DNA of 40,398 nt from Chloroflexota bacterium (lineage in GTDB: Bacteria; Chloroflexota; Limnocylindria; P2-11E). Below are positions 1-40,398 of the stretch, in pieces; position 1 is the stretch's first letter; each line of letters starts with the position of its first letter. The stretch covers positions 1-40,398 of the forward strand of contig VBFY01000007.1 of NCBI GenBank assembly GCA_005889405.1, in the 5' to 3' direction. Below the pieces are notes generated by a model. That model did not search any database. It was not told where the DNA came from and saw only the letters and a program-made list of their open reading frames with translations. The translations under genes and the position numbers were made by a program.

Positions 1-1011
1 ATTGCCGCCTGTGGCGGCGCGGCCACACCCAGCCCCAATCCGAGCACCAATGCCACGGCGAGCGCCGCGGCAACCGCGGAGCCGTTCGCCCTCACGATCA
101 TGGTCGGCGGGCTGAACAAGCAGATCTATCTGCCGAACAAGCTCACCGAGGCCCTGGGCTACTTCAAGGAGCAGAACCTTTCGGTCACGCTGATCGACGA
201 GCCGTCGGGGAAGGACTCGACGACCGCGCTCATCGCGAGCGAGGTCGAAGGCGCATCCGGCTCGTACGACCACACCATCGACGTGCAGGGCCTCGGCAAG
301 AACCTCGTCGAGGTCGTGCAGCTCCTGCGCGCGCCCGGCGAGGCCGAAATGGTCGCGACGGCCAAGGCCGGCGAGATCAAGTCCGCCGCCGACTTCAAGG
401 GCCGCAAGCTCGGCGTCACCTCGATCGGATCGGGCACGCACGGGCTCACGCAGTACCTCGCCGTGAAGAACGGCATCGCGACCGACCAGTTCACGCCGAT
501 CGCGGTCGGCGCCGGCGACACGTTCATCGCCGCGATCAAGCAGGGCACCATCGAGGCCGGCATGACGACCGAGCCGACGATCTCCCGCCTGCTCAAGACC
601 GGGGACGCCAAGGTGCTCATCGACCTCCGCACGCCAGACGGCACGCGCGCCGCCCTCGGCGGCGACTACCCGTTCATCTCCATCTACATGCGGTCGGACT
701 GGGTCGCCAGCCACAAGCCGCAGGTCCAGCGCCTCGTGAACGCGTACGTGAAGACGCTGAAGTGGATCGGAAGTCACACGCCGCAGGAGATCGCGGACAA
801 GCTCCCGGCCGACTACTACGCGGGTGACAAGGATCTGTATCTCGCCGCGCTGACCGGGAGCATGCCGATGTTCAGCCCCGACGGGAAGATGCCCGCCGGT
901 GCGCCGGACTTCGTGCTGAAGGTGCTCCAGACCTACAACAAGAACGTCCAGGGCAAGACGATCGACGTCTCGAAGACGTTCACCAACGAGTTCGCCGACG
1001 CGGCGAAGTGA
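1..1011 (+). CDS. NMT1/SsuA-like ABC substrate-binding lipoprotein (5' end outside window)
   Basis: Periplasmic-type solute-binding protein of the NMT1/THI5/SsuA class, which captures small organic ligands (sulfonates, nitriles, pyrimidine precursors and others) for an ABC importer. The frame is open from base 1 and opens with Ile-Ala-Ala-Cys (bases 1-12), a lipobox, so only the signal peptide is missing. A Ser/Thr/Ala/Pro-rich linker follows, then the bilobal domain. The segment reading DFKGRKLGVTSIGSGTH (around base 390) is the usual ligand-lobe motif of this class. Visible length is 336 residues, close to full size. The permease and ATPase would lie left of the window. The ligand cannot be named. 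A hairpin follows the stop codon. Confidence 0.85.
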   Translation: MAACGGAATPSPNPSTNATASAAATAEPFALTIMVGGLNKQIYLPNKLTEALGYFKEQNLSVTLIDEPSGKDSTTALIASEVEGASGSYDHTIDVQGLGKNLVEVVQLLRAPGEAEMVATAKAGEIKSAADFKGRKLGVTSIGSGTHGLTQYLAVKNGIATDQFTPIAVGAGDTFIAAIKQGTIEAGMTTEPTISRLLKTGDAKVLIDLRTPDGTRAALGGDYPFISIYMRSDWVASHKPQVQRLVNAYVKTLKWIGSHTPQEIADKLPADYYAGDKDLYLAALTGSMPMFSPDGKMPAGAPDFVLKVLQTYNKNVQGKTIDVSKTFTNEFADAAK

Positions 1012-1036
1012 GCTAGTCCTGTAGCGACGCCGAGGG

Positions 1037-1064
1037 AATGACTGGCGGGCGCCCGCTGGTCATT
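1037..1064 (+). terminator. Hairpin after the binding-protein gene
   Basis: AATGAC and GTCATT flank a self-complementary GCGGGCGCCCGC core, separated by TG/TG internal mismatches. The hairpin sits 25 bases after the stop codon and just before the next promoter. There is no T-tract, so it may be a terminator or an mRNA-stabilising end. The inverted repeat is seen; the role is inferred. Confidence 0.5.
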
Positions 1065-1077
1065 CGCTCGCGCGCAC

Positions 1078-1083
1078 TAAACT
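1078..1083 (+). promoter_or_regulatory. Candidate -10 box (TAAACT) for leaderless manC-like mRNA
   Basis: TAAACT is followed by exactly 7 bases and then the ATG at 1091, and no Shine-Dalgarno sequence is visible. A transcript started at the normal distance from a -10 box would begin at or next to the start codon. The same geometry recurs elsewhere in the window. Confidence 0.5.
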
Positions 1084-1090
1084 CGACCTG

Positions 1091-3589
1091 ATGCAGGCCG
1101 TGGTCATGGCCGGCGGCGAGGGGAGCCGCCTGCGCCCCCTGACGATCAATCGGCCCAAGCCGATGGTCTCGATCGTCAATAAGCCATGCCTCGGGCACAT
1201 CTTCGACCTGCTTCAGCGCCACGGCATCAACGAAGCGTTCGTGACTCTGCAGTACCTCGCGTCGCAGATCCAGGACAGTTTCGGCGACGGCGGCGCGATC
1301 GGGATGCGCCTGAAGTACAGCGTTGAGGAGTCGCCGCTCGGCACCGGCGGCTCCGTTCGTCAGATCGGTGACGCCCTCGACGACACCTTCATCGTGATCT
1401 CCGGGGACGCGCTGACCGACATCGATCTCACGAAGGTCGTCGCGTTCCATCGTGAGCGGAAGGCAGCCGTGACGCTCACCCTGTATCACGTCGCGAACCC
1501 GCTCGAATACGGCGTCGTGATCACCGGCGAGGATGGACGCATCTCGAAGTTTCTCGAGAAGCCGTCCTGGGGCGAGGTCTTCTCCGACACCATCAACACC
1601 GGCATCTACGTGATCGAGCCTCGCGTGCTCGAGCGCTACAAGCCGGGCGAAGCGTTCGACTTCAGCAAGGATCTCTTTCCGGCGCTCCTCGCCGAGGGTG
1701 AGCCCCTGTACGGATACATCGCGTCCGGCTACTGGACCGATGTCGGCTCGATCCCCGAGTACGCGCGCGCGAACGCGGATCTTCTCCAGGGCCGCCTGAT
1801 GGCGGCGCCGCTCGGCCGCGAGCTCCTGCCAGGCGTGTTCACCAGCGGCGAGGTCGAGATCGACGAGTCCGCGAGGATCACCGGACCGGTGTACCTGGGT
1901 AATGGCGTGAAGGTCGGCCCTCACGTCGAGATCGTCGGGCCCACCGTGCTCCGTGACTACGTGACCGTCGACGTCGGCGCCGTCATCGATCGCTCGATCG
2001 TGTGGCGCAACAGCTACATCGGCGAGCGGGCGGAACTGCACGGAACGATCGTCGGGCGGCAGTGCGCACTGAAGTCCCGCGTTTCGCTCGAAGAGGGCAG
2101 CGTCATCGGCGACCACTGCATCGTGAACGAGAACGCGCGAGTTCGCAGCCAGGTGAAGATCTGGCCCGACAAGCAGATCGAGAGCGGCGCCGTTGTGGGC
2201 GCGAGCCTCATCTGGGGCTCGCAGGGTCGCCGCGCGCTGTTCGGGCGGTTCGGCGTCACCGGTCTCGTGAACATCGATCTCACGCCGGAGTTCTGCGCGC
2301 GTCTCGGCGCGGCGTACGCCTCGACGCTGCCGGAGGGCACGACGGTCACGATGAACCGCGACCAGCATCGCTCGAGCCGGATGCTCAAGCGGGCGCTCAT
2401 GGGTGGCATCGTTTCGGCGGGCGTTCATGTGGCGGACCTGCTGCAGGCACCACTTCCGATCGGACGGCACCACACGCGACGACTCGGCGCCAGTGGCGGG
2501 GTCCACGTGCGCGTGTCGCCGTTCGATGCGCGCGTCTGCGACGTGAAGTTCTTTGACCGTCAGGCGCTCGACATGGACAAGGCACAGGAACGAAAAGTGG
2601 AGACCGTCTTCTTCCGGGAGGACATCCGCCGTGTCGGGTATGCGGACGTCGGTCGCATCTACGAGTCGCAGCGTGTCGGAGAAGCGTATAGCGAAGCCTT
2701 CCTCGCCGAGATCGTCCATCGGAAGGAGATCGCCGCGCGGAGGTTCAAGTTCGTAGTCAATTACTCGCATGGCACCGCGGCGCAGTTCCTGCCGCCACTT
2801 CTCAACACGTTGGGTATCGAGCTGATCGCGATCAACGGTGTCGTTTCCGAGGACGTCGGAACGCGATCGTTCGACGAGTTCCAGAACGAACGGCGCGAGC
2901 TCGCGGCCATCGTGGCCGCCCTCTCCGCGTCAGCTGGCGTGATCATCGACGCGGGTGGCGAGAAGGTGTTCTTCGTCGACGACAAGGGTCGCAACATCAA
3001 CGACATGCACTTCCTGATGGCGTTCGCTGCGTTGTCAGCGCGCGTCACGCCGGGCGTCGTCGCTGTGCCGGTCTACGCCCCTTCCGCGATCGAGGCGACG
3101 GTCGCCGAGTTCGGCGGCAGGGTCCAGCGCGTTCGGGCGTCGGCCGAGGCGCAGATGAGCCTCGCCGCAAGAGAGCACCCGCTCGTCGTCGGTGATGGCG
3201 TCGGAGGCTTCATCTTCCCGAGCTTCCATCCGTCTTACGACGGGCTGTTCGCGACGGTGCGTCTGCTGGAGCTCCTGGCCGTCACCGACAAGTCGCTGTC
3301 AGAGGTGATGGACGAAACGCCGCCGGCGAATGTCGCGCGACTTCAGGTCCCGTGCGAGTGGGAGCGCAAGGGGAGAGTGATGCGCGTACTCGCACAGGAT
3401 CCCCGCACCGAGCACACGCGCCAGATCGACGGCGTCAAGCACCAGAACGACGGAGAATGGGTGCTCGTGCTGCCCGACGGCGACCGCCCACTATTCAACG
3501 TCTACGCCGAAGCCAAGGACGAGGCGCGCGCCTGGAGCCTCGCGCGGGAGTACGCCGACCGCCTCGAGCAGCTGCGGGCCGAGGCTTGA
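1091..3589 (+). CDS. Mannose-1-phosphate guanylyltransferase fused to a degenerate phosphomannomutase-like domain
   Basis: An 832-residue fusion. Residues 1-235 or so are a sugar-nucleotidyltransferase domain, with the nucleotide-binding signature [13 protein letters not shown] at residues 7-19. A left-handed beta-helix hexapeptide region follows (about 250-375), then an alpha-D-phosphohexomutase-like region to the end. The N-terminal half should make GDP-mannose or a related NDP-sugar for glycans. In the mutase half the catalytic loop keeps a serine (Ser476, in RVSP) but not the usual TASHNP. The metal loop DGDxDR reads DAGGEK (620-625), and the sugar loop GEESGH reads GDGVGG (701-706). The mutase half is therefore probably inactive or repurposed. 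Similar long fusions are known in Actinobacteria and Chloroflexota. The gene overlaps the next one by TTGA. Confidence 0.88.
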
Positions 3590-4461
3590 CCGTCCGCGTC
3601 GCGATCGCGCAGTGCGCGCCGGCCCTCGGCGCCTTCAAACGAAACGTCGCGATGCACGAAGAGTGGATCGGCCGCGCGCTGAGCGGCCGCGCGCGCCTGG
3701 TCGTGTTCCCCGAGCTGTCTCTGACCGGCTACTACCTGAAGGACCTCGCAGGCGATATCGCATGCGCGGCCGATGACGAGCGCCTGAAGCCGATCGCCGA
3801 CGCGTCACGCCGGATCGATGTGTGCGCCGGCTTCGTCGAGCGCGCATCGGACGCGAGGCTGCACATCGCACAGGGTTACTGGTCCGGCGGCCGGCTCGTG
3901 CACGTGCATCGCAAGGTCTATCTGCCGACGTACGGCATCTTCGACGACGGCCGCTACTTCGGTCCGGGCGACCGCTTCGATGTATTCGAGAGCGCTGTGG
4001 GTCCGACCGGCCTCGCCATCTGCGAGGACCTCTGGCACGTCTCGGTCCCGTACACCTACGCCGCGACCGGCGCGACGGTGGTGCTGTCGCCGGCATCGAG
4101 CCCTGGCCGCGGCGTCGCCGAGGGCGGCGACCTCGGCACCGCGGAGTCGTGCCGGCTGATGGACCGTTTCTACGCGCAGTACCTGACGCTCTATGTCCTT
4201 TTCGCGAACCGCGTGGGGCACGAGGACGGTATCGCCTTCTGGGGCGGCTCCGAGGTCGTCGCGCCCGACGGCACCGTCGTCGCGCGCGCTCCGGAGTTCG
4301 AAGAACATCTTCTTGTCGCGGAGATCGATCCAGATCTCGTGGCGCGCGAGCGCGACCGCAACCCGCTCATCCGCGACGAGCGCCCCGACCTCGTGCAGAG
4401 CCACCTCGGGCGCCGCACGGGTCTCGTACGCCGGCCCGATGTGGCGGTGGAGCGCTCGTGA
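3586..4461 (+). CDS. Carbon-nitrogen hydrolase (nitrilase family), probable glutaminase partner of NadE
   Basis: A 291-residue nitrilase-superfamily amidase. The Glu-Lys-Cys triad is visible: Glu43 in [10 protein letters not shown], Lys110 in [10 protein letters not shown] and Cys146 in AICEDLW. The YLPxYGxFDxxRYF and CEDLW contexts resemble the glutaminase domain of glutamine-dependent NAD synthetase, which is normally fused in front of the synthetase. Here it is a separate gene directly before nadE. The TTG start at 3586 overlaps the upstream stop as TTGA, and its first residues ([11 protein letters not shown]) form the expected first beta strand. The stop overlaps the nadE start as GTGA. 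The likely job is to supply ammonia from glutamine to NadE; another amidase role is possible. Confidence 0.85.
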
Positions 4462-5327
4462 GCGTCGCGGAGCGGATCGGCGCGATCCGGCCCGATCCGA
4501 GCGATCAGTCGCCGCTGCGCATCGACGAGGCGCTCGTGCGCAAGATGCTCGTCGCGTTCCTTCGCGAGGAGACGAAGAAGTCAGGCCACCGGCGTGTGGT
4601 CGTGGCCGTCTCCGGCGGCGTCGACAGCGCCGCTGTCGCGGCTCTCGCTGCGGAGACCTTCGGTCCGGAGAATGTCACCGCGCTGTTCTTGCCGTACCGG
4701 ACATCGGATGCCCTATCACGCGAGCACGCTCGTCTGGTCGCGAAGACGTTCGGTATCGCGCTCGAGGAGATCGACATCACGCCACAGGTCGACGCGTACC
4801 TCGGACGCCTCGGCGACGTCGATCGCGTGCGGCGCGGCAACAAGATGGCGCGCGAGCGGAAATCGATCGAGTACGACCGCGCCTGGCCCGATGGTCTCGT
4901 GCTGGGGACAAGCAACAAGACCGAGCTGCTCCTCGGCTACGGGACGAGGCACGGCGACATGGCCTGCGACCTCAATCCCGTCGGCGATCTCTACAAAACT
5001 CAGCTGCGCGAGATGTCAGTGCTCCTCGGTGTGCCGGATGTCATCGTGCGTAAGGCTCCAAGTGCGGACCTCTGGGAGGGTCAGACCGACGAGGGCGAGC
5101 TCGGATTCACCTACGCGCAGGCGGACCTCATCCTGTATCACCTCGTCGATCGCCGGCTGCGTCCGTCCGAGCTGATCGCCGCGGGCTTCGATGCGGCACT
5201 CGTCAACAACATCCGCGAGCGGGTGCGTCGAAGTCATTACAAGCGAGTGATGCCGCTCATCGCCAAAGTGAGTCTCCGCACGGTCGGCCATGACTTCCTC
5301 TATCCGCGTGACTGGGAAGCGGACTGA
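4458..5327 (+). CDS. nadE: NAD(+) synthetase, synthetase domain only
   Basis: Cytoplasmic enzyme for the last step of NAD synthesis: it adenylates nicotinate adenine dinucleotide and amidates it. The 289 residues match the single-domain NH3-dependent form. The ATP-pyrophosphatase P-loop SGGVDS is near residue 52. NKMARERKS, LGTSNKTELLLGYGTRHGD and KAPSADLWEGQTDEGELGF are characteristic substrate-binding segments. The GTG start at 4458 overlaps the stop of the nitrilase gene (GTGA), which implies coupled translation in equal amounts. The pair probably replaces the usual fused glutamine-dependent enzyme. The identification is firm; the two-subunit arrangement is inferred. Confidence 0.95.
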   Translation: MSVAERIGAIRPDPSDQSPLRIDEALVRKMLVAFLREETKKSGHRRVVVAVSGGVDSAAVAALAAETFGPENVTALFLPYRTSDALSREHARLVAKTFGIALEEIDITPQVDAYLGRLGDVDRVRRGNKMARERKSIEYDRAWPDGLVLGTSNKTELLLGYGTRHGDMACDLNPVGDLYKTQLREMSVLLGVPDVIVRKAPSADLWEGQTDEGELGFTYAQADLILYHLVDRRLRPSELIAAGFDAALVNNIRERVRRSHYKRVMPLIAKVSLRTVGHDFLYPRDWEAD

Positions 5328-5485
5328 GCACGTCGTCCAGCGGCGCGGAGCCGACCGAAACCCTCTCAACGCGCGGAACCCCGTCCCTCGTCGAGACGGG
5401 GACGCCTCGCGCGCGGGGCCCCTCGGTCGGCCCCGCACCAGCTTCTCCCGAGGCACCCCCTCTGCGTCTCGCGCTTGGATACGCA

Positions 5486-6349
5486 TTGGCGTTCACGGCC
5501 GCATCGTGCTTTGGGGTAGGTGGGATCATCGCAAAGGCGGCTTTCAACGTCGGTGTGCCGCCATCGTTGTTGGCCGAGTGGCGGATCTTGTTTGGTTTCC
5601 TTGTCTATGCCGCCCTTTTCGCGGTCATCCGACCGTCGGCATTCCGTATTCGTCGCGGCGATCTGCCGCTATTCGCTCTCTTTGGGGTAGTCGGCCTAGC
5701 CGGAGTGCAGTGGTCGTACTACGAATCGATCCAGCGGCTCCCGGTCGGTGTCGCGGTCGTCATCCAGTACACCGCGCCCGTCCTGTTGCTCATCTGGGCG
5801 CGCTTGCGTGGACGCGCGGTCGGCAGCCGGCTCTGGCTCGCCGCTGCGCTCGCGCTCGTCGGCTGTTTCTTCGCCGCGGGCGCCTACGACGCCGCCCTGT
5901 TCCAGCTGAACACGGAGGGCGTTGCCCTTTCGGTCCTCTCCGCGCTCATCTTCGCGCTCTACTTCTCCCTCGCCGAGCGGATCCTGAAGCGTTATGGGAC
6001 GCCGACGCTCCTGGTGTACGGGTTCGGCTTCGCGCTCCTCGCGTGGGCGGTGTTCCGACCCCTGTGGACGCTGCCCTGGACCACGACGCCGCATGACATC
6101 TACCTTCTATTGCTCGGCGTGATCGTCGTCGCGACGGTCATCCCCTTCGGCCTGACCCTCGCCGCGGTGAAGCTCATCCCCGCCGCGCGCGTCGGCCTGA
6201 CGGCCACGATCGAGCCGGTCGTCGCGGCGATCGCGGCGTTCCTCGTCCTCGGCGAGCAGCTCGCGCTACCGCAGATCGCGGGCGGCGCGATCGTGATCGT
6301 CGCGATCCTCATCGCACAGAGCCTTCGCCCGACCGCGGATAGCGTGTAA
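5486..6349 (+). CDS. EamA/DMT-superfamily transporter
   Basis: Integral membrane protein with about ten helices arranged as two EamA repeats. Drug/metabolite transporters of this type export amino acids or other small metabolites. The second repeat ends with the typical VGLTATIEPVVAAIAAFLVLGEQL segment near the C-terminus. The start is uncertain: TTG at 5486 is the only ATG/GTG/TTG available, but the same frame is open back to 5312. It encodes a Pro/Ser/Thr-rich stretch and the first half of helix 1, and contains CTG codons at 5324 and 5462. The CTG at 5324 overlaps the nadE stop as CTGA, the same arrangement used by the two upstream genes. The substrate is unknown. Confidence 0.85.
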   Translation: MAFTAASCFGVGGIIAKAAFNVGVPPSLLAEWRILFGFLVYAALFAVIRPSAFRIRRGDLPLFALFGVVGLAGVQWSYYESIQRLPVGVAVVIQYTAPVLLLIWARLRGRAVGSRLWLAAALALVGCFFAAGAYDAALFQLNTEGVALSVLSALIFALYFSLAERILKRYGTPTLLVYGFGFALLAWAVFRPLWTLPWTTTPHDIYLLLLGVIVVATVIPFGLTLAAVKLIPAARVGLTATIEPVVAAIAAFLVLGEQLALPQIAGGAIVIVAILIAQSLRPTADSV

Positions 6350-6378
6350 GCCCTTGTTCATGAACTGAGGTACGACGC

Positions 6379-6750
6379 TTGGACAGAGCAGGCATTCGAT
6401 TTGGCGAAACGGGACTAGAACTCGATCCAACGCGGTTGGAGGTCAGAATTCCCGCTGGCCTCAAGACAAAGACAGAGCTGCTCGCGGTGCTCGCTCGCGG
6501 ACTAAGGTTTCCGGACTATTTCGGAATGAACTGGGACGCTCTGGACGAGTGCATTAACGACCTCTCCTGGCCCCCGCCAGGCCAGGTCGTGCTGGCGCAC
6601 TCCGACGTGCCTCTCGCCGGCGACCACAGCAACCAGAGCACATACGTCTCGATCATTAACGATGCGGTCGCACGATGGATGGTCGCCGATCGAGATCTTT
6701 TGGTTACGTTTCCAGCCGAATATCGGGCGCTGGTAGAGCAGCTCAGGTAA
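6379..6750 (+). CDS. Barstar-like protein (orphan)
   Basis: A 123-residue protein of the barstar family, small acidic inhibitors of barnase-type ribonucleases. The core motif is clear: FPDYFGMNWDALDECINDLSW, around residues 48-68, with an acidic helix. It starts with TTG at 6379, with GAGG eight bases upstream. No barnase-like RNase gene lies beside it, so it may be a solitary immunity gene against foreign RNase toxins, or a barstar-fold protein with another role. The DNA looks visibly less GC-rich than its neighbours, which suggests recent acquisition. It ends three bases before rsmI. Confidence 0.8.
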   Translation: MDRAGIRFGETGLELDPTRLEVRIPAGLKTKTELLAVLARGLRFPDYFGMNWDALDECINDLSWPPPGQVVLAHSDVPLAGDHSNQSTYVSIINDAVARWMVADRDLLVTFPAEYRALVEQLR

Positions 6751-6753
6751 AAG

Positions 6754-7452
6754 GTGGGAAGGCTCTATCTGGTCGCGACGCCGATCGGCAATCTCGAGGA
6801 CGTCTCGCAGCGCGCACTACGCGTCCTCCAGGAGGTGCACATGGTCGCGTGCGAAGACACGCGCCACACACAGATCCTGCTGCGCAAGCACGACATCCGC
6901 GCCAAGCACCTGACCGCGTACACCGAGTTCAATCACAAGCGGAAGGTCGCCGAGCTCATCGGCCAGCTCGACCGCGGCTGGGACGTAGCGCTCGTCTCGG
7001 ACGCTGGCACGCCGGCGCTCTCTGACCCCGGCGAGCAGCTCGTGCGCGCGGCGGTCACGGCGGGCCACGAGGTCGTTGCGATACCGGGGCCCGCCGCGGC
7101 CATCGCGGCGCTCGTGGCGTCGGGCTTGCCGACGCGCGAGTTCACCTTCGTGGGCTTCCTCGAGAAGAAGAGCGGGCCACGTCGCCGCCTGCTCGAGCGT
7201 CTCGTCGGAGAAGGACGCACCGTCGTGATCTACGAGAGCCCCTACCGCGTGGCCGATCTCCTCGCCGATCTCGCGTCGGTGTCGCCGGACGCGCCGGTCG
7301 TCGTCGCGCGCGAGCTGACGAAGATCCACGAGGAGCTCGTGCGCGGCACCGCATCGGAGCTGGCGGCGCGCTTCGCTGAGAAAGCGCCGAAGGGCGAAGT
7401 AACGGTCGTGTTCGCACCGGGCACAGGCCGGCTGACCCCGCCCACGGCGTAG
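6754..7452 (+). CDS. rsmI: 16S rRNA (cytidine(1402)-2'-O)-methyltransferase
   Basis: SAM-dependent methyltransferase of the tetrapyrrole-methylase fold that 2'-O-methylates C1402 in the decoding centre of 16S rRNA. The 232 residues contain the family signatures LYLVATPIGNLEDVSQRAL at the N-terminus, CEDTRHTQILL, LVSDAGTPALSDPG and VAIPGPAAAIAAL, and later YESPYR and ARELTKIHEE. It is shorter than the E. coli enzyme at the C-terminus, which is common. The GTG start lies three bases after the barstar-like gene's stop, so the two are probably co-transcribed. Confidence 0.95.
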   Translation: MGRLYLVATPIGNLEDVSQRALRVLQEVHMVACEDTRHTQILLRKHDIRAKHLTAYTEFNHKRKVAELIGQLDRGWDVALVSDAGTPALSDPGEQLVRAAVTAGHEVVAIPGPAAAIAALVASGLPTREFTFVGFLEKKSGPRRRLLERLVGEGRTVVIYESPYRVADLLADLASVSPDAPVVVARELTKIHEELVRGTASELAARFAEKAPKGEVTVVFAPGTGRLTPPTA

Positions 7453-7462
7453 GCGGTAGTCC

Positions 7463-7494
7463 TAAACTCCGGCCCATCAACGGCGCGGGGAGGG
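7463..7494 (+). promoter_or_regulatory. Candidate promoter -10 (TAAACT) and strong ribosome binding site
   Basis: TAAACT at 7463-7468 is the same hexamer as before manC, here followed by a short leader of about 25 bases. The leader contains GGGGAGGG (7487-7494), four bases before the ATG at 7499. This is a leadered start, unlike several others in the window. Confidence 0.45.
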
Positions 7495-7498
7495 TGCT

Positions 7499-9133
7499 AT
7501 GAAGCTCGACCTGTCTTCGTTCCCATTCCGCACGACATCAGTGTTGGTCGTCGCCGCGCTCGCGGTGTCCGCGTGTGCAAGCCCGACACAGCCTGGAGCA
7601 TCCACGGCTCCGTCCGCGCAGGCCGGGCCGGTGTCCGGCGGGACGGTGACGATGCCGATCGGCGCGGACCCAACGCTCAACCCGTGGAGCCCGAACGCCT
7701 TCATCGAATCGTTGTTCATCAATCGCGTGCTCTTCGACGGTCTGACGAAGCCGGGGAAAGACCTCGCGCCCGCGCCGGATCTCGCCGAGAGCTGGACCAC
7801 GGCGTCCGACGGCCTGAGCTGGACGTTCAAGCTCCGCAGCGGTGTGAAGTGGAGCGACGGGACTCCGTTCACCGCCGACGACGTGGCATTCACCTTCAAT
7901 GACATCGTCCTCAAGCCCGATCTCGGTGCGCAGAACCGTGCCAGTTACGCGGCGGTGAAGAGCGTCACCGTGGTCGATGCGACGACGGTGCGCTTCGATC
8001 TCAGCCGTAAGTTCGCGGCCCTCCCATCGTTCCTCGCGTATAACGCGGGCATCTTGCCGAAGCACGTGCTGTCGGCCAACCCACTGACCACCACCACTTT
8101 CAACAAGGGCACCCCGGTCAGCACCGGTCCCTTCAAGGTCGACAAGTACACGTCTGGTCAAAGCGTTTCGTTGGTCCGCAACGAGAATTACTTCGGGGCG
8201 AAGGCGTTCCTCGACAAGCTCGTGTTCACCGTCGTGGCGGATCCGAACACGCAGGTCGCGCAGGCGCTCTCCGGTGACCTGCAGATCATGATCTTGGACA
8301 ACAAGGCGGCCGTCGATCGCATGAAGAGCGCGGCGGGCCTGAGCGTCGTGGCACGCCCGCTCGTGCAGTACTACTGGCTATCGCTGAATCAGACCGATAG
8401 CCGCTTCACCGACGTGCGCGTCCGCCAGGCCTTCGTGACCGCGATCGATCGCGCCGCGATCATCAAGTCCGTCGAGCTCGGGTACGGCTCGATCGCGAAC
8501 AGCCCGATCACGCCGGCCCTCGCGGCGTACTACGACCCGTCGCTCGCATCGAAGTACCCGTATGACCCCGCGAAGGCCACCGAGCTGCTGAAGGCCGCGG
8601 GCTGGACCCCGGGCGCGAACGGCGTCCTCCAGAAGGATGGCAAGCCCTTCCAGTTCACCATGGACGTCGGGCAGCGCGGCGTTCTCGAGCCCGTCAACGC
8701 GCTGATCCAGCAAGACCTCAAGAAGGTCGGCGTGATCGTCGACCTCAACACGATGGAGTGGAACTCCTACATCCAGAAGGACGTCGTGCGTCGCGAGTAC
8801 ACGGCGACCGTGAACTGGTGGACGTACCCGAGCGACCCGGACGTCTTCCCGTACTACCACTCGAGCGCTGCCGGGAAGGGCTTCAACATCCCGGGCTACC
8901 AGGACCCCAAGCTCGATGACCTGCTCGTGCAGGGGCAGAGCACGAGTGATCTCGAAGCCCGCAAGGCCGTGTACAAGCAGCTCCAGCAGTACACGTCCGA
9001 GGTGCTGCCGTACCTCTTCCTCTGGTACCCGCAGGAGATCGACGTGCTGAGCACGTCACTCAAGGGCGTGCCGGAGCTCGGCCTCCGCGACGCCATGCAT
9101 TACGCCGGCGAATGGTGGTTGGCCAAGAAGTAG
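7499..9133 (+). CDS. ABC transporter substrate-binding lipoprotein, family 5 (peptide/nickel type)
   Basis: Extracytoplasmic binding protein of the DppA/OppA family (SBP_bac_5), 544 residues. A signal peptide ends in the lipobox Val-Ser-Ala-Cys near residue 27, followed by a Ser/Thr/Pro linker. Family motifs include FDGLTKPGKDLAPAPDLAESW, then LRSGVKWSDGTPFTADDVAF, and the late YDPAKATELLKAAGW. Ligands of this family are usually di- or oligopeptides, but other solutes are common. It is first in an operon with two cognate permeases; the next gene starts inside its 3' end. No ATPase genes follow. The nearby M19 dipeptidase makes a peptide ligand plausible. Confidence 0.92.
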   Translation: MKLDLSSFPFRTTSVLVVAALAVSACASPTQPGASTAPSAQAGPVSGGTVTMPIGADPTLNPWSPNAFIESLFINRVLFDGLTKPGKDLAPAPDLAESWTTASDGLSWTFKLRSGVKWSDGTPFTADDVAFTFNDIVLKPDLGAQNRASYAAVKSVTVVDATTVRFDLSRKFAALPSFLAYNAGILPKHVLSANPLTTTTFNKGTPVSTGPFKVDKYTSGQSVSLVRNENYFGAKAFLDKLVFTVVADPNTQVAQALSGDLQIMILDNKAAVDRMKSAAGLSVVARPLVQYYWLSLNQTDSRFTDVRVRQAFVTAIDRAAIIKSVELGYGSIANSPITPALAAYYDPSLASKYPYDPAKATELLKAAGWTPGANGVLQKDGKPFQFTMDVGQRGVLEPVNALIQQDLKKVGVIVDLNTMEWNSYIQKDVVRREYTATVNWWTYPSDPDVFPYYHSSAAGKGFNIPGYQDPKLDDLLVQGQSTSDLEARKAVYKQLQQYTSEVLPYLFLWYPQEIDVLSTSLKGVPELGLRDAMHYAGEWWLAKK

Positions 9134-10074
9134 CTCGCTTCCTTTTCCAGCGCATCGCGTCGGGGGCGCTCGTGATCGTTTTCGCGAGCGCCCTCACCTT
9201 CTTCTTCGTCAACCTCGCGCCTGGCGGCCCGAGCTCCATCATGCGGTTCGACGTGAGCGCCGAGCAGCGCGAGGCCTTGATCAAGCGCATGGGCCTCGAC
9301 AAGCCGGTGGTCGAGCGCTACGCGGATTGGGCGGCCGGCGCGATCCGCGGCGACCTCGGCACCTCGCTCCTTTCGGATGAGCCGGTGACACAGCGCATCG
9401 GCGAGCGTTTGCCGAACACTCTCATACTCGCCGGCGCCGCGCTGGTCGTGTCGATACTGATCGGCATTCCCATCGGCCTCATCCAGGCGCTGCGTCGCGG
9501 GAGCGCTCTCGATCACCTTCTCAGCTTCTACAGCGCGATCGGGCTCGCGGTGCCGGTCTTCTGGCTTGGGATCGTGCTCATCCTGGTCTTCGCCGTCTCG
9601 CTTGGGTGGCTCCCTTCCGCGGGCGTGACGACGATCTCCGAGGACACGCTCGTCGAGCGGCTGCGCCACCTCGCGCTGCCGACGGTCGCGCTCGCCACGA
9701 CGACCCTTCCGACGATCGTGCGCTTCATGCGCTCGGCGGCGCTCGAGGTGCTCGATGAGGATTACATCCGGACCGCAGCATCGAAAGGACTCGCGCCGCG
9801 CGTGGTGGTGACGCGGCACGCCCTCCGCAACGCGCTCATCCCCGTGGTGAGCGCCGTCGGGGCCCTCGTGCCGCGGCTCCTCGGCGGCACGGTGGTGACG
9901 GAGTCGGTCTTCAGCTGGCCGGGCATGGGTCGCCTCGCGCTGGAAGCCGCGCAGGGACGCGACTACCCGCTGATCACCGGCATCACCGTCGTCGTCGCCG
10001 GGATCGCGGTCGCGACGACCCTGCTCGTCGACCTCGCGTACACGCGAATCGATCCAAGGCTGCGGGCGTCGTGA
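9112..10074 (+). CDS. ABC transporter permease, DppB type
   Basis: Inner-membrane subunit of a peptide-type importer, 320 residues with six predicted helices. The N-terminal segment FFFVNLAPGGP and the GIPIGLIQALRRGSALD region are typical of DppB. The coupling-helix (EAA) motif is DYIRTAASKGLAPRVVVTRHALRNALIPV around residues 220-248, followed by the VTESVFSWPGMGRL motif. The ATG at 9112 lies 22 bases inside the upstream gene, so translation is probably coupled. It joins the next gene by a GTGA overlap. Confidence 0.93.
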   Translation: MVVGQEVARFLFQRIASGALVIVFASALTFFFVNLAPGGPSSIMRFDVSAEQREALIKRMGLDKPVVERYADWAAGAIRGDLGTSLLSDEPVTQRIGERLPNTLILAGAALVVSILIGIPIGLIQALRRGSALDHLLSFYSAIGLAVPVFWLGIVLILVFAVSLGWLPSAGVTTISEDTLVERLRHLALPTVALATTTLPTIVRFMRSAALEVLDEDYIRTAASKGLAPRVVVTRHALRNALIPVVSAVGALVPRLLGGTVVTESVFSWPGMGRLALEAAQGRDYPLITGITVVVAGIAVATTLLVDLAYTRIDPRLRAS

Positions 10075-10874
10075 CGCGTCTCGGACTGTTCGCCTTGGCG
10101 ACCCTCGGCGTGATCGCCGTGCTGGTCGTGGCCGGGCCGCTCTTCTGGACCATCGCGCCCGAGACGACCAATCCCGCGCAGGGGCTCGCTGGGCCGAGCC
10201 TCGTACATCCGCTGGGCGCCGACGAGCTCGGGCGGGATGTGCTGAGCCGCCTTCTTCACGGCGGCCGCGTCACGCTCCTCGTTGGCGTCGCCGCCATGCT
10301 CGCTTCGCTTCTCATCGGTGTCGTCGTGGGCGCGATCGCGGGTTTCAATGGCGGCTGGCTGGATGCGCTCCTGATGCGCTTCACCGATGGGATGCTCGCT
10401 GTGCCGGCGTTCTTCTTCATCCTCGTTGTTATCACGCTCGTCGGTACGAGCGTAGGAACGCTCGTGTTGGTGATCGGCGCGCTCTCGTGGATGCCGGTCG
10501 CGCGCGTCGTCTACGGCGAGACGCTGCGGTGGAAGACCGCCGAATTCGTGGTCGCCGCGACCTCGCTCGGCGTGCCACCGCCGCGCCTACTGGTGCGGCA
10601 CATCCTTCCGCAGGCGATCCCGTCGCTTGTCGTGTCGGCGACGCTCGGTGTCGCGTTCGCCATCCTCACTGAATCGGCCCTCAGCTACCTTGCGTTCGGC
10701 GTTCAGCCGCCGCTGCCGTCGTGGGGCAACATGCTGCAGCGCGCGCAGCAGTACGTATTCACCGCGCCGGCGCTCGCCCTTTACCCCGGCCTCGCGATCA
10801 CAGTCGTCGTGCTCGCATTCAACTTCCTCGGGGACGGTCTGCGCGACGCGCTGGACCCCCGCCGCCGTCGCTAG
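10071..10874 (+). CDS. ABC transporter permease, DppC type
   Basis: Second membrane subunit of the peptide-type importer, 267 residues. Family motifs are HPLGADELGRDVLSRLLHGGR near residue 46, the coupling-helix segment TSLGVPPPRLLVRHILPQAIPSLVV, and ESALSYLAFGVQPPLPSWGNML near the C-terminus. The GTG start at 10071 overlaps the dppB-like stop (GTGA). The transporter lacks ATP-binding subunits in this window, so it must use ATPases encoded elsewhere. The stop TAG forms part of the next gene's -10 box. Confidence 0.93.
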   Translation: MTRLGLFALATLGVIAVLVVAGPLFWTIAPETTNPAQGLAGPSLVHPLGADELGRDVLSRLLHGGRVTLLVGVAAMLASLLIGVVVGAIAGFNGGWLDALLMRFTDGMLAVPAFFFILVVITLVGTSVGTLVLVIGALSWMPVARVVYGETLRWKTAEFVVAATSLGVPPPRLLVRHILPQAIPSLVVSATLGVAFAILTESALSYLAFGVQPPLPSWGNMLQRAQQYVFTAPALALYPGLAITVVVLAFNFLGDGLRDALDPRRRR

Positions 10875-10900
10875 TATCGGCAAGCCACACGTAGGGGAGG
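10872..10900 (+). promoter_or_regulatory. Candidate promoter -10 (TAGTAT) overlapping a stop codon, plus RBS
   Basis: TAGTAT at 10872-10877 begins with the TAG stop of the permease gene. GGGGAGG at 10894-10900 lies five bases before the ATG at 10906. The identical string GTCGCTAGTAT recurs before the di-iron gene at 35540, also over a stop codon. This would allow the dipeptidase to be transcribed separately from the transporter. Confidence 0.45.
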
Positions 10901-10905
10901 ACGAT

Positions 10906-12126
10906 ATGAAGACAGCCGACGTCGGCAAGGCCACGCGCTACTCCGGCTTTAAGAGCTTCCAGTACCTCGAGGCGGGCACCGACTATCGCGAGTTCAAGCT
11001 CGCGAAGGAGCTCGGCCGAGTTCCGTCGCGCAAGGTGGAGGTCAGCGGCACGCAGGAAGACCGCGTCCAGCGTCTGCTGGCCGAGAACCTCGCGGTCTCG
11101 CTGCACGATCACTGCTTCGTCGTTCCCGCCGACTTCGACGATCTCGCCGAGTACCGTCGCCAGGGTCGCGATGTCACGGGCTATGCGGGGATGGCACAGT
11201 CCGGGCTCGACGCGGTGTTCGACTGCCTCATGGACGGCACGGCCACGATCACGTCGAAGGCCGGCTGGAAATGGGACGACATCATTTACGACCTCGGCAT
11301 GCGTCTCTCGGACATCGCGCACCAGGACTTCATCGTCCGTGGCGAGACGCTGGACGACATCCGGCGCGCCAAAGAGAACGGGCAGATCGCGTTCATCGCC
11401 TCACTCGAAGCCGCCACCGCGATCGAGAACGAGGTCGACCGGCTCGACATCCTCTACGGGCTGGGGATCCGTTCGTCGGGCATCGCCTACAGCGAGGCGA
11501 ACACACTCGGCAGTGGCCTGAAGGAAGCGAGGGACGGCGGCCTCACCGAATTTGGACGTCAGGCCGTGCGACGGATGAACAAGCTCGGGATCGCGATCGA
11601 CATCTCGCACTCGGGCGATCAGACGTCGATGGACACGATCCAGGCCAGCGAGAAGCCGATCTTCATCACCCACGCCGGTGCGCGCGGCCTCTGGAACACG
11701 AAGCGCATGAAGCCCGACGAGGTCCTGAAGGCCATGGCGGCGAAGGGCGGCGTGATCGGCATCGAGGCCGCCCCGCACACGACGCTGACCACGGAACACC
11801 CGAAGCACTCGATCGAGAGCTTCATGGAGCATTTCGAGTACTGCGCCGATCTCGTGGGCATCGATCACGTTTCCTTCGGGCCGGACACGCTGTTCGGCGA
11901 TCACGTCGGTCTCCACCACTACTTCGCGAAGCAGCTCTCGATCAAGGCCGCGCACGGCGCCCAGGAGTTCGAGGAGGTCGAGTACGTCGATGGCATCGAG
12001 AATCCGGCGGAGGCGTTCCCGAACATCGTTCGCTGGCTCGTGAAGCACGACTACTCGGACGGCGACATCGCCAAGGCCGTCGGCGGCAACGTGATGCGCG
12101 TCCTGGAGGAGGTCTGGTTCCGGTAA
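10906..12126 (+). CDS. M19 family (membrane dipeptidase-like) metallopeptidase
   Basis: A 406-residue binuclear-zinc dipeptidase of the amidohydrolase fold. Family members hydrolyse dipeptides, including Cys-Gly conjugates and L/D-dipeptides. Visible metal or active-site segments are LHDHCFV (His-x-His/Asp), FIASLEAAT (bridging Glu), IDISHSGDQT and FITHAGARGLWNTKR (histidines), and a GPDTLFGDH segment in place of the usual GTDFDG. The ATG at 10906 is chosen because it has a strong RBS; a longer frame upstream only overlaps the permease gene. No signal peptide is seen, so it is probably cytoplasmic and could process imported peptides or products of the ligase genes downstream. Confidence 0.88.
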   Translation: MKTADVGKATRYSGFKSFQYLEAGTDYREFKLAKELGRVPSRKVEVSGTQEDRVQRLLAENLAVSLHDHCFVVPADFDDLAEYRRQGRDVTGYAGMAQSGLDAVFDCLMDGTATITSKAGWKWDDIIYDLGMRLSDIAHQDFIVRGETLDDIRRAKENGQIAFIASLEAATAIENEVDRLDILYGLGIRSSGIAYSEANTLGSGLKEARDGGLTEFGRQAVRRMNKLGIAIDISHSGDQTSMDTIQASEKPIFITHAGARGLWNTKRMKPDEVLKAMAAKGGVIGIEAAPHTTLTTEHPKHSIESFMEHFEYCADLVGIDHVSFGPDTLFGDHVGLHHYFAKQLSIKAAHGAQEFEEVEYVDGIENPAEAFPNIVRWLVKHDYSDGDIAKAVGGNVMRVLEEVWFR

Positions 12127-12139
12127 GCCCCAGCCCGAC

Positions 12140-12164
12140 TATCCTCGGATGGCCGAAGGGGGAG
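12140..12164 (+). promoter_or_regulatory. Candidate promoter -10 (TATCCT) and RBS for the ligase operon
   Basis: TATCCT at 12140-12145 is followed by GGGGGAG at 12158-12164, seven bases before the GTG at 12172. This is the only promoter-like site seen between the dipeptidase gene and the end of the coupled ligase run. Confidence 0.4.
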
Positions 12165-12171
12165 CCGATCC

Positions 12172-12879
12172 GTGAAGCGCGACTACCGCAAGTGGAACAG
12201 TCCCGCCCTGGAGCGCGACATGGAGCTCCTCGTCTTCGGCGACGGTGGCACTCCGGTGATCGTCTTCCCGACCTCGATGGGTCGCTTCTACCAGTGGGAG
12301 GACTTCGGCATGATCGCCCACATGGCGGAGCGCATCGACGCCGGTTGGCTGCAGCTCTGGTGCGTCGACAGCGTCGATGGCGAATCCTTTTATGACAAGA
12401 AGAAGGCGCCGCAGGAGCGCGCGCAGCGTCACCTCGCGTACGAGCGCTACCTCGTCGACGAGGTGCTGCCGAATATCCGCGCGGAGAATCCCGTCGACTT
12501 CCTCGTCGTCGCGGGCGCATCGTTCGGCGCCTTCCACGCGCTCGCGTTCGCGACGCGCCGCCCGGGCCTCGCGCGGAAGGCGATCGGTCTCTCGGGCGCG
12601 TACGACGCAGCGCGCTGGCTGGGCGGCTCGCGCGAAGGCGAGGCGTATTACGTGAATCCGCTGACCTTCTTACCGAACCTGAATGACGAGCGCTATCTCG
12701 AGCCGCTGCGGGCCACCGAGATCGTCATCGCGACCGGGCGCGACGACCCCAACGTCGAAGAGTCGCGGCGCATGGCGACGGAGCTGCAGGACAAAGGTGT
12801 GCCGGCGAGTCTGCACGTCTGGGATGGCTGGGCGCATGACTGGCCCTATTGGAAAGAGATGGTGGACGTGTTCCTGTGA
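12172..12879 (+). CDS. Alpha/beta hydrolase, putative esterase family
   Basis: A 235-residue alpha/beta hydrolase related to the COG4947/esterase-D-like group. The nucleophile elbow Gly-Ala-Ser-Phe-Gly is in VVAGASFGAFHALAF, around residue 116. A C-terminal GWAHDWPYW supplies the catalytic histidine, and the aspartate is probably in IATGRDDPN. No signal peptide is present. It is the first gene of a translationally coupled operon with three amide-bond-forming ligases, which suggests that it hydrolyses, activates or releases an ester or amide in the product. Its GTG start has a GGGGGAG site, and its stop overlaps the next start (GTGA). The substrate is unknown. Confidence 0.8.
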   Translation: MKRDYRKWNSPALERDMELLVFGDGGTPVIVFPTSMGRFYQWEDFGMIAHMAERIDAGWLQLWCVDSVDGESFYDKKKAPQERAQRHLAYERYLVDEVLPNIRAENPVDFLVVAGASFGAFHALAFATRRPGLARKAIGLSGAYDAARWLGGSREGEAYYVNPLTFLPNLNDERYLEPLRATEIVIATGRDDPNVEESRRMATELQDKGVPASLHVWDGWAHDWPYWKEMVDVFL

Positions 12880-13838
12880 GCAAAGTTGTCGGACTCCTGG
12901 TCGGGCGCGAGAACACTTTTCCGGGGCCGTTCATCGAGACGGTGAACCGCAAGGGCGCGGCGCACGGTGTGAGCGCGGAGCTCGCGGTGCTCGGCGGCAC
13001 GCGCGAGCTCGAGATGCCGCGGTACCGCGTCATCGTGGATCGCATAAGCCACGAGGTGCCGTATTACCGCGCGCACCTGAAGAGCGCAGCGCTCATGGGC
13101 ACGGTCGTCGTGAACGACCCGTTCTGGTGGGAGGCCGACGAGAAGTTCTTCGAGTGCACGCTCGCCCGGATGCTCGGCGTCGCCGTGCCGAAGACCGTCG
13201 TCCTGCCAAACAAGTCGTACATCTCCGACATCAGCGATCAATCGCTCCGGAACCTCAAGTATCCGCTCGATTGGGACGACATCTTGTCATACGTCGGCCT
13301 CCCCGCGATCCTCAAGCCGAACACCGGCGGCGGGTGGAAAGACGTGTATCGCGTCGACTCCAAGCAGGATCTGCTGTGGGCGTACGACCAGTCAGGCGGC
13401 TTGAGCCCGGGTCATCGACCGAAGACGATGATCCTGCAGGAGTTCATCAAGTGGGAGGACTACGTCCGGTGCATCTGCATCGGGCGCTCGAACATCCTGC
13501 CGATCCGCTACGACCCGACGGCGCCCTTCGCCGACCGATACGTCGTGAACCGACCGGTGGACGGCGAGCTGCGCGATCGCGCCGTGCACGACGCGCGCGC
13601 GCTCGTGGACGCGCTCGGGTATGACATGGACACGGTCGAGTTCGCGGTGCGCGACGGGACGCTCTACGCGATCGACTTCCTGAACCCGGCGCCCGACTTC
13701 GACTCGTTCTCCATCAAGGAGGACAACTTCAACTGGGTGCTCGAGAAGATGAGCGATCTCGTCATCGCCTACGCGGACGGGACCGAGCTGCCGCCGTGGC
13801 GCGGCGAGCACCGCTGGTGGAGGCACGTGCGCTCGTGA
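12876..13838 (+). CDS. ATP-grasp ligase (RimK/glutathione-synthetase-like)
   Basis: A 320-residue ATP-grasp protein. ATP-grasp enzymes join a carboxylate to an amine or thiol via an acyl-phosphate. An N-terminal pre-grasp domain (to about residue 100) precedes the segment LPAILKPNTGGGWKDVYRV, the nucleotide-binding lysine and flexible loop. TMILQEFIKWEDYVRCICIG follows, then the metal-binding end VEFAVRDGTLYAIDFLNPAPDFD, with the Glu/Asp/Asn ligands typical of the fold. The GTG at 12876 overlaps the hydrolase stop (GTGA) and gives a natural start at SKVVGLLVGREN. The substrate cannot be read from the sequence. Its neighbours are two further amide-forming ligases. Confidence 0.85.
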   Translation: MSKVVGLLVGRENTFPGPFIETVNRKGAAHGVSAELAVLGGTRELEMPRYRVIVDRISHEVPYYRAHLKSAALMGTVVVNDPFWWEADEKFFECTLARMLGVAVPKTVVLPNKSYISDISDQSLRNLKYPLDWDDILSYVGLPAILKPNTGGGWKDVYRVDSKQDLLWAYDQSGGLSPGHRPKTMILQEFIKWEDYVRCICIGRSNILPIRYDPTAPFADRYVVNRPVDGELRDRAVHDARALVDALGYDMDTVEFAVRDGTLYAIDFLNPAPDFDSFSIKEDNFNWVLEKMSDLVIAYADGTELPPWRGEHRWWRHVRS

Positions 13839-15169
13839 CCACCGAGCCGGCCTACGTCGTCGCGTACAACGCGCTCCTGTCGGACGCGGCGACGGCGGCG
13901 GCCTGTGCCGAAACGCTCGCCGAGGGCCAGCGTCAAGGCGGCGCGATGTGGGGCGACCGGCCGCTGTGCGTGTCATTGCGACCGAATCTCGTCACCAAGC
14001 GGCAGTACACCGCGAACGCCACGGCGTCCGAGTCGTTGTACGGCGCGCTCGCGCGACTCGAGCGCGCGCTCCTGCGCGATGACGAGCTGCGTCGCGAGCT
14101 CGACCTGTCGTCTACCGAAGATCGCCTTGCGCTCGCGGACCCTGGTTTTTCCGCGGCGTCGCCGTCGTCGCGGCTCGATGGCTTCGTGTCCGACGGTGTC
14201 ATCCGCTACGTCGAGTACAACGCCGAGTCGCCGGCGGGGATGGCCTACAACGACGTGCTGGTGCGGATCTTCGAACGTCTGCCGGCGATGCGAGCCTTCC
14301 GCAAGCGCTATCGCGCGCGGCCGCTACGCGCGGCCAGCAAGCAGCTCACCGTGATGCGCCGCGCGCACGGGCGGAAGGTCGGCACGGTCGCGATCGTCGA
14401 CTGGACCGGCCTGCCGACGCTCACGGAATTCAAGATGTTCCAGCGCGCCTTCACGGAGTCCGGTGTGAAGACGCTGATCTGCGCACCGGAGGACCTCACG
14501 CACCGCAGCGGACGGCTACGCGCGAAAGGTGTCCCGATCGACGTCGTCTACCGGCGGGTGCTGCTGTCGGAGCTCCTCGCGAAGCCGGAGGTCGCCCGAC
14601 CACTCGTGCAGGCGTACCTCGCGGGCGACGTGACGGTGGTGAACAGCCTGCGCGCGAAGCTGCTCCATAAGAAGATGAGCCTCGCGCTCCTCTCCGACGA
14701 CCGGTACGCCGGCCTGTATACGCCCGTGCAGCGTCGCGCGATCGCGAAGCACGTGCCGTGGACGCGCAAGGTTCGAGAAGGCCACACGACCTACGGTGGA
14801 AAGGTGGTCGATCTCACCGAGTTCGTCGTCCGCAACCGCGAGCGGCTCGTGCTCAAGCCGAACGACGAGTACGGCGGGAAGGGCGTGGTCCTCGGATGGA
14901 CCGTCGACCGCCACGAGTGGGAGCAGACGCTCATCGGCGCGCTGACGTCGTCGTTCGTGGTGCAGGAGAAGGTGGACGTGCCGAAAGAGCCGTTCCCGGT
15001 CCTGCTCGACCGCGTCCACTTCCTCGACCTCAGCGTCGACTGCGATCCGTATCTCTTCTGGGGCCGCGTCGGCGGCGTGCTGACGCGTCTCTCGTCGAGC
15101 GCGCTGCTCAACGTCACCGCGGGCGCCGGAAGCGTCGTTCCGACATACGTCGTCGACGGTGCGGCATGA
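13835..15169 (+). CDS. Circularly permuted ATP-grasp protein
   Basis: A 444-residue protein of the circularly permuted ATP-grasp type 2 class (COG2308 / glutathionylspermidine-synthase-like). Diagnostic segments are RYVEYNAESPAGMAYND near residue 125, TLICAPEDLTHRSGRLRAKGVPIDVVYRR in the middle, VVNSLRAKLLHKKMSLALL, and near the end RERLVLKPNDEYGGKGVVLGW with the ATP-binding lysine. Proteins of this class are amide ligases whose products are mostly unknown, and they often sit beside other amidoligases. The GTG at 13835 overlaps the upstream stop (GTGA). The ATGA overlap at its end couples it to the GCS2 gene. Confidence 0.85.
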   Translation: MTTEPAYVVAYNALLSDAATAAACAETLAEGQRQGGAMWGDRPLCVSLRPNLVTKRQYTANATASESLYGALARLERALLRDDELRRELDLSSTEDRLALADPGFSAASPSSRLDGFVSDGVIRYVEYNAESPAGMAYNDVLVRIFERLPAMRAFRKRYRARPLRAASKQLTVMRRAHGRKVGTVAIVDWTGLPTLTEFKMFQRAFTESGVKTLICAPEDLTHRSGRLRAKGVPIDVVYRRVLLSELLAKPEVARPLVQAYLAGDVTVVNSLRAKLLHKKMSLALLSDDRYAGLYTPVQRRAIAKHVPWTRKVREGHTTYGGKVVDLTEFVVRNRERLVLKPNDEYGGKGVVLGWTVDRHEWEQTLIGALTSSFVVQEKVDVPKEPFPVLLDRVHFLDLSVDCDPYLFWGRVGGVLTRLSSSALLNVTAGAGSVVPTYVVDGAA

Positions 15170-16290
15170 GGGTCCACGACGTCCCGCGCCTCACCATCGG
15201 CATCGAGGAGGAGTTCCAGATCGTCGACGCGCAGGGCCAGCTCAAGAGCCACATCGAGACGCTGCTCGCGGCCGCCGGTGGGCGCTTCGGGGACCAGCTC
15301 AAGCGCGAGATGATGCAGTCCGTCGTCGAGGCCGGCACGAAGATCTGTGCCGACATCGGCGAGGCGCGCGAAGAGATCGTGACGCTGCGCGGCTCGATCG
15401 CGGCACTTCTGCGTCCGGCGGGTCTGCGCATCGCGTCGGCCGGCACCCACCCGTTCTCGCACTGGCAGGATCAGGAGGTCACCGAGGCCGAGCGCTACAA
15501 GATCCTCGAGGAGGAGCTGCAGGACGTCATCCGCGAGCTCCTCATCTTCGGCCTGCACGTGCACGTCGGCATCCCAGACCGCGAGCAGCGCATCGAGGTC
15601 ATGAACGAAGCGCGCTACTTCCTCCCGCACCTGCTTGCGATCTCGACCTCGAGCCCGTTCTGGCTCACGCGAATCACGGGTCTCAAGTCGTACCGCCAGA
15701 TCATCTGGCAGCGCTTCCCGCGCACCGGCGTGCCGCCGGAGTTCAGCTCGTACGACGAGTACGAGAACTTCGTCGAGCTCCTGGTCAAGACGAAGTGCAT
15801 CGATGACGGCAGGAAGATCTGGTGGGATCTGCGACCGCACGCGACGTTCCCGACGATCGAATTCCGCGTGTGCGACGCCGCGACGCGGGTGGAGGAGACG
15901 CTCTGCATCGCCGCGCTCATCCAGGCCATCTGCGCGAAGCTCCTCGTGCTACGCGCCCGCAACCAGGGCTTCCGCCGCTACGCGCCGAGCCTGATCCAGG
16001 AGAACAAGTGGCGCGCGGTGCGCGGTGGCATGGACGCGAATCTCATCGACTTCGGCAAGGAGATCGAGGTGCCGATGCGCGACCTCGCCGTCGAGCTGCT
16101 CGAGTTCGTCGATGACGTGGTGGACGCGCTTGGCTCGCGCCGCGAGGTCGAGTACCTACAGACGATCATCCGCGAGGGGACCAGCGCGGACCGGCAGCTG
16201 CGGGCGTTCGCCGCGACCGGCCATCTGCACCAGGTCGTCGATCACATTGCCGAGGAGACGATCGCCGGCGTGCCCGTCCTGGCGCTGTGA
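15166..16290 (+). CDS. GCS2-family carboxylate-amine ligase (YbdK-like)
   Basis: A 374-residue member of the glutamate-cysteine ligase type 2 family. These enzymes form gamma-glutamyl or similar amide bonds on the glutamine-synthetase-like fold. The N-terminal signature LTIGIEEEFQIVD (residues 8-20) carries the metal-binding glutamates. HVHVGIPD near residue 130, the SSPFW segment, and WWDLRPHATFPTIEFRVCDAATRVEET are also conserved. True substrates of bacterial YbdK-like proteins are often not cysteine. The ATG at 15166 overlaps the upstream stop (ATGA), and its own stop overlaps the DinB start (GTGA). Confidence 0.9.
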   Translation: MRVHDVPRLTIGIEEEFQIVDAQGQLKSHIETLLAAAGGRFGDQLKREMMQSVVEAGTKICADIGEAREEIVTLRGSIAALLRPAGLRIASAGTHPFSHWQDQEVTEAERYKILEEELQDVIRELLIFGLHVHVGIPDREQRIEVMNEARYFLPHLLAISTSSPFWLTRITGLKSYRQIIWQRFPRTGVPPEFSSYDEYENFVELLVKTKCIDDGRKIWWDLRPHATFPTIEFRVCDAATRVEETLCIAALIQAICAKLLVLRARNQGFRRYAPSLIQENKWRAVRGGMDANLIDFGKEIEVPMRDLAVELLEFVDDVVDALGSRREVEYLQTIIREGTSADRQLRAFAATGHLHQVVDHIAEETIAGVPVLAL

Positions 16291-17114
16291 CGAAGACCGT
16301 CACCCAAGCGGTCGAGGAGCTGGTGCGCGCGACGGTCCACTTGTCGGACGAGGACATGGGCCGCGACTGGAAATGGCGCGACTACGACGAAGAGGGTCTG
16401 CGCTTCGCGCTGCTGATGACGCATCACGAGCTCCGCGACCTCGGCGTGCGGCTCGCCGCTCGCGGTCGCACCACGCCGACGCAGGCGGAACGGATCCTCG
16501 CGCAATGCCACCAGGCGTACCGTGATCTCACCGGCGTACTCGCGGGAGCCCGCACCGAGGACCTCGACCGCGCACCGGCGGAAGGCGAATGGCCGCTCCG
16601 CGAGACCCTCAAGCACATGCTCCGTGCCGAGCATGGTTTCCTCGCACGAATTCGGTTCGCGCTCGAGCACCCCCCGGCCCCCCAGCGCGACGCGGAGGGC
16701 GAGGCGAAGTTCCTAACGTTCCGGAAGGACGGCTATGAGCTGCCCGAGGACGCCACAGCTGGGCCGATTGAGTCCATCCGCGATCGCTTCTTCGACACCC
16801 ACCGGCGCGTCCTCACCGAGCTCGCCGACGTGAGCGACGCCCAGTTGGACATTCGCTCGTGGTTCTGGGAGTCCGAGCCCATGCCGATCCGCTTTCGGAT
16901 GCATCGCATCGAGGAACACCTTCGCCAGCACACGATCCAGCTCGACAAGACGCTCGCCGCGATCCGGCCGCCGACGGAGGCGCAACGCCTGGTGCGCAAC
17001 GTCTACAACGCGCTGGCGGACATCGAGAGTGCCATCGAGCGGGCAGAGGATCTCCGCTCGGCCACCGCGGACATGATTTCAGAGCGAGCGGCGGCGATCG
17101 CCGTTTCCCACTAG
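16287..17114 (+). CDS. DinB/YfiT-like four-helix-bundle protein
   Basis: A 275-residue protein with DinB-superfamily features. Histidines suited to metal binding lie in separate helices: MTHHELRDLG near residue 51, LKHMLRAEHGFL near residue 110, and HRIEEHLRQHTIQLDK near residue 210. Several DinB proteins (YfiT/BstA, and the related mycothiol-dependent enzymes) are metal-dependent transferases acting with a low-molecular-weight thiol. Its GTG start overlaps the GCS2-like gene stop (GTGA), so it belongs to the ligase operon. That supports, but does not prove, use of a thiol-peptide product made by the operon. Confidence 0.78.
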   Translation: MTKTVTQAVEELVRATVHLSDEDMGRDWKWRDYDEEGLRFALLMTHHELRDLGVRLAARGRTTPTQAERILAQCHQAYRDLTGVLAGARTEDLDRAPAEGEWPLRETLKHMLRAEHGFLARIRFALEHPPAPQRDAEGEAKFLTFRKDGYELPEDATAGPIESIRDRFFDTHRRVLTELADVSDAQLDIRSWFWESEPMPIRFRMHRIEEHLRQHTIQLDKTLAAIRPPTEAQRLVRNVYNALADIESAIERAEDLRSATADMISERAAAIAVSH

Positions 17115-17118
17115 GAGG
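17113..17118 (+). promoter_or_regulatory. RBS (AGGAGG) that favours a CTG start
   Basis: A perfect AGGAGG starts inside the stop codon of the DinB-like gene. It is five bases before an in-frame CTG at 17124 but 17 bases before the first ATG at 17136. The spacing therefore argues for CTG initiation. Confidence 0.45.
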
Positions 17119-17123
17119 CCGCA

Positions 17124-17612
17124 CTGGTATCGGACATGGACCGCAAGCGTCGCGAGAACGAGGGACTGCGGCTCTGGCCGGGCTTCAAAGGGTCGTTGGA
17201 GGCCGCGGTAGGTCACGACGTCCCCGAAGACCGGCTCTCGCTGTCTCAGACCACCTTGCTACGGGATGCCTTCTTAGCGAGGCTCCGCAGTGGCCGCCAG
17301 GTAGTCACCGCCGATGCGACCACCTTCGATGACATTCTTTCGCCTCTCGAGGCCGCACGCGCACGGGCCGGCGCGTTGAACGTGATCCTTCTTCATCACC
17401 TCGACCGATCCATCGGTGCAATACGGGTGCCTTCCGGGGCGATCCTCGCGTCGCCTCAGAAGCTTCTCATGCTGCTGAACGGCGATCTCTTTGTGACGAC
17501 CGAAGGCGCAATAGATGGCGTAGCGCTGTCCGCATTGACGCAGCACGTTAGTCGAGCGGATGATCGCACCGAGTACTCGCTTGCACTATGGGGCCGCTTC
17601 GTCGCAGATTGA
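17124..17612 (+). CDS. Hypothetical protein of about 160 residues
   Basis: No family recognised. It is a soluble, mixed alpha/beta-looking protein with no signal peptide or membrane segment. A hydrophobic core segment, GALNVILLHHLDRSIGAI, is followed by GAILASPQKLLMLLNGDLF. Two starts are possible: CTG at 17124, ideally spaced from AGGAGG, or ATG at 17136 (158 residues), which lies too far from that RBS. Codon choice looks less GC-biased than in the ligase genes, so it may be an independent insertion at the operon end. It converges on the small minus-strand gene with eight bases between. Confidence 0.6.
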   Translation: MVSDMDRKRRENEGLRLWPGFKGSLEAAVGHDVPEDRLSLSQTTLLRDAFLARLRSGRQVVTADATTFDDILSPLEAARARAGALNVILLHHLDRSIGAIRVPSGAILASPQKLLMLLNGDLFVTTEGAIDGVALSALTQHVSRADDRTEYSLALWGRFVAD

Positions 17613-17620
17613 CGGCTGTA

Positions 17621-17845
17621 TCACGGATCGAGTTGGTTGGTCGCGCTATCGTCCTCGGGCGCTTCTGGCCACTCCTCGTCTCTGTAGGGCAGGTCCTCAA
17701 GACCTGCCGACTCCATTGCGAGGAAGTCTGGATCGTCGCCGTCGGGAATCTTCCGGTAACCTTCGAAGTACGCCTCGACCTTCTCTTCCGTCGTCTTCAG
17801 CTTCCAGTCGTTACCCATCGGATGAGTATGAAGTGCGAGTCGCAT
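17621..17845 (-). CDS. Hypothetical small acidic protein
   Basis: A 74-residue acidic soluble protein with no recognised family. The body reads WKLKTTEEKVEAYFEGYRKI, then a Pro/Asp/Glu-rich tail. It starts at ATG 17845, 17 bases after the stop of the M28 peptidase gene; a shorter start at 17818 is possible. No RBS is obvious. A much longer open frame extends upstream on the same strand, but it only shadows the peptidase gene, so the short form is chosen. Confidence 0.5.
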   Translation of the reverse strand: MRLALHTHPMGNDWKLKTTEEKVEAYFEGYRKIPDGDDPDFLAMESAGLEDLPYRDEEWPEAPEDDSATNQLDP

Positions 17846-17862
17846 GACCAACGTCGCAGCGT

Positions 17863-19311
17863 CTAAGGGCCGTCGCCTCGGGCTAACTCGAGCGTCACTG
17901 CCATCACGACATCGCCGGCTTTCTGCAGCCGAGGTGTCTCGATGAGCGCGATCGTGTCGCGCGGAGTGTGCAGGATGATGTCGCTCCAGAGGATCAGCGA
18001 CGATGGAACGCCGCGTTTCGCGAACGTCGTTTGATCGCTGCCACCGCCGCGGATCGATTGGAACGGGATGCCCAGGCGCGCGGCGGCCGCGCGGATCCGG
18101 TCCGCGAGCGCCGCGCTCTCGTCCGATGCCTCGAGCGTGTTGCCGCAGCAGCCGATGACATCGAGGTTGAGGTACGCGACGAGACTCTCGACGCGTCCCG
18201 GGGAGCTGGCCATCCGGCCGGCGTAGGCCTCGGAGCCGAGCAGGCCCTCCTCTTCGCCGGCCCACGCGACGAAGACGACCGAGCGTCGCAGCTCGGCGCG
18301 CCTGGGCGCGAGCGCGCGCGCGACCTCGATCGTGACCGCGGGTCCGGATGCGTTGTCGTTCGCTGCGGTGAAGATCGTGCCACTCGGGTCGGTGCCGACG
18401 CCATCGAGGTGTCCGCCCACGAGCACGGCGCGCTTCGACAGATCGGGATCGCTCGCGCGGAGCAGACCGATCACGTTCACGCCCTCGACCTCGTGCACCG
18501 GAGTGAGTGGGAGCGTCATGCGCACGCTGACGCTCGTCTCGAACGCGGGCGATGGCGCCGCGGGATTCGACCGACGCGCGCGAACGGCGTTCTGGACCTG
18601 CGCGACGGTCTTCGACGCGGGGGCCAGCAGCTCGTTGGCAACGCTCTCGGTGATGACGAGCACCGGAATCGTATCCGCGAAGAAGTGCGGGATGAATGAA
18701 TAGCGGATCGAGGTGTCGCCGAGCACCAGGACGCCGACCGCGCCCTCGGCGAACGAGGTCTCGACCGCGCTGCCGGCTGTCGGCCCCGTGATGAGCGCGA
18801 TGCGTCCGCGGGTCGTCACACCGGCGAAGTCATCCTGGCCAGCGCCCTTCGCCGCTCCGCCGACCACCACGACCGGCGCCTCGGCGGTCCCGTTCCCGGA
18901 ACGCCCGCCAACGCTCTCGGTGAAGTCGACGCGGTGCGTCCACGACTTCGCGTCGGCACCGGTGCGCGTGAGCGCCGGCGTCGCGGTGAGGTCCACGAGC
19001 GGCATCGGGAAACGCTGGAAGTACGTGCCACCGTCGCCGAGCGGCTCGAGGCCGATCGCCTTGAACTGGTCCGCGACGTACTGCGCCGCGTCGCGATAGC
19101 CGGGCGATCCGCTGTACCGGCCGCCACGCGCCGGGTCGGCGAGGTAGGCGATGTGTTCCCGCGCCCGCGTGCCGTCGAAGACGCCGGTCCCCGCGACAGC
19201 TGCGGCCGACGACGGCGAGGCCGCGGTGGATACGCGTGGCGTGGGCGACGCGCCTCCGGTCGCGGGTCCGCATGACGCGACGAGCAGCGCAGCCACGACG
19301 AGACGCCTCAT
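17863..19311 (-). CDS. M28-family aminopeptidase lipoprotein with PA-like insert
   Basis: A 482-residue secreted metallopeptidase. The signal peptide ends in Val-Ala-Ser-Cys (Cys14), so it is probably lipid-anchored outside the membrane, followed by a Ser/Thr/Ala/Pro linker. The N-terminal part of the peptidase fold starts near residue 47, and a protease-associated-type insert covers about 140-250. The co-catalytic zinc motifs are all present: GGHLDG (about 300), NDNASG (about 318), the catalytic glutamate in WAGEEEGLLGSEAY (about 352), NLDVIG (about 383) and LHTPRDT (about 448). It should trim peptides outside the cell. It is a close paralogue of the peptidase half of the upstream fusion gene and overlaps it by ATGA. 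Confidence 0.9.
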   Translation of the reverse strand: MRRLVVAALLVASCGPATGGASPTPRVSTAASPSSAAAVAGTGVFDGTRAREHIAYLADPARGGRYSGSPGYRDAAQYVADQFKAIGLEPLGDGGTYFQRFPMPLVDLTATPALTRTGADAKSWTHRVDFTESVGGRSGNGTAEAPVVVVGGAAKGAGQDDFAGVTTRGRIALITGPTAGSAVETSFAEGAVGVLVLGDTSIRYSFIPHFFADTIPVLVITESVANELLAPASKTVAQVQNAVRARRSNPAAPSPAFETSVSVRMTLPLTPVHEVEGVNVIGLLRASDPDLSKRAVLVGGHLDGVGTDPSGTIFTAANDNASGPAVTIEVARALAPRRAELRRSVVFVAWAGEEEGLLGSEAYAGRMASSPGRVESLVAYLNLDVIGCCGNTLEASDESAALADRIRAAAARLGIPFQSIRGGGSDQTTFAKRGVPSSLILWSDIILHTPRDTIALIETPRLQKAGDVVMAVTLELARGDGP

Positions 19312-21680
19312 CCCGCCGCCGCCAACTCGAGCACCGACTGGAGCACGACCTCGCCTGACGCGCGCAGCCGCGCGGGATCGACCGTCGCGGGGGTGTCGCC
19401 GACGGTGTGGAAGGGCCCGAGGTCCGTGCCCGAGATCATCACCGCGGGCACGCGCCGACGCAGGAACGTGACGTGGTCGCTGCCGCCGATGCCGGACGTG
19501 TAGTCGAGGTCGTAGCCGAGTCGATCCGCGGCGGACTTCACGCGTTGATGGAGCTCGAAATTCTCGTCGGAGGCCGCGAGACCACCGCAGCAGCCCTCCA
19601 TGTCGAGGTCGATGAAGGCGACGACGTTGTCGGCGCGGTACGGCGTCGTGACGGAATTCGCCATGAACGCTTCCGAGCCGACGAGTCCCTCCTCCTCGCC
19701 GGCGAAGGCCACGAAGATCACCGAGTTCTTGAGCATCGCTTTCTTCGCGGCGAGCACGCGCGCGACCTCGATCGTGACGGCCGGCCCCGAGGCGTTGTCG
19801 TTCGCCGCGGGGAACACCGACCCGTCGGGATCGCTGCCGACGCCGTCGAGATGCCCGCCGATGATGACGAACTTCTTCGCGCGCTCCGGATCGCTCCCGC
19901 GCAGCATGCCAACGACGTTCATCGTCCGGATCGGCTCGAGCGGCGCGAGCGAGACCTCGACGCGCACCCGCGTCGGCGTGTCGAACGAGAGCGGCTCCGG
20001 CGCCGTACGGATCAGGCTCGGACGCTGGTCCGAGCGGCGCCGTCGCTCTTCGAGCGTCTTACGCAGATCGGCGATGTGCTTTCCGGACGGCGCGATGAGC
20101 TCGTCCGCAACGGCTTCGCTGACGGTGATGACCGGCAGCGTGTCCTTCTCGAAGAACGCGACGTAAGACGGTCGGATGATGCCGCGATCGGCCGGCGAGA
20201 CGAAGATGACCGCCTTCGCGCCGGAGCGGATCGCGGCATCGATGGGGTCGCCCTGCGTCGGACCGGCGATCATGACGATGTTCCCCTCGGGATGCGTGCC
20301 CTGATAGTCGCTGTACTCCTGCGTGCGGATACCGCCACCGACATACACGACGTTGCCTTCGGCCGTTCCGCTGCCGGCGCGACCGCCGACGCGCTCGCTG
20401 AAGTCCGCACGCGGCTGATACGTCTTGGGATCCTCGCCGACGCGCTCCAGCACGGGCATCGAGGTCAGCTTGACGATGTTCGTCCCCCAGTTCTGGAAGT
20501 ACGTGCCGTCGCTGCCCAGCGGCTCGAGTCCGATGGACTTGAACTGGTCGGCAACGTAACGCGCCGAGTCGTTGAACCCGGCGGAGCCGGTGTAGCGACC
20601 GGCGCGCGAAGGATCGGACAGCCAGTCAACGTGCGCCCGAGCGCGCGCCGCGTCGAATTCGCGCGCGGCCGCGACGAAGCTCCCGGCGGGTCCGAAGTAC
20701 GGGCTCGCGAGCCGGAGGGCGACGAAGACCGCGAGCACCGCGACCGCGGTGCGCAGCGTCAGGAGCTTGCCGAGTGCGACGGGTGCGCGCTCGAAGAAGG
20801 TCCGCAGGCCGTGGCCGACGAGGTTGAAGCCGAGGATGGCGCTCGCGAACGCGGTCGCCGGGACGAGCGCGATCCAATGGGCGCGATAGATCTCGAATTT
20901 GCCCTGTGCGAGGATCGCGCCCCACTCGGTCGTCGCGAAGATGAACTCGGTACCGCCGCCGCGACCGGTCACGTCGGTCGACACGTTCTGTCCACCGCCG
21001 ACGACGATGCCGAGGAATCCGAGCTCGCCGAGCACGAGCAGGATCGCGCTGGCCTCGAGCGCCGCGGCGACCGCGAGCATCGGCAGCAGGTTCGGGAGCA
21101 CGTGACGCGCGAAGACCGCGAACTCGGACAGGCCCAGCGAGCGCGCGGCCTCGAGGAAGGGCCGTCCGCGGAGCGCGACCACGGCGGACCGCGTCGCGCG
21201 GCCGAAGCCCCACCAGCCCGTGATCGCGAGCGCCGCGGCGAACGCGCTGACGCCCGACCGGATGTCGAACGCGAAGATCCAGAGCATCGCGAACAGGACG
21301 GTCGGAAAGGCGCCGAACGCATCGATGAGCGCCGAGACCGCACGATCCATGGTGGAGCCGGCGAACCACCCGGCGACCGCACCGAGCGTCGTCCCGACGA
21401 CGAGCCGCGCCGCGAGGACGATGAACGCGATCCCCAGGGTCGCGCGCGCTCCATACATGACGCCCGCCCACAGGTCTCTGCCGCTACGGTCCGAGCCCAG
21501 CGGGTAGCCATAGGTCCCGGGGTCGTAGGGCGCGAGGACGGAGCGCGGGCCGTCGATGATCAGCGTGGTGCTCTTGAGGGGGTCGACGTTCGTGAGAAGC
21601 GGCGCCGCGATGCCGAGGACGATCCAGCCGCCGATGATCGCGGCGCCAACGATCAGCTGCCAGGTGAGCGCCCGTCGCAT
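19308..21680 (-). CDS. DppC-type ABC permease fused to an extracytoplasmic M28 peptidase
   Basis: A 790-residue two-part membrane protein. Residues 1-290 are a DppC-like permease: TM1 at 8-28, YPLGSDRSGRDLWAGVMYGAR at 59-79, and the coupling-helix motif EAARSLGLSEFAVFARHVLP at 177-196. An extra hydrophobic helix (about 309-325) would carry the chain across the membrane again. From about 340 there is a complete M28 peptidase with PA-like insert. Metal and catalytic residues are intact: His610 (GGHLDG), Asp628 (ANDNA), Glu662/663 (GEEEG), Asp693 (DLDMEG) and His758 (FHTVGD). The ATG at 21680 shares a base with the stop of the DppB-like gene (TGATG). It probably couples peptide trimming to import. 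No frameshift or stop interrupts the join. Confidence 0.9.
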   Translation of the reverse strand: MRRALTWQLIVGAAIIGGWIVLGIAAPLLTNVDPLKSTTLIIDGPRSVLAPYDPGTYGYPLGSDRSGRDLWAGVMYGARATLGIAFIVLAARLVVGTTLGAVAGWFAGSTMDRAVSALIDAFGAFPTVLFAMLWIFAFDIRSGVSAFAAALAITGWWGFGRATRSAVVALRGRPFLEAARSLGLSEFAVFARHVLPNLLPMLAVAAALEASAILLVLGELGFLGIVVGGGQNVSTDVTGRGGGTEFIFATTEWGAILAQGKFEIYRAHWIALVPATAFASAILGFNLVGHGLRTFFERAPVALGKLLTLRTAVAVLAVFVALRLASPYFGPAGSFVAAAREFDAARARAHVDWLSDPSRAGRYTGSAGFNDSARYVADQFKSIGLEPLGSDGTYFQNWGTNIVKLTSMPVLERVGEDPKTYQPRADFSERVGGRAGSGTAEGNVVYVGGGIRTQEYSDYQGTHPEGNIVMIAGPTQGDPIDAAIRSGAKAVIFVSPADRGIIRPSYVAFFEKDTLPVITVSEAVADELIAPSGKHIADLRKTLEERRRRSDQRPSLIRTAPEPLSFDTPTRVRVEVSLAPLEPIRTMNVVGMLRGSDPERAKKFVIIGGHLDGVGSDPDGSVFPAANDNASGPAVTIEVARVLAAKKAMLKNSVIFVAFAGEEEGLVGSEAFMANSVTTPYRADNVVAFIDLDMEGCCGGLAASDENFELHQRVKSAADRLGYDLDYTSGIGGSDHVTFLRRRVPAVMISGTDLGPFHTVGDTPATVDPARLRASGEVVLQSVLELAAAG

Positions 21681-22603
21681 CAGGACGCTGCCCCGGTCGA
21701 TGCGTGGACCAGGCGCGACGCGGCCGCGTCGAGCACGAACCGCACGATCGCGATCGTCACCACGAGCGCGCCGAGGAGCGTGCCGGCGGTCGCCGCGTCG
21801 AACCTTTGGATCGCCTGCAGCAGCGAGAAGCCCAGGCCCGGCCACGAGAAGAACACCTCGACGACGGGCAGCGTGGAAAGACCGATCGAGAGCGCCGCCG
21901 CGATCGCGCCGAGGATCGGGACGAGCGCGTTCCGCAGCGCGTGGCGACTGATGACGACTCGCTCGAGCAGGCCCTTGGACCGTGCGGTCCGCACATAGTC
22001 CGCGCCGAGCTCTTCGTCGACGGCGACGAAGGCGAAGTTCGCGATCTGCGCGAACGGACGGGCGGCGAGCACGAGCGTCGGAAGGATGAGGTGGTCGTCG
22101 ATACCGAAACCGAAGCTCGGCCAGAGCCGCACGTTGTAGCGGCGCACCATCTCCGCCGACAAAAGGATGAGCAGGATCGCGAGAAGGAATGACGGCAGCG
22201 AGATCACAGCCATCGTGCTACCGACGAGCAGCGCGCGCAGCCGTCGACTCCGCGTGGCGGCCGCAACGACACCGACGGCCACGCCGAACACCGTGGCCAG
22301 GGTCACGGCGAGGCCGACGAGCAGCATGCTCTTGGGATACGCGTCGAAGAGGACCTCGCCCATCGAGCGCCGCCGCCCGCCGAGGATCGATGTCGACGTC
22401 GCTTCGCCGAGCGAGCCCTGGAACAGACTCGAGAAATAGTCCTGCGTGCCTTCCCATGCCTGCTGCAGGATGTCGCCGAGCGGCGCGTGATCGAAGCGCG
22501 TGCGCGCCGCGACGAGCGCGATCTGCGCGAGCACGACGATGAGAACGAACGTGAAGATGACCAGCAGGACCCGCGTGAGGACCGCGATCGTGGCGCGACT
22601 CAA
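21680..22603 (-). CDS. ABC transporter permease, DppB type
   Basis: A 307-residue permease, partner of the fused DppC-like subunit. Motifs are SMGEVLFDAYPKSMLLVGLAV, the coupling-helix segment DYVRTARSKGLLERVVISRHALRNALVPI, and VVEVFFSWPGLGFSLLQAI near the C-terminus. The start is taken as TTG 22603 because it gives a short basic N-terminus before TM1 (MSRATIAVLTRVLL). The longer frame upstream runs antisense through metG and is rejected. This TTG overlaps the TGA of a seven-codon leader frame as TTGA. No binding protein or ATPase gene is in this operon. Confidence 0.85.
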   Translation of the reverse strand: MSRATIAVLTRVLLVIFTFVLIVVLAQIALVAARTRFDHAPLGDILQQAWEGTQDYFSSLFQGSLGEATSTSILGGRRRSMGEVLFDAYPKSMLLVGLAVTLATVFGVAVGVVAAATRSRRLRALLVGSTMAVISLPSFLLAILLILLSAEMVRRYNVRLWPSFGFGIDDHLILPTLVLAARPFAQIANFAFVAVDEELGADYVRTARSKGLLERVVISRHALRNALVPILGAIAAALSIGLSTLPVVEVFFSWPGLGFSLLQAIQRFDAATAGTLLGALVVTIAIVRFVLDAAASRLVHASTGAAS

Positions 22604-22623
22604 CGTCGGTCGACGAGGGGCAT
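22600..22623 (-). CDS. Possible seven-codon leader ORF (MPLVDRR)
   Basis: ATG at 22623 lies eight bases after a minus-strand TATTCT box, the geometry of a leaderless start. It runs seven codons to TGA (22602-22600). That stop overlaps the TTG start of the permease gene as TTGA, the junction also used between manC and the nitrilase gene. Translation of the permease may thus depend on reading this tiny frame. The sequence is seen; the function is inferred, and chance is a real alternative. Confidence 0.35.
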   Translation of the reverse strand: MPLVDRR

Positions 22624-22630
22624 GTCGACC

Positions 22631-22637
22631 TAGAATA
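22631..22637. promoter_or_regulatory. Back-to-back promoter with overlapping -10 boxes (metG / permease operon)
   Basis: The string TAGAATA reads TAGAAT on the plus strand (22631-22636), 15 bases before the metG ATG. It reads TATTCT on the minus strand (22637-22632), eight bases before the leader ORF ATG. One near-symmetrical box could thus drive both directions. Confidence 0.45.
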
Positions 22638-22651
22638 CCGACCAAATTCCG

Positions 22652-24226
22652 ATGAAGTTCTACGTCACGACCGCGATCGCGTATGTCAACGACCGGCCCG
22701 GGCTGCACCACGGGTACGAGTTCGCGGGCGCGGACGTGCTCGCGCGCTTTCACCGTCAACGTGGCGACGAGGTCTTCTTCCTCACCGGGACCGATGAGAA
22801 CGCGACGCGCAACGAGCAGGCCGCGAAGGAGCAGCGGATCCCCACGCGGCAGCTCGTCGACAAGTACGCGGGCGAATTCCGGCAGATGGCGGACCTCTGG
22901 AACATCTCGTACGACCGTTTCATCCGCACCGTCGACCCCGACCACGTCGCCGGCGTCCAGGAATTCGTTCGGCGCTGGATCGCGAACGACGACGTCTATC
23001 TCTCCAAGTACGAAGGGCTGTACTGCACGCGGTGCGAAGCTTTTTACGAGGAGTCCGAACTCGTCGACGAACATGGATCGCGCGACGGCCCGCACGTGCG
23101 CTGCCCGATCCACACGTCCAACCCCGACGCGATCCAGCGCCTCAACGAGGAGAACTATTTCTTCCGGCTCAGCAAGTACGAGCAGAAGCTGAAGGATCTC
23201 TACCGTGACAATCCCGATTTCTGCGTTCCCGAGATCAGGCGCAACGAGGTCCTCGGCTGGCTCGATCGCGGTCTGCGAGATGTCAGCGTGTCTCGGCGCA
23301 ACCTGACCTGGGGGATCCCGTTCCCCGACAAGCCGGGGCACACCGTGTACGTCTGGTTCGATGCGCTCATCAACTATGCGACCGGCGTCGGGTTCGGCAC
23401 GGATGAGAAGAAGTTCAAGAAGTGGTGGCCGGCCGACTTGCACGTGATCGGCCTCGACATCACACGGTTCCATTGCATCTACTGGCCGGCGATGCTGATG
23501 TCCGCGGGACTTGAGCTGCCGAGGCGGGTCTACGCGCACGGCTTCCTGCACTATGCCGGGGAGGGCCGCCTCTCGCGCTCGAGCGGGAACATGATCGATC
23601 CGATCGCCGCCGCGAACGAATGGGGGAGTGACGCGCTGCGCTACCTCCTGCTGCGTGAGGCGCCGTTCGCGAAAGACTCGCCGATCTCGCCCGAGATCCT
23701 CGATCTTCGCTTCAACGCGGATCTCGCGAACGGGCTCGGCAACCTCGTCTCGCGCGCGACCAAGATGGTGGAGCTCTACTGCGAGGGCCGCGTCCCGCCG
23801 CCCGGTAAGGTCGGGCCGTCCGAGAAGGCGCTGCGCGAGACGGCGGAGCGCGCCCTCGCGACGCACGATGCGTCGGCCTCGAAGCTGGATTTCGCTGACG
23901 CGCTCGGTGCGATCTTCGGCGTGGTCGAGGAGGCGAACAAGCATTTCCAGCGCACGCAGCCGTGGCAGGCAGTGAAGGAACCCGCGCGCAAGGGCGAGGT
24001 CGAGGCATCGCTGTTTGCCGGTCTCGAGGCCGTGCGCGTCGTCGCGTATCTCCTCTTCCCCTACATGCCGACGATCAGTCCACGCATCGCCGAGGTGCTC
24101 GGGGTCGAATCTCCAGCGACCGCGAAGTGGGAGGCCGTCGCGCGCTGGGGCCTGCTGCAGCCCGGTAAGCAGATCCACTCCGCGCCGTCGCTCTTCCCGC
24201 GGCTCGAGCGAGCGAAGACCGCCTGA
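22652..24226 (+). CDS. metG: Methionine-tRNA ligase with altered HIGH and KMSKS motifs
   Basis: Class I aminoacyl-tRNA synthetase that charges tRNA-Met, 524 residues, without the C-terminal tRNA-binding domain found in some MetRS. The fold is clear: AYVNDRPGLHHGYE at the N-terminus, a zinc knuckle CTRC...CPIH, EENYFFRLSKYEQKL, WFDALINYATGVGF, the FHCIYWPAMLMSAGL helix and an anticodon-binding domain. Both signatures deviate. HIGH is GLHH (residues 17-20) and KMSKS is RLSRS (near 305), followed by the usual SGN. The enzyme may be a divergent housekeeping MetRS or a second copy. No RBS is seen before the ATG. Confidence 0.88.
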   Translation: MKFYVTTAIAYVNDRPGLHHGYEFAGADVLARFHRQRGDEVFFLTGTDENATRNEQAAKEQRIPTRQLVDKYAGEFRQMADLWNISYDRFIRTVDPDHVAGVQEFVRRWIANDDVYLSKYEGLYCTRCEAFYEESELVDEHGSRDGPHVRCPIHTSNPDAIQRLNEENYFFRLSKYEQKLKDLYRDNPDFCVPEIRRNEVLGWLDRGLRDVSVSRRNLTWGIPFPDKPGHTVYVWFDALINYATGVGFGTDEKKFKKWWPADLHVIGLDITRFHCIYWPAMLMSAGLELPRRVYAHGFLHYAGEGRLSRSSGNMIDPIAAANEWGSDALRYLLLREAPFAKDSPISPEILDLRFNADLANGLGNLVSRATKMVELYCEGRVPPPGKVGPSEKALRETAERALATHDASASKLDFADALGAIFGVVEEANKHFQRTQPWQAVKEPARKGEVEASLFAGLEAVRVVAYLLFPYMPTISPRIAEVLGVESPATAKWEAVARWGLLQPGKQIHSAPSLFPRLERAKTA

Positions 24227-24236
24227 CGGCGCGCGC

Positions 24237-25007
24237 GTGATCGACGCCCACGCGCACCTCGACGACCGCCGTTTCGCCGACGACCTCGACGCGGTGCTCG
24301 CGCGCGCGGCCGCGGCCGGCATCGAGCGCGTCCTGTCATGTGCGGAGGATCTCGCCTCCAGCGAGCGCAACGTGCTGATCGCGCGTCGCTACCCGGCGGT
24401 GCGCGTCGCCGTGGGTGTGCATCCTCACCGGGCAGCCTCGTGGAGCGAGTCGGTGTCGGGCATGGTGAATCGGCTGGCGCACGACCCGCACGTGGTCGCG
24501 ATCGGCGAGATCGGCATCGATCTTTCCGGCCGCAGCGCGCCGCGCGAGGCGCAGGAGACCGCGTTCATCGCGCAGCTCACCTTGGCGCGCGCGCTCGACC
24601 TGCCCGTCGTCGTGCATGTGCGCGAGGCCGGTCCCCTGGCGCGGGAGCTGGTCGATCGCGCCGGCGGCGCGCGTGGCATGGTGCACTGCTTCAGCGAAGG
24701 GCCCGACGACGTGGACGAGTGGATCCGTCGCGGCTTCACCGTCTCCTTCGCAGGCACGCTCACGTATCCCAAGAACGACGCGCTGCGCAGAGCGGTCGCG
24801 CGCGTCCCTGCCGACCGAGTCCTGGTCGAGACGGACGCTCCGTACCTGCCCCCAAAGACGCGCCGTGGCGGGCGGAACGAGCCGGCGTTCGTCGTTGAGA
24901 CGCTCGCCGCGGTCGCCGCCGCCCGAGGCGAAGAAGCGGCGGACCTGGGCCGCCGGATGGCCGAAAACGCCAGCAAACTCTTCCGGATCCGCTGGCAGGG
25001 AACCTAG
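24237..25007 (+). CDS. TatD-family metal-dependent hydrolase
   Basis: A 256-residue TIM-barrel hydrolase of the TatD family, metal-dependent DNases or phosphoesterases often found beside metG. Metal-binding motifs occur in order: IDAHAHLDD (residues 2-10), IGEIGIDLS, VVVHVREA, MVHCFSEG and VLVETDAPYLPPK. The GTG at 24237 is ten bases after the metG stop and gives a start directly at the first strand. The frame is open further upstream but only through metG. The metG-tatD pair is common in bacteria and suggests co-transcription. Confidence 0.92.
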   Translation: MIDAHAHLDDRRFADDLDAVLARAAAAGIERVLSCAEDLASSERNVLIARRYPAVRVAVGVHPHRAASWSESVSGMVNRLAHDPHVVAIGEIGIDLSGRSAPREAQETAFIAQLTLARALDLPVVVHVREAGPLARELVDRAGGARGMVHCFSEGPDDVDEWIRRGFTVSFAGTLTYPKNDALRRAVARVPADRVLVETDAPYLPPKTRRGGRNEPAFVVETLAAVAAARGEEAADLGRRMAENASKLFRIRWQGT

Positions 25008-25056
25008 ACGGCCCGCCAGCGTCTGCCTGCTCAGTACACGAAAGCAGGTGAAGACC

Positions 25057-25953
25057 ATGCGCGGACCCGCTCGCGTCCTCGCGATCCTCGTCCCGGTCGT
25101 GCTGCTCGCGGCGGCGTGCGCCTCCGTTGGCCAGTCCTCAGCGCCATCGGCGGCCGGCGGAGGGACCGCCTTCGGCCGCACCGACCAGACCACCGTCGAC
25201 GCGGCCAAGGGCGCGCCGAACGCCATCCCGGCGCCCGAGCTCGGGACCAGCTCGACGATCGTCACGAACCCGAGCCGCAATCTCATCCTCACCGCGAACG
25301 TCACGATGAAGTCGCAGGATCCGTGGGCGACCGCGGACAAGGCCCGCGCCATCGCGAACGGTCTCGGCGGCGACATCCTCGCCATGAGCCAGACCGGTCA
25401 GGGCGAGAACCGCAGCGCGCTGGTCAGCGTTCGCGTCCCGTCGGACCGCTTCGATGAGGCGCTCCGCCAGCTGAAGCTGCTCGACGGCGAGGTGATCACC
25501 TCGAACGTCGACGCGAAGGACGTCACCGACCAGTTCACCGATCTGCAGGCGCGGCTCGTCGCGAAGCAGGCCGAGGAGCAGCGTTACCTCCAGCTCTTCC
25601 CGCAGGCGAAGACCGTCGATGAGACGCTGAAGATCGACGCGGCGCTCGGCAACGTGCGCACGCAGATCGAGCAGCTGCAGGGTCAGATCAACCTCATCAA
25701 GAACCGCACCGATTTCTCGACGATCACGATGGCGATCACGCCGGTCGTGATCGTGCCCGCGAACACCGGCGGCACGTGGGACCCGGCCGTGACCTTCGCG
25801 AAGGCGATCGCCGCGCTCTCCGTGTTCTTCAAGTTCGCCGCCGACCTCGCGATCTGGCTTCTCGTGTTCGGCTGGATCCCGCTGATCGCACTCGCGATCG
25901 CGGTCGCGGCGTCACGGATGCGCCGTCCCGGCGTCACTGCTCCGACCTCGTAG
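25057..25953 (+). CDS. DUF4349-like membrane lipoprotein
   Basis: A 298-residue putative lipoprotein. The signal sequence ends in Ala-Ala-Ala-Cys near residue 22, followed by a low-complexity linker. The central region NLILTANVTMKSQDPWATADKARAIA through VSVRVPSDRFDEALRQLKLLDG matches the DUF4349 pattern. A coiled-coil-prone stretch follows (QFTDLQARLVAKQAEEQRYL through TQIEQLQGQINLIKNRTDF). A C-terminal membrane helix (AIWLLVFGWIPLIALAIAVAA) and a basic tail end the protein. DUF4349 function is unknown. ATG 25057 is preferred over GTG 25048 because AGGTGA sits just before it. A strong hairpin follows the stop. Confidence 0.8.
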   Translation: MRGPARVLAILVPVVLLAAACASVGQSSAPSAAGGGTAFGRTDQTTVDAAKGAPNAIPAPELGTSSTIVTNPSRNLILTANVTMKSQDPWATADKARAIANGLGGDILAMSQTGQGENRSALVSVRVPSDRFDEALRQLKLLDGEVITSNVDAKDVTDQFTDLQARLVAKQAEEQRYLQLFPQAKTVDETLKIDAALGNVRTQIEQLQGQINLIKNRTDFSTITMAITPVVIVPANTGGTWDPAVTFAKAIAALSVFFKFAADLAIWLLVFGWIPLIALAIAVAASRMRRPGVTAPTS

Positions 25954-25971
25954 CGCTCCCTCACAGCGCGC

Positions 25972-26025
25972 GGCGGCCCCACCGTCCGCTCCGTCGGCTG
26001 AAAAGCCGGGGCGGGTGGGGCCGCC
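25972..26025 (+). terminator. Strong GAAA-capped hairpin
   Basis: GGCGGCCCCACC (25972-25983) pairs perfectly with GGTGGGGCCGCC (26014-26025). Inside it CGGCT (25995-25999) and AGCCG (26004-26008) enclose a GAAA tetraloop. There is no T-run. It lies between the DUF4349-like gene and the acetyltransferase promoter, so a terminator or 3'-end stabiliser is likely. Confidence 0.6.
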
Positions 26026-26035
26026 GCCATCTCCG

Positions 26036-26041
26036 TACACT
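26036..26041 (+). promoter_or_regulatory. Candidate -10 box (TACACT) for a leaderless mRNA
   Basis: TACACT is followed by eight bases and then ATG 26050, with no Shine-Dalgarno sequence. It begins 11 bases after a strong hairpin, consistent with a new transcript starting here. Confidence 0.5.
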
Positions 26042-26049
26042 CGCCGGCG

Positions 26050-26490
26050 ATGGCCGACGTGCGCATCCGTCCCGTGAACGAGCTCGACATCGAAGCGATC
26101 TGCCGCATCGACGAGCGCATCACCGGCAAGTACCGGCCGGACGTATGGGAAGACCGCGTCGTCTACTTCATCCGGCGCGATCCGGACTCGTCGCAGGTCG
26201 CCGAGGTCGATGGCAAGGTCGTCGGGTTCATGCTCGGCGAGGTCCGTGGCGGCGAGTTCGGGATGGAAGAGCCGACCGGTTGGCTCGAGTTCTTCGGCGT
26301 CGATCCCTCAGCGCGCGAACGTGGCATCGGGCGCGGGCTCACCGACGCGCTGCTCGCCGGGTTCAAGAAGCGTGGTGCGCATGTGGCGCGCACGATGGTG
26401 CGCACGCAGGACGCCGAGATCGCTCGCTTCGTCGCGGCGATGGGCTTCACCCCCGCGCCGGTGAGCGCGCTGGAGAAACGGCTGGCCTGA
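26050..26490 (+). CDS. GNAT-family N-acetyltransferase
   Basis: A 146-residue single-domain acetyltransferase of the RimI-like GNAT type, which moves an acetyl group from acetyl-CoA to an amine. The N-terminal strand VRIRPVNELDIEAICRID is typical. The acetyl-CoA-binding motif A is GWLEFFGVDPSARERGIGRGLTDALL near residue 77-102, containing the R-G-I-G-R-G loop. The C-terminal ARFVAAMGFTPAPVSALEK matches motif B. The substrate (small molecule or protein N-terminus) cannot be told. It probably starts leaderless at ATG 26050. Confidence 0.88.
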   Translation: MADVRIRPVNELDIEAICRIDERITGKYRPDVWEDRVVYFIRRDPDSSQVAEVDGKVVGFMLGEVRGGEFGMEEPTGWLEFFGVDPSARERGIGRGLTDALLAGFKKRGAHVARTMVRTQDAEIARFVAAMGFTPAPVSALEKRLA

Positions 26491-26525
26491 GGAACCCCGC
26501 AGTGGCGCGCCTTGTATGTTCATGT

Positions 26526-27077
26526 ATGGACCGAAATCTTCTGTTGGCCATGGTTCTAGCGACGGCGTGCGCCACACCCGCCACGACGCTATCTGCATCG
26601 CCCTTTCCGACCATCAGTGCCGCGGCCGCAGCCACGCAGAGGCCGACCTCGACGCTGACGTTCGCGCTCGGCGCGGATCAGGCGCGATTCGTCGCGACCG
26701 TGATGCGATTCGTCGATGCCTTCAATGCTGAGGACGTTGCCGTGGCGACCGCCCTGCTGACCGACGATGTCGGCGGCTCCGACTGCGATTACGGGCGCCA
26801 CGAGTACATCCAGTTCCGTGGTAAGACCGAGGCGACGGCCTGGCTTCGCGGGCGCGCCGCGGATCACGACCGTTTGCAGATCTCGGACATCACGAACAGC
26901 AATCCCGATCCCCTCACCGGTTCACGAGTCGTGGCGGTGTCCTGGCTGGCCCGCACGAGCGCCCTGCTGGCTCGCCCGGTGGTCCCTCAGGTCGCCGCCA
27001 AGGTGGTCTTCTCACAGGACGGATCCGCGATCCGCGCCTTCGCGAACGGTGCCCTCCCGTGCGATCCCGCTAAGTGA
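26526..27077 (+). CDS. Putative secreted/lipoprotein with SnoaL-like domain
   Basis: A 183-residue exported protein. A short hydrophobic signal (LLLAMVLATAC) ends at a cysteine near residue 15, although the lipobox is weak. A Thr/Ser/Ala-rich linker leads to a domain beginning near residue 55 (FVATVMRFVDAFNAEDVAVATALLTDD), which resembles the first helix and strand of NTF2/SnoaL-like folds. No catalytic residues can be assigned. The start ATG 26526 has no RBS; ATG 26522 is in another frame. A hairpin follows the stop. Confidence 0.6.
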   Translation: MDRNLLLAMVLATACATPATTLSASPFPTISAAAAATQRPTSTLTFALGADQARFVATVMRFVDAFNAEDVAVATALLTDDVGGSDCDYGRHEYIQFRGKTEATAWLRGRAADHDRLQISDITNSNPDPLTGSRVVAVSWLARTSALLARPVVPQVAAKVVFSQDGSAIRAFANGALPCDPAK

Positions 27078-27082
27078 TCGCG

Positions 27083-27102
27083 CCGTTCGGCGCGGCGAAC
27101 GG
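27083..27102 (+). terminator. Hairpin after the SnoaL-like gene
   Basis: CCGTTCG (27083-27089) pairs with CGAACGG (27096-27102) around a six-base loop, six bases after the stop codon. There is no T-tract. It ends just before the next promoter. Confidence 0.5.
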
Positions 27103-27128
27103 TATGACCATTAAGGCGCTCGAACCGG

Positions 27129-27134
27129 TAACCT
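27129..27134 (+). promoter_or_regulatory. Candidate -10 box (TAACCT) for a leaderless GTG start
   Basis: TAACCT, then seven bases, then GTG 27142, with no RBS. This is the same spacing as the manC-like gene's box. A preceding hairpin supports a transcript boundary. Confidence 0.5.
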
Positions 27135-27141
27135 AGTCGTC

Positions 27142-28476
27142 GTGAGCGACGAAGTCCGCATGCTGCCCGAGCGCTATCACGAGGCCATCGAGCACTGGCG
27201 GCAGCACAACTTCCCGGATTACCCGAAGCTCGCCGAGGTGTGGCCGAAGTTCTTTCCGAAGGACGACGCGTTCTGTCTCTGCGCGAAGGTCGCGGGAGAC
27301 ATCCCGGCCGAGATCGAGATCGGCGACGACGTCGGCAAACCAAAAGCGCTGGAGCCGAAGGAGCTCGCGCCCGAGGCGGCGCAGCATCTCCTCTCGCAGA
27401 TCCGCGCGCAGGCATCGACGGAGTTCGGTTCGATCCAGCAGCACCAGATGACGCTCTTCCGCGCGCAGGAGCCGCAGGACCAGGCGTGGGCGCTCCGCGT
27501 CATGGCCGAGGAGCTGCGACACGGCTACCAGATGGTGCACCTGCTCACGAGCTCGGACTGGTCGCCGGTGACCGAGACGAAGCCGGAGGACATGGTCGAA
27601 GAGATCCTCTCGATGCAAACAGGCAGTCACGTCCTCGCGGCGTTCAACCTCGAGTTCGATTCGTTCCTCGACAACGTGGTGTTCGCGGCCTTCATCGACC
27701 GCGTCGGGAAATACCAGCTCACGATGCAGAGGATCTCGGCATACAAGCCGTACGCGTCGTCAATGCCCCCGATGCTCCGCGAGGAAGCGTTCCACCTCGC
27801 GGCCGGCGTGATCCCACTCCGCCGCTGGGTCGAGCATGCCGCGCGCGGCGACGGGTACATCGACATGCCCGCGATCCAGAAGGCGGTCCATAAGTGGTTC
27901 GGGCGCGGCCTGGAAATGTTCGGTGACGAGCGCGGCGGCCAGACGAACGTCAAGTTTGGCCTCAAGGACCTCAACAACCGCGACGCGCAGGACCAGTACA
28001 TCCAGGAATGCACGAAGATGCTCGACGACCTGAACGTCCGCTACGTCCGCGCGCGTTTCCCGGATCGGACGCGCGACGAGGCCGACGCGATCTTCGCGCG
28101 AGTCGCTTCCGGCGAAACAGTGGATGGCCTCTCGCGCGACGACCTGCTTCGCCTGCCCGACCGCCGATTCTTCCGACGGCGCGGCGAATTCGCGTTCCAG
28201 ATGGTCGGCACGCGCGGCGAAACGTTCACCGACGTCGAGAAGTACATCGCGCACGTGCTCGCGAGCCTGCCCGAGGCCTATCGCGCCTCGATCGACGTGA
28301 AGCACTGGGCGGACCTGCAGCGCGCCGTCATCGTGGGGACGACGCCGCTGAAGGAAGCGATGGCGTCGATGCCGCGTCTCGCGCGACAGGCCGGCGGCTG
28401 CCCGTGCGGCAAGTCCGTGCGCTGGGTGGTCGATGCGGCCGGCGGCGCGGGCGGAGGCGAGCGCCTGAGCCCCTAG
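27142..28476 (+). CDS. BoxB/PaaA-like di-iron oxygenase component
   Basis: A 444-residue ferritin-like protein related to benzoyl-CoA 2,3-epoxidase BoxB and phenylacetyl-CoA epoxidase PaaA. A complete carboxylate-bridged di-iron ligand set is visible: Glu94 (ASTEFGS), Glu124 and His127 (EELRH), an aspartate in FIDRVGKYQL, and the second ExxH in REEAFH. The length is close to that of BoxB. BoxB inserts oxygen into the ring of an aromatic acyl-CoA using electrons from a BoxA-type reductase; no reductase gene is in the window. The gene is paired by a TAGTG overlap with an LLM oxidoreductase that could act in the same route. A benzoate-CoA-ligase-like gene and a second di-iron protein lie 7-9 kb away. 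The exact substrate is unknown. Confidence 0.8.
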   Translation: MSDEVRMLPERYHEAIEHWRQHNFPDYPKLAEVWPKFFPKDDAFCLCAKVAGDIPAEIEIGDDVGKPKALEPKELAPEAAQHLLSQIRAQASTEFGSIQQHQMTLFRAQEPQDQAWALRVMAEELRHGYQMVHLLTSSDWSPVTETKPEDMVEEILSMQTGSHVLAAFNLEFDSFLDNVVFAAFIDRVGKYQLTMQRISAYKPYASSMPPMLREEAFHLAAGVIPLRRWVEHAARGDGYIDMPAIQKAVHKWFGRGLEMFGDERGGQTNVKFGLKDLNNRDAQDQYIQECTKMLDDLNVRYVRARFPDRTRDEADAIFARVASGETVDGLSRDDLLRLPDRRFFRRRGEFAFQMVGTRGETFTDVEKYIAHVLASLPEAYRASIDVKHWADLQRAVIVGTTPLKEAMASMPRLARQAGGCPCGKSVRWVVDAAGGAGGGERLSP

Positions 28477-29357
28477 TGGAGGTTGGGCTCGGTCTCGACT
28501 CGCGCCTTGGTCTCTCGACGCCGCAGCTACGTGATCTCGGTCCCGAGGCAAGAGCACTCGGCTATCAGAGCCTTTGGACCAACGCCGGCGTCGACTACGA
28601 CCCGATCGACATGTGCGTGGCCTGGCATGAACGCGCCGGTCTCCCGACCGGGGTCTCCGTGGTGCCGATCGCACGCAACCCCGCGCCGGTGCTTGCGCTC
28701 GCGGCGCGCACCGCACATGAGCTGAGCGACGGACAGTTCGTCCTCGGCGTCGGCTCAGGCTTCGTGACCGAGCGACCGATCGCCGCGGTGCGCTCGTACA
28801 TCGACGAGCTGCGCAAGACCGCGAAGGACGTCCCGATCTACGTCGGCGCGCTCGGGCCGCAGATGCTCGCCCTCGCCGGGCGTCACGCGGACGGCGCCGC
28901 GCTCAACTGGTGCACGCCGGCGCAGGTCGCGTGGAGTCGCGAACGCGTTGGTCCGCGCGCGAAGCTCATCGAGTACATCCGCATGTGCGTGGATGACGAC
29001 GTCGCCGCCGCGCGGCTCGCGCTGGCGAAACAGGTGCTCGCGTACGCGCTGCTCGTGCGCCCGTCCGGCGCTCGCGGCTATCGCGCGCATTTCGAGCGGA
29101 TGGGGTACGCGCCGCAGCTCGACCAGCTCGAGGCGAAGCGCGCCGCCGGCGCCTCCGAGGACGATCTCGCGCACGCGGTGCCGGATGAGATGCTCTCAGC
29201 CTTCGGCTATGCCGGCGCGGCCGCGGGCGCCGCGGCGGCGCTGCGGACGCTGAGCGCGGGCCTCGACGTGGCCATCGTGCGCGTGCTCGTCGCGCGACCG
29301 GGCGATGTGGAGGGTGTGCGCGCCACCATGAGGGCCGCGCTCGCCGGGCCAGGCTGA
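28476..29357 (+). CDS. LLM-class flavin/F420-dependent oxidoreductase
   Basis: A 293-residue luciferase-like TIM-barrel oxidoreductase. The N-terminal GLGLDSRLGLSTPQLRDLG and EARALGYQSLWTNAGVDYDP match the start of the family, and LALAARTAHELSDGQFVLGVGSG is the usual conserved strand-loop. A middle segment, VPIYVGALGPQMLALAGRHADGAALNW, is also typical. Members use F420 or FMN; the close resemblance to 5,10-methylene-H4MPT-reductase-like sequences favours F420, but this is inference. The GTG at 28476 overlaps the upstream TAG stop, so it is co-translated with the BoxB-like gene. The end is convergent with the nucleotidyltransferase gene, 20 bases apart. Confidence 0.85.
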   Translation: MEVGLGLDSRLGLSTPQLRDLGPEARALGYQSLWTNAGVDYDPIDMCVAWHERAGLPTGVSVVPIARNPAPVLALAARTAHELSDGQFVLGVGSGFVTERPIAAVRSYIDELRKTAKDVPIYVGALGPQMLALAGRHADGAALNWCTPAQVAWSRERVGPRAKLIEYIRMCVDDDVAAARLALAKQVLAYALLVRPSGARGYRAHFERMGYAPQLDQLEAKRAAGASEDDLAHAVPDEMLSAFGYAGAAAGAAAALRTLSAGLDVAIVRVLVARPGDVEGVRATMRAALAGPG

Positions 29358-29377
29358 AGCCCGACCTCAACCCGACG

Positions 29378-30232
29378 TCAAATGGTCCACGGCTGGTGCC
29401 GCGTTCCTGGGGGGAATCGCATGCCGGTGTCGAAGTCAGGAAGCTCGGCCTCGACCAGGGTGAGCGTCTCCTCAATGAGGTGTTCAAGCTCGGCGGCGGC
29501 TTGTTCGGGGTCGAGACGAAAGAGCGACTCGAGTCGGTCAGCAAGTCGGTCGGGCGCGAGCTTCATTCCCGCGATGTAAGCCCGCATGTGCTTGAACTGA
29601 AAGCGCGTGAAGTAGAGGCGATTGAGGCCCGCGAGCACTCCAAGCAAGTTGAACGCCCCCTCAAGGAGCACGTCGAGACGCCACAGTTCTGCGTCCCGGT
29701 TTCGCAAAGCGCCAGCTTCATACCAGAGAGGGAAGAAGCGCCAGTAGCGTCGGACCGTCGCCAAGCGCAAAGCTTCCGGGTATTGGGCAACACGAGCGTT
29801 CCAACGCTTGATGAGCTCGCGACCGTACAGCGGCATGCCCTCGAGAAGACCGGAGAGGATCTTCTGGCTCGGTGAGTCGAAGTCGACGAGCCGATCGAGT
29901 AGCTCGTCGAGTCGCTGCTCCGTCCAGCCGACGGTGGCGAAGGCGAGCTCGACTCGCACGCCTTTTAGATCGAACTCCTCGGCCGAAAAGTTCTCCGTTG
30001 GCTGGCCCTTCCGGAGGGGATCGGTCCCTCCAACGGCCTCGCGCACCCTTCTGCCGACGTCCTCTGGAGGGATCTGGTCGACATAAACGATCAGGTCGAT
30101 GTCCGAGAAGTGGTCGGCGTCGCCTCGACCGGCCGAGCCGGCGAGGAGCACCGCACGAACCGGCACGAGCTCGACTGTCCCATCGACGATGATCCGAGCG
30201 AGCGAACGTAGGTGCTCGCTTGCCGAATTCAC
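29378..30232 (-). CDS. Nucleotidyltransferase-domain protein (MNT/aminoglycoside-type)
   Basis: A 284-residue protein with an N-terminal polymerase-beta-type nucleotidyltransferase fold. The signature LLAGSAGRGDADHFSDIDLIVYVD (residues 30-53) has both catalytic aspartates, and a third acidic residue lies in VRVELAFATVG. The rest is helical and resembles the C-terminal part of aminoglycoside nucleotidyltransferases. It may adenylylate a small molecule or be uncharacterised. It is too long for a minimal MntA antitoxin and has no HEPN partner. The GTG start at 30232 has no RBS but lies seven bases after a TACGAT box. Base composition looks less GC-rich than its neighbours. Confidence 0.8.
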   Translation of the reverse strand: MNSASEHLRSLARIIVDGTVELVPVRAVLLAGSAGRGDADHFSDIDLIVYVDQIPPEDVGRRVREAVGGTDPLRKGQPTENFSAEEFDLKGVRVELAFATVGWTEQRLDELLDRLVDFDSPSQKILSGLLEGMPLYGRELIKRWNARVAQYPEALRLATVRRYWRFFPLWYEAGALRNRDAELWRLDVLLEGAFNLLGVLAGLNRLYFTRFQFKHMRAYIAGMKLAPDRLADRLESLFRLDPEQAAAELEHLIEETLTLVEAELPDFDTGMRFPPGTRHQPWTI

Positions 30233-30239
30233 TCGACCG

Positions 30240-30245
30240 ATCGTA
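30240..30245 (-). promoter_or_regulatory. Candidate -10 box (TACGAT) for a leaderless GTG start
   Basis: On the minus strand TACGAT (30245-30240) is followed by seven bases and then GTG 30232. It lies in the short gap after the MFS gene, so the nucleotidyltransferase can be transcribed on its own. Confidence 0.45.
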
Positions 30246-30264
30246 CCTGCCTGCGTGACTCGAT

Positions 30265-31521
30265 CTAGCTCGCGGCCGCGTCCGTTGGCGGCCCTCCGAT
30301 CGCCGGACGCGGGTCGCGAAAGCGGCGCACCTCGTCGTCGCGCGCGTTCACGCCCAAGATCGCCACCGCGATGAGCGCCGCACCCGCCGTGGCCGCGACG
30401 GCCGGGCCGAACGCCTCGACGGCCAGGCCCGTCTGCAGCTGCGAGGTCTGCGCCATTCCGCGTCCGACGAGCAGGAACGCCGAGAGCGTCCGCCCGCGAT
30501 AGGCCTCGTCGGCCTGGAGCTGGAAGATGCTGTTGCGCATCGTCGCCCACCACGTATCGGCGAAGCCGACGGCCGCGAGCGTCACCGCCGAGAGCTCGTA
30601 CGAGCGTGACCACGCGAAGACCGCGAACGACGCGACGTAGCCGTAGCCGGACAGCATCATCGATCGGCCCTTTTGTCCCACATCGCCGCTCATCACGAGC
30701 GCACCGGTCCCGACCAGCGCGCCCGCGCCGAGAGCGCTGAGCAGGAATCCGAGTCCGTCCGGCCCGACGTGGAGCACATCCTTCGCGACGATCGTGACGA
30801 GCGCGGTGTTCGCTCCGAACAGGCTGTGGATCGACTCGAGGAGGAGCAGGTTCGCGAGGATGCGCTTTCCGAGCGTGTACCGGACGCCGTCGATCGTCTC
30901 CGCCCAGAGCGATCCGCGGACGCGATCGACGATCGGGGGACGTCCCATGAGCAGGAGCGCGCCGATGATCGCGAGGAAGCTCACGGCGTTGACGAAGTAG
31001 GGCATCGCCGGGCCGGTCGTCACGATGAGGATGCCAGCGAGGCTCGGGCCGACCAGGCGCGCGATGCGGAACACCGCGGCATTCAGCGTGATCGCGTTCT
31101 GCATCTGCGAGCGGGGGACCATCGTCGTGTACATCGCGCGCCGCGCCGGCGCGTCGAACGCCTGGAGCGTCGCGTTGACGATGCTCGCGACGTAGATGTG
31201 CCAGACCTGCACCTGTCCGGTCGCCACCACGAGACCGAGGCCGAGCGACGTGAGCGCCGACCCGCTCTGCGTGATCAGTAAGAGCCTGCGGCGATCGACC
31301 CGATCCGCGATCGCGCCTGCCAGCAGCCCGAACGTGAAGATCGGCACCCCGCGCAGTGCGCCGCCGATGCCGAGCAGGACCGGCGAACCGGTGATGTCAT
31401 ACAGAAGCCACGTTGTGAGCGTCTGCTCCATCCAGCTACCGCACTGCGAGACGGTCAGGCCGGTGAAGTAAAGCGCGAAGTCGCGATGACGGAGCGGGGC
31501 AAGCCCCGGAGCGAAGCGCAT
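30265..31521 (-). CDS. MFS transporter (EntS/MFS_3-like)
   Basis: A 418-residue major-facilitator protein with about twelve helices. The N-terminus FAPGLAPLRHRDFALYFTGLTVSQCGSWMEQTLTTWLLYDITGSP region is typical of the MFS_3 (enterobactin-exporter-like) group. The loop 2-3 motif reads GAIADRVDRRRLLLITQ (motif A), and FDAPARRAMYTTMVP follows. Members export siderophores, drugs or unknown metabolites. The ATG start at 31521 has no RBS but lies eight bases after a minus-strand TATATG box that overlaps the divergent promoter of the molybdenum hydroxylase operon. Confidence 0.88.
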   Translation of the reverse strand: MRFAPGLAPLRHRDFALYFTGLTVSQCGSWMEQTLTTWLLYDITGSPVLLGIGGALRGVPIFTFGLLAGAIADRVDRRRLLLITQSGSALTSLGLGLVVATGQVQVWHIYVASIVNATLQAFDAPARRAMYTTMVPRSQMQNAITLNAAVFRIARLVGPSLAGILIVTTGPAMPYFVNAVSFLAIIGALLLMGRPPIVDRVRGSLWAETIDGVRYTLGKRILANLLLLESIHSLFGANTALVTIVAKDVLHVGPDGLGFLLSALGAGALVGTGALVMSGDVGQKGRSMMLSGYGYVASFAVFAWSRSYELSAVTLAAVGFADTWWATMRNSIFQLQADEAYRGRTLSAFLLVGRGMAQTSQLQTGLAVEAFGPAVAATAGAALIAVAILGVNARDDEVRRFRDPRPAIGGPPTDAAAS

Positions 31522-31529
31522 CGTTGCGT

Positions 31530-31537
31530 CATATATT
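31530..31537. promoter_or_regulatory. Back-to-back promoter with overlapping -10 boxes (MFS / Mo-hydroxylase operon)
   Basis: The AT-rich island reads TATATT on the plus strand (31532-31537), seven bases before CTG 31545. It reads TATATG on the minus strand (31535-31530), eight bases before ATG 31521. Both spacings match the leaderless pattern. Confidence 0.5.
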
Positions 31538-31544
31538 CGTTTTT

Positions 31545-32006
31545 CTGAGCACGCATCGTCTTCGCTTCACTCTGAATGGCTCGCCTCGATCGCTCGAGGT
31601 GCGCGCCGACCGACGGCTCATCGACGCTCTGCGAGACGACCTTGGCTGCATCGGCACCAAAGAGGGTTGCTCGATCGGCGTCTGCGGCGCGTGCAGCGTG
31701 CTCGTCGACGGCAAGCTCCTCTCCGCGTGCCTCATGCCCGCGGTGTTCGTCAGCGGACGTGCGGTGACCACGGTCGAGGGCCTCGCGCGCGGCGACGAGC
31801 TCTCGCCGCTCCAGGACGCGTTCATTCGCGAGGGCGGCTTCCAATGCGGGATCTGCACGCCCGGCCAGCTCATCGCGGCGACCGCGCTGCTGGCAGAGCG
31901 TCGCCGTCCGAGCGACGACGAGATCCGCGAGTGGATGATGGGGAATCTCTGTCGCTGCACCGGGTATCACGGGATCACGCGTGCGATCAAGGCGGCGATG
32001 GCATGA
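31545..32006 (+). CDS. Molybdenum hydroxylase [2Fe-2S] small subunit (CoxS/XdhC-like)
   Basis: Electron-transfer subunit of a xanthine-dehydrogenase-family enzyme, about 153 residues, with two [2Fe-2S] clusters. The plant-ferredoxin-type site is GCSIGVCGACSVLVDG with a following SAC. The second site is QCGICTPGQ and NLCRCTGYHGI. The only ATG/GTG/TTG start in frame is TTG 31524, but it lies upstream of the -10 box. CTG 31545, seven bases after TATATT, gives a natural N-terminus (MSTHRLRFTLNG) and is preferred. The gene overlaps the FAD-subunit gene by ATGA. Confidence 0.88.
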   Translation: MSTHRLRFTLNGSPRSLEVRADRRLIDALRDDLGCIGTKEGCSIGVCGACSVLVDGKLLSACLMPAVFVSGRAVTTVEGLARGDELSPLQDAFIREGGFQCGICTPGQLIAATALLAERRRPSDDEIREWMMGNLCRCTGYHGITRAIKAAMA

Positions 32007-32863
32007 CGTACGACTATCACGAGCCCGAGACCGTCGCAGAGGCTCTCGACCTCATGGCGCGACACGGTGAGGACGCGCACCTCGTCGCCGGCGCGACGGC
32101 GTTCACGCTGCTCTGGCGACAGGGACTCCTGCGGCCCGGTCATGTCATCGGTCTTCGGCGCATCGTAGGGCTCGGTGGCATCACCGCGACAGACAAAGAA
32201 CTGGTCATCGGCGCGACGGCGACGCATCGCGAGATCGAGCGCTCAGCCGACGTCGCGCGCCACTGCCCCGCGCTCACGAGAACCTTCGCGTCGGTGGCTA
32301 CAGTGCGCATCCGCAACCAGGCGACGCTCGGCGGCAACCTCGCGCACGCCGATCCGGCGCAGGATCCGCCCCCGATGCTGATGGCGCTGGGCGCCGAGGT
32401 CGTGGCGGCATCGGCGGCCGGCGAGCGCACCATCGCCCTGGACGATCTCTTCGTCGACGTGTTCACGACGTCGCTGCGCTCCGACGAGGTCCTCACGGCG
32501 ATCCGCGTTCCGGCGCTCGCGCCCGGCACGCACGCGACGTATCTCAAGTTCCTGCCGCAGACGGCCGACGACTATGCGACGGTGTCGGTCGCGGCGACGA
32601 TGCGGTTCACCGACGACGGCGAGGTCGCGGACGTGCGCGTCGCGCTGGGCGCGTGCGGGCCGACCCCGGTGCGCGCGCGCTCGGTCGAGGACGCGCTCGC
32701 GGGAGCCGTGCCCGACGCGGCGCGGATCGCCGACGCCGCGGCGCGCGTCGATGCGGACATCGCGCCCTTCGACGATGTGCGCGGATCGGCCGGGTACAAA
32801 CGCGACATGGCGCGCGTCTGGACGGAGCGCGCGCTCCTGTCGCTGGTCGAGGGGCGCGCGTGA
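32003..32863 (+). CDS. Molybdenum hydroxylase FAD-binding medium subunit (CoxM-like)
   Basis: A 286-residue FAD subunit that passes electrons from the iron-sulfur clusters to the final acceptor. FAD-binding segments are HLVAGATAFTLLWRQG near residue 27 (in place of the common AGGTxL) and VATVRIRNQATLGGNLAHADPAQD near residue 100, the conserved TxGGN motif. The C-terminal domain (CO_deh_flav_C type) starts near DDYATVSVAATMRF. ATG 32003 overlaps the small-subunit stop (ATGA). Its stop overlaps the CoxG-like gene (GTGA). Confidence 0.9.
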   Translation: MTYDYHEPETVAEALDLMARHGEDAHLVAGATAFTLLWRQGLLRPGHVIGLRRIVGLGGITATDKELVIGATATHREIERSADVARHCPALTRTFASVATVRIRNQATLGGNLAHADPAQDPPPMLMALGAEVVAASAAGERTIALDDLFVDVFTTSLRSDEVLTAIRVPALAPGTHATYLKFLPQTADDYATVSVAATMRFTDDGEVADVRVALGACGPTPVRARSVEDALAGAVPDAARIADAAARVDADIAPFDDVRGSAGYKRDMARVWTERALLSLVEGRA

Positions 32864-33303
32864 AGCTCTCACACACCGCACTGGTGCGCGCGCCACGGTC
32901 GCGGGTCTGGAAGCTCGTCACCGACGTGCCCGCCGCGGCCCGCTGCGTGCCGGGCGTCGCGGCCGTCACTCCCTCGGGCACGGGTAAGTACAAGGGCTCG
33001 CTGCTCGTGCAGCTCGGGCCGGTGCGCCTCGTCCTCGATGGCGACGTCGCACTCACCGCGACCGATGAGGCCGCGGGTAAAGCGTCGGTGCGCGCCGACG
33101 CGAAGGACTCGCGCCTCGGCGGCACCGTGCGCGCGACGATGGACCTCGCGCTCGTCGACAAGGGCGAGGACACCGAGCTTCGTATCACCAGCGACGTGCG
33201 GATCGCCGGCCGCATCGGCGAGTTCGGACAACCGGTGATCCAGCGCAAAGCCGATCAGCTGATGACGCAGTTCGCCGAGTGCCTCGCGCGCACGCTCGCG
33301 TGA
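32860..33303 (+). CDS. CoxG/SRPBCC-family protein
   Basis: A 147-residue protein of the SRPBCC (START-like) fold, CoxG subgroup: APRSRVWKLVTDVPAAARCVPGV at the N-terminus, GKYKGSLLVQLGPV in the middle, and FGQPVIQRKADQLMTQFAECL at the C-terminus. CoxG-like proteins accompany molybdenum hydroxylases; roles in membrane recruitment or quinone delivery have been proposed. Here it lies between the medium and large subunit genes and overlaps both by GTGA, so it is almost certainly made with them. Confidence 0.88.
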   Translation: MKLSHTALVRAPRSRVWKLVTDVPAAARCVPGVAAVTPSGTGKYKGSLLVQLGPVRLVLDGDVALTATDEAAGKASVRADAKDSRLGGTVRATMDLALVDKGEDTELRITSDVRIAGRIGEFGQPVIQRKADQLMTQFAECLARTLA

Positions 33304-35513
33304 CGCTCGCGAAGAGCACACTGCCCGACATCCTCGAGACGCCCGAATGGCGTGTCGAGGGCCGCGACAAAGTCACCGGTGCGGCGCGCTACGCGGCCGA
33401 CATCACACGGCCCGGCATGCTTCACGCCGCGTTCGTCGGCAGTCCCTTTCCGCACGCGCGCGTTGCATCCGTCGACGTCGAGGCGGCGCGCAAGATGCCT
33501 GGCGTGCGTGCGGTGCTGACCGGCGCCGACGTGCGGCCCGCTCGCTTCGGCCGCCGCTTACAGGACTGGCCGGTGCTCGCGTGGGACCGCGTCCGGTTCA
33601 TCGGCGACCGCGTCGCGGCGGTCGCGGCGGACACGGTCGAGGCGGCCGAGCGCGCGGCGGCCGCGATCGCGGTCGAGTATGAGGAGCTGCCGGCGGTCTT
33701 CGATCCCGAGGCCGCTCTCGCGCCCGACGCTCCGGTGCTGCATCCCGACGCCGCCGAGTACACGTACCTCGGCGGGACGCGGCCACCACGCTCGCACGCC
33801 AACATGCAAGGGCACGTCGTGCACGAGCACGGCGACGTGACCGCGGGATTCGAGGCCGCGGCCGCGGTCTTCGAGCACGAGTTCGTCGTGCCGCGCGTGC
33901 ACCAGGCGTACATCGAGCCGCGCGCGAGCCTGGTGTGGATCGAGGGCGACACCGTGCACGTCGTCACCACCAACAAGGCGCCGTTCGCGCTGCGCGATCA
34001 GATGGCGGTGACGATCGGCGTACCCGCCGCCAAGATCGTCGTCGACACGCCGCACGTCGGCGGTGACTTCGGCGGCAAGGGCCTCTCGCTCGATGAGTTC
34101 GCGCTGTACTTCCTCGCGCGAGCGACGGGCCGGCCGGTGCGCTCGGTGCTCCGCTATGCGGACGAGCTACAGCTCTCGAACACGCGCCACGCCGCGCGCA
34201 TTCGGTTACGCACCGCGGTCGACCCGAACGGCCGCATCACGGCCCATCAGGGGCGCGTCGTGTTCGACGGCGGCGCGTACGCGGCAGGGAAGCCCGTCGC
34301 CGGTCTGCTGCCCGGCGGCCCGACGCTGACGCTCGCTGGCTACCGCGTCCCAGCGGCGCGCGTCGAGGCGGTCGCGGTGTACACGAACACGCTCCCGGCG
34401 GGCCACGCGCGCGCGCCGAGCCAGCCGCAGCACACCTTCGCCGCCGAGTCGCATCTCGACCTCATCGCGCATGCGATGCAGATCGATCCGGTCGAACTGC
34501 GGGTGCGCAACGCCATCCGCGCCGGCGAGACCGACGTGGAGGGGAACGTATGGCACGACTCGCAGGCGCAGCGCGTCATCGCGACCTTGCTCGCTGCGTC
34601 GCAGTGGGGCGGCACGGTCGGACTCGACCACGGCCGCGGCGTCGCTTTCTCGGCGCGTCACGTCGGCCGCGGCAAGACGTCGCTGACGCTCACGCTCGCG
34701 GCCGATGGCTCGCTCGAGGTCCTGACCGGCGTCGCGGATCAGGGTGGCGGGGCGCACACGATGATCCAGCGCGTCGTCGCGCGCGAGCTCGGCGTCGATG
34801 TCGCGCGCGTCCACGTCCGACGCGGCGACACCGGTCACGCGAATGTCGACCCCGGCGTTGGCGGTAGCCGGGTAACGCCGGTCGCGGGCAACGCAGCGGT
34901 CGACGCGGCACGCAAGCTCAAAGCACGTCTTGGTGAGCTCGTCCTCACGCTGGACGACGCGGCGCGCACCGCCGCACCGCTCGCCGTCACCGGAGAGGGC
35001 GAGCAGAACGAGCATGTCTTTGGCACGTACGCGTACTCGGTCGAGGTGTCGGTGGATCGCGCGACGGGGTGCTTCCGTGTCGTCGACGCGGTGCTCGTCG
35101 CGGACGTCGGCACGGTGATCAACCCCGTCGCCGTGCGCGGGCAGCTGGAAGGCGGTTTCGTGTTCGGTCTCGGTCAGGCCGTGATGGAGGAGCTGCGTCT
35201 CGATGACGGTCGCGTGACGACGACGAACCTCGGCGACTACAAGATCCCCACCATCGCCGACGCACCGTCGCTGCGCCTCGTGCTCATCACCGACGCGCCG
35301 GGGCCCGGCCCGTTCGGCGCGAAGTCGGCGGGCGAGCTAGCGAATCCCGCCGTGGGCGCGGCGATCGCGAACGCGATCGACGCCGCCGTCGGCGCGCGCG
35401 TTATGTCGCTGCCCATCACTGCGGAGAAGGTGCGCGCCGAGCTCGCGAAGCGCGAGGGCTACGCGCCCACGTCGCCCGACGGTACGGCCGATAGCACGGC
35501 GGGTCGTCGCTAG
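33300..35513 (+). CDS. Molybdenum hydroxylase large subunit (xanthine dehydrogenase family)
   Basis: A 737-residue molybdopterin-binding catalytic subunit. The domain order is normal: the a/b hammerhead from PEWRVEGRDKVTGAARYAADI (about residue 14), then the cofactor-binding region with HVGGDFGGKGLSLDEF (about 250). The catalytic glutamate is probably in FGAKSAGELANP near residue 680. The active-site loop reads GHARAPSQPQHTFAAE. It lacks the AYxCSFR motif of form I CO dehydrogenase, so CO oxidation is unlikely. A hydroxylase of N-heterocyclic or aromatic acyl-CoA substrates fits better. The GTG start overlaps the CoxG-like stop (GTGA), and the gene is followed by di-iron and CoA-ligase genes. 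Confidence 0.9.
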   Translation: MTLAKSTLPDILETPEWRVEGRDKVTGAARYAADITRPGMLHAAFVGSPFPHARVASVDVEAARKMPGVRAVLTGADVRPARFGRRLQDWPVLAWDRVRFIGDRVAAVAADTVEAAERAAAAIAVEYEELPAVFDPEAALAPDAPVLHPDAAEYTYLGGTRPPRSHANMQGHVVHEHGDVTAGFEAAAAVFEHEFVVPRVHQAYIEPRASLVWIEGDTVHVVTTNKAPFALRDQMAVTIGVPAAKIVVDTPHVGGDFGGKGLSLDEFALYFLARATGRPVRSVLRYADELQLSNTRHAARIRLRTAVDPNGRITAHQGRVVFDGGAYAAGKPVAGLLPGGPTLTLAGYRVPAARVEAVAVYTNTLPAGHARAPSQPQHTFAAESHLDLIAHAMQIDPVELRVRNAIRAGETDVEGNVWHDSQAQRVIATLLAASQWGGTVGLDHGRGVAFSARHVGRGKTSLTLTLAADGSLEVLTGVADQGGGAHTMIQRVVARELGVDVARVHVRRGDTGHANVDPGVGGSRVTPVAGNAAVDAARKLKARLGELVLTLDDAARTAAPLAVTGEGEQNEHVFGTYAYSVEVSVDRATGCFRVVDAVLVADVGTVINPVAVRGQLEGGFVFGLGQAVMEELRLDDGRVTTTNLGDYKIPTIADAPSLRLVLITDAPGPGPFGAKSAGELANPAVGAAIANAIDAAVGARVMSLPITAEKVRAELAKREGYAPTSPDGTADSTAGRR

Positions 35514-35535
35514 TATTCGGACCACCGTTCGGAGG
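35511..35535 (+). promoter_or_regulatory. Candidate promoter -10 (TAGTAT) overlapping a stop codon, plus RBS
   Basis: TAGTAT at 35511-35516 includes the stop codon of the molybdenum hydroxylase gene. GGAGG at 35531-35535 lies four bases before ATG 35540. The upstream string GTCGCTAGTAT is identical to that before the M19 dipeptidase gene. Confidence 0.45.
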
Positions 35536-35539
35536 CGCC

Positions 35540-36262
35540 ATGTCGCAGTTCAACGACAAGGTCTCGCCCAAAGACTTTGGCAAGATGCCGCCCGAATACA
35601 AGGATCTGCTCATCCGCCTGCTCACGATCCAGGCGGACTGCGAGATCGGCGGGCCGCACATCTACGTCGACCACTGGACCCTCCGCGCGCCGACGGTCGA
35701 CGACCAGTGGCGAGTCGCGCGGATCGCGTCGGAGGAGATCGATCACTGCCGCAAGATGCTGCGCCTCCTCAATCTCGTCGCCGTCGACCGTTCCGACATC
35801 CTCGAGCGGCCGCGAAGCAAACGTGAGGTCGATGCCTTCAAAGAAGATATGCCGACCTGGGCCGACTTCGCCGCGTTCGGGTTCCTCATCGACAAGGTGG
35901 GTCAGTATCAGCTCGAGGAGATGGTCGGCTCGACGTTCGCCGCGATCGACGACACGCTGCCGATCATCCTGCGCGAGGAGAAGGGCCACGTCGCCTACGG
36001 GGAGCAGCAGCTCCAGAAGCTCATCGACAGCGGGACCGCGGGTAAAGAGCAGGCGCAGGCTGCGATCTCGAAGTGGTATGGCATCGGCCTGGACATGTTC
36101 GGCAAGTCCGGGTCGTCGCGCACCGAGCGCTACCTCGAGTGGGGCCTGAAGCGCCGCACGAACGAGGAAGCTCGCCGCCAGTACATCGCCGAGATGGAGC
36201 CGAAGATCGCCGCGCTGGGTCTCGTTGTACCGGATCGTCTGCTAGGCAGGAAGTACCTCTAG
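35540..36262 (+). CDS. PaaA/BoxB-like di-iron protein, short form
   Basis: A 240-residue ferritin-like protein of the phenylacetate-catabolic PaaA/PaaC family. A full di-iron ligand set is seen: Glu35 (QADCE), Glu66 and His69 (EEIDH), Asp118 (LIDKVGQYQL), Glu147 and His150 (REEKGH). It is homologous to the longer BoxB-like protein at 27142; IDKVGQYQL and ILREEKGH match IDRVGKYQL and MLREEAFH. It shares the aspartate and both ExxH sites. It is likely to be an oxygenase or oxidase acting on an aromatic acyl-CoA, since a CoA-ligase gene follows after 13 bases. It could alternatively be a structural partner subunit. Confidence 0.78.
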   Translation: MSQFNDKVSPKDFGKMPPEYKDLLIRLLTIQADCEIGGPHIYVDHWTLRAPTVDDQWRVARIASEEIDHCRKMLRLLNLVAVDRSDILERPRSKREVDAFKEDMPTWADFAAFGFLIDKVGQYQLEEMVGSTFAAIDDTLPIILREEKGHVAYGEQQLQKLIDSGTAGKEQAQAAISKWYGIGLDMFGKSGSSRTERYLEWGLKRRTNEEARRQYIAEMEPKIAALGLVVPDRLLGRKYL

Positions 36263-36275
36263 CGGATCTCAGCGT

Positions 36276-37826
36276 GTGACGGCCGAACACTTCAACCTTT
36301 CGGAAGCTCTCCTCGACGTTCACCTCGCCGCGGGTCGCGGCGATCGTCCGGCACTGCGCTGCGAGGGCGTGACGCAGAGCTACCGCGACGTCTCGCGGCT
36401 CGTCGCGCGCGCGGGCAATGCGCTGTGCTCGCTCGGGGTCGAGGTCGAGGACCGCGTCGCACTGCTGCTTCCCGACTCACCGGAGTTCGTCGCGATGTTC
36501 CTCGGCGCGATCCGCATCGGCGCCGTGCCGGTGACGCTCTCGACCTACCTCACGCGCGACGATTACGCGGAGCTGCTCGCCGACTGCCGCGCGCGAGTGC
36601 TGGTCGCGCACGCGAGCGTGATGCCGCGAATCGCGCCGATCCGTAGCGACTTGCGGCACCTGCGGAACGTCGTCATCGCCGGCGGAGATCCCGGCGACGA
36701 CATCGGCTACGACGACATCAGGCGGGCGCAGCCGGACGAGCTCGCACCGGAAGCGACGACCGCGGACGACATGGCGTTCTGGCAGTACTCCAGCGGCACG
36801 ACCGGGCGGCCCAAAGCCGTCGTGCACCTGCACGGCCCGGCGATCGCCCCCGCCGATCTGCACGGCACCCACGTCGTGGGGATGAACGCCGATGACCGCG
36901 TGCTCAGCGTGGCGAAGCTCTTCTTCTCGTACGGCCTCGGCGCATCGCTGCTCATCCCGTTCCGGCACGGCGCGTCTTCGATCCTGGTGCCCGGCCGCCC
37001 CGAGCCGCGTCTGGTGTTCGAGACGATCGCGCGCGAGCGGCCGACGCTCCTCTACGCGGTGCCGACCGCGTACGCCGCGCTGCTCGCTGTTCCGGAGAGC
37101 CACGACCTGTCCTCGCTGCGCCGCTGCATCTCCGCGGGAGAGTCGCTGCCGGCGCCGCTCTACGAGCGCTGGCGCGCGCGGTTCGGTCTCGAGATCCTCG
37201 ACGGCATCGGATCGACCGAGATCGGCTACATCGCCATCTCGAACTTCCCCGGTCGCGCGCGGCCCGGCACGTCGGGCCAGGTCATCCCGGGCTACGAGGC
37301 GCGCGTGCAGCGCGCCGACGGCGAGCCCGCCGCGATCGGCGAGGTCGGCGATCTGCTGGTGCGCGGGCCCTCGACCGCGGCCTTCTACTGGCGACAGCGC
37401 GCGGCGACGAAGCACACCTTCCGCGGAGAGTGGGTGTTCACCGGCGACCGCTACTCGGCGGACGCGGACGGCTACTACACCAACCACGGCCGGTCGGACG
37501 ATCTGCTCCGCGTGAGCGGCCACTGGGTCTCACCGCTCGAGGTCGAGTCAGTTCTGTTGCGTCACGCGGCGGTGCGCGAGTGCGCGGTGGTCGCGCGGGC
37601 CGACGGCGACGGCCTCATCAAGCCGTGCGCGTACGTCGTCTGCGCCGAGGGCGCGACTGCGGCAGCCGCACTCGCCGATGAGCTCAAGGCATTCGTGAAG
37701 GATTCGCTCGCGCCCTACAAATACCCGCGCTGGGTGGAGTTCATCCCCGAGCTCCCCAAGACCTCGACCGGCAAGATCCAACGCTTCAAATTGCGTTCCA
37801 GTCGTCTCGCAGATCATCCAACCTGA
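36276..37826 (+). CDS. Benzoate-CoA-ligase-family AMP-forming ligase
   Basis: A 516-residue adenylate-forming enzyme that would activate a carboxylic acid to its CoA thioester. Core motifs are complete: FWQYSSGTTGRPKAVVH (phosphate loop), LDGIGSTEIGYI, the hinge GRSDDLLRVSGHWVSP, and the catalytic lysine in PKTSTGKIQRFKLR. KLFFSYGLGASLLIPF and the overall pattern match benzoate/4-hydroxybenzoate-CoA ligases better than acetyl-CoA synthetases. The start is GTG 36276, with an alternative GTG two bases earlier out of frame. Downstream of the PaaA/BoxB-like gene, it points to CoA-dependent aromatic acid degradation. Its end overlaps the convergent minus-strand gene by about 40 bases. Confidence 0.87.
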   Translation: MTAEHFNLSEALLDVHLAAGRGDRPALRCEGVTQSYRDVSRLVARAGNALCSLGVEVEDRVALLLPDSPEFVAMFLGAIRIGAVPVTLSTYLTRDDYAELLADCRARVLVAHASVMPRIAPIRSDLRHLRNVVIAGGDPGDDIGYDDIRRAQPDELAPEATTADDMAFWQYSSGTTGRPKAVVHLHGPAIAPADLHGTHVVGMNADDRVLSVAKLFFSYGLGASLLIPFRHGASSILVPGRPEPRLVFETIARERPTLLYAVPTAYAALLAVPESHDLSSLRRCISAGESLPAPLYERWRARFGLEILDGIGSTEIGYIAISNFPGRARPGTSGQVIPGYEARVQRADGEPAAIGEVGDLLVRGPSTAAFYWRQRAATKHTFRGEWVFTGDRYSADADGYYTNHGRSDDLLRVSGHWVSPLEVESVLLRHAAVRECAVVARADGDGLIKPCAYVVCAEGATAAAALADELKAFVKDSLAPYKYPRWVEFIPELPKTSTGKIQRFKLRSSRLADHPT

Positions 37827-38307
37827 ACCAACTGCGATCGGGAAGCAGATCAAAGCCCGACGGCGGCTGACCATTGCCGCATAACGAGGCTCCCCAATCG
37901 CTAGCGATACGGCCGTCAGCGCGGAAGGCTCGCACGGCCCACTCGCAGTAGTCGGCGCCGATGGACACCATCGGGCCCAGGTAGGCAACGACCCAGACCA
38001 GCGCGTCTCGATCAGTCCTGTCAACGTAGCCGAGGCCGGGCGTGATGGCGAACAGTCGGTCCGCCTCTCCATAGGTCACGAGCTTCGTTTCGACGTGCGT
38101 CCACGCGACCTTGCCGCTCACCGTCGCGTCGGAGGCAGCGCGCTCGATCGCCTGCTGGCGTGTCAACGTGAGCGGTACGGTTGGAGACGAGCTCCAGACC
38201 ATGGAGAAGGTGATCGCCGCGACGAGCGCGAGCGGCACGAATAGGAGCCTCCGCACCTGGTGAGTATCCGGCGAACGCCTGTGGAGGTGGTGGTACGTGA
38301 CCTGCAT
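37786..38307 (-). CDS. Hypothetical membrane-anchored protein
   Basis: A 173-residue protein of no recognised family. One N-terminal membrane helix (VRRLLFVPLALVAAITFSMVW, about residues 18-38) is followed by an extracytoplasmic domain. That domain starts with a PepSY-like pattern (LTRQQAIERAASDATVSGKVAWTHVE) and carries two cysteines (YCEWAVRAF and SLCGNGQ) that could form a disulfide. ATG 38307 is chosen because GGAGG stands six bases before it; ATG 38331 has no RBS. The 3' end overlaps the end of the CoA-ligase gene. Base composition looks less GC-rich than the ligase gene. Confidence 0.65.
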   Translation of the reverse strand: MQVTYHHLHRRSPDTHQVRRLLFVPLALVAAITFSMVWSSSPTVPLTLTRQQAIERAASDATVSGKVAWTHVETKLVTYGEADRLFAITPGLGYVDRTDRDALVWVVAYLGPMVSIGADYCEWAVRAFRADGRIASDWGASLCGNGQPPSGFDLLPDRSWFRLDDLRDDWNAI

Positions 38308-38342
38308 GGAGAGCCTCCGGAAGCTCGCCATGGAGGTTTCGC

Positions 38343-38471
38343 ATGGAACAGAGCAATTCGTCCGGGATCATGGCCGTGATGGTGGTCGCGCTCGTCGCGA
38401 TCGTCGTCGTCTTCCTGCTCGTGAGTGGCGTTCTCGCGCCGCAGGGCAGCGGGATCAACATCCACCTCTAG
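38343..38471 (+). CDS. Small one-helix membrane protein, 42 residues
   Basis: ATG 38343 has a good GGAGG (38332-38336) six bases upstream. The frame encodes a short polar N-terminus (MEQSNSSG), one strongly hydrophobic helix (IMAVMVVALVAIVVVFLLVSGVL) and a polar tail ending in GINIHL before TAG. It matches no family I recognise. It is divergent from the membrane-anchored gene at 38307, with only 35 bases between the two start codons. A hairpin follows directly. The RBS, helix and terminator together make it a credible gene despite its size. Confidence 0.6.
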   Translation: MEQSNSSGIMAVMVVALVAIVVVFLLVSGVLAPQGSGINIHL

Positions 38472-38477
38472 CCGCGG

Positions 38478-38509
38478 CGCGCGGGCGGGCCTCGCAGCCC
38501 ACCCGCGCG
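38478..38509. terminator. GC-rich hairpin between converging genes
   Basis: CGCGCGGGCGGG (38478-38489) and CCCACCCGCGCG (38498-38509) can pair with one mismatch around an eight-base loop. It sits between the end of the 42-residue gene and the end of the minus-strand binding-protein gene. It could serve both directions. Confidence 0.5.
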
Positions 38510-38516
38510 GTCTGGC

Positions 38517-39602
38517 TCAAGGGCACTCGCCCGCATAGCGGGTGTCACCGAATTCAGCGAACGTGATGGCCTGCTTGGTGAGCTGGTACGTCACCGCGAT
38601 GTTCATCTCGACGTCGAAGCCGGACTTCGATAGGCAGCCCGTCCCGTAGCCAGGCTTGATCCGTTCGATGAGCTTCACGACCAGCGGCCGGTCGAGCCCT
38701 GCGAACTGTTCCGCGGTCTTCGTGTTCTTCAGTACCGTATCGGCCAGCGTGTCCGCGGTGCTCGCCTTGATGAACGCCAGGGCCTTCTGGTGTGCGGTGA
38801 CCATGCGCTTCACGAGATCGGGCTTTGACGCGATCACGTCCTCGCGTGTCATGAGCGCGAACCCGAGCGCGTGATCGGATCCGACCCACTCCTGATGCGC
38901 TTTCGGGTCCCAGATCGACACGAGGGCGAAGCCAGCCGCGGTCTCGAGCACGCGGCTCGTGATCGGCTCCCACGAGCTGATCGCGTCCACCTTGCCGCTC
39001 TGCAGCGCGGTGTAGATGACGCTTGGATCGCCGCCGAGTGTGACGATGTTCACGTCCTTGTCGGGAGTGAGGCCGGCCTTCTTCAGGTATACGTTCGCCA
39101 TCGCCCAGGAGCCGGAGCCAGGACCGGTGACCCCGATGTTCATGCCCTTCAGGTCGGCGACCGTCTTGACCTTGTCCTTCAGCTGCGTGCGCACAAGCAG
39201 GCTGAAGATCTCCCGGTCGTAGGTGGAGACGACGGCCTTCCAAGGTGAGCCCGCGAGCCGGGCGATCGGGTCGTGCACGAATGCGAACAGCCCGAAGTCG
39301 TACTCCTTGGCGATCACCGCTGCGCGCAGTGTCCCGCTCGAGCCGAGCACCACATCCGTGACTTCGATGTTCTCCTCGCCGAAGTAGTCCTTCGCATACC
39401 CGACGAGCGTCGCGAGGTTGAGCTCCGTCGACAGGACGCTGGTCAGCTTCACCTGATCCTTCGGCGGCCGGGGCGTCGCGGACGCACCGGGGCTGGCCGC
39501 TGTCGTTGCCGAGGGCGCCGCGGCGGGTGCCGGGCCGCAAGCGCCAAGGAGCAGCGTGGCTGTGAGTGGGAACGCGAGAGCTACGCGGATGTCTACGAAC
39601 AT
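38517..39602 (-). CDS. NMT1/SsuA-like ABC substrate-binding lipoprotein
   Basis: A 361-residue solute-binding protein. The signal peptide ends in Leu-Gly-Ala-Cys near residue 22, followed by an Ala/Ser/Thr/Pro linker. The class motif is VKTVADLKGMNIGVTGPGSGSWAM, with EKY-type lobe segments before it (AKDYFGEENIEVTDVVLGSSG) and DAISSWEPITSRVLE later. Its ATG at 39602 has a strong AGGAGGAGG site. It lies 17 bases after the permease gene on the same strand, so it is the second visible gene of this importer operon. The ligand cannot be named; nitrate-, sulfonate- and pyrimidine-type systems share this fold. Confidence 0.9.
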   Translation of the reverse strand: MFVDIRVALAFPLTATLLLGACGPAPAAAPSATTAASPGASATPRPPKDQVKLTSVLSTELNLATLVGYAKDYFGEENIEVTDVVLGSSGTLRAAVIAKEYDFGLFAFVHDPIARLAGSPWKAVVSTYDREIFSLLVRTQLKDKVKTVADLKGMNIGVTGPGSGSWAMANVYLKKAGLTPDKDVNIVTLGGDPSVIYTALQSGKVDAISSWEPITSRVLETAAGFALVSIWDPKAHQEWVGSDHALGFALMTREDVIASKPDLVKRMVTAHQKALAFIKASTADTLADTVLKNTKTAEQFAGLDRPLVVKLIERIKPGYGTGCLSKSGFDVEMNIAVTYQLTKQAITFAEFGDTRYAGECP

Positions 39603-39619
39603 GATCGACCTCCTCCTAC

Positions 39620-40398
39620 CTATGCCACCAGTGCCGATGTCGGACGCCAGCGGAGTAGACGGTCCTCGACGCGTTTCGCGAGCTCGACGAGCGTGACGGC
39701 GATCGCCATGAGCAGCAGCAGGATCGCGTACGTGCGGTTCGTGTCCAGCAGGCCAGTGGAGATGGCCATGCGATAACCGAGCCCAGCGGTCGAGCCGACG
39801 AATTCGCCAACGACCGCGCCGGACAGGGCAAAGCTCACGCTCGTTCGGAGCGCCGCGAAGATCCAGCTGAAGACGGATGGCAGGATCACGTGACGCGCCA
39901 GGTCGGAGCGTGTCCCACCCATGACACGCACCGCTTTCACGAGCTCCGGATCCACCGAGCGGATGCCGAGGTACGTGTTGAAGAAGATCACGAAGAAGAC
40001 CGTCAAGAACGCGAGGAAGATCTTCGAGGTGATCCCGAGGCCGAACGCGATGACGAGCACCGGCGCGAGCGCGATGCGCGGGAGGGAGTTGAACGCGATG
40101 AGGACGGGCTCGACCGTGTCCGCGGCGCCGCGCGCGTAGCCCAGGAGCAGCCCGAACGCGACGCCGCCGACGATGCCAAGAGCGAGGCCGATCGAGGTGG
40201 CCTGAAGTGTGGCCGCCAGGTCTTTCGCCAGCAGCCCTGACGCGGCGTACGCCCCGATCTCGGCGACGGCGCGTGACGGCCGCGCCACGATGATGGGCTC
40301 GAGGACCGGCGGAAGGCCGAAGCCGCCGGTCGCGGCTTCCCAGAGCAGGAGCAGCACTGCCACGAAGACCACCCGCCGCAGCGCCAGGCGCCTGCGGC
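39620..40398 (-). CDS. SsuC/TauC-type ABC permease (5' end outside window)
   Basis: Membrane subunit of the NMT1/SsuA-type importer. At least 250 residues are visible. Motifs are SGLLAKDLAATLQATSIGLALGIVGGVAFG, the FNSLPRIALAPVLVIAFGLGITSK segment and the coupling-helix motif AVRVMGGTRSDLARHVILPSVFSWIFAALR. A GTG at 40372 could start the protein. However, the frame continues to the window edge with a basic stretch (RRLALRR) that fits a cytoplasmic N-terminus, so the true start is probably outside. The binding-protein gene follows. The ATPase gene would be further right. Confidence 0.9.
   Translation of the reverse strand, partial: RRRLALRRVVFVAVLLLLWEAATGGFGLPPVLEPIIVARPSRAVAEIGAYAASGLLAKDLAATLQATSIGLALGIVGGVAFGLLLGYARGAADTVEPVLIAFNSLPRIALAPVLVIAFGLGITSKIFLAFLTVFFVIFFNTYLGIRSVDPELVKAVRVMGGTRSDLARHVILPSVFSWIFAALRTSVSFALSGAVVGEFVGSTAGLGYRMAISTGLLDTNRTYAILLLLMAIAVTLVELAKRVEDRLLRWRPTSALVA

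Follow-up and report, generated by a model that had tools for sequence, protein, structure and literature searches.

The stretch of DNA considered here (the window, 40,398 nucleotides from a soil Chloroflexota bacterium) contains a gene that raises the question why one half of a peptide importer should end in a complete peptidase. On the minus strand, between 19308 and 21680, translation gives a single stop-free frame of 790 amino acids in which a DppC-type permease, an added hydrophobic helix and an M28 peptidase follow each other. The operon consists of the genes for DppB, DppC-M28 and the lipoprotein M28 in this order, and each stop codon overlaps the next start codon: the TGA of the DppB-type gene overlaps the ATG of the fusion gene as TGATG and the fusion stop overlaps the start of the third gene as ATGA. 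Its features, all on the minus strand, are:

21680..22579, minus strand: DppB-type partner permease (P0002), about 299 amino acids, start tentative; Pfam BPD_transp_1 E 1.1e-22
19308..21680, minus strand: DppC-M28 fusion gene (P0001), 790 amino acids
20787..21395, minus strand: BPD_transp_1 core of the DppC-type permease, residues 96-298; Pfam E 6.8e-18
21075..21161, minus strand: EAA-type ATPase-coupling loop, residues 174-202, from conservation in fused relatives
20697..20756, minus strand: added transmembrane helix TM7, residues 309-328, from the AlphaFold helix (Kyte-Doolittle window peak 306-324)
19311..20651, minus strand: predicted outward PA-containing M28 aminopeptidase fold, residues 344-790; Foldseek best match 2ek8
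19335..19919, minus strand: Peptidase_M28 catalytic domain (H610, D628, E662 as base, E663, D693, H758); Pfam E 5.8e-35
17863..19311, minus strand: second, separate M28 peptidase (P0003) with lipobox signal and intact ligand set

The length of the frame alone proves little because at about 70% G+C the opposite strand carries a spurious frame of 863 amino acids. The full-length architecture was also found in three members of the same taxonomic family, G016 (88%), G014 (69%) and G028 (64%), the last of which belongs to another genus. In a further relative, G013, junction and M28 half are preserved, but the permease shows a deletion or frameshift near residues 145-175. Between the window protein and G016 dN/dS amounts to 0.045 in the permease, 0.25 in TM7 plus linker and 0.17 in the M28 half, and judged by these ratios both halves are under purifying selection. 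Since homology spans the whole frame and purifying selection is indicated, the fusion is taken as real; a chance frame or an assembly artefact is ruled out by the independent assemblies together with this selection. The original prediction of permease, helix and peptidase in one frame is thus borne out by the full-length homologues and by both Pfam domains, with BPD_transp_1 at residues 96-298 reaching 65.5 bits (cut-off 26.4) and Peptidase_M28 at residues 588-782 reaching 121.2 bits (cut-off 21.3).

In phmmer searches the permease half matches the solved DppC/OppC chains 8z1v, 8z21 and 8wd9, with which it shares the permease core, the EAA coupling loop and a DppB partner. It differs from them by TM7 and the outward M28 domain, by lacking a local ATPase or substrate-binding protein, and by falling far below every NCBIfam equivalog cut-off: the best DppC/OppC score was 146.6 of 300 bits (Opp2C), and PRK10913 (DppC) gave 86.4 of 483. 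Within the EAA loop G183 and P196 are invariant in the fused relatives, and E177 (45/48), H193 (46/48) and N197 (45/48) are nearly so; in the fusion itself the ATPase-coupling loop is intact.

An AlphaFold model built from a 53-row alignment (mean pLDDT 87.7) comprises the DppC helices, a helix at 309-328, close to the stretch 309-325 proposed before, and a compact C-terminal domain that is modelled with high confidence as a PA plus M28 fold. Foldseek places this domain closest to 2ek8 (E 3.5e-25, TM(target) 0.76), followed by the aminopeptidases PaAP of P. aeruginosa and BSAP of B. subtilis and then by the ectodomains of GCPII and the transferrin receptor. The enzymes 2ek8 (Aneurinibacillus AM-1), BSAP/YwaD (6hc6) and PaAP (8ac7) resemble the window protein in the PA plus M28 fold and in the complete set of metal ligands with the catalytic glutamate; they are separate enzymes, whereas here the enzyme is joined to the permease of an importer as its C-terminal part. 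The five metal ligands H610, D628, E663, D693 and H758 are complete, as is the catalytic E662, and with D612 all zinc and catalytic residues claimed earlier were found. The adjoining lipoprotein peptidase is about 48% identical to the M28 half of the fusion, and in G016, G014 and G013, too, the fusion is followed by a gene of its type. A DppB-type gene is the conserved neighbour in three relatives (L008, L009 and L010).

The reading we prefer is that the window protein acts as a tethered exopeptidase at the mouth of an importer, to which we assign a probability of about 0.47. In a peptide ABC importer the fusion would represent the half of DppC type, with TM7 turning its C-terminus outward, and would assemble with the adjacent DppB-type permease and with ATPases encoded elsewhere. 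Kept at the mouth of the channel, the peptidase would trim peptides, and the products would be imported before they diffuse away; this hand-over, as well as substrate and activity, is a proposal drawn from the architecture. As a rule, digestion outside the cell and uptake take place separately and products leak to competitors; a peptidase built into the importer would, if this is true, physically solve the problem of leakage. Dozens of other Chloroflexota have the fusion too, with a peptidase part that has almost always lost its catalytic residues, and by this pattern an enzyme appears to have become a lasting component of a nutrient importer, for docking or for processing. Soils, sediments and digesters, in which the degradation of peptides matters, harbour Chloroflexota in abundance. 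Several points count against trimming and import. The operon in the window contains no substrate-binding protein. Aminopeptidases, to which the closest folds belong, release single amino acids, whereas channels of the DppBC type usually import di- or oligopeptides.

The most serious objection comes from the relatives. Among 74 fused domains long enough for scoring of the active site a complete site is present in only five, namely the window protein, L008, L009, L010 and L070 from a marine rock biofilm lineage, and is missing in the remaining 69. Forty-seven of the 74 keep two ligands at most; L099 keeps all five but has valine in place of the catalytic glutamate. All four scored members of the window clade (P0001, L008, L009 and L010) have the full catalytic set. 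Judged by these residues most fused M28 folds are pseudo-peptidases, from which the window clade stands out as a catalytically intact exception. Because 69 domains have lost the complete site, the tether is retained without catalysis in most of the family, and coupling of hydrolysis to import cannot explain its persistence in most genomes. This counts against the originally proposed delivery of products to the channel as the general purpose of the architecture. Since in most relatives the fused M28 fold persists with no catalytic site, the function shared among them is probably the binding or positioning of peptides, so that peptide capture is the more likely widespread role than catalysis, the latter having probably been kept or regained in the window clade.

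Extended to the window protein itself this leads to the main rival explanation, which we consider rather doubtful, i.e. that the fused M28 fold mainly captures peptides and replaces or docks a substrate-binding protein, the catalysis of the window clade being a by-product or a refinement added later. Besides the general loss of the active site the pattern of the losses is in its favour: none of 48 fused relatives has lost D612, and Q610 occurs together with R693 in 24 of the 74 scored domains, which looks like a specialised pocket and not like random decay. The genome of the window moreover encodes a second DppC-M28 fusion (C87, L037) whose tail has no metal ligands but is still predicted to adopt the M28/PA fold (pLDDT 77.6; Foldseek match to 2ek8 with E 7.4e-16). 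The transferrin receptor, whose ectodomain is among the close fold matches, has an M28 fold without peptidase activity and binds cargo. The dead fusion relatives likewise place an M28/PA fold on a membrane protein, but the transferrin receptor is a single-pass protein and not an ABC permease, and the window protein keeps its active site. It is this conservation that argues against a mere receptor in the window clade, since selection would hardly hold five ligands and the catalytic glutamate in four of four members. With the dead domains of the relatives the architecture provides a naturally occurring gradation between an enzyme and a putative receptor, on which one could test whether a peptidase fold is able to do the binding for an ABC importer.

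Recurrence of the domain architecture was looked for by aligning the junction against the contigs of about 85,000 genomes. Eighty loci were obtained, 79 of them with an M28-like tail, but as both the junction query and the selection by permease-side patterns favour fused members these counts are not a frequency. Nearly all loci belong to Chloroflexota, with Anaerolineae prominent; the others are from one Myxococcota MAG and two Bipolaricaulota MAGs, and no relative was found in viral contigs. In 47 of the 80 loci DppB is fused as well, which results in DppB-DppC-M28 in one open reading frame, and a well-assembled example is G255 (1192 amino acids; assembly of 10 contigs, 98% complete). We tentatively suggest a Chloroflexota-wide class of importers, often of the form DppB-DppC-M28, in which the permease carries an M28 fold in place of the substrate-binding protein or in addition to it, this fold being active in a few clades and a dead peptide receptor in most. 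The assumption that such an importer is undescribed held in so far as no description was found in the open-access literature searched, but the architecture is no one-off, being widespread in Chloroflexota. Importers with fused outer domains are known as such. In EgtUBC (PMC9732360) and GlnPQ (PMC8025302) an outward domain is tied to the C-terminus of the permease, and these systems as well as OpuA/OpuF share with the window protein the covalent link between extracytoplasmic and transmembrane domain. Their tied domain has the fold of a substrate-binding protein, whereas the outer domain described here is an M28/PA fold and in the window an enzyme.

A simpler explanation would be that TM7 just replaces the lipoprotein anchor of a secreted M28 peptidase and that the permease is a convenient anchor uncoupled from transport. 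Stand-alone relatives of the same family are indeed mostly lipobox lipoproteins, one of them encoded in the same operon, and the fused M28 domain groups with them. Nevertheless we regard this explanation as improbable, because lipid anchoring is already available and fusion to a permease adds nothing to it; moreover, the fusion recurs throughout Chloroflexota, persists without catalysis and in the 47 loci mentioned above involves DppB too. The grouping itself was obtained in the M28 tree, where the four fused domains of the window clade fall among stand-alone M28 sequences of the same order (starred branch, 98) and the fused domains of Anaerolineae form a separate clade (96*). It also counts against the trim-and-import reading. 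A single clade of all fused M28 domains was rejected by the AU test (p 7.9e-6). The window clade may thus have exchanged its M28 domain for a living one or gone back to a fusion of its own, or the stand-alone copies may derive from it. The permease tree unites the stand-alone DppC proteins in one group (100*) apart from all permeases with C-terminal domains; its deep branches are too weak for a choice among these histories, with L047 placed beside the stand-alone group.

All readings that involve the channel mouth depend on the orientation of the C-terminal domain. A DppC protein ends in the cytoplasm after six helices. The content of lysine plus arginine is higher before TM7 than after it in all 48 fused sequences (mean 4.8 versus 1.4), and the mean hydropathy of the TM7 region exceeds 1.6 in 45 of 48. 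Because DppC ends inside and is followed here by a conserved seventh helix with positive charge on its inner side, the C-terminal domain very likely faces the outside, judging from the model and the alignment. The claim that the extra helix flips the C-terminus outward agrees with the AlphaFold helix, the charge pattern and the conserved hydrophobicity, and the peptidase is physically tied to the permease, as had been proposed, in a single chain whose fusion is conserved. A polyprotein, with TM7 as internal signal sequence and the M28 domain cut free by signal peptidase once it has been exported, appears very improbable: the residues A337-A338-A339 of the window protein resemble an AxA site, but the -3 position is not conserved, since relatives often have P, R, Q or K at 337, the hydrophobic stretch amounts with its roughly 20 residues to a full transmembrane helix, and the putative site lies some 11 residues beyond it. 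Signal-peptidase release is disfavoured, as no conserved cleavage site was found among the fused relatives. A cytoplasmic M28 domain that processes imported peptides, although in line with the established position of the classical DppC C-terminus, is disfavoured by TM7 and the charge pattern as well as by homology to M28 lipoproteins and secreted enzymes (the nearest sequence relatives of the domain are secreted or lipid-anchored), and we give it hardly any credence.

Neither an ATPase nor a substrate-binding protein was found in the operon of the window or in the flanks of the fusion. The genome of the window contains 17 SBP_bac_5 genes, about 60 BPD_transp_1 matches and five DppD/F-type ATPases, so few ATPases are shared among many importers and the missing local ATPase is ordinary; an ordinary SBP-DppB-DppC operon at 7499-10874 also has no adjacent Pfam match to an ATPase. 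With 17 SBP_bac_5 genes served by five ATPases genome-wide, the reading of the fusion as non-functional for want of an ATPase is rejected. Flanks of 5 kb or more on either side are available for 28 relatives. In four of these (L079, L086, L092 and L100), all of them Anaerolineae in which the fusion adjoins an SBP-ATPase-permease cluster, a strong DppD/F match together with a substrate-binding protein is found near the fusion; three more show a weak match to the ATPase profile. Fourteen loci have as a neighbour a gene from a cluster of large proteins, most of them of 1.5-2 thousand amino acids, and the scanned members of this cluster carry two M28 domains.

Among the 74 fused M28 domains long enough for ligand scoring, the loss of metal ligands is patterned. 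Glutamine at the position of the first histidine ligand (Q610 in the numbering of the window fusion protein) and arginine at that of the aspartate ligand (R693) occur together in 24 domains, found among loci L075-L143, and this pairing looks as if arginine substituted for the metal. The genome of the window also encodes a DppC fusion of a second kind (L037:1710-4121, contig C87), whose C-terminal M28/PA fold has no metal ligand at all. The same ligand-less kind is present at L038 and L042-L046, in several genomes of this organism's family. L039-L041 represent another, divergent kind.

The sole relative without a tail is L138:2444-3562, where the frame ends with the permease and DppD/F-like ATPase genes lie on the same contig; it may be an unfused relative or a frameshift. 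At L047:2978-4972 DppC carries a tail of about 360 amino acids that does not resemble M28 and has no Pfam family match. Carriers labelled Myxococcota and Bipolaricaulota (L121, L142, L143) may reflect transfer or mis-binned contigs.

In Anaerolineae large proteins with two M28 domains (1.5-2 kaa), one of them with an additional Peptidase_MA_2 match, recur just downstream of fused permeases, among others:
L057:1982-6778, two-M28-domain protein
L069:12959-17800, two-M28-domain protein
L124:13881-18767, two-M28-domain protein
Immediately upstream of DppB-DppC-M28 fusions a lipoprotein-like protein of about 590-610 amino acids without clear Pfam family is encoded (L100:6086-7843, L092, L103, L079).

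An ordinary importer operon, with no ATPase Pfam match beside it, lies 10 kb away from the window fusion:
7499-10874, forward strand, plain SBP_bac_5 - DppB - DppC operon
The whole genome encodes 17 SBP_bac_5-type binding proteins but only five DppD/F ATPases.
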